A stretch of 45,484 bases of DNA, taken from Lachnospiraceae bacterium (GTDB taxonomy: Bacteria > Bacillota > Clostridia > Lachnospirales > Lachnospiraceae). The stretch is taken from the NCBI GenBank assembly GCA_017561085.1, contig JAFZDQ010000128.1, positions 1-45,484 of the forward strand, given 5' to 3'. The notes under the pieces were generated by a model, which was not told where the DNA came from, ran no database searches, and was given only the letters and a program-made list of their open reading frames with translations. Below, in pieces: positions 1 to 45,484 of this stretch (position 1 is the first letter of the stretch; each line of letters begins with the position of its first letter). The position numbers were made by a program, and so were the translations under genes.

Positions 1-8
1 AACTGCAA

Positions 9-869
9 TTAAGAAATTGCGTTAGCTCCTGCTATAATTTCGGTTAACTCCTGTGTGATGGAACCCTGACGGGCTCTGTTGTACTGGAGTGTTAAATGAT
101 CAATCATTTCTTCTGCATTACTTGTTGCGGAATCCATTGCCTGCATTCTGGCTCCGTTTTCACTTGCTACGGATTCTACCATACCGCCGTAAATCAAACT
201 GGTAACATACTTAGGTATAATCATATCCAGTGCTTCATCGTCTTCCGGCTCAAAATTCATCAGCGCTTTATCCTCTGCTGTTTCACTGCCTTCTTCTTTT
301 TCTTCCACCGCTACGGGTAAAAGCTGAAGTAAGGTAGGAACATGTACCACCGTGTTCTTAAACGCAGTATAGGCAAGATAAATTTCACTGATTTCACCAT
401 TTGCAAACGCGGTAAGTACTTCCTTGCTGATTGCCATGGCGTCTGCGTAAGCAGGTTCTTCGATGACATCGGAATAATCCGCTTTGATTTCGTAACGCTT
501 AGAAAGGGCATCTTTTCCCTTTTTACCAATTGCGTAAATGCATAAATCCTCATCTGCCAGCTCTCCTCTGGTGATTAACTTAATCACGTTGGAGTTGTAA
601 CCGCCGGCAAGACCTCTGTTGGAGGTAATCACGATAACTGCCTTTTTGCCTTCTGCACCGGGCTTTAAAAACTTGTGTTCCAAGTTACCGGTTCTGGCTA
701 AGATGGACTGTACCGTAGCATACATACAACGGAAATAATCCTGGGATTTTTCTGCATTTGCTTTCGCTCTCTGCAACTTAACAGTAGAAACGAGTTTCAT
801 GGCTTTGGTAATCTGCTGGGTACTTTGTATACTGCCCTTGCGACGTTTTATGTCTCTCATTGAGGCCAT
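9..869 (-). CDS. atpG: ATP synthase F1 gamma subunit
   Basis: Gamma subunit, the rotating central stalk of the F1 part of ATP synthase, which couples c-ring rotation to catalysis in the alpha3beta3 head. The 286-aa protein has the typical N-terminus (MASMRDIKRR, then IxSTQQITKAMKLVSTVKLQ) and a conserved C-terminal helix (ITQELTEIIAGANAIS), so it is full length. The ATG at 869 is preceded by an AAGGTGA-type ribosome site. It follows atpA by 28 bp in the same direction. The beta and epsilon genes expected next would lie left of position 1. Family assignment is secure. Confidence 0.97.
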   Translation of the reverse strand: MASMRDIKRRKGSIQSTQQITKAMKLVSTVKLQRAKANAEKSQDYFRCMYATVQSILARTGNLEHKFLKPGAEGKKAVIVITSNRGLAGGYNSNVIKLITRGELADEDLCIYAIGKKGKDALSKRYEIKADYSDVIEEPAYADAMAISKEVLTAFANGEISEIYLAYTAFKNTVVHVPTLLQLLPVAVEEKEEGSETAEDKALMNFEPEDDEALDMIIPKYVTSLIYGGMVESVASENGARMQAMDSATSNAEEMIDHLTLQYNRARQGSITQELTEIIAGANAIS

Positions 870-897
870 AATATCACCTTTTTCGCCTTTCTACTGT

Positions 898-2430
<1,533 letters not shown>

Positions 2431-2976
2431 TTATACGTTTACCTTCAGCAGTGTTCTACGCATGTCAAACAATTTCGTAGCAATGCTGCTGTCTACTACT
2501 CGATCTCCGATTCGGATGACCATACCACCAATCAGTTCTTCGTCCACGCCAAAGTGCATTTCCATCTTTTTAAACGCTGTGGTGGTAAGAAGTTTGTTTT
2601 CCACTTCTTTCTTCTTCGCTTCACTAAGTGAATAGGCGGTGGTAACATAAGCTACCCCGATTCCCTTCAGCTTCTTCACTTCGTCAATAAAGTAATTAAG
2701 AATCGCGTCGATTTCACCATATCTGTCCTTGCTTACCACAAGGTGGAGAAATCCGGTCAGTTCGTCAGACAGTCTTCCGCCGAACACTTCTTTAATTACC
2801 GCAAGCTTTTCTTCCTTGAGAATCTTGGGGTGATTCATCAGCTTACCAAAATCAGGATTCTCGGCGAGAATTTCCTTCAGCTTAGAAATCTCTGCAAGGA
2901 AAAGGTCTTCTTTTCCTTCTTCCACTGCCAGTTCAAACAAAGCTTCGCCATATGTTTTTGAAACTAGCTTTGCCAT
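2431..2976 (-). CDS. atpH: ATP synthase F1 delta subunit (OSCP)
   Basis: Delta/OSCP subunit, which fixes the peripheral stalk to the top of F1. The 181-aa length is typical. The C-terminal motif DEELIGGMVIRIGDRVVDSSI matches the conserved delta signature in meaning and position. The start codon overlaps the 3' end of atpF by 13 bp, suggesting translational coupling that would help keep stalk subunits in balance. Gene order b-delta-alpha-gamma is canonical. Confidence 0.95.
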   Translation of the reverse strand: MAKLVSKTYGEALFELAVEEGKEDLFLAEISKLKEILAENPDFGKLMNHPKILKEEKLAVIKEVFGGRLSDELTGFLHLVVSKDRYGEIDAILNYFIDEVKKLKGIGVAYVTTAYSLSEAKKKEVENKLLTTTAFKKMEMHFGVDEELIGGMVIRIGDRVVDSSIATKLFDMRRTLLKVNV

Positions 2977-3482
2977 GTGCTCTCACCTATTTCCTTTAAT
3001 GTTTCATTTACAAGGCTTTCCTGAATATCGGTATTGATGGATGCCTTTACTACTTTTCCGGCCATCATGGATGCGATGACAACCATTTCACGTTTCACAT
3101 CATCTGCAGCCTTCTGCTTTTCAAGTTCTGCTTCTACTCTGGCTCTCTCCAGAATTCTTGCAGCTTCTTCTTTCGCTTCGGCTACAATTTTATTTTCATT
3201 TGCGAGTGCACGTTTTCTTGCATCGCTTAAAATTTCTTCCGCTTCTTTTTCGATATTCTTTAACTTGCCGTCATACTCTTCCTTCAGCGCGCGTGCGTCT
3301 TCCATATCCTGTGCCGCACTGTCAAGCTCACCCTGGATTTTATCTTTTCTCTTCTGTAAGAATTCTCTCGCAGGATTAAAAAGAAAATAGGATGCCACAA
3401 GGTAAAGAACGAAAATTGCAATCATCATCAGCCCGGCATCTGCAAGAAGTTGCAAATCCAGGTCAAACAATCTGGGTTCCAT
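2964..3482 (-). CDS. atpF: ATP synthase F0 b subunit
   Basis: Subunit b, the membrane-anchored coiled-coil peripheral stalk. It has one N-terminal membrane helix (about residues 15-35, LMMIAIFVLYLVASYFLF) followed by a long charged, Ala/Glu/Lys-rich helix running to the C-terminus. Its 172 aa is the usual length. The start at 3482 is preceded by an AAAGGAGG-type ribosome site. It overlaps atpH by 13 bp and follows atpE after 61 bp. Confidence 0.95.
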   Translation of the reverse strand: MEPRLFDLDLQLLADAGLMMIAIFVLYLVASYFLFNPAREFLQKRKDKIQGELDSAAQDMEDARALKEEYDGKLKNIEKEAEEILSDARKRALANENKIVAEAKEEAARILERARVEAELEKQKAADDVKREMVVIASMMAGKVVKASINTDIQESLVNETLKEIGESTWQS

Positions 3483-3543
3483 CCGTAAACCTCCTTTCTT
3501 ATTTTTTCATCGTTTTCTCTGAAAATTTCTTAATGATTCGAGA

Positions 3544-3822
<279 letters not shown>

Positions 3823-3851
3823 TTAATTTTTCATAATTATTGAGTTTTTCA

Positions 3852-4580
3852 TCAGCCTGCTTCCGTGTTGCAAGCATCTGAGATATAAGTCATGGTCAGC
3901 ATACAGAATACGTATGTCTGAATTGCTCCTGAGAACAAGTCAAAGTATACATGCAGTGCTGCCGGCCAAACATATGCAAACTTATTAAGCAATGCATAAA
4001 TCAGTGCCATAATCGCCGTACCTGACAAAATGTTTGCAAACAAACGCAGTGACAACGATACCGGTACCGCCAAGTCACCGATTAAGTTAATCGGCGCCCA
4101 AATCGGCCAAGGATCACAATATCCTTTCAGTACACCCATCACCTTCTGGTGCTTAAACTTATTGAAGTGAATCAGCACGAAGGTAATAATACCCAGTGCA
4201 AAAGTCACACCATAGTCCGCAGTCGGCGGTCTTAAGCCCAATAAGCCCGATATGTTACTGATTAAGATAAAGATGAAAATCGTTCCGATGTAATTGCGGA
4301 AATTCACCGCATATTTACCCATTACACCGCCAATCATTCCGTCTAACATTTCTACAATCAGTTCCACTACGTTCTGGAATCCGGTAGGTACTTCCGTGGC
4401 CTTCTTCATCGCCCGGTTTGCAAAAAGACAAAAACCGATGATAATAAGCATTACCAATAAGATACAAACATGAGATGTGGTGATCCAGAGTGTCTGTCCG
4501 AACAGTTCATAAGAAAAAACTCCGTGAATCATAAAATCCACTGCTGTGCCTTCTGACGATAACAAGATGCCCTGTCCCAT
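3852..4580 (-). CDS. atpB: ATP synthase F0 a subunit
   Basis: Subunit a, the stator channel that passes ions to and from the c ring. The 242-aa protein has five or six hydrophobic segments, and the essential arginine is Arg179 in SLSLRLFANILSG. A near-perfect AAGGAGGTGA ribosome site lies just before the ATG at 4580. It stands between the atpI-like gene and atpE, in standard order. Confidence 0.97.
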   Translation of the reverse strand: MGQGILLSSEGTAVDFMIHGVFSYELFGQTLWITTSHVCILLVMLIIIGFCLFANRAMKKATEVPTGFQNVVELIVEMLDGMIGGVMGKYAVNFRNYIGTIFIFILISNISGLLGLRPPTADYGVTFALGIITFVLIHFNKFKHQKVMGVLKGYCDPWPIWAPINLIGDLAVPVSLSLRLFANILSGTAIMALIYALLNKFAYVWPAALHVYFDLFSGAIQTYVFCMLTMTYISDACNTEAG

Positions 4581-4592
4581 TTTCTCACCTCC

Positions 4593-5045
4593 TTATTCCT
4601 GACAATCGTCAGGTTCTTCTATGAGCGGCGGAAGAATCTCTTCCCCATAAATACATCTGCTGATTTTTTTGGTCAGGGGCTGCAGATAAGCGCCTGCTTT
4701 GAGTCCCATAATTCCCAAAAAGGCGGAAAGCGGATTGCCTGCCTGTGTTACGCAAATCGCCACGAACACAAGAATAATTCCCAAATAGCGGAAAATATTC
4801 TGTCTGGTCAAAAAGCCGACCGCTGCCTTTTCGCCATAGTCAAGTCCTTTATCTAAGGACCACCACATATGGACAGCAGCAAGAAACGCCGTAACGACTC
4901 CTATCCACAATCCGATACTGTAGCCTGCCTTGTCCTTCACAAAGAAAACGATTGGCTGGCAAACCACTCCGAAAATAAGTATTCCCACTTCCAGTTCAAA
5001 TAACGTTCTGTTTACCTTTTCCGTGATAAATTTCATCTTATTCAT
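4593..5045 (-). CDS. atpI: ATP synthase subunit I (AtpI-like) membrane protein
   Basis: Small hydrophobic protein of about 150 aa with four predicted membrane segments (around ELEVGILIFGVVCQPIVFF, YSIGLWIGVVTAFLAAV, YLGIILVFVAICVTQAG and FLGIMGLKAGAYLQP). This fits the AtpI family, which helps assemble the c ring or supply Mg2+/Ca2+ and is poorly conserved in sequence. Several in-frame ATGs exist. The one at 5045 overlaps the stop of the upstream atpZ-like gene by 8 bp, and the one at 5036 has GGGG nine bases before it. Assignment rests mostly on topology and position before atpB. Confidence 0.8.
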   Translation of the reverse strand: MNKMKFITEKVNRTLFELEVGILIFGVVCQPIVFFVKDKAGYSIGLWIGVVTAFLAAVHMWWSLDKGLDYGEKAAVGFLTRQNIFRYLGIILVFVAICVTQAGNPLSAFLGIMGLKAGAYLQPLTKKISRCIYGEEILPPLIEEPDDCQE

Positions 5046-5358
5046 CCCCGTCTTCATCATATCCGTCATCATTATCAGGCCCTGCTGACGCTATTTCAGC
5101 CCGCTTCTTCCTGCCTACATGCTCGTACGCCTGCGTACTACTGGGTTTGTCAAAAATTCTTTTGGCAAATACAAAGCAATTTCTCGCTCCGGCTGCGGCA
5201 CCGATAAAAAAAAGAATGATTACAAGGTACGAAGTTCCCAATTTCTTATCCAGAAAGATACCCAGAAAGGAACAAACAATGACCGGAACCAACATGTTGA
5301 TACCAAATTGACTAATCATGGTAAGTGATTGATATACACTCCGATTAAATTTCGACAT
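5038..5358 (-). CDS. atpZ: AtpZ/AtpI-family protein, first gene of the atp operon
   Basis: A 106-aa protein with two membrane helices (ISQFGINMLVPVIVCSFLGIF and YLVIILFFIGAAAGARNCFVF) and an acidic tail (DNDDGYDEDGDE). This matches the ATPase_gene1/AtpZ family, found as the first gene of many atp operons and linked to F0 assembly or divalent-ion transport. The start is ATG 5358 with AAAGGA six bases upstream. A longer reading frame to 5430 is excluded because it would begin upstream of the transcription start. It is followed, with an 8-bp overlap, by the AtpI-like gene. Confidence 0.8.
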   Translation of the reverse strand: MSKFNRSVYQSLTMISQFGINMLVPVIVCSFLGIFLDKKLGTSYLVIILFFIGAAAGARNCFVFAKRIFDKPSSTQAYEHVGRKKRAEIASAGPDNDDGYDEDGDE

Positions 5359-5410
5359 GTCATTTCCTTTCACGTTTTTTATACAAAATACCAATTTTCG
5401 ACCAATACTG

Positions 5411-5439
5411 ATTATACATAGTTTTGGCAAGAATGTCTA
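5411..5439 (-). promoter_or_regulatory. atp operon promoter
   Basis: On the minus strand, -35 TAGACA (5434-5439) and -10 TATAAT (5411-5416) are separated by exactly 17 bp. Transcription would start near 5404, giving a leader of about 46 nt before atpZ. Predicted from sequence only. Confidence 0.75.
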
Positions 5440-5552
5440 GGATAATTCACGAATTTTAACACGGAATTCCTGCATAATATGCATCCCTTTTTTATTTCTT
5501 ATTTATTTTCGCAAAACATACCAAAAACCGTCTGCATTCGGTTTCCAATCGG

Positions 5553-5581
5553 TTGACTTTCCACCCTTTTGAGAGTAAGAT
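5553..5581 (+). promoter_or_regulatory. Putative promoter of the DUF402 gene
   Basis: TTGACT (5553-5558) and TAAGAT (5576-5581) are 17 bp apart, with the -10 matching consensus in four of six positions. It lies about 55 bp before the DUF402 ATG. The rest of the 5440-5635 gap is AT-rich with nothing else I recognise. Confidence 0.5.
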
Positions 5582-5635
5582 TTTCTTAAGACAATTCTAT
5601 CATACGGTATTTTCTCCATACCAAAAGGAGGGCTT

Positions 5636-6112
5636 ATGACAAATCCTGTTTTGTATCGAAGACGTATTATCCCCGATGAATGTATTCAATTAAAAGATGA
5701 CGTGATTTTGGAATGCAATGAGGACCGGATTGTGACTTCCTGGAACGCCATCCGTCCCAAAAAGGACCTGCACCACGGCTATTCCTGCTACTTTTTGAAG
5801 GAAGGATTTAAGGTAAGCAAGTTCTACTACGAGGACGGCAGGCTCCTTTACTGGTATTGTGATATCGTGGATTATGATTATATTACTTCTGACAATAAGC
5901 TTATCGTAACGGATTTGCTTGCGGATGTGATTATTTATCCGGACGGGTTTGTGAAGGTGGTGGATTTGGACGAGCTGGTGACCGCGCTGAATTCCCGCTC
6001 TATTTCCTTAGATACACTGAAATCCAGTTTGAATAAACTGGATAAGCTGCTGAACCTGATTTATGCCGGGAAGTTCGATACGCTGAAGAAAGAAATTGAG
6101 AAGTTTGAATAA
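5636..6112 (+). CDS. DUF402 domain protein
   Basis: A 158-aa soluble protein matching the DUF402 family (FomD/Ntdp-like beta-barrel). The central segment FYYEDGRLLYWYCDIVDYDY and the following DLLADVIIYPDGFVKVVDLDEL carry the acidic and aromatic residues typical of the family, members of which are metal-dependent nucleotide phosphatases. A helical tail (about residues 115-158, leucine/lysine rich) follows, as in other DUF402 proteins. The ATG at 5636 follows AAAGGAGGG. It is a single gene with its own promoter and terminator, divergent from the atp operon. The substrate is unknown here. Confidence 0.75.
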   Translation: MTNPVLYRRRIIPDECIQLKDDVILECNEDRIVTSWNAIRPKKDLHHGYSCYFLKEGFKVSKFYYEDGRLLYWYCDIVDYDYITSDNKLIVTDLLADVIIYPDGFVKVVDLDELVTALNSRSISLDTLKSSLNKLDKLLNLIYAGKFDTLKKEIEKFE

Positions 6113-6126
6113 GGAATAAATGAATT

Positions 6127-6163
6127 AAGCCCCCGAATGAAACTATTCATTTGGGGGTTTACC
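6127..6163 (+). terminator. Terminator after the DUF402 gene
   Basis: Hairpin AGCCCCCGAATGA / TTCATTTGGGGG followed by TTT; the GC-rich stem closes with a loop of about four bases. It lies 15 bp after the DUF402 stop. Confidence 0.8.
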
Positions 6164-6186
6164 ATTACTGCTACAAAACAGAAGAA

Positions 6187-6212
6187 GAGGACGCTCCTTT
6201 CGGAACGCCCTC
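6187..6212 (-). terminator. Terminator after the transglutaminase-like gene
   Basis: Read on the minus strand, an 11-bp stem (GAGGGCGTTCC with GGAGCGTCCTC, two wobble pairs) is closed by a GAAA tetraloop and followed by a pyrimidine-rich TTCTTCTGTTTT. It lies 20 bp after the stop of the gene at 6232. Confidence 0.75.
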
Positions 6213-6231
6213 CTTACTGGCTTTGGGTTTA

Positions 6232-9200
6232 TTACATCTTTTTAATTGTGAATTTCTTTTCAACTGTCAGCTTGGTTCCCCAGTTAATGTTGACACTGTT
6301 CTTTGTCTTTGTGATGACTGCCACGTAGTTACCCTTGTCGCAAAGTGCGCTGGCAGAAACTGCTGTTCTCACCTCTGCACCTGCAGAATTCTTGGTAATC
6401 TTATAATATCCAATGGCGAAATCTGTACCTGCAGTTAAAGTATTGCTTCCGATTTTTACCTTTACGGGAGGTGTTACCGGCTTGCCGGATTTCCACTTCA
6501 CTTCTTTAGGACAGGAGATTGTCACTTTGCTGAGCGGAATCTGCTTGATTTCGAAATTGTTGGGAGCTGCTACAGTTCCTGTATAGTTACCGGATCCGAC
6601 AATTCTCACATTATAAGTTCCAACATTGGTAGGAGCAGTTGTAGTCCAAGCTTTATTTACGTAATACTGTACTACATAATTTGTTCCTGCTTTAAGTGTA
6701 GTCTTACCGTCTTTTACAGTGGTAACTGCTTTCTGTGCTTTACCCTTGTAGGTTTTGTACTTGGTAGAAGCAGTGAACTTGCAGGTTGTTAAGTTCTTGG
6801 GTGCAATTGTAAAGTTCTTAGTAATGGTACCTGCATAGTTACCGGTTCCCTTAATGGTTACGGTAGCTGTACCTGCATTAATGTTATTCTTGTAAGATAC
6901 TGTATATTTCAGATTAGCGGGTGCTGTTGCAGTCTTCTTAACAGCAGGCTTATATGCGGTTCCCTTGTAAGTCTGGTTTACAATCTTAGAGTAATCAAAC
7001 CATCCTGCATTGGTTGCAATATTATATTTATTTGTAAGCTTCAGTGTAGAAGTCTTTCCGGCAAAAGATACTGTAATTGTTGCAGTACCAACCTTCTTAG
7101 GTGTTACGGTAAGAACGATTGTATTACCGCTTAATGCTGCTGTTGCAGTAGCAATCTTAGTGTTACTGGACTTTACGGTAGGTGCTTTTAATTTCATGCC
7201 TGCCTGAATCTGTGCCGCAGTATTTACACCATTTTTCTGTGTTACAGTGATATTCTTTTTAAATACATCCTTACTGTCAAATGCAGTATCAGCACTCAAA
7301 TAAGTATATGTATAACTTGCATTATTGTTATCGGTAAATTTATTACCCATGAACTGATATACCCAAACAGTACATGTTCTCTTCAGACCGTCAATGGTAT
7401 AAGTAATGGTTGCTGAACCGGGTGCTACCGCAGTAATCTTGCCGGTACTGCTTACTTTCGCAACGTTTGCATTGCTGCTGGTCCAGGACTTCGCATACTT
7501 GCTGTAATAGTAATTGGAGGCGCTGGGCTTGTTAATCTTAAGCTGAAGTGTTTCACCGGGTTTCATTGACACTAAAGATTTACTTATTGTAACTTTATCT
7601 AAATATGTCTTTTCGGTATTTGCAACGTAATTAGCCTTACTTAATGCATAGAACTTAAAGGTTTTTCCTACAGTATACATTCTACCCTGGGCCTTATGTT
7701 CACCACCATCCTGTGTGGAACCAATCAGGAAGTATGCATCGGAAGAGCTTCCGTCATTCCATGTGGTATCTAACATGTACCATTTTCCGTTGGGCATCTG
7801 CACATAGTTCCATGCGTGTCCGCCGCCCGCATCACCGGTTACATATACGTTACGGATTCCTGCCGCATCCAAAAGTCTGGTCATTGCCATAGCGTAACTT
7901 TCACATACACCATAGCCCTTTAATAAAATACCGTAACAACTGTGGCAATAGTAATATACGTCCGTATCTTTCTTGGAATAATATGTTCCGTCGTTATTAT
8001 AATAATTGTTTACACGGATCCAGTTATCCAAATAACGGATTACACCATACACATGGTTACCGGGATAGTTCTTTGTCGCACTTGCTTCTGCAGCGGCAAC
8101 CAGAGTATCCACTTTCGCTTTGGCCTGTGCTTCAATTGTACTGTTGTAATATGCTGATTTTTCAATTGTAACAGTATAATTGTATTTATGGCTGGAATAA
8201 GAGTATGTTCCTCTAAAACTTGTACTTCCGCCGGGTTTCATAAAGTTAAAACTATTAGGATAAGTGAGGTTTAATGCTGAAAGTCCATCTACGAAATCAT
8301 AGGTGCTCAGATATCCTGCACTATGTGTAAAGGAGTTTTTACCGCCTTTTACAACCTGCTTATATGCAGAATTATATACGCCCTTAGCATTGCCGCCCAA
8401 CTGGCTCTTAAAATAGTCAGCATCTGCTATCTTGGTATCGTTTACTACTTCATCTACAACACCAACAACTTCTTCAGGCAACATATTTGCCTGCAAAAGT
8501 TCAACATTTTCAGATATAAAAACAGGAACATCATTTGTTTCTTCAACTACAACTTCCGCTGCTTCTTCTAAAGCAGGAACTTCATTGGCGGTTTCTTCTT
8601 CAGGTTCTGCCACTGCTTCTTCAGCAAAGCCCTGAATAAACTGTCCTCTGATTTCTTCACTGTAAAGAATACTGGAAGGTACCTTAATAAGGAAACTCAA
8701 ATTACCGTTTTTATCAACAGAAAAAATAGCGCTTTCAATTCCCTGTGATGTATTCTGCATATTTGCAATATCATCACAAAGTTTCATATATTCATCTACA
8801 CCTTCAGAAGGCAAGCTGTTAACTGCATGTAAGGATAAGTATTCTACATTATCATACTGAACGCCGTCAGAACCAACTACTTTTGCAGTTAAATCTCTGC
8901 CGTCAAACTTAACATCCTGCTTTTCAGGTAATGTAACTTCAGGAGTTTCTGTAGGTTCTTCTGTGGGTTCCTCTGTTGCTTCTCCAGTAGGTTCCTCTGT
9001 CGCCTCAGGTTCTACTACAGGTTCTTCTGTCGCTTCTACGGTAGGCTCTTCAGTCACCTCAGGTTCTTCTGCAGGCGCTTCGGTAGGTTCCGCTGTTGCC
9101 TCAGGCTCTACGACAGGTTCTTCTGTTGCTTCTTCGGTAGGTTCTTCAGTCGCTACAGGTTCCTCAGTAGGCTCCTCTGTCATTTCAGGTTCTGCTGTGG

Positions 9201-9411
9201 GTTCTTCCACAACTTCTTCTGTTTCTGTCGTCTCTTCATTTTCTTCCGGTGTTGTTTCATCTTCAACTACCGCTTCTTCAGCACTTTCTTCTGCTAAGGT
9301 AATCACTGCAGCATCATGATTAAATGCGGCAGGCATAGCCATAGCTGTCTCTGCCGGAATCATTACCAGCATCATGATTGCAAGTGCCATTGCCAAAATT
9401 CTCTTCTTCAT
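6232..9411 (-). CDS. Secreted transglutaminase-like protein with Ig-like and MBG modules
   Basis: Large exported protein of about 1,059 aa. A signal peptide (MKKRILAMALAIMMLVMIPAETAMA) is followed by a Glu/Pro/Thr-rich stretch with tandem EEPTEEPV-type repeats (about DNA 8930-9300). Then comes a transglutaminase-like core with a visible triad: Cys503 in YGVCESYA, His532 in GGHAWNYV and Asp548 in LDTTWND. Downstream are a Big_2 Ig-like domain (DNA about 7350-7570) and several MBG-like repeats to the C-terminus (DNA about 6235-6990). There is no LPXTG or C-terminal membrane helix. The family cleaves or crosslinks amide bonds in peptides or cell-wall peptides; the substrate here is unknown. The start is ATG 9411 with GAGGAG/AGAGG upstream; a longer reading frame would begin inside the promoter. 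Confidence 0.85.
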   Translation of the reverse strand: MKKRILAMALAIMMLVMIPAETAMAMPAAFNHDAAVITLAEESAEEAVVEDETTPEENEETTETEEVVEEPTAEPEMTEEPTEEPVATEEPTEEATEEPVVEPEATAEPTEAPAEEPEVTEEPTVEATEEPVVEPEATEEPTGEATEEPTEEPTETPEVTLPEKQDVKFDGRDLTAKVVGSDGVQYDNVEYLSLHAVNSLPSEGVDEYMKLCDDIANMQNTSQGIESAIFSVDKNGNLSFLIKVPSSILYSEEIRGQFIQGFAEEAVAEPEEETANEVPALEEAAEVVVEETNDVPVFISENVELLQANMLPEEVVGVVDEVVNDTKIADADYFKSQLGGNAKGVYNSAYKQVVKGGKNSFTHSAGYLSTYDFVDGLSALNLTYPNSFNFMKPGGSTSFRGTYSYSSHKYNYTVTIEKSAYYNSTIEAQAKAKVDTLVAAAEASATKNYPGNHVYGVIRYLDNWIRVNNYYNNDGTYYSKKDTDVYYYCHSCYGILLKGYGVCESYAMAMTRLLDAAGIRNVYVTGDAGGGHAWNYVQMPNGKWYMLDTTWNDGSSSDAYFLIGSTQDGGEHKAQGRMYTVGKTFKFYALSKANYVANTEKTYLDKVTISKSLVSMKPGETLQLKINKPSASNYYYSKYAKSWTSSNANVAKVSSTGKITAVAPGSATITYTIDGLKRTCTVWVYQFMGNKFTDNNNASYTYTYLSADTAFDSKDVFKKNITVTQKNGVNTAAQIQAGMKLKAPTVKSSNTKIATATAALSGNTIVLTVTPKKVGTATITVSFAGKTSTLKLTNKYNIATNAGWFDYSKIVNQTYKGTAYKPAVKKTATAPANLKYTVSYKNNINAGTATVTIKGTGNYAGTITKNFTIAPKNLTTCKFTASTKYKTYKGKAQKAVTTVKDGKTTLKAGTNYVVQYYVNKAWTTTAPTNVGTYNVRIVGSGNYTGTVAAPNNFEIKQIPLSKVTISCPKEVKWKSGKPVTPPVKVKIGSNTLTAGTDFAIGYYKITKNSAGAEVRTAVSASALCDKGNYVAVITKTKNSVNINWGTKLTVEKKFTIKKM

Positions 9412-9514
9412 CGTCCTCTTCTCCTCAAATCTCTCAACTTTACTTAAACGGTTAAGTATTTGTGTAAAAAAATTAAGTTCGTTTTTAGTATATATCACGC
9501 TTTTCTCATTTTCT

Positions 9515-9543
9515 ATAGTACCATAGTACTCTTTTAATGTCAA
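9515..9543 (-). promoter_or_regulatory. Promoter of the transglutaminase-like gene
   Basis: Minus-strand TTGACA (9538-9543) and TACTAT (9515-9520) with a 17-bp spacer. The predicted leader is about 97 nt, long enough for post-transcriptional control, though I recognise no riboswitch in it. Confidence 0.75.
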
Positions 9544-9591
9544 TTTTTGTCAAATTCAGCCTCTAAAAATGTTCACAAATACCAATTTTCC

Positions 9592-9625
9592 CGTTTTCGA
9601 AATATTTCGAACTTTTTCGAAAACG
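9592..9625. promoter_or_regulatory. Triple TTCGAA palindrome array, candidate operator
   Basis: Three copies of TTCGAA at 9596, 9606 and 9616 are spaced exactly 10 bp. The outer copies are extended into an inverted repeat CGTTTTCGAA ... TTCGAAAACG. The array ends 17 bp before the -35 box of the lipoprotein promoter, a usual place for an activator or repressor site. The binding protein is unknown. Confidence 0.55.
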
Positions 9626-9642
9626 TTTTCCTATTGTTTTCG

Positions 9643-9671
9643 TTGCTTTTTTCCAATCTCCGTGTTAGAAT
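9643..9671 (+). promoter_or_regulatory. Promoter of the small lipoprotein gene
   Basis: TTGCTT (9643-9648) and TAGAAT (9666-9671) are separated by 17 bp. The leader would be about 33 nt and contains the ribosome site AAGGAGA before ATG 9711. Confidence 0.6.
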
Positions 9672-9710
9672 CAACGAAAGCGTTTGAATCATATATAAGG
9701 AGACCTTAAA

Positions 9711-10157
9711 ATGCATCAAACTATATTGAGTAAACATCTAAAAAACAACAAAAGAAGCCTTTTGTCTGTTTTATTACTTGTCGCAACAACCTCTCTTTTT
9801 TGCGGTTGTAATTCCAAAGGAGAAGCTCCCATGAACGATATTCAATATGAAATAAATGCTGCGCCCATCGGCCCTGTTAAAGATTTTGATATAAATGACC
9901 ACATTTCTACAGCCAACAGCCTTTTGGACGCAGTCACGGATTCTTACGGTAAAATGAATGCTTTGGTTAGCGAAAATACAAGCGAAGAAGCCAAAAAAGC
10001 TGTTGAGAACGTAGAAAAACTTTATGCCGAAAGAATTGAGGAATTGAAACAGGCAGACTTTTCCACCTGGTCTGCTGAAGATTTATCCGACCTTTCTACT
10101 GAATTAAGCTACATCATTACCGCCATCCGCGAGGCCCGGGATTTACTTGGTTCATAA
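9711..10157 (+). CDS. Small putative lipoprotein, unknown function
   Basis: A 148-aa protein with a basic N-terminus, a hydrophobic stretch (SVLLLVATTSLF) and a Cys in a lipobox-like FCGC near residue 34. It is therefore probably lipid-anchored on the outer face of the membrane. The mature part is mostly helical and acidic (Ala/Glu/Lys/Asp rich, for example SEEAKKAVENVEKLYAE), suggesting a short coiled coil. I do not recognise a family. It stands alone between its own promoter and a two-way terminator, divergent from the transglutaminase-like gene. Confidence 0.7.
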   Translation: MHQTILSKHLKNNKRSLLSVLLLVATTSLFCGCNSKGEAPMNDIQYEINAAPIGPVKDFDINDHISTANSLLDAVTDSYGKMNALVSENTSEEAKKAVENVEKLYAERIEELKQADFSTWSAEDLSDLSTELSYIITAIREARDLLGS

Positions 10158-10170
10158 CCCGTTATTAATC

Positions 10171-10209
10171 GTTTTCGTGTTTTTTCGCAAAATAGTATTA
10201 ACGAAAACC
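10171..10209. repeat. Inverted GTTTTCGT/ACGAAAAC repeat after the lipoprotein gene
   Basis: Eight-base arms GTTTTCGT and ACGAAAAC flank an AT-rich centre shortly after the stop codon. The same GTTTTCG word occurs in the operator-like array upstream of the gene, so the gene is bracketed by related motifs. Confidence 0.45.
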
Positions 10210-10261
10210 GGATAATTACCAAACAGAATACTTCACCCCCATAACCATATAGCCATATTAC

Positions 10262-10300
10262 AAAAAAGCGTTCCCGCAAAACTGCAGGAACGCTTTTTTC
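10262..10300. terminator. Bidirectional terminator between converging genes
   Basis: AAAAAAGCGTTCC and GGAACGCTTTTTT form a stem with A and T runs on both sides. It can therefore end both the lipoprotein transcript (plus) and the hydrolase transcript (minus). Confidence 0.85.
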
Positions 10301-10356
10301 GTCATATCATTGATTTACTTAATAATTTTATATAGATATATATTCCCAAAAACTCT

Positions 10357-11520
10357 CTAATAGAAAATATGTCCGCCTATCTGGGTTCCCGTAAGTCCTT
10401 CAATGGGAGTTCTGAAAAACAGACAGTTTCCTACTGTTGTTTTGCCAGCCATGGCTTCATCTGCTGCACGATAGCATGCAGGAGTTGCACGGTTTTCTGC
10501 AAGAGCCAGTGCAAGTCTTCCGCTGGCAACCGGTGAAAACTGTCTCTTCTGATAGATGACACCTACCACCGTATCCGGGAACACGCCGCTCATAACGCGG
10601 TTCATAACCACCGCGCCAACCGCCACCTGCCCGTCATAAGGCTGGTTTCCCGCCTCACAGTAAATCAGATTCGCAAGCAGATATCTGTCGCCTTCCGCAA
10701 AGGCAACCTGGGAAATATCTCTCCACGCCCCCTTCTTCGCAAGCTCGGAGAGTCTTCTTTCCTCCTCTAACTGCTTTTGCAGCTGGGCAATATTATTCTT
10801 TTGTTCTTCCAACTGTTTTTCATAGGCCAGCATTTCCGCTTCCGTTTCAGAAATCTGATTCTGATAACTGGAAATTTTGCCGGAGGTCTGACTTACCAGA
10901 CCGGCCACACGGCTCTGCTCCGCTTCCACCTTCACCTTAAGGTCGTCCAGTTCTTCTTTTTCTTCAATGAGCCTGGCTTCATGAGCCGCAATCGCTTCCT
11001 TGGTTTCGCGATATGCCACCAGCTGCTCCCTGTCATAAGAAGATAACTGCTCAATATAATCGTGACGGTTTAACATTTCCGAAAAATTCGCCGAACCGAA
11101 AAGCATTTCAAGAAGCACGTAATCACGTCTCTCGTACATGAACTGGACACGCTTTTTCATGGCTTCGTACTGTGCCTCTTCCGTGGCTTTCGCTTCTGCC
11201 AGTTCCTTCCCGGTTTGCTCAATTTCCGCTTCCTTGTCCACAATCTGACCTTCTAAGTCTGCCAGATTATTGCTGACCTCCGTCAGGTTTGCATTGAGGT
11301 TACTCAGCTCCCCTTTCAGTCCTTCCGTGGTCTCCTGAAGACCCGTCAGTTCCTCTTTGGTGTCACTTAAGGCTGCTTCGGTTTTTTCTTTTTCTTCTTT
11401 GGCCTGATTTAATTTTGCTTCCGTATCTTTCACATCAGCATGAACAGTTATAGGAATGGCGCACCACAGCAGCGTTGCCGACATAAGCACGGCAACAAAC
11501 CGCCTACCTGCTCCCTTCAT
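10357..11520 (-). CDS. Secreted coiled-coil protein with SleB-type cell wall hydrolase domain
   Basis: About 387 aa. A signal peptide (ending near PITVHA) is followed by a long PcsB-like coiled coil (roughly residues 30-260, Glu/Lys/Leu/Gln rich). The C-terminal domain of about 110 aa is of the Hydrolase_2/SleB type, with Glu289 in LIYCEAGNQ as the likely catalytic acid. SleB-type enzymes are lytic transglycosylases acting on peptidoglycan, and coiled coils of this kind usually control when the enzyme is active. The ATG at 11520 has AGGTGA five bases before it; a GTG three codons upstream is possible. It is the last gene of the tsaC-rpiB-upp transcript, 24 bp after upp. Confidence 0.85.
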   Translation of the reverse strand: MKGAGRRFVAVLMSATLLWCAIPITVHADVKDTEAKLNQAKEEKEKTEAALSDTKEELTGLQETTEGLKGELSNLNANLTEVSNNLADLEGQIVDKEAEIEQTGKELAEAKATEEAQYEAMKKRVQFMYERRDYVLLEMLFGSANFSEMLNRHDYIEQLSSYDREQLVAYRETKEAIAAHEARLIEEKEELDDLKVKVEAEQSRVAGLVSQTSGKISSYQNQISETEAEMLAYEKQLEEQKNNIAQLQKQLEEERRLSELAKKGAWRDISQVAFAEGDRYLLANLIYCEAGNQPYDGQVAVGAVVMNRVMSGVFPDTVVGVIYQKRQFSPVASGRLALALAENRATPACYRAADEAMAGKTTVGNCLFFRTPIEGLTGTQIGGHIFY

Positions 11521-11544
11521 CCGTTTCACCTGCCTTTTGGCACC

Positions 11545-12174
11545 TTATTTGGTACCGAAAATTCTGTCTCCGGCATCACCAAGTCCGGGCACGATATATC
11601 CGTGATCATTTAACTTTTCATCCAGCGCACCGATATAAAGATCTACATCGGGATGTGCTTTCTGCATGGTTTCCACACCTTCGGGTGCCGCGATGATACA
11701 AAGGAAATGAATCTTCTTGCAGCCTTTGTCCTTCAGCATCTGGATAGCCGCTACGGAAGAACCTCCCGTTGCAAGCATGGGGTCAACCACAAATACTTCT
11801 CTTTCCGCACAGTCAGCGGGCAATTTACAATAATATTCAACCGGCATCAGGGTTTCAGGGTCACGATAAAGACCGATATGTCCTACCTTCGCTGCAGGAA
11901 TCAGGGAAAGCATACCGTCCACCATACCAAGTCCTGCTCTGAGGATAGGAATGATAGCAAGCTTCTTGCCCTTCAGTTCCTTAACGGTTGTATCACAAAT
12001 GGGTGTGGTGATTTCCACATCCGCAAGCTGCAGATCCCTGGTTGCTTCATAGCAAATCAGCATCGCGATTTCGCTGATGGTCTGTCTGAAATCCTTGGTT
12101 CCGGTATCGGTTCTTCTGATGTAACCGATTTTGTGCTGAATCAGCGGGTGATCCATAATAAATGTTTTTGCCAT
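11545..12174 (-). CDS. upp: Uracil phosphoribosyltransferase
   Basis: Converts uracil and PRPP to UMP in pyrimidine salvage. The 209-aa length is standard. The PRPP-binding loop is [11 protein letters not shown], and the uracil-binding C-terminal segment ([17 protein letters not shown]) is intact. The ATG at 12174 follows GGAGGGA. It lies 29 bp downstream of rpiB. In many Firmicutes upp is just upstream of the atp operon; here about 6 kb separates them. Confidence 0.97.
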
Positions 12175-12203
12175 AATTAATCCCTCCGTATTTTACCTTC
12201 GTT

Positions 12204-12632
12204 TTATCCTTCAATTTTTCCGATTCTTCTGATGTGGTTTTCACCCTGTGAAAATTCTGTATCAAGGAAAGTATCCACGATTTCCATTGCAAGATTCTTG
12301 CCTGTGATACCGCCGCCAAGTGCAAGTACATTGGCGTCATTGTGAAGTCTGGTCATCTTCGCAAGATATGCATCGGTACAAAGGGCACAACGCACACCGC
12401 TTACTTTGTTGGCTGCGATGGAGATACCGATACCTGTGGTACAAACCACGATTCCCTTTTCACATTCGCCTGCTGCCACCGCTTCTGCAACGGCACGTCC
12501 GAATTCCGGATAATCGCAGGAGCTTAAGTCATAACAACCATAGTCCTTGCATTCCAGTCCTCTTTCTTTTAAATGCGCCATTACTGCTACTTTCAAATCA
12601 AATCCGCCATGATCGCTTCCGATTGCTATCAT
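12204..12632 (-). CDS. rpiB: Ribose-5-phosphate isomerase B
   Basis: Interconverts ribose 5-phosphate and ribulose 5-phosphate in the pentose phosphate pathway, feeding PRPP supply for nucleotide salvage. It is 142 aa from ATG 12632, which has AGGAGG eight bases upstream. The family motifs SDHGGFDLK near the N-terminus and CTTGIGISIAANK around the active-site Cys are clear. It sits between tsaC (43 bp) and upp (29 bp) on one probable transcript. Confidence 0.96.
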   Translation of the reverse strand: MIAIGSDHGGFDLKVAVMAHLKERGLECKDYGCYDLSSCDYPEFGRAVAEAVAAGECEKGIVVCTTGIGISIAANKVSGVRCALCTDAYLAKMTRLHNDANVLALGGGITGKNLAMEIVDTFLDTEFSQGENHIRRIGKIEG

Positions 12633-12678
12633 CACTGTTTCCTCCTTATAAATGTATTTTCTATAATGTTTCTATTGT

Positions 12679-13728
12679 TTACACTGTAATTACATGATAT
12701 CCTGCCGCCTTCAGCAGCCGGTTCATAATTGCCTGTCCCACACCGTCCCGGGGAAATGCCTCCGCGTACATTACCTGTACCTCTTCTTCATCAAATTCCC
12801 GCAAAATCCTGAAAAGACTTCTGGCAACCGCTTCTTCGTCCTGCCTGCTGCCGGCACATTTCACACAATCTGCAAGGTAGGCATCCTTCGTTTCCTCTGT
12901 GGCAATCACGCCGCTTTTGAGCCCCTCTGCTTTAGCCTCACTTAACTGCGCATTGATATAAGGAACGACCGCCTCTTCCCGGCCTTCTACGATAACAAGA
13001 CTGCCTTTGGGTGCGTAATGCCTGTATTTCATACCGGGTGCCTTGGGGGCAAGGTCCGCATGCTGCTGCATCAGCGTCCGGTCGGTTTCCACCTCTCCTA
13101 AGGCTTGCGCAAGCATCTGCTCCGTAATATAACCCGGCCGTAAAATCACCGGCTTTTCTTCCGTCAAATCAATAATGGTAGATTCTAAGCCGATATTCAC
13201 TTCCCCGCCGTCTATAATCATATCTACCCTGCCGTCCAAATCCTCTATCACGTAACGCGCCAGAGTGGGACTGGGTCTTCCGGAACGGTTGGCACTGGGT
13301 GCCGCCACATAACCGCCTGCCGCTTCAATCAAAGCCAGCGCCACCTTATGGGAAGGCATACGCACTGCTACCGTTTCCAATCCGCCGGTGGTGGTAAGAG
13401 GTACCGCATCCGACTTACGGAAAATCATGGTCAGGGGTCCGGGCCAGTATTTTTCGGCCAAAAGATATGCCTCCTTCGGAATTTCCTTTACAATCGCCGG
13501 AAGTGCATCCATACTTGCAATATGCACAATCAGCGGATTGTCGGAAGGTCTTCCCTTTGCTTCATAAATCTTCACAGAAGAATCGGCATTTAATGCATCT
13601 CCCCCAAGTCCGTAAACCGTTTCCGTGGGAAATGCCACCAGACCGCCCTTTTGCAGGATTTCTCCGGCTTCCTTAATGGCTATGTCATCTATATGATTTT
13701 CATCTGTTTTTACAATTTTCGTATTCAT
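12679..13728 (-). CDS. tsaC: L-threonylcarbamoyladenylate synthase (Sua5/TsaC type)
   Basis: Makes threonylcarbamoyl-AMP from Thr, bicarbonate and ATP for the t6A modification at position 37 of ANN-decoding tRNAs. The 349-aa length shows the two-domain Sua5 form: a YrdC domain (residues about 20-205, with AFPTETVYGLGGDA and the Lys/Arg-rich nucleotide pocket) and a smaller C-terminal Sua5 domain (about 230-345). It is the first gene of the tsaC-rpiB-upp-hydrolase run. The ATG at 13728 has AAAGGA ten bases upstream. Confidence 0.95.
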   Translation of the reverse strand: MNTKIVKTDENHIDDIAIKEAGEILQKGGLVAFPTETVYGLGGDALNADSSVKIYEAKGRPSDNPLIVHIASMDALPAIVKEIPKEAYLLAEKYWPGPLTMIFRKSDAVPLTTTGGLETVAVRMPSHKVALALIEAAGGYVAAPSANRSGRPSPTLARYVIEDLDGRVDMIIDGGEVNIGLESTIIDLTEEKPVILRPGYITEQMLAQALGEVETDRTLMQQHADLAPKAPGMKYRHYAPKGSLVIVEGREEAVVPYINAQLSEAKAEGLKSGVIATEETKDAYLADCVKCAGSRQDEEAVARSLFRILREFDEEEVQVMYAEAFPRDGVGQAIMNRLLKAAGYHVITV

Positions 13729-13826
13729 GCTTTACGTTTCCTTTGACTCTCAGCCAACTCTACTTTATCACATTTTTTCTCTTTTGCCTAGTGTCGGCTA
13801 CCGAAGATTGCAGACACTATTTTCAG

Positions 13827-14609
13827 TTACGTTTCCTCGCCGTTTAAATATTTCATCACACCCATGAAAATCCCGAACGCCATCCTCTCCTGATACGTCC
13901 GCTCCGTAAGAATCTGTGCCTCCTCCGGATTGGATAAAAAGCCGCACTCCACAATTACGGTTGGCACCGCAGTCTTTTTCAAAAGATAGTATCCCGTGTT
14001 GCCTTTTGCTTCCCGTTTATTTCCCGGCTGAAGCTCCTGCAACTGCTTTTGTATCGTCTGCGCCAGCTGACGGCTTTTTTCCCCGGTTGTGTAATAAAAC
14101 ACCTGCCCGCCCTTGACGGAAGAATCCCGATAGCTGTTCTGGTGGATACTGACTACCAGATCCGCATCCGCTTCTTCTATCAGCGCAATCCTGCGTTTCA
14201 TATCCTGTACTTTTTTATTGGAACAGTTTTCATCATAAAGTCCTGCGTCCGTTTCCCGGGTCATCACCACCCTGATGTCGTCCATTTCCAAAAAAGCCTT
14301 TAAAAGATTTGCTATCTGTAAATTGATATCTTTTTCCAAGGCACCGTTCACACCTACTTTTCCGGGATCCTTGCCGCCGTGCCCCGCATCTACAATCACG
14401 CAAAACTTCACGGCACTTCCGCCCTCCGGCAGTTCTGCGAACACCTCCCGCTCCTTTTGCTGCGCATTTTTTTGTTCCTTTTGCTGCGCTCTTTCCTGCA
14501 CCGGAGTCATCTCGCCAACCGTCTCCGCACTCTTCCCCGCATACATGGCAAATCCCCTGGCTAAAAAGTAGGCCGAAACCAAAAACACTGCCGCCATCAC
14601 AAGAGACAT
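13827..14609 (-). CDS. cwlD: N-acetylmuramoyl-L-alanine amidase, CwlD-like
   Basis: Amidase_3 zinc enzyme that cuts the bond between MurNAc and L-Ala in peptidoglycan. Zinc ligands and catalytic residues are visible: His77 in DAGHGGKDPG, Glu92 in GALEKDIN, His156 in SIHQNS and Glu221 in VECGFLSNPEEA. One N-terminal membrane helix is followed by a short Gln/Lys/Glu-rich linker, so the enzyme faces outward. Size and form match CwlD, which makes muramic lactam in spore cortex, but other Amidase_3 members look similar. ATG 14609 has AGGA seven bases upstream; a TTG at 14633 is an alternative start. Confidence 0.85.
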   Translation of the reverse strand: MSLVMAAVFLVSAYFLARGFAMYAGKSAETVGEMTPVQERAQQKEQKNAQQKEREVFAELPEGGSAVKFCVIVDAGHGGKDPGKVGVNGALEKDINLQIANLLKAFLEMDDIRVVMTRETDAGLYDENCSNKKVQDMKRRIALIEEADADLVVSIHQNSYRDSSVKGGQVFYYTTGEKSRQLAQTIQKQLQELQPGNKREAKGNTGYYLLKKTAVPTVIVECGFLSNPEEAQILTERTYQERMAFGIFMGVMKYLNGEET

Positions 14610-14683
14610 GATTTTTTCCTGATTTTCAGACAAATTACCGCCGCCTTATTCCGCTTCTTACCTAATTACTATGACGCCGCAAG

Positions 14684-14723
14684 CAAAAAAATGTTCAGGA
14701 TTTGCCGTTTCAAATCCTGAACA
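14684..14723 (-). terminator. Terminator after the GH18 gene
   Basis: On the minus strand TGTTCAGGATTTG pairs with CAAATCCTGAACA and is followed by TTTTTTT. A long perfect stem with a six-base loop makes this a strong intrinsic terminator. Confidence 0.9.
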
Positions 14724-14733
14724 CTTCCCTATA

Positions 14734-16428
14734 TTACTGATTTAAATAATTTTCAATTTCATCCCAGATGGCTGCTTTTTCAAATCCCAGTCTCCAGCTG
14801 GCCACACCGCCAATGCCGTACTTCTGCATGATGTTCAACTTCACACGGATGGATTCCTCATCTTCAAGCCACACCTGGTACAAGGTATCTCCCTTCGTAT
14901 ACTCACCGTAATTCTGACAGGTCGCTTCATTCCACTCTACCGCAATGTTATGGTTTGCCACATACTCTTCCGCCATATCCATGCCCACTGCCTGGCTGCT
15001 GACACCATCAGGTCCGGTTTCCCAAATTCTGGTATAAAAAGGTACTGCATTGATTACCTTCTCTGCAGGCACCTCTGCTACAGTCCGCTCAATACCTTCC
15101 TCCACGAAATCGATGGATGCCACACTTCCTGCCACGGTGCTTCCCGCATAATGCTCATCATAACCCATGATAATCACATAATCCGCAAATACGCCCTGCT
15201 CTTTTCTGTCATAATGGTCCGTGTAGCCGGTAGGCACGTAATTGTCTACGGAAAGTACGATTCCCAGTTCCCTGCAGGGAACGGATAACTCACGGATAAA
15301 CTGCACATAGTGTTCGCCGCAGTCCATGCTGATTTGCTCAAAGTCCACGTTAATACCGTCAATGCCGTAAGCCTGTACCTCTGCAATCAATCCGTCAATC
15401 AGCACCTTTCTGGTGGTGGTGGAAGAAAGAATTGCAAACATATCAATGCTGTCTTTATACTCAATATTTTCTACAAGGGCCCATACTTCCATGCCCATAT
15501 CATGTGCGGTCTTTACGTAACTTTCTGTAGCAAAGCTGGTAAATCCGCCTTCATTGTCACAAAGTTTAAACCAGGTAGGGGAAATAACATTTAAGTTTTT
15601 GGTCTTGTCCGTCACTTCATAAATGGTGTCATTACCTGCCGTTCCGGCTACCACGTGCCAGCCTAAGTTAATCTTGTAATCTCTGGTAACGGAAGTATAT
15701 TCCGGCTCCGTATAATCCGTTACGGGAATGGGCAGTTCACTTCTCATCCCGCTAAGACGCTTGTTCTCTACATAGCCGGTAACGGATTGCTTGGTCTTTA
15801 CCTTGGACCAGGTTTCCATCTGCTCTAAAACCATCACCTTGTCGCCTTCGGCCACATCCGCAAGGATTTCGCTCTTCACACCACCCTTAAGGCGGACCGC
15901 GGTATCCTTATTAATCTCCGCAATCTGATATTCCTCCCAGGAAACATCCACCTGCAGACGATCCGGTTCCGTAAATGCAGTATATGCAAAGTTTGCATAC
16001 TGCTTCACATAATCAAGAGCCAGATAAAGAGTCTCCCCTTCATATCTCGCAATCACATAGCCCAAATCTTCGCTGCCGCTTTCTTTCTCACGGATACTTC
16101 CGCCGATGGTTACCCGCTCGGTTTCCGTGGGCATAGTATAAAGAAGCAGTCCTTCTGCGCTGTCTACATAAAATCTGTCATTAAAATACTTATGGACAGA
16201 TGCCAAATCCATATAATACGCACCGTCAATCAGACGGGCGCGTTCCTCTATCAGTTCATTTCCGAGAATCACGGCCACATCACCTGCGCCTCCCATCTCA
16301 AAATAAGCGTTCAAATCAGCCCGTTCCTTGGAATAAGAATATTTATCAATAATTTTGCCGCCAAATGTAACAGCTCCTATCACAATAATCAGAACAATTG
16401 CTATCAATGCGGGTATTATTTTTTTCAT
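14734..16428 (-). CDS. Membrane-anchored GH18-family protein with SH3 domain
   Basis: 564 aa. An N-terminal membrane helix (KKIIPALIAIVLIIVIGAVTF) is followed by a domain resembling the copper-amine-oxidase N-terminal fold (about residues 50-165), an SH3b-like domain (about 180-230, with AEGDKVMVLEQMETWSKVKT) and a glycoside hydrolase family 18 barrel (about 250-560). The GH18 motif DGINVDFE is complete, with the acid Glu at 364. GH18 proteins with such architecture act on peptidoglycan or spore cortex (YaaH/SleL-like). The ATG at 16428 is nine bases after GGAGG; the ATG at 16437 directly abuts it and is less likely. It is a monocistronic gene. Confidence 0.85.
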   Translation of the reverse strand: MKKIIPALIAIVLIIVIGAVTFGGKIIDKYSYSKERADLNAYFEMGGAGDVAVILGNELIEERARLIDGAYYMDLASVHKYFNDRFYVDSAEGLLLYTMPTETERVTIGGSIREKESGSEDLGYVIARYEGETLYLALDYVKQYANFAYTAFTEPDRLQVDVSWEEYQIAEINKDTAVRLKGGVKSEILADVAEGDKVMVLEQMETWSKVKTKQSVTGYVENKRLSGMRSELPIPVTDYTEPEYTSVTRDYKINLGWHVVAGTAGNDTIYEVTDKTKNLNVISPTWFKLCDNEGGFTSFATESYVKTAHDMGMEVWALVENIEYKDSIDMFAILSSTTTRKVLIDGLIAEVQAYGIDGINVDFEQISMDCGEHYVQFIRELSVPCRELGIVLSVDNYVPTGYTDHYDRKEQGVFADYVIIMGYDEHYAGSTVAGSVASIDFVEEGIERTVAEVPAEKVINAVPFYTRIWETGPDGVSSQAVGMDMAEEYVANHNIAVEWNEATCQNYGEYTKGDTLYQVWLEDEESIRVKLNIMQKYGIGGVASWRLGFEKAAIWDEIENYLNQ

Positions 16429-16453
16429 AAGCAGCATCCTCCAATCGTTCTTT

Positions 16454-16482
16454 ATTATAACAGACTATCCTTTTATCGTCAT
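16454..16482 (-). promoter_or_regulatory. Promoter of the GH18 gene
   Basis: Minus-strand ATGACG (16477-16482) and TATAAT (16454-16459), 17 bp apart. The leader is short, about 20 nt. Confidence 0.6.
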
Positions 16483-16619
16483 TACAATTTTTGACTTTTT
16501 CTTTCCGGCAGCTCCGTGTCATTGGCATCAAGAATAATTACTGTCGCTTTCACGCCGTTTGTATGGGGATACGCTGCGTGCAGGCCAAACAAAACCGCCG
16601 GAAAGAATCGTCACAGGGG

Positions 16620-16838
16620 TTATTTTAAGGAAATCCTGTCATATCTGATTTCCCTTAGTCTTCCCTCATCATCGGTTACGTAATCAGGCATGTACATAGC
16701 CTCTTCCCTTACGCAGTTATGCGCAATCTTTTCGGAAGAAACAGGCAAACCGTCCAAATAAAGCCTGACTCCCGCATGTTCCATAGACCTAAGCCTTTCA
16801 TCGAGGGAAACATGGTCATTTCCGCTTTTTTGTGTCAT
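16620..16838 (-). CDS. Small hypothetical protein (72 aa)
   Basis: A short frame starting at ATG 16838 with GGGAGAA five bases upstream. The product is charged and soluble, with a plausible composition and the segments RLYLDGLPVSSEKIA and PDYVTDDEGRLREIRYDRIS. I do not recognise a family. The frame stays open upstream to 16935 without a better start, so it could also be the 3' remnant of a longer gene. It lies alone in a gene-poor stretch. Confidence 0.5.
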   Translation of the reverse strand: MTQKSGNDHVSLDERLRSMEHAGVRLYLDGLPVSSEKIAHNCVREEAMYMPDYVTDDEGRLREIRYDRISLK

Positions 16839-17366
16839 AAGTTCTCCCATCCGCTCCGGTGTCTGCCCTTCGTTTTCCAGAAAGAAGCCGTGATATGTCA
16901 AAACGACGAGACAAACAAATCCCGTAACTGATTATAGTTTTTCTTTTTCATGACGATACTGTTAAAAAGATCAAAGATGAGATGCCGGGCAGGTATCCAA
17001 AAAAACTTTACCGCTTGCGAAATCCAAAATGAAATTATAAGTGAAAAATCTGCTGAGCTGAATATCGCGACAGGCACAAACAGCCTGTAAAGACTTCCCC
17101 GAAACGGCGATGCCGCCTTCGGAAAAAGATGAGGTATGATACCTCAAAGATTCTAAATTTGCTTTAAATGAATATAAATAACCGTTACAACGCCATGCCT
17201 CCTCCTGATACAGATTTGCCGGAAGCACCTCACAACGCGATTATAGAAGTTTTTCACAAATTCCGCAAGTCATGTGGCGTATATTTTATATATTTTTAAT
17301 AATTTTGCACAAAAATGTCGAAATTTGAAATTTTTGTGAATTTTGTTTTGTGCGGTTCCCCTGCTA
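16839..17366. other. Gene-poor AT-rich stretch
   Basis: No convincing gene. An 85-codon minus frame (16971-17228) begins with GTG, lacks a ribosome site and resembles no family I know. The stretch holds a 17-bp perfect palindrome (17130-17146) and, nearer the mecA promoter, an AT-rich inverted repeat (17308-17338, CACAAAAAT/ATTTTTGTG). Confidence 0.5.
17130..17146. repeat. Perfect palindrome TGAGGTATGATACCTCA
   Basis: Eight-base arms around a single central base, too tight for an RNA hairpin and more like a protein-binding site. No promoter or gene is clearly attached to it. Confidence 0.5.
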
Positions 17367-17395
17367 TTGACTTAATGTTTTGTTACGTATATTAT
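17367..17395 (+). promoter_or_regulatory. Promoter of the mecA-like gene
   Basis: TTGACT (17367-17372) and TATTAT (17390-17395) with a 17-bp spacer. The leader is about 78 nt. Confidence 0.75.
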
Positions 17396-17396
17396 T

Positions 17397-17459
17397 AAGA
17401 TACAACAAAACAAAAGTGCGGTAAATTACCGTCACCGATAGGCAGGATAACAGTATCTT
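17397..17459 (+). promoter_or_regulatory. Leader inverted repeats before the mecA-like gene
   Basis: AAGATAC (17397-17403) and GTATCTT (17453-17459) are perfect inverted repeats enclosing the leader. Inside is a 13-bp palindrome CGGTAAATTACCG (17419-17431), about 17 bases past the predicted start. The palindrome could be an operator just downstream of the promoter, or the whole could fold in RNA. Confidence 0.45.
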
Positions 17460-17479
17460 ATTAGTAAGGATGTGATAAC

Positions 17480-18253
17480 ATGAAAATCGAAAAAGTGAAT
17501 GATCATCAGATTCGCTGTACCCTTACCAGAGAAGATTTGGCAGACAGGGAATTAAAACTCAGCGAACTTGCTTATGGTACCGAAAAAGCCAAGGATTTAT
17601 TCAGAGACATGATGCAGCAGGCATCTTATGAATTCGGATTTGAAGCCGAAGATATTCCGCTTATGATAGAAGCAATCCCCTTAAATGCGGATTGTATCGT
17701 ACTGATTATTACCAAAGTCGAAGACCCTGAAGAGTTAGACACGCGTTTTTCCAAATTCGCTCCTTCTGTTCATGAAGACGAGGACGAGGTGGATGACCTT
17801 TTAGACACTCTTACAGAAGGCACCGATGATGTGCTGGACTTTTTCAAACGGATCCAAAGCAAAGCCTCCCAGGCAGCCAAGGATGCTTCCACAGAGCAGC
17901 AGCCCGCGGATTCCGATGAAAAGCATAAGTCCAAAGATGCCCCGGCTTCTTCCCGTTCTACCGGACTTACGAAGCTTTTTTCCTTCAGCAGTCTGCGCAA
18001 CGCGGCCAAAGCGGCACGGCTCCTTTCCGGCTCCTACACCGGAAAAAGTTCTCTGTTCAAAACTTCGGACCAGGCATATATCCTTGTAATTTCAGGGATT
18101 ACACACACTCCGGCAGAAATAAATAAAATATGTAATATTCTTTCCGAATATGCAACTCCCGTAAAGGCAGTAAACGCTTCAGAAGCTTATTTAGAAGAGC
18201 ACTTTGAAGCCATCATTAAGGACACCGCACTTGCATCTTTATCCTGCATGTAG
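17480..18253 (+). CDS. mecA: MecA/YpbH-family adaptor protein
   Basis: Adaptor that delivers substrates to the ClpC AAA+ unfoldase for ClpCP degradation. The 257-aa protein has the typical N-terminal substrate-binding domain (residues 1-80; MKIEKVNDHQIRCTLTREDL and YEFGFEAEDIPLMIEAIP) and a C-terminal ClpC-binding domain (about 185-257). They are joined by a long linker rich in Asp/Glu and Ser/Lys (about 95-170). The long acidic linker is typical of clostridial members. It has its own promoter and terminator. Which proteins it delivers cannot be told from sequence. Confidence 0.88.
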   Translation: MKIEKVNDHQIRCTLTREDLADRELKLSELAYGTEKAKDLFRDMMQQASYEFGFEAEDIPLMIEAIPLNADCIVLIITKVEDPEELDTRFSKFAPSVHEDEDEVDDLLDTLTEGTDDVLDFFKRIQSKASQAAKDASTEQQPADSDEKHKSKDAPASSRSTGLTKLFSFSSLRNAAKAARLLSGSYTGKSSLFKTSDQAYILVISGITHTPAEINKICNILSEYATPVKAVNASEAYLEEHFEAIIKDTALASLSCM

Positions 18254-18285
18254 CCTTCCGGGTCCCTTTATCCTTCCGGATTTTT

Positions 18286-18324
18286 GCGCACAGACCGGTT
18301 TTTGCCGATTTGTGCGCTTTTTAT
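18286..18324 (+). terminator. Terminator after the mecA-like gene
   Basis: GCGCACAGACCGG pairs with CCGATTTGTGCGC (one wobble) around TTTTTG, then TTTTTATT. Strong intrinsic terminator. Confidence 0.85.
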
Positions 18325-18335
18325 TGCAAAAAATA

Positions 18336-18364
18336 TTGGTTTTTATCACAAATAATGATATGAT
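18336..18364 (+). promoter_or_regulatory. Promoter of the nhaC-like gene
   Basis: TTGGTT (18336-18341) and TATGAT (18359-18364) with a 17-bp spacer, about 43 bp before the ATG. Confidence 0.6.
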
Positions 18365-18406
18365 GTAATACAAAAGAAAAATTCACAAACAGAAAGGAAT
18401 CTTCTT

Positions 18407-19915
18407 ATGGAAATGTTTGCAACCTTTTGGGCTCTCGTTCCTCCCATCGTAGCTATCGTACTGGCTTTGATTACCAAAGAAGTGTACAGTTCACTTTTTA
18501 TCGGTATCGTAGTGGGCGGCTTTTTCTATGCCGGCAACTTTGAAGGAACCCTGAACCATATTTATCACGACGGTTTTCTTGCCGTATTATCCGACGGATA
18601 TAATGTCGGAATTTTAATTTTCCTTGTTATCTTAGGCGCTATGGTGTGCCTGATGAACCGTGCCGGCGGTAGTGCGGCATTCGGACGCTTTGCAGCCACA
18701 CACATCAAATCCAGAGTTGGCGCACAGCTCGCTACCATCGCTCTGGGCGTACTGATTTTCATTGATGACTATTTCAACTGCCTTACCGTAGGTAGCGTAA
18801 TGCGACCCGTTACGGACCAGCACAAGGTATCCCGTGCAAAGCTGGCATACTTAATCGATGCGACAGCAGCACCGGTTTGTATCATTGCTCCCATTTCTTC
18901 CTGGGCTGCAGCTGTATCCGGTTTTGTTGAGGGTGAAGACGGTTTCTCCCTTTTCATCAGCGCAATCCCTTACAATTTCTATGCACTTTTCACCATTTTA
19001 ATGATGGTTGTTCTGGTTGCCATGAAGGTTGACTTCGGTCCCATGAAGAAATACGAACTCAACGCAATGAACGGTGATTTATTCACAGACCAGGATGAAA
19101 TGAAAGAAGAAAGCACTTATGTAAATCCCAAAGGCAAAGTAATCGACCTGATTATTCCCATTGCCATACTGATTGTATGTTGCGTTATCGGTATGATTTA
19201 TACCGGCGGTTTCTTCTCCGGTGAAAGCTTTGTAGCTTCCTTCTCCAACTGTGACGCTTCCGTAGGACTTGCTATCGGCAGCCTTGTTGCTTTACTTGTT
19301 ACCATCATCATTTATTTAATCAGAAGAGTCCTTACTTTCTCTGATTGTATGGAATGTATTCCCGCAGGCTTTAAGGCAATGGTTCCCGCAATCCTTATTT
19401 TAACCTTTGCATGGACCTTAAAGGCTATGACCGACAGCCTCGGCGCGAAAGAATTCGTAGCTGCAGCTATGGAACAGAACGCAGGTGCACTGATGAACTT
19501 CCTGCCTGCTATTATCTTCCTGGTTGGTTGCTTCCTTGCATTCTCAACCGGTACTTCATGGGGAACCTTCGGCATCTTAATCCCTATCGTAGTTGCCGTA
19601 TTTGCAAACTCCAACCACGAACTGATGATTATTTCCATCTCTGCTTGTATGGCAGGTGCTGTATGCGGTGACCACTGCTCTCCTATTTCCGATACTACCA
19701 TCATGGCAAGTGCCGGAGCACAGTGCAAGCATGTAAATCACGTATCCACACAGCTTCCTTATGCACTCTTAGTGGCTGCAGTTTCCTTCGTAACCTATAT
19801 CGTTGCAGGTTTTGTACAGAATGCTTGGATTACACTTCCTATCGGTGCTGTACTTCTCATTCTTGTTTTATTTGTTATTAAGAACTTATCTGACAAAAAG
19901 ACAGCAGAAGCATAA
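18407..19915 (+). CDS. NhaC-family Na+/H+ antiporter
   Basis: A 502-aa polytopic membrane protein with about 11-13 hydrophobic segments. It matches the Na_H_antiporter (NhaC) family: conserved acidic membrane motif IDDYFNCLTVGSVMRPVTD, the GTSWGTFGI loop and CGDHCSPISDTTIMASAGA. Such proteins exchange Na+ (or, in related members, organic ions such as malate/lactate or amines) for H+. Na+ extrusion would be consistent with a Na+-type ATP synthase at the left of the window, but this is inference. The ATG follows AAAGGAA. It is a single gene between its own promoter and a strong terminator. Confidence 0.88.
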   Translation: MEMFATFWALVPPIVAIVLALITKEVYSSLFIGIVVGGFFYAGNFEGTLNHIYHDGFLAVLSDGYNVGILIFLVILGAMVCLMNRAGGSAAFGRFAATHIKSRVGAQLATIALGVLIFIDDYFNCLTVGSVMRPVTDQHKVSRAKLAYLIDATAAPVCIIAPISSWAAAVSGFVEGEDGFSLFISAIPYNFYALFTILMMVVLVAMKVDFGPMKKYELNAMNGDLFTDQDEMKEESTYVNPKGKVIDLIIPIAILIVCCVIGMIYTGGFFSGESFVASFSNCDASVGLAIGSLVALLVTIIIYLIRRVLTFSDCMECIPAGFKAMVPAILILTFAWTLKAMTDSLGAKEFVAAAMEQNAGALMNFLPAIIFLVGCFLAFSTGTSWGTFGILIPIVVAVFANSNHELMIISISACMAGAVCGDHCSPISDTTIMASAGAQCKHVNHVSTQLPYALLVAAVSFVTYIVAGFVQNAWITLPIGAVLLILVLFVIKNLSDKKTAEA

Positions 19916-19957
19916 ACGAAAATCTTTTAAAACTGTAAAGAATAGCGGAAATAAAAT

Positions 19958-20000
19958 AAGTCCCCTGACCGGAGCATCCGGACAGGGGACTGTTTCTTTG
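19958..20000. terminator. Terminator between the nhaC-like and DUF1858 genes
   Basis: AGTCCCCTG-A-CCGG pairs with CCGG-A-CAGGGGACT around AGCAT, then TTTCTTTG. It ends the antiporter transcript and could also serve the converging DUF1858 gene. Confidence 0.85.
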
Positions 20001-20023
20001 CACATATAAACCAGATAAAATCT

Positions 20024-20215
20024 TTATACAGCTGCAATCTTCGCCATTAATTCATTGATATCCATACCATGAACCATAGCCGCATCTTCAAGGCTTTCAG
20101 CCTGTGCGGAAGGACAGCCGAGGCAATGCATGCCTGCTTCTAACAGAACTCCTGCAACAGCGGGATTGGTTCTTAAAATTTCACCGATTGTCATGTCTTT
20201 GGTGATTTCTGCCAT
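20024..20215 (-). CDS. DUF1858 domain protein
   Basis: A 63-aa cytoplasmic protein consisting of a single DUF1858 domain. The family is often linked to hybrid-cluster or ScdA-type iron-sulfur repair proteins. The two cysteines form C-x2-C in the motif [20 protein letters not shown] perfect AAGGAGGT ribosome site precedes the ATG at 20215. It is transcribed away from pflB, sharing a 284-bp intergenic region with it. A redox or metal-related role is plausible but not shown. Confidence 0.85.
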
Positions 20216-20398
20216 CTCAAATTACCTCCTTAACAAACAATTACCCGATACCGTGCGTTTGCATGTCGGCATCTGAACTCTTACAGTATAATACTTTCCC
20301 TTCTTTCTGGCAAGTTTATCAATCGATTATTTTTCCACAAACACGACAAAATATATCTCAAAATACCGCTTTGTATAGAAAAAAGTACATTCCCTTGC

Positions 20399-20427
20399 TT
20401 GACCTTGCAACTTCTGTAACATATAAT
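20399..20427 (+). promoter_or_regulatory. Strong promoter of the split pfl operon
   Basis: TTGACC (20399-20404) and a perfect TATAAT (20422-20427) with a 17-bp spacer. The expected start is near 20434 and the leader is about 66 nt. Confidence 0.85.
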
Positions 20428-20441
20428 AAAAGTACGGTATC

Positions 20442-20458
20442 AGCATAATTTTTATGCT
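20442..20458 (+). promoter_or_regulatory. Inverted repeat at the 5' end of the pfl transcript
   Basis: AGCATAA-TTT-TTATGCT, seven-base arms about eight bases past the predicted start. It could be an mRNA-stabilising 5' hairpin or an operator. A related CATAA/TTATG palindrome lies before the pflA gene (25062-25081). Confidence 0.5.
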
Positions 20459-20499
20459 CAAATAAATCAAACAAATTAATTTTAGGAGGCTTACGCAAA

Positions 20500-22539
20500 A
20501 TGAGACCAGAATGGAACAATTTTGTAGGCGGCAAGTGGGAGAACGAAGTTAACGTACGTGACTTCATCCAGAAAAACTATCATCCTTATGATGGTGACGA
20601 ATCCTTCTTAGCTGAGGCTACACAGGACACAAAAGACTTATGGCAGATGGTACTTGAATTACAGAAAAAGGAACGTGAAGCAGGCGGCGTTCTTGATATG
20701 GATACCAAGGTTGTATCTACTATCGTTTCTCACGGCCCCGGCTATCTTGACAAATCCAAAGAAAAAATCGTTGGATTCCAGACAGATAAGCCCTTCAAGC
20801 GTTCTCTTCAGCCTTACGGCGGTATCAGAATGGCAGAAAAAGCTTGTTCCGATAACGGATATGAAGTAGATCCTGAAATCAGTGAATTCTTCTCTACTCA
20901 CAGAAAGACTCACAATGCAGGATGTTTCGATGCTTACAATGATGAAATGAGAGCTTGCCGTTCTTCACACATCATTACAGGTCTTCCGGATGCTTACGGA
21001 CGTGGACGTATCATCGGTGACTACAGACGTGTTGCTCTGTACGGTATTGATTTCTTAATTCAGGACAAACTTGCTCAGAAAGCATCTACAGGACGTGTTA
21101 TGACAGATGACATCATCCGTCTCCGTGAAGAACTTTCCGAACAGATCGTTGCATTAAAGCAGATGAAAGTTATGGCAGCTTCCTATGGTTGCGATATTTC
21201 CAAACCTGCTACTAACGTAAAAGAAGCTATCCAGGCTACTTACTTTGGTTATTTATGTGCTGTTAAGGAACAGAACGGTGCTGCTATGTCCCTCGGACGT
21301 ACATCCACATTCCTTGACTGCTACGCTGAAAGAGACCTTGCTAACGGTACTTTCACAGAATCTGAAATTCAGGAATTCGTTGATCACTTCATCATGAAAT
21401 TACGTTGCATCAAGTTTGCTCGTACACCTGAATACAACCAGATCTTCGCTGGTGACCCTGTATGGGTAACCGAATCCTTAGCAGGTGTTGGTGTTGACGG
21501 ACGTCACTTAGTTTCCAAGATGAGCTTCCGTTACTTACACACATTAACAAACTTAGGCGCAAGCCCTGAACCCAACTTAACAGTTCTCTGGTCTCCCAGA
21601 CTTCCCGAGAACTTCAAGAAATACTGTGCTAAGATGTCTATCCTGACCTCTTCCATCCAGTATGAAAACGATGAACTTATGAGACCTGACCACAGTGATG
21701 ACTACGGTATCGCTTGTTGTGTATCTTCCATGGTTATCGGTAAGGAAATGCAGTTCTTCGGCGCACGTGCAAACCTTGCTAAGTGTCTGCTTTACTCCTT
21801 AAACGGTGGTGTTGACGAAGTAACCAAGAAACAGGTTGGTCCTAAGTATCGTCCTGTATCCGGTGACGTTCTTGAATATGATGACGTTATGGATAAATTC
21901 GTAGACATGATCGAATGGATGGCTGACGTTTATGTTAATACACTTAACGTAATCCACTATATGCATGACAAATACTGCTATGAAAGAGCTGAAATGGCAC
22001 TTCATGACAGAGATGTTAAGAGATACTTCGCAACAGGTGTTGCAGGTCTTTCCATCGTAGCTGACTCCTTATCTGCTATTAAGTATGCTAAGGTAGAAGT
22101 TATCAGAGATGAAGACGGCGTTATCGTTGACTTCAAGACAACAGGTGACTTCCCTAAATACGGAAACGATGATGACCGTGTAGATAGCATTGCTCAGGAA
22201 ATCGTTACTAAGTTCATGACAGCTATCAGAAGACATCATACCTACAGAAACGGTATCCCTACAACCTCTATCCTTACAATTACATCTAACGTAACTTATG
22301 GTAAGGCTACAGGTAACACACCTGACGGACGTAAGAAAGGACAGCCTTTCGCACCCGGTGCTAACCCGATGCACGGACGTGATACTCACGGTGCAGTAGC
22401 TTCCTTATCTTCCGTTTCCAAGCTTCCTTTCAAGGATGCACAGGATGGTATCTCCAATACCTTCACTATCATCCCCGGAGCTCTTGGTAAAGAAGATCAG
22501 GTATTCGCTGGCGATATCGAAATCGACTTAGGAAACTAA
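20500..22539 (+). CDS. pflB: Pyruvate formate-lyase catalytic chain lacking the glycyl-radical domain
   Basis: Catalyses pyruvate + CoA to acetyl-CoA + formate in anaerobic fermentation. The 679-aa protein matches PFL from the N-terminus through the catalytic Cys406-Cys407 pair (GIACCVSSM) and the late motif [20 protein letters not shown]. It then stops at [19 protein letters not shown], where one-piece PFL (about 760 aa) continues into the glycyl-radical domain. That domain is encoded separately at 22802-23047, and 679 + 81 gives 760. The gene has its own AGGAGG site and a normal stop, so this is not a frameshift. It is first in a three-gene operon driven by a near-consensus promoter. The activity of the split pair is inferred. 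Confidence 0.95.
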
Positions 22540-22580
22540 TTTAAGACTTTAATCATTCATCTTACAGGGAGGTAACCAAC

Positions 22581-22784
22581 ATGGACCAGAAAGCAATGAT
22601 AGACGATCTTGTAAAGATGCTGGACGCCGGAATGGCGCAGGGTGTCGGTCATGTAAATGTAGACACTGATTTATCAAGCAAGGAATCCAAGAATGTACAG
22701 ACAATGGGATGTTCGGATTGTTCCAGAACACCGCTTGCCTGCAGTGTTCCTACCCTGCAGGATGGATTAGATGATTTTCACTAA
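22581..22784 (+). CDS. Small Cys-tailed paralogue of the PFL radical domain, unknown role
   Basis: A 67-aa protein encoded between the two PFL chains, with GGGAGG before its ATG and 41 and 17 bp to its neighbours. Residues 10-27 (LVKMLDAGMAQGVGHVNV) align without gaps to residues 12-29 of the neighbouring radical-domain protein ([18 protein letters not shown]), with 8 of 18 identical. The second half has no RVSGYA glycyl loop. It carries instead MGCSDCSRTPLAC, giving C-x2-C-x6-C (Cys44, 47, 54). It therefore cannot hold the glycyl radical. It might occupy the same docking site on the large chain, or sense redox state or metal. I do not know of a described function. Confidence 0.85.
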   Translation: MDQKAMIDDLVKMLDAGMAQGVGHVNVDTDLSSKESKNVQTMGCSDCSRTPLACSVPTLQDGLDDFH

Positions 22785-22801
22785 ACAGGAGGTAAAAAAT
22801 C

Positions 22802-23047
22802 ATGGCAGCAGTAAGTGAAGCTCAGGTACAGAACCTGGTATCATTATTAGATGGTTATTCAGTAAAAGGTGGACATCACCTTAACGTTAACGTATTAAAC
22901 AGAGATACATTATTAGATGCTCAGCAGCATCCTGAAAACTATCCTCAGCTTACAATCCGTGTTTCCGGATACGCTGTTAACTTCATTAAGTTAACACCCG
23001 AACAGCAGGCTGACGTTATTTCTCGTACATTCCACGAATCTATCTAA
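22802..23047 (+). CDS. Stand-alone PFL glycyl-radical domain
   Basis: An 81-aa protein equal to the C-terminal domain of pyruvate formate-lyase: [20 protein letters not shown], then [15 protein letters not shown], ending RTFHESI. The radical glycine is Gly56, 25 residues from the C-terminus, as in the Escherichia coli enzyme (Gly734). It resembles GrcA/YfiD, the spare radical domain that rescues oxygen-cleaved PFL, but here the large chain has no such domain of its own, so this should be an obligate subunit. An AGGAGG site precedes its ATG. It is the last gene of the operon, followed by a terminator. It is expected to be activated by PflA (25189-25938). Confidence 0.95.
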
Positions 23048-23065
23048 TTTAGTTTAACGGAATAT

Positions 23066-23104
23066 GAAAAACCCGCTTCGTAAGAAGCGGGTTTTATTTT
23101 TTGC
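23066..23104 (+). terminator. Terminator of the split pfl operon
   Basis: AAAACCCGCTTC-GTAA-GAAGCGGGTTTT followed by ATTTTTTT: a 12-bp perfect stem with a tetraloop. It lies 18 bp after the radical-domain stop and before the converging GGDEF gene. Confidence 0.92.
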
Positions 23105-23137
23105 ATCAAACTTTCGTGCATTAATTCTATTTAGACA

Positions 23138-25024
23138 TTACTTCATCTGCAACAGCAGTTTATCTTTTTTCTTTTGGGCATACATCCTGTCATCCGCAAG
23201 CTGCAGACACGCTGTCAGGGACAAATCCTTCTCTTCATCGATGCTGCAGATTCCATAACTTGCGCTAAACGGATAGGGCTTCTTTGCCCTTCTTTCTTCT
23301 TCCTGCATTTCTATAGGGAATGCTTCCCTGAACTGCTTTTCCCTTTCGTTTGTATCGCCAAACAGCAGAAGCGAAAACTCATCTCCGCCTACGCGGGCGC
23401 ATATTTCATTTTCACCAACAAGTCTCTTCAATACACTGGCAAGTCTGCGAAGCGCATCATCCCCCTCGGGATGTCCGTAAGTATCGTTAATCTGCTTAAG
23501 TCCGTTCATATCAATGCTGACAATTCCCAAATACTTCCCTTCCTTCAGTGCTTTGACACGAAGCACACGAAGCTGCTTTTCAAAACCTCTTCGGTTCAGA
23601 ATTCCGGTCAGGGAATCCTTATGATAAAGCTGCTTAATAATTTCCAGATTCTCTATCTCACGGTGCATTTTTTCATTTTCGATGGCACTGGCAATAACTG
23701 TCAGATAAGAACGGGTATAGTCCGTAACCCACCGGTTTCCTTTCATACCGGTAACAAAGTAACCATGGGCTTTATTCTTGTAATGAATAGGGAATACCAG
23801 ATAACCTTCAGGACCGTTTTCTTCCAAAATCCGCTCCGGCAAAATATACTTTCTGTCAAACTCTTCCATATAATTAGCGCCATTTCTGCTACCGTCAAAA
23901 ATCCGCCTCAGCACCATGAAGTCCGAATAACAGCTTTCTTTTTCGACAGCATCAATCCCTTTATCTTCTTCGCACAGGCAAACATATGCAATATGACCGC
24001 CTACGTGCGCAAAATATTTATCCGCAATCCGATAGTAATCATCTTCTTCAAAACTATCCTGGGTTTCCATGCTCATAAAGAAAGACTGTCTAAAGATTTT
24101 TTTCTGTAATTCAATCTCCCTACGTAACCATTCATAATAACTGCCGTCCTCTTCTTCGGTAGTGGCACAACCGCAACTTTCACGCAGCTGCAGGGTAGGT
24201 TTCACCCATTCTACCATATCCTGGGAACGGCCGTTGCAAACATTGTCTATCATTTCTACTGCTTTAACGCCCATTTCCACAAAAGGAACCCTGAAGCTGG
24301 TAATCGCCGGCTGATAACGACGCACCTCTAAAATATCATCATATCCCGTCACACAGACATCCTCAGGAACACGAAGTCCTCTGGCACGAAGCTCGTCACA
24401 AACAGAAAGCGCCATATAATCATTGGCACAAACAATGGCCTGCGGATAGGTTTCCCTTCCTTCCATAAACCAGTCAATGGCCTGTTTGCCCTTTTCTACC
24501 CAAAAATCACCTTCAAACATCATATGGGGATGAATAGGGATATCCTTCTCCATCATCACATCTAAAAAACCCTGATAGCGCAACTGGGCATCCATTCTGG
24601 ATAAGGTTCCGGACATAAAGCACACATCACGAACACCATGTTCTTCTACCAAATGACGTGTAATTTCTTCTATTGCTGCACGCTGTTCCACCTTTACATT
24701 ATAAAAACCTTCTCTGGGATCCTTCAAATATACCACCGGGCAGGTTGCATTCTTTTTCAAAACACTATACAACTCTTCTCCCATGCCGTCGATATCAAAA
24801 GTATCTTCCCCTACGATAATACCGTCAAACATACTGATATCGGGAATCTGGATAACGGCCTTTTCGCCCTCTGCATAAAGGACATTATCGCCGTACGCAC
24901 CGAAATTACAAAACACAAAAGCATCATAACCTAAGTCCTTTGACTTGCGTATGATACCTTTTAACATATTTTCCTGTAATTCCAGGGTTACTTCACCCAT
25001 AAAAACCCCAATACGTTTTCTCAT
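23138..25024 (-). CDS. Soluble LacI-type sensor fused to a GGDEF diguanylate cyclase
   Basis: 628 aa, cytoplasmic: no signal peptide or membrane helix. Residues 1 to about 285 form a LacI/periplasmic-binding-type ligand domain (segments AIVCANDYMALSVCDELRARG and VCVTGYDD are typical) but without the LacI DNA-binding head. A middle GAF-like region (about 300-450) follows, then a GGDEF domain (about 460-620) with an intact RVGGDEF (Gly546-Phe550) and DSLTGILNRRGF. It should make c-di-GMP from GTP in response to a small ligand. No RxxD inhibitory site is seen five residues before GGDEF (ENEI). The ATG at 25024 has GGAG nine bases upstream. It lies in opposite orientation between the pfl operon and pflA. 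Confidence 0.88.
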   Translation of the reverse strand: MRKRIGVFMGEVTLELQENMLKGIIRKSKDLGYDAFVFCNFGAYGDNVLYAEGEKAVIQIPDISMFDGIIVGEDTFDIDGMGEELYSVLKKNATCPVVYLKDPREGFYNVKVEQRAAIEEITRHLVEEHGVRDVCFMSGTLSRMDAQLRYQGFLDVMMEKDIPIHPHMMFEGDFWVEKGKQAIDWFMEGRETYPQAIVCANDYMALSVCDELRARGLRVPEDVCVTGYDDILEVRRYQPAITSFRVPFVEMGVKAVEMIDNVCNGRSQDMVEWVKPTLQLRESCGCATTEEEDGSYYEWLRREIELQKKIFRQSFFMSMETQDSFEEDDYYRIADKYFAHVGGHIAYVCLCEEDKGIDAVEKESCYSDFMVLRRIFDGSRNGANYMEEFDRKYILPERILEENGPEGYLVFPIHYKNKAHGYFVTGMKGNRWVTDYTRSYLTVIASAIENEKMHREIENLEIIKQLYHKDSLTGILNRRGFEKQLRVLRVKALKEGKYLGIVSIDMNGLKQINDTYGHPEGDDALRRLASVLKRLVGENEICARVGGDEFSLLLFGDTNEREKQFREAFPIEMQEEERRAKKPYPFSASYGICSIDEEKDLSLTACLQLADDRMYAQKKKDKLLLQMK

Positions 25025-25061
25025 TATTTCCAACTCCAACTCCAAATTTTACCCAGTATAA

Positions 25062-25081
25062 ATATCATAACTTTATGATAT
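25062..25081. promoter_or_regulatory. Palindrome between the GGDEF gene and pflA
   Basis: ATATCATAACTTTATGATAT, nine-base perfect arms with a two-base centre, lies 38 bp before the GGDEF gene ATG. It overlaps a weak minus-strand promoter (TTATAT-17-TATACT). It may be an operator for that gene, and pflA lies divergently about 110 bp away. Confidence 0.5.
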
Positions 25082-25126
25082 AATTGTATCTTTTTTCCGT
25101 ATATTTTTCAATAGTGAATCTCCACA

Positions 25127-25155
25127 TTGGCATTTTGCTCAAATTCTGTTATACT
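25127..25155 (+). promoter_or_regulatory. Promoter of pflA
   Basis: TTGGCA (25127-25132) and TATACT (25150-25155) with a 17-bp spacer; leader about 27 nt. Confidence 0.75.
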
Positions 25156-25188
25156 ATTTTGTAAGATACCAAGTAAAGGAGTAGTTCT

Positions 25189-25938
25189 ATGCAAGGCAGA
25201 ATTCATTCACTGGAAAGCTTCGGCACCGTTGACGGACCCGGCACCAGATTCGTCGTATTTGTACAAGGTTGTCCCATGCGCTGCGCTTATTGTCACAATC
25301 CTGACACCTGGGCCATGAACGGCGGAACCCTGATGGAGGCCGAAGAAATTTTTGAACAATACAAAAGAAACGAACCTTTTTACAAAGGAGGCGGCATCAC
25401 CGTCACAGGCGGCGAACCGCTGATGCAGGTAGATTTCTTAATTGATTTATTCACCATCGCCAAGGCAAACAATGTCCACACCTGTATTGATACATCAGGT
25501 ATTGCCTATAAACCCACAAATACCGCTTTTATCGAAAAGCTGGACAAGCTGATGACTCTTACCGATTTGGTCATGCTGGATATCAAGCATATCGATCCCG
25601 CTAAACATTTAGAGCTTACCAAACAGCCTAACGAAGGTATCCTGGCCTTTGTCAGCTACCTGGAAGAAAAAGGGGTAGACATGTGGATCAGACACGTGGT
25701 TGTGCCCGGTATTACCGATGATGATAAATACCTGTTTGACTTAGGATACTTTATCGGACAGTTTAAGAACCTGAAGGCACTTGATGTGCTTCCTTACCAT
25801 ACCATGGGCGAAAATAAATACGAAAAGCTGGGCATTGAATATCCCTTAAAGGGCGTGCCTCCCATGGAAAAAAGTAAGATTGTGGAAAAGAAGGCGGTAA
25901 TCCTCGACGGCATCCGCAAACGCAGGAGTGAAAAATAA
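25189..25938 (+). CDS. pflA: Pyruvate formate-lyase activating enzyme
   Basis: Radical-SAM enzyme that abstracts a hydrogen from the PFL glycine, creating the catalytic radical. The 249-aa length is normal. The [4Fe-4S] motif C-x3-C-x2-C is Cys28-Cys32-Cys35 (GCPMRCAYC), the SAM-contact motif is VTGGEPLMQ, and the conserved TVDGPGTR is near the N-terminus. It must act on the separate 81-aa radical-domain protein rather than on a fused domain. AAAGGAG precedes the ATG. It has its own promoter, unlike species where pflA directly follows pflB; the GGDEF gene lies between. Confidence 0.95.
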   Translation: MQGRIHSLESFGTVDGPGTRFVVFVQGCPMRCAYCHNPDTWAMNGGTLMEAEEIFEQYKRNEPFYKGGGITVTGGEPLMQVDFLIDLFTIAKANNVHTCIDTSGIAYKPTNTAFIEKLDKLMTLTDLVMLDIKHIDPAKHLELTKQPNEGILAFVSYLEEKGVDMWIRHVVVPGITDDDKYLFDLGYFIGQFKNLKALDVLPYHTMGENKYEKLGIEYPLKGVPPMEKSKIVEKKAVILDGIRKRRSEK

Positions 25939-25973
25939 CCCTCTTTTTCCCAAAATAATTTTTCATAATATAC

Positions 25974-26002
25974 TTGTATTTAAAATACATTTATATTAAA
26001 AT
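25974..26002 (+). promoter_or_regulatory. Putative promoter of the ferredoxin gene
   Basis: TTGTAT (25974-25979) and TAAAAT (25997-26002), 17 bp apart, in a very AT-rich gap. A small inverted repeat TTGATA/TATCAA (26015-26032) follows in the leader. Read-through from pflA is also possible since no terminator is seen between them. Confidence 0.45.
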
Positions 26003-26066
26003 AAGAACTGGAGATTGATATTTTATTATCAATAAGGATTTTTTATCTATAAGGAGGATTAGTATT

Positions 26067-26237
26067 ATGGCATATGTTATTTCCGACGCTTGTATTTCTT
26101 GTGGTGCTTGTGCAGGACAGTGTCCCGTAGGCGCTATCTCAGAAGGAGACGGCAAATTTGAAATCGATGCTGCTACATGTATCAACTGTGGTTCTTGTGC
26201 AGGTGGATGTCCTGTAGGCGCTATTGTTGAAGAATAA
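26067..26237 (+). CDS. 2[4Fe-4S] ferredoxin
   Basis: A 56-aa clostridial-type ferredoxin, an electron carrier. Two near-identical cluster motifs are present, CISCGACAGQCPVGAI and CINCGSCAGGCPVGAI, each C-x2-C-x2-C-x3-CP. The gene starts at ATG 26067 after AAGGAGGA and ends at TAA 26237. Its place after pflA suggests it might reduce the PflA cluster, but clostridial ferredoxins serve many enzymes, so this is only contextual. Confidence 0.95.
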   Translation: MAYVISDACISCGACAGQCPVGAISEGDGKFEIDAATCINCGSCAGGCPVGAIVEE

Positions 26238-26242
26238 AAACA

Positions 26243-26280
26243 GCCAAAGCGTTCAATCAAACGATTGAACGCTTTTTTCT
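26243..26280 (+). terminator. Terminator after ferredoxin, overlapping the MerR-like gene end
   Basis: AAAGCGTTCAATC pairs with GATTGAACGCTTT around AAAC, followed by TTTT. The last codons and the stop (26257-26259) of the converging MerR-like gene lie inside the hairpin. Confidence 0.85.
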
Positions 26281-27036
26281 TAATATTCCGAATTTCTTTT
26301 TCCCGCCCGGCAAGTCTTCTCCGGGCATTTGTTTTTGTTCCCCGGACTCATCCCTGCAGATATTTTTTTCTTCCGCTAACGGTAACGTTTCTTCCAAACC
26401 CCGTTCTTTCGTTTCAGAGGCCCGTATTTGCCTCAAATTCTGCTTTTTCGTCCTCATACGTAATAAATCATCTATTTGGCGGTAATGCTCCTCCTGGCGG
26501 CTTATACGCTCTTCCTCGCGGACATCCTGACGTTCTTCCTGAATTCTGAACTGATAATCCAATTCTTTTATCAGACTTTCCTTTATTTCCGTAAGTGCTT
26601 CCCTGTTCGTGCTTTTCACTGCTTCCGTAATCATATGCTGTAACAGTTGCTGCAGACGGGCGCTCTTTGCTTCTCTGCTCTCCTCCGGAACCGGCAAAAA
26701 CTCACCCTTGTTCACCATCACCACATGTCGTTCTTTTCTTTCTGCGGCATATGTTTCCCGACCTGCCTCCGGCTCCTCCTGTCTAACATATCCGCCGGCT
26801 CCCATATCCGTCTTCATCAAAAGCGTCCTAATTGCTTTCATCTGCAGTCCCCTGCTTTTTAATTCCCGTATTTCTATAAATCTTTCGATATCCTCCCCGG
26901 TATAAAACCGGTGTCCCATTTCATTTCGCCTAATGGGAAGGGCAAGCTCTTCCTCCCAATACCTGAGCACATGGGCTTCTACCTGTACCTTTTTGGCTGC
27001 ATCTGAAATTAAATATACCTTTTCTGTCTGATTCAT
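26257..27036 (-). CDS. MerR-type HTH protein with charged C-terminal region
   Basis: 259 aa. Residues about 7-75 form a MerR-like winged helix-turn-helix (YLISDAAKKVQVEAHVLRYWEEEL and YTGEDIERFIEIRELKSRGL). The rest is very rich in Glu/Arg/Gln/Lys, predicted helical or coiled-coil, with no cysteines arranged as a metal site. The layout resembles RacA-like or DUF3967-type proteins that bind chromosomal DNA rather than classical metal-sensing MerR factors. The ATG follows AGGAGG. It is downstream of dnaB, separated by the hairpin-rich element. The specific role is unknown. Confidence 0.75.
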   Translation of the reverse strand: MNQTEKVYLISDAAKKVQVEAHVLRYWEEELALPIRRNEMGHRFYTGEDIERFIEIRELKSRGLQMKAIRTLLMKTDMGAGGYVRQEEPEAGRETYAAERKERHVVMVNKGEFLPVPEESREAKSARLQQLLQHMITEAVKSTNREALTEIKESLIKELDYQFRIQEERQDVREEERISRQEEHYRQIDDLLRMRTKKQNLRQIRASETKERGLEETLPLAEEKNICRDESGEQKQMPGEDLPGGKKKFGILRKKRSIV

Positions 27037-27065
27037 AAAGACTCCTCCTTTTCCTTTTTATGTAA

Positions 27066-27235
27066 TCATATTTCCTGTGAGCAAAAATGCTTGCGCATCC
27101 GCAATCTTCTCGCGCGAGCGGATCGCTTTGCGGTTTCTTCCGCTCCGCGAGCTGCGCATCTTTTCTTTTTTGTTTCATAGGATTTTCCTATGAAACAAAA
27201 AGAGAACGGGCTTATTTTGCCTGTTCTCTTCTTTC
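27066..27235. repeat. Dense multi-hairpin intergenic element after dnaB
   Basis: Three stacked inverted repeats lie in about 170 bp. At 27109-27151 there is a GC-rich stem of about 13 bp with one bulge (CTCGCG-GAGCGGA / TCCGCTC-G-CGCGAG). At 27165-27201 there is a 17-bp perfect inverted repeat around GTTTCATAGGA. The dnaB terminator is at 27193-27228. GATGCGCA-type words occur on both sides of the GC-rich stem. The GC-rich part contrasts with its neighbours and looks like a REP-like or small non-autonomous element. Confidence 0.55.
27193..27228 (-). terminator. Terminator of gdpP-rplI-dnaB
   Basis: On the minus strand GAGAACAGGC pairs with GCCCGTTCTC (one mismatch), then TTTTTG. It lies 13 bp after the dnaB stop. 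Confidence 0.75.
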
Positions 27236-27240
27236 GTAAA

Positions 27241-28593
27241 TTATTGTCTTTTATCTCTTTCCACGTTTGCAAATTTGGTATATTCGGGTAACCATACCAG
27301 GTCAACGGTACCGATCGGACCGTTTCTTTGTTTCGCTATAATAATTTCCGCGATACCCTTTTTCTCTGAGTCTTTGTTATAATAATCATCTCGATAGATG
27401 AACATTACCATATCCGCATCCTGCTCAATCGCGCCCGACTCACGAAGGTCGGACAGCATGGGTCTGTGGTCCGGTCTTTGCTCTACCGCTCGGGAAAGCT
27501 GGGAAAGCGCAATTACCGGAACGCTCAGTTCCCTGGCAAGTGCTTTTAAGGAACGGGAAATATCCGACACTTCCTGCTGTCTGGAATCTCCGCCCTTTCC
27601 GCTACCGCTCATGAGCTGTAAGTAGTCGATGATAATCATTGACAGATTATGCTCTAATTTAAACTTTCTGCACTTAGAACGCAGCTCTGAAATACTGATA
27701 CCCGGTGTATCATCAATAATCAGATTGGACTTTCCGATTACACCGGCACTTTCAATCAGTTTCTCCCATTCCGCGTCGGAAAGATTGCCTGTCCTAAGTT
27801 TCTGCGCATCTACCCTTGATTCCAGGGAAAACATACGGTTTACCATCTGTTCCTTTGACATTTCCAGACTGAAAATAGCAACCGTCTGATTGGAACGGAA
27901 AGCCACATACTGGGCAATATTCAAAACAAATGCCGTCTTACCCATGGAAGGTCTCGCCGCAATCAGAATCAGGTCTGACGGCTGCATACCGGCTGTCCTG
28001 TAATCCAAATCAATAAAGCCCGTAGCAATACCTGTTACGTTGCCTTTATTCTTAGCTGCCATTTCAATCTTGTCCATGGCATTCATAACGACCTGTCTGA
28101 TGGGTACAAACTCGCCGGTGTTTCTGCGCTGTACAAGCTCAAACACTCTTTTTTCCGCATCCTCCAGAATTACTTCCAGATTTTCCTTCCCGGTATAACA
28201 GGTATTGGCAATTTCCTCATTTAAACGGATCATTCTGCGCAGGGTGGATTTCTCCGCAACAATCCCCGCGTAATATTTGATGTTTGCGGAAGTCGGAACC
28301 GCTGTAATTAAGTCCCTGATAAACTCAAGGCTGCTTACCTCAGGCGGTACGTCCTTTTCCTTCAGACGGTCCTGTAAGGTAACCAAATCTACCGGCTTAC
28401 CTTCATCATTCAGCTCCACCATAGTGTCAAACAAAACACCGTACTGTTTGCTGTAAAAATCGTCTCCGCTGATAATTTCAGAGGCTACCGTAATCGCTTC
28501 TCTGTCCATAATCATGGAACCGATAACCGACTGCTCTGCTTCTATGCTGTTTGGTAATACACGCTTTAAAAGCGCTTCCTCTAGTGCTGCCAT
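27241..28593 (-). CDS. dnaB: Replicative DNA helicase
   Basis: Hexameric 5'-3' helicase that unwinds DNA at the replication fork. The 450-aa length is standard. The N-terminal domain (EEALLKRVLPNSIEAEQSVIGSM) is followed by the RecA-like C-terminal domain with Walker A ARPSMGKTA, Walker B region LSMIIIDYLQLM and the DLRESGAIEQDAD signature. The ATG follows AAGGAT. It is downstream of rplI by 53 bp, in the common Firmicute order gdpP-rplI-dnaB. Confidence 0.97.
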   Translation of the reverse strand: MAALEEALLKRVLPNSIEAEQSVIGSMIMDREAITVASEIISGDDFYSKQYGVLFDTMVELNDEGKPVDLVTLQDRLKEKDVPPEVSSLEFIRDLITAVPTSANIKYYAGIVAEKSTLRRMIRLNEEIANTCYTGKENLEVILEDAEKRVFELVQRRNTGEFVPIRQVVMNAMDKIEMAAKNKGNVTGIATGFIDLDYRTAGMQPSDLILIAARPSMGKTAFVLNIAQYVAFRSNQTVAIFSLEMSKEQMVNRMFSLESRVDAQKLRTGNLSDAEWEKLIESAGVIGKSNLIIDDTPGISISELRSKCRKFKLEHNLSMIIIDYLQLMSGSGKGGDSRQQEVSDISRSLKALARELSVPVIALSQLSRAVEQRPDHRPMLSDLRESGAIEQDADMVMFIYRDDYYNKDSEKKGIAEIIIAKQRNGPIGTVDLVWLPEYTKFANVERDKRQ

Positions 28594-28646
28594 AAAACTA
28601 TCCTTCTGTTTCTTAAGGTCTGTAAACCCCTATCACTGATACTTCA

Positions 28647-29096
28647 CTATTTTAACTCTGTAACCTTTACCTTTAAGGTGCCGGTTACCTTGGGATGAAG
28701 CTTAACCGCAACTTCATAAACGCCAAAATTCTTAATGGCTTCCGGAAGCTGGATTTTCTTCTTGTCGATTTCTTTACCGCACTGTTTCTTATATGCTTCG
28801 GCGATTTCTTTCGTAGATACGCTGCCGAAGGTTCTTCCGCCTTCGCCGGCTTTAATGGAAACGATTACTTCATCACTTTCCATTTCTTTGGCAAAAGCCT
28901 GGGCTGCCTCAAGCTGCTCCTTGGCAATCTTTTCCGTATTGGCCTTCTGTAATTTCAGGTCATTCATATTTTTGCCGTTTGCTTCCACACCAAGTTTCTT
29001 GGGAAGCACGAAATTTCTTGCGTATCCGTCATTCACATCAACAACATCGCCCTTTTTTCCAAGGCTTTTTACATCCTGTAATAATATAACTTTCAT
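28647..29096 (-). CDS. rplI: Ribosomal protein L9
   Basis: Large-subunit protein bL9, at the base of the L1 stalk. It is 149 aa with the conserved N-terminal domain (MKVILLQDVKSLGKKGDVV, DGYARNFVLPKKLG), a long connecting helix and a C-terminal domain, all of normal size. GGAGG precedes the ATG. It sits between gdpP (23 bp) and dnaB (53 bp). Confidence 0.97.
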   Translation of the reverse strand: MKVILLQDVKSLGKKGDVVDVNDGYARNFVLPKKLGVEANGKNMNDLKLQKANTEKIAKEQLEAAQAFAKEMESDEVIVSIKAGEGGRTFGSVSTKEIAEAYKKQCGKEIDKKKIQLPEAIKNFGVYEVAVKLHPKVTGTLKVKVTELK

Positions 29097-29119
29097 TTGT
29101 TTTCCTCCGATTCTCCTTT

Positions 29120-31180
29120 TTATACTACCAGATCACCTTCGGCAATCATCTTATCTAACGTTTCTTTCAGTGCACCGATTCCCTCAGGAACAGATACCCC
29201 TTCCAGCTGACAGCCGGCTACATTCAAATGGCCGCCGCCGCCCATTTTTTCCATGATAATCTGCACATTCACCTCGTCGATGGAACGCGCGCTGACAAAT
29301 ATCTGATTCTGATATTCCGTCAAAATAAAGCTGGCCTTCACACCCTTGATGTTCAAAAGTTCATTGGCCGCCTGGGCACCGATTACGGTAGGACTTTCAA
29401 TTCCTTCACTGGTACAGGTGGAAATCGCAAAGGCTCCCTTGTAAATCTCTGCCTGGCTGACTGCATCCGCTTTAGCCTTATATTCGTTGGCATCCTCCCT
29501 AAACAGCTTACGTACACGGGTAACATCCGCACCGTTTCTGCGCAAAAAGGCTGCCGCTTCAAAGGTTCTGACACCGGTTTTGGTCACAAAGTTGCTGGTA
29601 TCAATCATAATACCGGAATACATACAGTCTGCTTCTTCAGCGGTAATCCGGATACTTTCACCAATATACTGCAAAATTTCGGAAACCATTTCACAAGCAG
29701 AGGAAGCATATGCCTCCACATAAGACAGCGTTGCATTTTCAATGGATTCGGTTCCCTGTCTGTGGTGGTCCAGTACCACAATGGATTTACAAACCTTCAA
29801 AAGTTCCGGACACTCCGTAATACTGGGTCTGTTTACATCCACAATAACCAGCACCGTATTGCTGCCTGCAAATTCCAGCGCCCGCTGGTTGTTTATAATC
29901 ATATCATCTTCATAAGCCGCATTGTTCTTAAACAGGTCAATCATAGGCTTCATGGAGGTGCTGATATCATTGACGATAATATGCGCTCTTCTGTCAAGGG
30001 TTTTGGCAATGCGGTAAATACCCACTGCCGCACCAAAGCTGTCCACATCCGCGTAACGGTGTCCCATGATGAGCACCTGTTCCTTGGCGGAAATAATTTC
30101 ACGGAGTGCCTGGGCCTTCACGCGGGCCTTCACCCTTGTGTTCTTCTCTACCTGCTGGCTCTTACCGCCGAAATAAACCACATTCTCAGGGGTCTTTACA
30201 ACCGCCTGGTCACCGCCTCGTCCAAGCGCCAAATCAATAGCCGTACGGGCAAATTCATAGTTCTGTGCATAACTGAGTCCATCAAGACCTACGCCGATAC
30301 TGATGGTCACCGCCATTTCGTTACCGATATTTACGGTTTTCACATCATCTAAGATATCAAACTTATTCTCGCGTAAAACTTCAATGGTTTTCTTACGAAG
30401 GATAATCATGTACTTATCCTTCTCCAGCTTCTTACAAATACCGTCTAATGCAGCTATGTATTTATTGATTTTCCTGTCAATTAAGGCCGTCAGCAAGGAT
30501 CTTCTTACTTCTTCGACACTCTCTAACGCTTCTTCATAATTGTCCAGATAAATCATACCAACCGCAAGACTCTGATCATCCACTTCCTGCAGCGCAATGT
30601 TCAGCGCCGTTTCATCAAACAGATAAAAAGCAATCAGGCTTTCATCATAGCCGGTGCCTTCTGCCAGTTCATTGTCCTGTACCACTTCCTTCATGGAAAT
30701 CTTTTTCATTTTCACATGATAGTTGCAGTTTTCATAAACAATATCCAAATCATTCTCTTCCGATTCCTGAGGCAGCTTTTCCTTGGTAATGGAAGGAAAC
30801 AGGGACGTGATGGACTTTAAATATCCCTTTTCTTTATGTACCACACGTTCAAAACAGGCATTGGTCCAAATGATGCGTCCGTTTTCATCCAGCATGGCAT
30901 AAGGAAGCTCAAGTTCCCTTAAAAGCACCTTCTGAATCTGACCGTACTGGGTCGCAAAGCTCACCAGTTCATTCATAATCACCGGCTTATTGTACAGCAT
31001 CATGGATACTGTCACCGCAAAATAAAACAGGGTAAAGCAGGTCAAAATAAGCCCCGCTGTCACATCCGTAATATAAATCAGCAGATTTACCGCCACAAGA
31101 AGCATACCCAGATAAAAAGCCATCTGTGTATAACTCTTCAGTCTCCCTTTTAATTTCAAGTTCTTTTTCTTAGAAGTCAT
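29120..31180 (-). CDS. gdpP: Cyclic-di-AMP phosphodiesterase GdpP
   Basis: Membrane-bound enzyme that hydrolyses c-di-AMP to pApA, controlling potassium and osmotic balance. 686 aa: two N-terminal membrane helices (about 20-60), a PAS domain (about 75-165), a degenerate GGDEF domain (about 170-310), and DHH/DHHA1 domains (about 365-680). Metal-binding motifs are His374 with Asp378 and Asp380 in GHRYADVDS, and Asp471-His472-His473 in VLDHHRQG; the C-terminal GGGGHLNVAG is intact. GAGGGAA precedes the ATG. It is first in the gdpP-rplI-dnaB operon, a conserved Firmicute arrangement. Confidence 0.95.
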   Translation of the reverse strand: MTSKKKNLKLKGRLKSYTQMAFYLGMLLVAVNLLIYITDVTAGLILTCFTLFYFAVTVSMMLYNKPVIMNELVSFATQYGQIQKVLLRELELPYAMLDENGRIIWTNACFERVVHKEKGYLKSITSLFPSITKEKLPQESEENDLDIVYENCNYHVKMKKISMKEVVQDNELAEGTGYDESLIAFYLFDETALNIALQEVDDQSLAVGMIYLDNYEEALESVEEVRRSLLTALIDRKINKYIAALDGICKKLEKDKYMIILRKKTIEVLRENKFDILDDVKTVNIGNEMAVTISIGVGLDGLSYAQNYEFARTAIDLALGRGGDQAVVKTPENVVYFGGKSQQVEKNTRVKARVKAQALREIISAKEQVLIMGHRYADVDSFGAAVGIYRIAKTLDRRAHIIVNDISTSMKPMIDLFKNNAAYEDDMIINNQRALEFAGSNTVLVIVDVNRPSITECPELLKVCKSIVVLDHHRQGTESIENATLSYVEAYASSACEMVSEILQYIGESIRITAEEADCMYSGIMIDTSNFVTKTGVRTFEAAAFLRRNGADVTRVRKLFREDANEYKAKADAVSQAEIYKGAFAISTCTSEGIESPTVIGAQAANELLNIKGVKASFILTEYQNQIFVSARSIDEVNVQIIMEKMGGGGHLNVAGCQLEGVSVPEGIGALKETLDKMIAEGDLVV

Positions 31181-31231
31181 TTGAAATTCCCTCTGTAATA
31201 TGCATCACAATTTTTTCAATAGGACCTTTTT

Positions 31232-31260
31232 AGTATAACATTATTTATCAAAACTTTCCA
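31232..31260 (-). promoter_or_regulatory. Promoter of gdpP-rplI-dnaB
   Basis: Minus-strand TGGAAA (31255-31260) and TATACT (31232-31237) with a 17-bp spacer, about 50 bp before the gdpP ATG. Confidence 0.6.
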
Positions 31261-31284
31261 CATGATTATTTTATGGGTTTTTGT

Positions 31285-31338
31285 CGAAAAAATGCCCAAA
31301 AGCGGAGATTTCAAAGTCTCCCGTCTTCCGGGCATTAA
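31285..31338 (-). terminator. Terminator after the GGDEF-EAL gene
   Basis: On the minus strand AATGCCC pairs with GGGCATT, enclosing an inner GGAGA/TCTCC stem, followed by TTTTTTC. The outer stem begins right at the stop codon of the gene at 31335. Confidence 0.8.
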
Positions 31339-33587
31339 TTTTCGTATACAATTTTTTCGAACTCGTCCACCGGCATGGGTCTTGCAAAGTAAAATCCCTG
31401 CATGTTTTCACACTGAAGGTCGAGCAGATAATCCGCCTGTTCCTTGGTTTCCACACCTTCTGCAATGACCAGCATTCCCATCTGATGGGCCATGCTGATA
31501 ATACCTCCCAAAATACGTTCCTTTCGCATCTCAATTCCGGAACCGGCCAGGAATTTCAAGTCTGTCTTAAGTACCTGAATCGGTAAATCCTTCAGCATAT
31601 TCAAGGAAGAATAACCGCTTCCGAAATCATCCATTTCTACCAACAGACCACTTTTCCGCAGTGCATCGATTTCCGCAACCAGCTGCTGGGGATTATCCAT
31701 ATATGCAGTTTCCGTTACTTCAACACGGATTAAGTCGGAAGTCAGTCCATACTTTTTGATTAATCCTGTCAGTTTTTCCGCCACCGCACCTTTCAAAAGA
31801 TCCGCCCTGGAAACGTTCACGGAAATAGGAAGCGGCGTCTTTCCTTCGTCAATCCACTTCCGCTGCAGCTTACACACCTGCTCCCAAACATTCTCATCCA
31901 GCTTAATGATGAAGCCGTTTGTTTCAAATACCGGAATGAATTCGCCCGGAGAAATAAGTCCCTTTTCAGGATGCTTCCAACGCACAAGTGCTTCCGCACC
32001 GGTAATCTTCTGCTGCCGGTAATTATATTGAGGCTGAAGGTAAATCACAAACTCACCGTCTTCAAGTGCCTGCGTCATGGAACTGATAATCTCCTGTTCC
32101 TTGAAAAACTTCATCCTGATTTCTTCGTTATAATAGGAGATATAGTTACCGTAATCCCCCTTCACCCTCTTTTGGGCAAGCTGGGCATAATCCACCATAC
32201 GGTCTGCCGGTATCGACATATCCTTAATGACATACACACCATAATGAAGATAAATATCGATGGGTAAAATCTTTCCGCTTCTGCTTCTTTTTTCAGCAAA
32301 CAGAGAAATGATTTCTTCCTTGTGCGGAACAAACAGTACGAACTTATCTCCGCTGATTCTTCCGCAAAGTCCGTTATGCTCCCATGCAAGCTGGCTTAAA
32401 TCATCTGCTAACACGCAAAGAAGTTCATCGCCCTTTTCATAACCGAACATTTCATTAATCAACTTAAATTTGAAAATATCCAGATATACAATACAGTATT
32501 CATCCGGCTCTAACATCCTAAGGCGTTCTTCCACCTTGTGCAGGAATACCTTTTCACAATAGATTCCGGTCAGGTCATCATGCTCTAAACGGTAGCGGAT
32601 TTCATCTACACGTCTTTTTTCCTTCAGGGCCTGTCTATGCTCATAATAAGCCAAAAGCATAATCATACCGATAATCACAATCATGATTACCGCAAGCAAT
32701 ATGTAAGAAAAGCTGGCTTCCTTTATCGCCTGTGTATAAATCTGCTCTTCCGGCAATACCTTCACCAGATACCAGTCTACCACGCCCACCGGCTCATAAG
32801 TTGTATAACGTTTCTCTCCGCAATAACTGTAAGCCGCAAGTCCGCCTACTCCGGCCTTCATGGTCTGCTTCACAAGCTCCGCCGAACTTTTGGTGAAATC
32901 CGAATTCTCCAGAATGACAAAGAAATTTCCTATCTGGGAAAATCCGGGAATATAGCGTTCCATTTCCTGCTCTGCATACTCTGTTCCAACGATAAATTTA
33001 CCGTCCGCACTGCACAAATAAGAATGGGCATTCCCTTCAGGAATACAAGCCGTAAAAATCTCCCGGAATACATCCTTATCATAGGTACCAATCAGGACAC
33101 CGCAAATTTCTCCGTCTTTTCTGACCGGAACACCCATGGCAATTTTCGCAGAGGCATCCATTTCCGGATTTTGGAATAACGCTACAAAATCCTCGCCCTT
33201 CATTCCGCTTTCAAAATACCATCTGTCCGAAACATCCAGCTCTTTCCCGTCACTGCGATAAAGATGACCTTCATCATTTACATAACTAACCGTAACAAAA
33301 TCTGTCTTTTGGGCATACTGTTCCAAAGTATCTAAGACATATACTTCATCCGATAAATCCTCACCCCGGTACGTGGTCGCCAAACCATCTAACAGAGAGA
33401 GTGTTCCGTTTATTTTGTCACATAACACGGAAGCCTGGCTGACACTCTGTTCGCCAAGCGTTTTTTCCATCCGTTCTACCATCCCACTCCAGTTCCGGGT
33501 GGTTGCCAGCAATATTGCAATTCCGATTGCCGCCAGTATCACGATGGGGGCTATGAACTTAAATCTTTTCAAAAACTTAAATTTCAT
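31335..33587 (-). CDS. Membrane sensor with degenerate GGDEF and intact EAL domain
   Basis: 750 aa. Membrane helix near residues 12-28, extracellular dCache-like sensor (about 35-290), second helix (FSYILLAVIMIVIIGMIMLL, about 297-316), then GGDEF (about 335-490) and EAL (about 505-745). The GGDEF signature is replaced by SGDKF (412-416), so cyclase activity is unlikely. The EAL domain keeps Glu532 of EALVRW, NVS, VTETAY, MDDFGSGYSSL, KTDLKF and AEGVET, so c-di-GMP hydrolysis is expected. It would lower c-di-GMP in response to an outside ligand, opposing the cyclase at 23138-25024. It has its own promoter and terminator. Confidence 0.92.
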   Translation of the reverse strand: MKFKFLKRFKFIAPIVILAAIGIAILLATTRNWSGMVERMEKTLGEQSVSQASVLCDKINGTLSLLDGLATTYRGEDLSDEVYVLDTLEQYAQKTDFVTVSYVNDEGHLYRSDGKELDVSDRWYFESGMKGEDFVALFQNPEMDASAKIAMGVPVRKDGEICGVLIGTYDKDVFREIFTACIPEGNAHSYLCSADGKFIVGTEYAEQEMERYIPGFSQIGNFFVILENSDFTKSSAELVKQTMKAGVGGLAAYSYCGEKRYTTYEPVGVVDWYLVKVLPEEQIYTQAIKEASFSYILLAVIMIVIIGMIMLLAYYEHRQALKEKRRVDEIRYRLEHDDLTGIYCEKVFLHKVEERLRMLEPDEYCIVYLDIFKFKLINEMFGYEKGDELLCVLADDLSQLAWEHNGLCGRISGDKFVLFVPHKEEIISLFAEKRSRSGKILPIDIYLHYGVYVIKDMSIPADRMVDYAQLAQKRVKGDYGNYISYYNEEIRMKFFKEQEIISSMTQALEDGEFVIYLQPQYNYRQQKITGAEALVRWKHPEKGLISPGEFIPVFETNGFIIKLDENVWEQVCKLQRKWIDEGKTPLPISVNVSRADLLKGAVAEKLTGLIKKYGLTSDLIRVEVTETAYMDNPQQLVAEIDALRKSGLLVEMDDFGSGYSSLNMLKDLPIQVLKTDLKFLAGSGIEMRKERILGGIISMAHQMGMLVIAEGVETKEQADYLLDLQCENMQGFYFARPMPVDEFEKIVYEN

Positions 33588-33610
33588 GACAGTACCCCAC
33601 TATTACTGAT

Positions 33611-33619
33611 ATTATACCA
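33611..33619 (-). promoter_or_regulatory. Extended -10 promoter of the GGDEF-EAL gene
   Basis: Minus-strand TGGTATAAT, an extended -10 element with a perfect TATAAT (33611-33616). The -35 (TAGATT) is weak. The leader is only about 17-20 nt. Confidence 0.6.
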
Positions 33620-33692
33620 TGTGCTTCCGTAAAAATCTATCTTTTCAACGCAGAACGCCCATACACCATATCTGCCTCTTTTTCACTTCTCA

Positions 33693-35555
33693 TCAGTCAT
33701 CAATTACTATCATGTCTCTTTCATCGGGCAGGGCAACAATGGTGTTACAATCCTTAAAAGAAACATTTTTCGCATGCCGGATATAATACCCGGAAGCCGG
33801 CAAAAGGCCAAAGCAATTGGATTCCGGATACTGAAGACCGAATTCTTCCGGTGTAGCCGGTACTTCTAAAATGCCGCCTTTATACACCACATCCACCTTT
33901 TCAAAACTGATATTTTCGATAGGATAAACCTCCCCATCCTTCGCAAATCCGCCCAGATAGGTGCCATAGCTTCTGCGCAGTCCGTCAGCTTTTATATTTT
34001 TGAAACGGATGTCCTTTACACTTCCGATTCTCCGTTCATAGCCTTCCGGCACCCTTTGCTTATCTCCAATCAGGATAAAGAAAGCACTCTCCACGTTCTG
34101 AATCACAATCTCATCAAATTCCAGATTTTCCACCCGGCCGCCGTCCACACACTGAACTACAATACCGCAAGTTCTGGTATCCTTAATAATACTATTTGTA
34201 AAAGTGCAGTTCGTAAATCCTCCATAACTGTAGGTTCCGAATTTAATTCCGTTTGCCATAGTACTGATGATAAAGCAGTCTCTGGCATAAATTCTGTCAC
34301 AGCCACGCTCTGCTCCGCTCTTCATACAAAACGCATCATCATCTGCTTTTATGTTACAATTTTCTACCAATACATTATGGCAATCGCACAAATCAAACCC
34401 ATCTCTGTTGGGATACCATGTAGAATTTATATTAATGTCATGAATATACATGTCATCACATTCCATCAACGGTACCGTCCACATTCCCGCATCCTTAATA
34501 TAAAGTTCTTCCAGTCTGACACCGGGACAACCGATTAATAATATCGCACAAACCCGTAAGGATTCTGAACCGTACGCGCCCTCAAAATCACCGCTTCCGT
34601 CAATCGTACCTCCGCCTAAAATGGCAATATCTTCTTTGGAATCCGCAAAAATAAGTGCCTTCTGTGGCCCCTGTACATAATTGTTCCAGTTAGGGTGGTT
34701 AATACTTAATTTGGTAGGATATGCTTCTACGTCAAGTACTCCCTTGATAGTAGCCCCCTCATCAATATATAACGTCACATGATCCTTCAGTTCCAGCATA
34801 CCGGATAAATAGATGCCTTCCTTCAGATAAACAATTCCTTTTTCCTCGCTGCACTCATCAATGATTTTTTGAAGTTTTTCGGTTACGATTTCTTTACCGT
34901 CTGCAACTACTCCCAGCTTACTGACATCAAAAATTTTTCTGCCTTTTGCCACATCTTCCACAGAACTGCATACCGGCTGATAAACAGCAAGACGCTTGAT
35001 GTACAGTTTTCCGCCGTAGGTGCCTGCTTCCACGCAGTCTACCTTCGCTGCGTTTTGTAAAAAAGCAGCATGATAAAGCACCCTTTCTCCATCCAAATAC
35101 AGGGAATAGCGGCCCTTTTTCACATCGACGGTTACATACACGCTGTACCAGTCATCACTGTTAAAATGCGACAATTTCTGCTTTTTCTGTCCGTCATAGG
35201 CATAGAAATAAGCGCCCTCCGTGTCCAGTTTGATGACAGGGATTTTGCCCTCTCCCACGTGCCTGATATCTCCCCCTGCATCACTCTGTTTTTCAGCATC
35301 CGCACTGTCCCCAAACAACGTCATTACATTTACACCGGTATTATGAATATCCAAACGGACCCACATAGAGATGATTAATTTTCCGCTAACCGGTTCAAAG
35401 GAAGCTCTGAAATCTTTCCGCGGGAATTTCTCGTCCAAGCAAAGGATCTCCTGTTCTAAAATATCCTCTGCCGAAAGTCCTTCGGGAGAAATAAATAATT
35501 CTTCTCCAATATTTTTTGATAACTGATATAAGTAAGTCGTTTTACTCGGCACCAT
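33693..35555 (-). CDS. Glycoside hydrolase family 28 protein, probably intracellular
   Basis: 620 aa. The N-terminal part (about 25-210) looks like a LamG/concanavalin-type beta-sandwich (SDDWYSVYVTVDVKKGRYSLYLDG). The rest is a right-handed beta-helix of the GH28 polygalacturonase family. Active-site motifs NRDGFD (Asp385) and ADDDAFCMKSG (Asp405-Asp407) are present, with later ANGIKFGTYSYGG. GH28 enzymes hydrolyse pectin-type chains. No signal peptide is seen, so it may act on imported oligosaccharides. The ATG at 35555 has TGAGG five bases upstream; longer frames run back into the terminator of the next gene and are unlikely. The exact substrate is unknown. Confidence 0.85.
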   Translation of the reverse strand: MVPSKTTYLYQLSKNIGEELFISPEGLSAEDILEQEILCLDEKFPRKDFRASFEPVSGKLIISMWVRLDIHNTGVNVMTLFGDSADAEKQSDAGGDIRHVGEGKIPVIKLDTEGAYFYAYDGQKKQKLSHFNSDDWYSVYVTVDVKKGRYSLYLDGERVLYHAAFLQNAAKVDCVEAGTYGGKLYIKRLAVYQPVCSSVEDVAKGRKIFDVSKLGVVADGKEIVTEKLQKIIDECSEEKGIVYLKEGIYLSGMLELKDHVTLYIDEGATIKGVLDVEAYPTKLSINHPNWNNYVQGPQKALIFADSKEDIAILGGGTIDGSGDFEGAYGSESLRVCAILLIGCPGVRLEELYIKDAGMWTVPLMECDDMYIHDININSTWYPNRDGFDLCDCHNVLVENCNIKADDDAFCMKSGAERGCDRIYARDCFIISTMANGIKFGTYSYGGFTNCTFTNSIIKDTRTCGIVVQCVDGGRVENLEFDEIVIQNVESAFFILIGDKQRVPEGYERRIGSVKDIRFKNIKADGLRRSYGTYLGGFAKDGEVYPIENISFEKVDVVYKGGILEVPATPEEFGLQYPESNCFGLLPASGYYIRHAKNVSFKDCNTIVALPDERDMIVIDD

Positions 35556-35628
35556 TTTATCCTCACAATACATATTAATATAATAATATATTTCGTCCTT
35601 TTTCCGGGATTTCATAACCCAACATACA

Positions 35629-35671
35629 TAAAAAGCCTTCAAGTACACAAGGTACTTGAAGGCTTTTTGTT
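35629..35671 (-). terminator. Terminator of the giant surface-protein gene
   Basis: AAAAAGCCTTCAAGTAC and GTACTTGAAGGCTTTTT form a 17-bp perfect stem with a five-base loop. A second weaker hairpin (GCGTTAGGGA/TCCTTAAGCGC) precedes it, nearer the stop codon at 35723. Confidence 0.9.
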
Positions 35672-35722
35672 CACTTGACTGAATGCGCTTAAGGATGAAT
35701 CCCTAACGCAAGGTATCACCTT

Positions 35723-38700
35723 TTATTTTCCGCCCCACCACATAAATTTCTTTCTTGTAATTTCAAATGTGATGGTTTTACGTCCGCCGTATTGGCCGGT
35801 TCCCTGGATGATACACTTTGCAGTACCCTGGTTCGTATTCTTAGAATAACTGCCGGGAACTACGATAAAGTCTCTGTTAAGTTTCAGTTCTACACCGCGG
35901 TAATTTGCAACTGAGAATCGACTTTCTTCCGTGAGTTCGATTGCTTTACCGGTATAGTTCTGATTCTTCACCCGGATGGTAGCATCTTTCATCAAGTTGC
36001 CAACCACGCGATAATCTGCTTCTACATAATTCATGTAACCGCCTTTACCAAAAATACGTACCCTGATGGTACTTCCGATTGCAGGTTTGGAAGCGGAAGT
36101 AAGCTTTTCGCCTGTAGAGCCATCTGCATTTACCAGATAATACTCAAGCTTCTTCGCATTATAATCTGTATCCGCTACCAGTTTCTTTCCTTCCGGTGTT
36201 TTCAATGTTACCGTCGTCTTATAGTAGCCAAGTTTATTGGTTTTACGGACATCATTTGCAACAGCTGTAATACCTGCTGTTTCCATATCCGCTTTTCCTA
36301 CCGTAAAGTTAAATCCTGAAAGCTCATCCTTATAATTCTTAATTCCCGTTACTTTCACTTTCGCTTTCGCACCGGGCTTAGTATTGTTGCTGTAGGTAAG
36401 CTTATAATCCACATTACGTGTAAGAAGTGTGCCGTTATGATAGATGGCAACATCAGGCTTCGCACCGCCGGCTACATAAGAGGCCGTACCCAGATTCTTT
36501 TCGCCGGTTATGTCAGATGACTTCAGGCTATAACGGTTAATGGTATAAGTACCCTTTACAGTTCCGCTAAATCCGCCTGCGCCCTTAATGGTAACAGTCG
36601 CCTTGCCTGCATTCACACCACCCTTTACACTTACCGTGTAATCGATGTTTTCTTGCAGGATAGCGGTTTTACCTACAGGAACTCCCAGGTATTCCGATAC
36701 TGCTTTGGTAGTAACTTTATAAGTTACCTGATTTAAGTTATCACCATAATCACTTCCGTTAAAAGGAACTGCTTTCTTATTAAACTTAATCACAGCGCCC
36801 TTAAGAGGAATGCTCTTAATCGTAACCGTTGTCATTCTGGTTCCGGTATAGTTACCCTTACCGATAATAAGAATCGGATAAGCGCCGGGCTTCGTCTTGC
36901 TTCCTGCCATCTGATATCCGTTGCCGAATACCACATCATAGTCCACATCTCTTGTTAATTTGGTGTTACCAATCTTCACACTCAGCTTCACATCATCAAT
37001 GGTAATATCTCTTCCCAAATAGGATAACTTAGTAACACTAATGGTTGCTTTCTGTAAAGATTTTCCTTCTGACTGTACTTCAATATACTTCACAAAACCA
37101 TCTTTGTAATTTTTGATTCCGCTTACTTCAATACGGAACGTACCATATACGCCTGCAGGAATCTTCTTGTTTGTATATTTGGTACCTTCGGGAATTTCGG
37201 TTTCTCCCTTATAGGCATCTATTGCCACAATATTGTACTTGAAGTCTTCCTTGGTTAATGCTTTGGAACCATATTTCAGTTTCACGGAAGGGGTTACCGC
37301 TTTCTTACCGTTTGTCACATATACATCAACAATATCCGCCGTTACACGGGAATCTGTCTCTGTGGTTCCGGAAACTCCAAGACTTAATGCATTAATATTA
37401 AAGTTAATATAAACCGTAGAGCTGTAGTTGCCGATTCCCTTGATTACAATCGTAGGATTTTCCTGACTAAACTGCTGTGAATAATAGTTCATGCCGTCTT
37501 CACTGACCATAAGTCCGTTGTTTTCGACCTTCTTGCTTACATTCACATTGTTCTTATACTTAATGGTATAATCCTTATCCTTCTTCAGAATCTTTTCACC
37601 GCTGCGTACTACCACTTCGGGCTTAATCGCTTTACCGGTGTAGCTCTGGTCCGGTACTACGGATACACTCATGTCAGGAGTTTCACCCTTACCTGCTGCT
37701 AATCCCCAGCCGGCATACAGTGTCATATTCTCTGTCACTACATCCTTTTTGAAATCCCACAGGTCTGTACATTCACTGTCTGTAAACCAACCTGTCATTT
37801 CATAGTTTGCCCATGTAGCTGCAATGTCCTCGCCCGGCTCGGGTGCATGGGAACCATACGGAATTCTTTGTACCGCAGGCGCATTTCCGAAGGCACCGCT
37901 GTTCGCGGAATAAGCTACATATACATACTCTGACCAGCCTGCATACAGGACAAGGTCTTCTGTTACTACTTCATTTTGGAAATCCCATTTATTCTTACAT
38001 TCTGCTTCTTTATACCATCCGCTGAATGCTTTAGCTGCATTTTTCAGTTCTACAGGCTCTAAAATCAAACTTCCTGATTCTACATTGGTATACTTTCTGA
38101 CCGGTAAATCGGATTCGGCTCCTGCATTGGGATCAAAGGTTACCGTAAATCCTTCATCCTCACGGCCATATACAAATACACTTACGATTTCACTATTTAC
38201 GGAAACCTCTTTCATTCCGTCAGCAGCTTCATTCCTGCCTGTTACTTTGACAAAGTAATATTTGTATCCGTACTCTGTCGTATCCGGAATATAAGAAGAC
38301 TGTGTTTCGCCTTCCAGAAGTTCGGCTCCTTCATAGGTTCTGCTTGCGCTTCTGTACCACTGATAGGACAGTTCGCCGCCATCTGTAATCTCTGCAATAA
38401 CGGAAAGTGTTTTTTCTTCATCCTTTCTTACGAAAAGGTCTTCCGGCTGCGCTTTGATTTCAGGTTTCTGTGCGTTAACAACATCCGCACCATACCACAC
38501 TGCATATAATGCCACATTGTCTGCAGGCATGGTAAACTTCGTTACGCCATCCGCAGCATATGCGGGATACTTTGCATCGGAAGAAAGTGCCCATCCGGCA
38601 AATACATAACCTTCACGAACCGGTTCGGGAGTCAGTTTAACCGAAACCTTAGAGCCCGCCAGATAATTCGCTGTATCACTTACGGTACTGCTGCCGCCGT

Positions 38701-41700
38701 TACCGTAGTACTTCACTGTATAACTGTCATTCTTGAGCCATTTTGCATATAAGGTTACATTTTCGGTTACAATATCTTTTTCAATATCCCAGGCATGTTC
38801 ACATTCAGCCTCTCTGTACCAACCTGCAAATACATAGCCTTCTTCAGACATAGGACTTGGTAATTCTGCCTTTTGATTCAGAAGTACATCCTGCTTTTCA
38901 GGCGCAGTACCGTGACCGTTTGCATCAAAGGACATCTTTAAGTAAATTTTACCCTGGTCGGAAACATCCGTAAGCGGAAGTTCTGCTGCGGGATAATAAA
39001 TAATACCATTTGCACCATTTACACAATTTTCAGGCTCTGCCAAATGCGCTTCACGGATGATACCGTGGTTAGTAACGGCTCCTTTCATGGTTCCGCCGGT
39101 TATGGTTGCACCATTCTTCACGGTCACACCGTTAATGATTCCGTTTGTATTATCTGTTTCTTCAACTGCCAAAATACCGTTTCCGGATACAATTTCACCT
39201 TCGTTAATCAATACGCCGGTGCCTGCAATTTCACCTTCACTATGAATGGTCGTACAGTTTTTGAGCACGCCGTTAACGGAGGATACTTTTCCTGCTTCAA
39301 CCAGTAATACATTGTTGTTTGTAAAGCTTCCTTTGATTTCACGGAAGTTCTTTACGGTACCGTTATTGTTAATAATTCCTTCAAAGGTACAACCGTCCAA
39401 AACAGCTTGTGCATCAATTTCAACACTGATCAGTTTACCGCTTCCGGAGGTGTTTCCGTATACGGTACCACGGCTTACTTCGGCTGTTTCTTCCAAGGTA
39501 CAATCCCTGATGATACCGGCTGCCGTATTGGCCAACTGGTTTGCTATCACTGCACTGTTAATGGTACCTTCATTAATGGAACTGTCTACTTTTCCGCCTG
39601 TAACTACAGTATCCGGCTGAATGGTTGCTCCCTTTAATAATCCGTTGTTTATAATCGTTCCCTGTACATAACCGCCGATTAATTCAGCATTTTCACTGAT
39701 ACTTAAATCAACTGCCGTACCGGCACTTAAAACTTCACCTTCCAATGTACCGCCGGTTACCACACATTCCTTCATGATAAAGGTTTCGCGCAGCACACCG
39801 TCATTGGTAATTGTACCTGCCAGGGAACCGCCTTCAATACTTCCCGTATATCTGATATACTCTTTGGGTTCTTCCTCTTCAGGGTCTTCCTCCTCTAAAG
39901 GATCATCTTCCTCTAACGGGTCATCACCCTCTTCAGAGTCATCTCCCGGTCCCGGTGTCGGCGCAGGTTCCTGTGTGGGTTCAGGTTCCGGTGTAGGATC
40001 TTCACCGGGTTCAGGGGCTTCTCCGGGATTTTCTTCAATTTCCGGTTCATCCACCACTTCTTCTTCTTTCATACCAACCGTACTGTTCTTAATGATACCC
40101 TGGTTGGTAATTAATGTATAAGTCACAGCATCTTCCATGGTACCGGCATTCTGGATATTTCCCGTTCCTTCATACACACCGCCGGTAATCACAGCTGACG
40201 GTTCGATAATAAGTGTGCCACCTTCATCTGCCTGAATACTGATATCACCCATATCAAATGAACCACTCACTCTCATTTCTTTACGGATGGTAAGTGTTCC
40301 CTGTTCTTGGCCGGATGCGTATGCAAAAGCTTCGTCTCCGTCGATAAAGAACTCGGTTTCTCCAAAACGGGCAACCCAATCTTTGATTTCATAAGTCGTA
40401 CTGATTGTGATTCCCTCATAATTATCGGTCTCACGAATCGTTACACGTAAAATATACTGTCCGGGTTCCGGCTCTGCGCTTTGTGATAAATTGGGCGTAA
40501 TACCCGCTTCATAAACTGCGTCTTCTGATGCAAGAAGCTTGTATTCATATTCCACAATTTCACTGTTAATCTTTCCGTCAACCAGTAATTCTTCGGGAAT
40601 TCCCGTAAATACAGGTTCAGGAACAGCACCGTCTACCATACAGTCTTTCATGGTTACTGTAGGGTTAATCGTTGCTTTTTCTACATCGACTGTATAAATA
40701 TCGGATACAATTTCCGTAATGGATGCATCTTCAGCCGATTTCACTTTACAATAATAGTAATGTGTGCCTGCGCCTAAATCCTCAGGTAATGTAAAGGTAC
40801 TGAATACTTCTGTATTGTTACCCACAGCACCCTCAGACTGCTCTTCATATACAAGCTCATCCTCTGCGCCAACGTTCTTTCCTGCTGCCTTGTACCAGGC
40901 AAAATACATATCACTGTTGCCTTTTTCATATTTAGCAGATAAGGACAGTGTTCCGTCTATCTCCGCATAGGTCTGCTCTATGGCAGCTACGCCGACATTT
41001 ACAAATGCCAGTTCTCCGGACTTAACAATATATTCAAATTCTGCCGGATTACTATCGCCATGCTCTTCTTTTTCTTCTGCCCAGGCTTTAATGACTGTTG
41101 TAGCAGGCGTTGACGAAATCAAAATACCTGTGGTTTCATCGTACTGCTGCTCTTCTCCGCCATTTACCGTATATTTAATCACAGCATTAGCTGTTCCGGA
41201 TTCTAAGTAAACCGTGAAACCTTCATAATAAGTTCCGGGCGGGTTACTTCCCTCCTTTAATACAGGTGTTTCCACCAAATCAATGACATCTACCCTGATT
41301 GCTTCGGAACGGACGGAATAAGCTCCACTGCTGGATGCCACTTCACATACAAAGTAATAGGTTCCTTTGGCCAGATTTTTAGGAATCGGCAATTTACATT
41401 CCGTCACACCGTCTGCAACGGTCTTCGTGCCGCTACCGGCCTGTTTATTCAAATTCTCAGGATCCGTACCATAATACCAGGAAGGATAAATGGTTGCGGA
41501 TGCATCACCCAAGTCATCGGCTTTTACATACACATAATGTTCACCGGTGATTCTGGTTCTCTCTAAACGCTTATCCTCATCCCCCTTTACATATCCGGTA
41601 TCCTGTCCCAGTGCGGTACCTTTTTCACCGATTTCCAATGCAAGAATCTGATAATTGCCTGCGTGATAAGCCGCACTTGATTCATAGCCGCCCTTTTCAC

Positions 41701-44700
41701 CCTTCAGCAAGAGACCTGCGGTTGCATCTACCATTACAGGTACGCCTTTATATTCCTGCCAATTTATGCTTTCGTCTGTCAGGGAAGATACCAAGCTACC
41801 ATCATCCGTTATCGGTACAAACGCATAATAAATGGTTGCATCTTCCGTATCACAAGCAAATTCTACTTTCGTTTTTTCTTTATAGGTGCCGGGTAGATTA
41901 GAATTTTCTCCCTTAATAGGATAAGGCTTGGAAACCTTACCTACTACTGCTGCCTGTACATGAATCACGCCGGCCTGCCTTACAGTAAGGTAAGAAGCAT
42001 CTCCCGCACGGGGTGTTACTTCGCACTTAAAGTAGAAGTCTCCTACTTCCAAAGGTTCTGTCTGATAAACAGATGAATCAGACAATACATTTTCTGATAC
42101 TTTCGTATTTCCTTCCGCATCTTCATACGCATACCATGCATAATTCAGGAAATCTGCATAGTTCTCATCCACGCGTACTTCCAATAATTCCCGTTGACCA
42201 TATCCGGAAATAATGGTATCAGTGGCTGTTACAACTACTTCTTCACGTCTCAGCTCATACTCCCACTGCGCCGTCGCACCGTCGGCTGATGATGCACTTA
42301 CGATGAAAGTAGCAACATCATCTATCTCATCCAGTGCAAGCGTAACTGCCGCTTCACCTGTTCCGTTAACGGTTTCTTGCGGTGCATCATCTTTCGTTAC
42401 AGATACGGTTATCGCATCCGTAGTTGATGAGGAAGACACTTTCACTGTCATTTCTTCAAAATAGATACCTTCCTGCGTATCAACCGATAAAGAGTTTCCC
42501 TTATAAATAAACAGGGATGCCTGGGCTGTAATCTCTTCCGTATCTTTCGATGCAGTAACCTGCAGCTTAACAGTACCGACTGCACTTTCACTTAGACCTG
42601 CCGCTGCTGCAATCTGTGCTACGGTAACGGAAGACTCTGTAGCCTCTGCAATAGTTTTCCAACTACTGCTTCCGTTGTCATACCACTGCCATGTATAGTT
42701 AATCGCATCGGACGCACCGTTGCCTAAATATGCTTCTGCAGTAAATGTTTCCGTGCTGCTTGCCAATGTTGCACTTGATACCATAAGACTTTCCGGCTTC
42801 ACACTCCAGTAAAGCTTGGGCTGCCATTTAGCCAGCAGGGTCAAATCTTTGGTCCCTGCTACTTCACCAAAGGTTTTATTTTCCTGTCCTGATTCCAAAG
42901 AACCGTCTGCATCATAAATTAAGGTCTCATCCTGATAATATCCAAGGAACTCATGTCCTGTCTTCGCAGGCACCACAATGGATTCCTTCAGATTTTCCTT
43001 GTAATTAATCTGATAAGATATAGTACCGCCCTTACCTTCCGCACTATCAAAGTAAACCATATAATCATCCGTTACCTTGATATAGTTTCCGACTGTTGCC
43101 AAGTGACACCCTTCCGCCATACCCGGCTGTACGGAAAGCAAGTCTTCATATCCGCTAAGAAGTGCCACATTGGATGAATATCCCACAATGTCACCTTTAC
43201 TTAACTGATTTTCATAAACAAGTTTTACATTAGCGCCTTCTGCTAATTTTCCGTCAAATACCAGCATCGTGCGTTCTTCCTCATCGTCCGTAACCGCAAT
43301 GCTCTTCATCATAATTCCGCCATCAGCTCCGTTTACAACAGGTGTTTTGGCAAGTACTACCTTACTGTCACCCGTTACGATAGCCGGAACCTTAACATGA
43401 CCGTCTTCCGTACCGTCTGCAGTATCATTACCGCCGGCATATACTTTTCCCGTTACTTCTCCACCGTTTAAGGTTACCGTCGTATTTCCGTTTACATTAC
43501 AACTATAACCACCGCCGTATACGGTTGTTACGGTGCCGCCTTCTATAATTACATTGGTATTTCCGGTTACTGCCGCATCATTATACTGACCACCGCCGTA
43601 TACTTCCTGGACAGTTCCGCCTTTGATACAAATATTGGTATCTCCATACAAAGCTGCATCCTGATTTCCGCCGTAAATAGCCTTAACCGTTCCGCTCAAA
43701 AGGGTTATGGAAGTATTTCCCGTATAATTGGTTTCCTTGTAACCGCCAACGATTGTCCATTCGGAAATATTACCGCCGGTAAACTCTCTTAAAGGCTTCT
43801 TTGTGCCGGCTCCGTCAGCAAATTCTACTTCCTTCCATTTATTGTCACCTTCTGCCTTGTCATTGAAATAATAAACGGTTGTTTTACCGCTTTCATATTC
43901 TTCAATTTTCAGATTTGCACCGTTTCCGTAAATATATCGGAAAGGCTTATCCGTGGTAGACTGGTTTGCCGTAATAGGGCCAAGCGGTAAACTGGAAATA
44001 ATTCCGTTATAAATTTCACCGATACCACTCGCCTTTACAATAATATTCTTACCGATATCATCATCATCTACCGTATAAGAAGGACCGGTACCGATAATCT
44101 TACTTCCGCGGTACCATGTATAAATAACCGGAATATCTATTGCTTCCTGCACTGCAGGTTCCTTTCCGTATACGCCGCTTTCATCCGCTGTATAATAATA
44201 GCTGTTGCGTACGCGTACTTCTTCCTGGTTTTCAATGAATGCTTCCAGCACCTGTCCCTGTAAAGCCGCACCCTTAATTCTTAAATAATATGCATTGTTG
44301 GTAATCGCCAGATTATTCCAGGTGTCACCTTCTGTCTGGCTGATATTGGGCATCTTAAATTCAAAAGATGCGGTAAGCGCTTCTGCTGCCTCTTCGTTAT
44401 GACCGGCTTCCACAGTTGCATAAACCTTCGCCTTGGTATCCGATGTAATACCCACGTTGTTCTCAAAATCAACTTCTGCTCCGCCGCTACCTGCTTTACC
44501 CGAAATAATAATTTCCTGATAAGCGTCTTCCTTCACTTCACCTGACACACTGATGGTTGCTGTCAAAGGTGTAAGGTAAGCCTGCGTTCTCTCTGCGGAA
44601 CCGGTCTCGGTAGCCACAACATTTAAGGACGCAAGTAATCCGTTTTCTCTTTTTTCTGTAGGGAGAACATAATTATAATTTTTGTTCTTCCACTGGGCAT

Positions 44701-45484
44701 AAAGCGTTCCTTCTCCCTTTACAAGGACTCTGTAGGACGCATCTGTCCATCCGCTAACTTCCGGCATAAAATTGCCTTTGTCATCAATTACCATATCTCC
44801 GCCTTCGGGACTTGTATACCATCCCAGCAGCGTATAACCGGGTAAATCTACCGAAATCGGAGGCACCTTGCCCGTGGTATAAACATTATAATATCTGACA
44901 TCAATATAGGAGGTTCCCGTAGAATCATTTTCCATCGTGGGCCTGTTATGATCCAGGACAATACGTACATAGGAGTTCTCTGCCTCCGTCATGTTGTATT
45001 TGGTGGATACCTTACCATATCCGTAGCTGCCTGCTCCCCAGGCAGGTGTAGAACAGTAAGCGGAAGGTGCTACATAAATAAGTCCACCGCTACCTGCAGT
45101 TCCCACGGAACCGCCGTAACCGGGCCATCCGCCGGTTGTATCCTTGGTCCATGTACGTGAACCGCCACCGGCACTACCGCCATAGCTACCGCCGTAACCG
45201 CCGCCGCCATGGTTGTAACCGTCGTTTCTTTCCGTACCGCCGCTACCGGCACCACCGCCGCCACCGCCGCCGGCACCACCGGAACCGATACTTGCGCCAC
45301 CGCCGCCTTTACCGCCACCGCCGCCACCGCCGCCGGCACTACCGTAATAAGTGTTGTTCCATTTATGGGAATCACCGGAACCTGCTCTTCCGCCACCGCC
45401 GGCACTTCCCTGGCCGCCGCCATAAGCATATACATTCACACCGTCTAATACATATAAGGAACCGACTGATGAGGACCCGGAACC
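35723..45484 (-). CDS. Giant modular surface protein, N-terminus beyond the window
   Basis: At least 3,253 aa; the frame is still open at the right edge, so the signal peptide is not visible. From N to C: a Gly-rich region (DNA about 45040-45484), an InlB-type repeat (about 44690-44870), beta-strand repeats of the GGTV..VYGGG type (about 43430-43760), two chitobiase-C-terminal-like/FN3-like segments (PGTYKEKTKVEF and PGTYYEGFTVYL), an acidic Pro/Glu/Asp linker (about 39850-40080) inside a set of GGxLxGTITNDGxL repeats (39000-40330), three InlB/Flg_new repeats (GWYREAECEHAWDIEKDIVTEN type, about 37650-38930), and at least six MBG-like repeats (35730-37640). It ends ITRKKFMWWGGK with no LPXTG or membrane helix. 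Probably an adhesin or matrix protein; the partner is unknown. Confidence 0.88.
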   Translation of the reverse strand, partial: GSGSSSVGSLYVLDGVNVYAYGGGQGSAGGGGRAGSGDSHKWNNTYYGSAGGGGGGGGKGGGGASIGSGGAGGGGGGGAGSGGTERNDGYNHGGGGYGGSYGGSAGGGSRTWTKDTTGGWPGYGGSVGTAGSGGLIYVAPSAYCSTPAWGAGSYGYGKVSTKYNMTEAENSYVRIVLDHNRPTMENDSTGTSYIDVRYYNVYTTGKVPPISVDLPGYTLLGWYTSPEGGDMVIDDKGNFMPEVSGWTDASYRVLVKGEGTLYAQWKNKNYNYVLPTEKRENGLLASLNVVATETGSAERTQAYLTPLTATISVSGEVKEDAYQEIIISGKAGSGGAEVDFENNVGITSDTKAKVYATVEAGHNEEAAEALTASFEFKMPNISQTEGDTWNNLAITNNAYYLRIKGAALQGQVLEAFIENQEEVRVRNSYYYTADESGVYGKEPAVQEAIDIPVIYTWYRGSKIIGTGPSYTVDDDDIGKNIIVKASGIGEIYNGIISSLPLGPITANQSTTDKPFRYIYGNGANLKIEEYESGKTTVYYFNDKAEGDNKWKEVEFADGAGTKKPLREFTGGNISEWTIVGGYKETNYTGNTSITLLSGTVKAIYGGNQDAALYGDTNICIKGGTVQEVYGGGQYNDAAVTGNTNVIIEGGTVTTVYGGGYSCNVNGNTTVTLNGGEVTGKVYAGGNDTADGTEDGHVKVPAIVTGDSKVVLAKTPVVNGADGGIMMKSIAVTDDEEERTMLVFDGKLAEGANVKLVYENQLSKGDIVGYSSNVALLSGYEDLLSVQPGMAEGCHLATVGNYIKVTDDYMVYFDSAEGKGGTISYQINYKENLKESIVVPAKTGHEFLGYYQDETLIYDADGSLESGQENKTFGEVAGTKDLTLLAKWQPKLYWSVKPESLMVSSATLASSTETFTAEAYLGNGASDAINYTWQWYDNGSSSWKTIAEATESSVTVAQIAAAAGLSESAVGTVKLQVTASKDTEEITAQASLFIYKGNSLSVDTQEGIYFEEMTVKVSSSSTTDAITVSVTKDDAPQETVNGTGEAAVTLALDEIDDVATFIVSASSADGATAQWEYELRREEVVVTATDTIISGYGQRELLEVRVDENYADFLNYAWYAYEDAEGNTKVSENVLSDSSVYQTEPLEVGDFYFKCEVTPRAGDASYLTVRQAGVIHVQAAVVGKVSKPYPIKGENSNLPGTYKEKTKVEFACDTEDATIYYAFVPITDDGSLVSSLTDESINWQEYKGVPVMVDATAGLLLKGEKGGYESSAAYHAGNYQILALEIGEKGTALGQDTGYVKGDEDKRLERTRITGEHYVYVKADDLGDASATIYPSWYYGTDPENLNKQAGSGTKTVADGVTECKLPIPKNLAKGTYYFVCEVASSSGAYSVRSEAIRVDVIDLVETPVLKEGSNPPGTYYEGFTVYLESGTANAVIKYTVNGGEEQQYDETTGILISSTPATTVIKAWAEEKEEHGDSNPAEFEYIVKSGELAFVNVGVAAIEQTYAEIDGTLSLSAKYEKGNSDMYFAWYKAAGKNVGAEDELVYEEQSEGAVGNNTEVFSTFTLPEDLGAGTHYYYCKVKSAEDASITEIVSDIYTVDVEKATINPTVTMKDCMVDGAVPEPVFTGIPEELLVDGKINSEIVEYEYKLLASEDAVYEAGITPNLSQSAEPEPGQYILRVTIRETDNYEGITISTTYEIKDWVARFGETEFFIDGDEAFAYASGQEQGTLTIRKEMRVSGSFDMGDISIQADEGGTLIIEPSAVITGGVYEGTGNIQNAGTMEDAVTYTLITNQGIIKNSTVGMKEEEVVDEPEIEENPGEAPEPGEDPTPEPEPTQEPAPTPGPGDDSEEGDDPLEEDDPLEEEDPEEEEPKEYIRYTGSIEGGSLAGTITNDGVLRETFIMKECVVTGGTLEGEVLSAGTAVDLSISENAELIGGYVQGTIINNGLLKGATIQPDTVVTGGKVDSSINEGTINSAVIANQLANTAAGIIRDCTLEETAEVSRGTVYGNTSGSGKLISVEIDAQAVLDGCTFEGIINNNGTVKNFREIKGSFTNNNVLLVEAGKVSSVNGVLKNCTTIHSEGEIAGTGVLINEGEIVSGNGILAVEETDNTNGIINGVTVKNGATITGGTMKGAVTNHGIIREAHLAEPENCVNGANGIIYYPAAELPLTDVSDQGKIYLKMSFDANGHGTAPEKQDVLLNQKAELPSPMSEEGYVFAGWYREAECEHAWDIEKDIVTENVTLYAKWLKNDSYTVKYYGNGGSSTVSDTANYLAGSKVSVKLTPEPVREGYVFAGWALSSDAKYPAYAADGVTKFTMPADNVALYAVWYGADVVNAQKPEIKAQPEDLFVRKDEEKTLSVIAEITDGGELSYQWYRSASRTYEGAELLEGETQSSYIPDTTEYGYKYYFVKVTGRNEAADGMKEVSVNSEIVSVFVYGREDEGFTVTFDPNAGAESDLPVRKYTNVESGSLILEPVELKNAAKAFSGWYKEAECKNKWDFQNEVVTEDLVLYAGWSEYVYVAYSANSGAFGNAPAVQRIPYGSHAPEPGEDIAATWANYEMTGWFTDSECTDLWDFKKDVVTENMTLYAGWGLAAGKGETPDMSVSVVPDQSYTGKAIKPEVVVRSGEKILKKDKDYTIKYKNNVNVSKKVENNGLMVSEDGMNYYSQQFSQENPTIVIKGIGNYSSTVYINFNINALSLGVSGTTETDSRVTADIVDVYVTNGKKAVTPSVKLKYGSKALTKEDFKYNIVAIDAYKGETEIPEGTKYTNKKIPAGVYGTFRIEVSGIKNYKDGFVKYIEVQSEGKSLQKATISVTKLSYLGRDITIDDVKLSVKIGNTKLTRDVDYDVVFGNGYQMAGSKTKPGAYPILIIGKGNYTGTRMTTVTIKSIPLKGAVIKFNKKAVPFNGSDYGDNLNQVTYKVTTKAVSEYLGVPVGKTAILQENIDYTVSVKGGVNAGKATVTIKGAGGFSGTVKGTYTINRYSLKSSDITGEKNLGTASYVAGGAKPDVAIYHNGTLLTRNVDYKLTYSNNTKPGAKAKVKVTGIKNYKDELSGFNFTVGKADMETAGITAVANDVRKTNKLGYYKTTVTLKTPEGKKLVADTDYNAKKLEYYLVNADGSTGEKLTSASKPAIGSTIRVRIFGKGGYMNYVEADYRVVGNLMKDATIRVKNQNYTGKAIELTEESRFSVANYRGVELKLNRDFIVVPGSYSKNTNQGTAKCIIQGTGQYGGRKTITFEITRKKFMWWGGK

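Follow-up and report, generated by a model that had tools for sequence, protein, structure and literature searches.

The stretch of DNA analysed here, hereafter the window, comprises 45,484 nucleotides from a Lachnospiraceae bacterium and encodes a pyruvate formate-lyase (PFL) split into a large chain and a separate glycyl-radical subunit, with a third, small gene lying between the two. The features of this locus are as follows.

20399..20427, + strand: candidate sigma-70-like promoter (TTGACC-17-TATAAT, 11/12 consensus positions), upstream of all three genes
20500..22539, + strand: large chain (core) of the split PFL, 679 aa, which stops before the radical domain and carries no Cys tail
22581..22784, + strand: 67-aa accessory protein, named cap67 here, between the PFL core and the GrcA3-type gene
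22802..23047, + strand: GrcA3-type glycyl-radical subunit, 81 aa, with RVSGYAV containing Gly56
23068..23095, + strand: terminator-like hairpin (12-pair stem) and T run, 3' of the radical-subunit gene
25189..25938, + strand: PflA, the PFL-activating radical SAM enzyme (TIGR02493, 297.4 bits, above the cut-off)
26067..26237, + strand: small ferredoxin-like protein, 56 aa, with two CxxCxxC..CP clusters by eye

The core scored 1103.5 bits on TIGR01255, covering positions 2-665 of the 744-position model. Its IACC loop begins at residue 404 and holds the active-site Cys pair in IACCVSSM, which by likeness to E. coli C418/C419 is probably the catalytic pair. The 81-aa radical subunit matched PF01228 at E 1.5e-23 and the GrcA3 model NF038360 with 157.7 bits, slightly below the cut-off of 158; its residues 6-80 align with E. 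coli PFL 679-758, so that the split falls where the radical domain begins. The cap67 frame opens with ATG and has a GGGAGG before it, and the gene lies 41 nt downstream of the core's stop and 17 nt upstream of the radical-subunit gene. The counts of promoter-like and terminator-like sites in the region did not exceed those in shuffled sequence. Between the radical subunit and PflA, the minus strand carries a GGDEF-type protein with a LacI-type front part by eye (23138-25045); a homologue lies downstream of GrcA in six relatives (L005, L007, L010, L012, L013 and L025), and in others PflA follows directly. Divergent from the PFL operon is a DUF1858 / hybrid-cluster-associated redox disulfide protein (TIGR03980; 20024-20215, minus strand), found near split PFL also in L037, L041, L048 and L052, and in several relatives tblastn placed the ferredoxin-like gene after PflA.

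The cap67 protein consists of two parts: residues ~4-33 correspond to the front half of the radical domain (a helix and a beta10-type strand), and residues ~42-67 form a Cys tail. Six pairwise codon comparisons with relatives gave pS of 0.63-0.72 and pN of 0.08-0.14, and cap67 is thus a genuine conserved gene under purifying selection. The preliminary description had presented it as a paralogue of the radical domain on the strength of an ungapped match of LVKMLDAGMAQGVGHVNV to its 18-residue counterpart; 8 of the 18 residues are identical, exactly as reported there, and the paralogy was upheld by profile comparison with GrcA3 and by where the family profile matches. Among the 18,950 NCBIfam models searched at E<=10, GrcA3 was matched by 15/16 aligned cap67 members (best E 7.1e-5, still far too weak to reach the model cut-off; E 0.021 for the window's own protein), and nine other models were matched by one member each, with a best E of 0.0068. 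Alignment of the family with four GrcA3 sequences by hhalign gave 93.4% and E 2.5e-7 over front columns 2-34 (33 columns). When the cap67 profile was run against 391 whole genomes of the class, presumably Clostridia, the best 20 matches outside the family (L141-L160) all fell on a PFL or GrcA radical domain, covering GrcA residues 3-8 to 32-40. These profile comparisons show homology between the front halves of cap67 and of the glycyl-radical domain. Some weaker matches were two further small families or coat-type frames; two of them, L194 and L195, resemble coat-type proteins by eye and were discounted as chance matches. Pfam returned no family for the window's cap67 at E<=10, the family profile found at best an unrelated chain among PDB sequences (E 1.1), the plasmid and phage collections contained no match at E 1e-3, and neither Pfam nor NCBIfam has a model that covers cap67.

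Other small proteins with the same front half were also observed. One family is present in the same genome (G000:C97:7390-7581, minus strand; L197), where it adjoins a radical SAM gene by eye. It shares the radical-domain front half (hhalign 95.3%), ends in the tail YHHGRCDVGSPFATG.LFD, and occurs also in L046, L047, L049, L050, L190, L191 and L193; at E<=1e-5 it was found in 18/344 genomes of the order, 18/18 of which also carry a cap67 gene. For a third family, with the tail VSHKCCNMYGRPASETVGLLD (L188:4010-4249, L189 near 3940, L192 near 3965), profile comparison indicated kinship with both of the others (88.4% and 82.7%). NrdD was considered as a partner of the related HHGRC proteins and rejected: both NrdD genes of this genome match their model nearly end to end. 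The genome also contains a second GrcA3-type gene, 87-88% identical to that of the window (G000:C30:24109-24345, minus strand; L003, L196:8107-8346), with a Crp/Fnr-like gene nearby by eye and no PFL core on its 16-kb stretch. A second small-frame copy of GrcA is present in several relatives as well.

The tail of the window's cap67 reads C44-x2-C47-x6-C54, precisely the C-x2-C-x6-C that had been described, but this pattern is absent from 17/111 distinct relatives, one of them shortened by a stop. Three conserved Cys had been proposed; we found that two are kept in 110/111 distinct sequences, within AC-x-x-P[TN], the remaining sequence ending early at a stop, while the third, which opens the CxxC of the window's protein, occurs in only 94/111. 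A three-Cys metal site as a conserved feature of the family was therefore ruled out. The gap between the two conserved Cys is 6 residues in 105 sequences, 5 in 3 and 8 in 2; many of the 111 sequences belong to one genus. None of the 111 contains SGY or RVSG. Counted from the strand His, the invariant Cys lies 30 residues away in 83/110 sequences, mostly close relatives, and 27-38 residues away in the others; the His-to-Gly distance in the window's GrcA3 is also 30. When 668 windows of the PFL core were compared with the tail, the best match was the active-site loop (core residue 404 onward). The likeness of LACSVPTLQDG to this loop, which was spotted before the test and is thus post hoc, scored 0.039 against shuffles and was nearly equalled by another open reading frame of the window (16.83 vs 16.80), so that we take the resemblance of the tail to the active-site loop as a hint and no more.

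The occurrence of cap67 is tied to split PFL. Across 98 genomes (this one and its relatives), a match was present in 53 at E<=1 and in 43 at E<=8.1e-6. Many of the genomes surveyed are metagenome assemblies. A sample of 344 genomes of the order yielded 53 copies at E<=1.1e-12 in 52 genomes, with the next match at 2.6e-6. A separate GrcA, scored as a match in a short open frame, was present in 52/52 of these carriers. By script, the cap67 gene shares its fetched stretch and strand with the PFL core in 51/52 carrier genomes and, with coordinates read by eye, 52/53 copies adjoin a GrcA gene on the same strand. The exception (G759) has cap67 away from the core and a split PFL elsewhere in the genome. 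One further genome (G038) combines a detached copy with a split PFL, and one 67% complete genome (G042) has a cap67 copy and no GrcA that could be found. One genome (G048) was counted as a carrier despite a stop within the Cys tail of its copy (L045:5126-5314, minus strand), of which relatives have intact versions. The gene order in L204 (G247) is PFL core, GrcA, then cap67. In a contig scan, 358 stretches encode cap67 relatives; the 80 of 358 listed are mostly from Lachnospiraceae and include Acetatifactor muris, Kineothrix alysoides and Parablautia. Homologues thus do adjoin other split PFLs, whereas their absence there was what the preliminary description had named as a refutation, and the tie to split PFL held in all 52 carriers of the order sample.

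Several split-PFL cores from genomes without a cap67 gene end in sequences like DCSNGACSTPTLFEGLDNDEE or EECGNQACNIPNIMESIDNE, resembling the tail of cap67. We defined the split-PFL Cys tail as C-x(0-7)-[A/S/L/T/I]C-x-x-P, borne by either the core or cap67 and accompanying split PFL only, the partial genome G042 being a case beside this definition. An alignment of 18 tails, taken from cores as well as from cap67, shows an invariant P together with recurrent T/N-L, G and D. An HMM built from cap67 tails alone recovered nine core tails at E 7.6e-7 to 0.021 (best shuffle 1.3). A profile of both forms gave 14 matches at E<=1e-7 in the 391 genomes, some of them its own seeds, of which 8 lay on cap67 and 6 on PFL cores, followed by a gap to 0.01; at this threshold no other proteins were matched. 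It recovered 8/10 of the cap67 copies that the full profile found in the same genomes, missing those in G204 and G150.

In our samples the tail was found on the core, on cap67 or, in some cases, on neither of them, but in no case on both. The non-carriers of the order sample number at least 14, small-frame GrcA matches being listed to about E 1e-31, and two (G700 and G615) were left out of the count, their PFL core not being on the contig. Among the matches listed, the core bears a Cys tail in 11/12 assessable non-carriers vs 0/52 carriers (Fisher 1.6e-11); 3 of the 11 tails are clear and 8 are short variants, DCACCEP or DCLCCEP, which the tail HMM does not detect, and the clear tails alone gave 0.005 among the same listed matches. 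Thirteen further split-PFL genomes without adjacent cap67, taken from other searches, comprise 7 with clear core tails and 6 without: G038 with its detached copy, G452 and G290 with other Cys-containing ends, and G287, G250 and G349 with nothing. Over both sets, with order-sample non-carriers again restricted to the matches listed, clear tails number 0/52 vs 10/25 (Fisher 3.0e-6), and the conserved Cys pair is present in 18/25 assessed cores (11/12 and 7/13). All these Fisher values come from counts of related genomes uncorrected for kinship. By distinct tail sequence, the motif is present on 0/57 cores with adjacent cap67 and on 15/23 without; the eight untailed cores include two with a detached copy, one near miss (CGGDCGITP), one ending in GCC and four without such an end. 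Split PFLs with neither a core tail nor cap67 include those of G618, G287, G250 and G349.

In a tree of 76 PFL sequences, full-length and split forms separate at one branch with support 95. On the best tree, the core-borne tail requires 5 changes of state (2 forced by starred branches) and cap67 carriage 9, with 39 of 98 rows of cap67 carriers used and L148, which has the near-miss tail, counted as tailed; in a second tree, L143 (broken frame) was left out and its genome was read from L228. An independent-pair test on supported branches provided 4 pairs, opposite in 1-3 and the same in 0, for which a sign test was not significant. What supports the exclusion is the tally of related genomes, together with the 5 changes of the core-tail state on the best tree. 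Given that the tail resides either on the core or on cap67, cap67 is best read as acting on the PFL core, at the place where the radical domain would begin. Since a similar tail is fused to the core in many split-PFL bacteria that have no cap67, the protein appears to be a dedicated helper of the two-piece enzyme; a separate origin of the two similar tails is conceivable. The occurrence of related tails on cores in genomes without cap67 also suggests that the tail is the part that functions and that the radical-domain half serves as its docking handle, so that cap67 looks like a handle joined to a business end.

Studies on E. coli offer a framework for what such a protein might do. According to the available part of the work on YfiD (PMC8683613), PFL cut by oxygen retains residues up to 733 and is protease-prone, and residues 696-733, with barrel strand 10, are a recognition element needed for YfiD binding and activation; a core truncated at 696 does not detectably bind YfiD, has its radical lowered 32-fold, and is fully active once loaded. 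By analogy with what that source describes, the split-PFL core would be close by birth to the 696-truncated state. Because cap67 carries the helix and strand that the cut E. coli enzyme keeps, we propose, as a tentative reading with somewhat less than an even chance of being correct, that cap67 is an accessory subunit of split PFL and the trans-acting equivalent of the core's Cys tail, which docks in the place of GrcA3 as a place-holder or loader and is then displaced. The radical-domain half would dock on the core in the vacant GrcA3 slot, and the linker would set the Cys tail (DC..AC-x-VP) at the open mouth of the active site, close to the two catalytic Cys. For as long as no radical subunit is present, cap67 may close the open barrel, protect the core and mark it as loadable, and the arrival of GrcA3 with its radical would displace it. 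This proposal starts from a conserved gene, its front-half homology, its two Cys, its restriction to split PFL in the sample and the exclusion count, and would add to them a docking site, a role for the Cys and the displacement. A place-holder was among the roles suggested in the preliminary description and is the one that fits best, with the Cys-tailed paralogue and the split-PFL tie retained and the conservation of three Cys given up.

Several observations bear on this place-holder reading. The modal His-to-Cys distance in cap67 equals the His-to-Gly distance in the window's GrcA3, which counts in its favour, but the range of 27-38 in other members leaves the Cys in no single register. Moreover, the core-fused tail lacks the strand half, which argues that the tail works without the strand of cap67; the activity of the E. 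coli core cut at 696 once loaded, as given in the available text, indicates that closure of the barrel is not essential there (PMC8683613); and the four genomes with neither form of the tail also count against it. A more elaborate version, which we regard as possible but rather doubtful, would have split PFL run as an exchange cycle of three parts: a core that lasts, a radical subunit that is replaced, and a plug with a Cys tail that mimics the Cys loop of the active site. The plug, a copy of the front half of the radical subunit, would shut the empty core, shield it chemically and leave it loadable. If so, oxygen would cost the cell only an 81-aa cartridge, and the small proteins of the same genomes with a like front half and other Cys tails would be plugs for other states or partners.

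Other roles for the tail can be weighed against the same evidence. Cap67, or the fused tail, might instead remain on the core together with GrcA3 and control how the radical subunit opens to PflA, in the manner of BSS-beta or MASS-delta of other glycyl radical enzymes. In the available part of PMC12358834, some small accessory subunits are proposed to gate the radical domain, and MASS-delta touches that domain via its C-terminal tail. The fused-tail form would, in addition, leave the GrcA slot free. However, cap67 has the helix and strand of GrcA3, so that a single slot should not accommodate the two proteins; with two conserved Cys, and three in most members, it also has too few to supply a four-Cys cluster from a single chain. 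We consider such gating unlikely. A redox switch or radical quencher, in which the Cys pair forms a disulfide or donates a hydrogen atom and so silences the radical, glycyl or thiyl, before the chain is cleaved by oxygen, would account for the near-invariance of two Cys in cap67 (110/111) and for the pair in 18/25 cores without adjacent cap67 (the order-sample part among the matches listed), and the active-site loop is the tail's best match on the core. Yet that match is the post hoc one nearly reached by another frame, and the short core tails DCACCEP and DCLCCEP lack spacing between their Cys, so that this role seems to us somewhat less probable again than gating.

The Cys could also be secondary to a linear motif, PTLxxGLD, by which the tail docks another partner such as PflA, its ferredoxin or a protease adaptor. 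The invariant P and the recurrent T/N-L, G and D of both tail forms would agree with this, but no partner is indicated, and the tail profile matches no other protein in the 391 genomes at E<=1e-7; we regard a docking peptide as improbable. The short, Cys-rich frame with a radical SAM gene (PflA) near it might also suggest a RiPP precursor or a decayed GrcA gene without present function. Purifying selection on the gene, a tail conserved in 110/111 sequences and the fusion of a similar tail to an enzyme elsewhere leave this with hardly any likelihood, and a precursor with a variable core peptide beside its maturase was rejected on the same conservation and fusion of the tail.

Comparison with known systems places cap67 between several of them. 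Like GrcA/YfiD and GrcA3 (NF038360), it has the front-half helix and the barrel strand LV..LD....G.H.NV, homologous by profile, and a PFL without a radical domain as partner; unlike them, it lacks the RVSGYAV loop, the radical glycine and the C-terminal helix and has a Cys tail instead, and its score of 14.9 bits on NF038360, against a curated cut-off of 158, lies below GrcA3 membership. With residues 696-733 of E. coli PFL, as described in the available text of PMC8683613, it shares the same barrel strand, present on a core without an intact radical domain, and also the promotion of loading of a spare radical part, which is the role proposed for cap67; that segment, however, is a remnant of damage on the core chain, whereas cap67 is a separate gene with a Cys tail. 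BSS-beta/gamma, the HPAD small subunit and MASS-beta/gamma/delta are likewise small Cys-containing companions of glycyl radical enzymes, but those covered in the available part of PMC12358834 are HiPIP-like or rubredoxin-like metal proteins, whereas cap67 is a piece of the radical domain with two conserved Cys. A [4Fe-4S] cluster held by four Cys of a single chain, as expected of the HiPIP-like Fe-S subunits, was rejected for cap67, with two Cys conserved and the third in 94/111; a cluster shared between cap67 and another chain is conceivable. Literature searches on GrcA3, split PFL and related terms, which mostly covered papers outside subscription, yielded no account of cap67. We know of no accessory subunit of a glycyl radical enzyme that derives from a piece of the radical domain and can take the place of a tail on the enzyme itself.

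Oxygen destroys glycyl radical enzymes. Our analysis points to cap67 as a probable, undescribed third component of split PFL, found in many Lachnospiraceae, and the occurrence of the Cys tail in cis or in trans is a genetic pattern that makes its site of action testable. In the available text of the E. coli YfiD work, the strand that must leave the slot is still needed for loading (PMC8683613). A natural system in which that strand is a separate protein provides a direct route to why loading needs it. Cap67 thereby bears on how anaerobes repair or protect their glycyl radical enzymes against oxygen.
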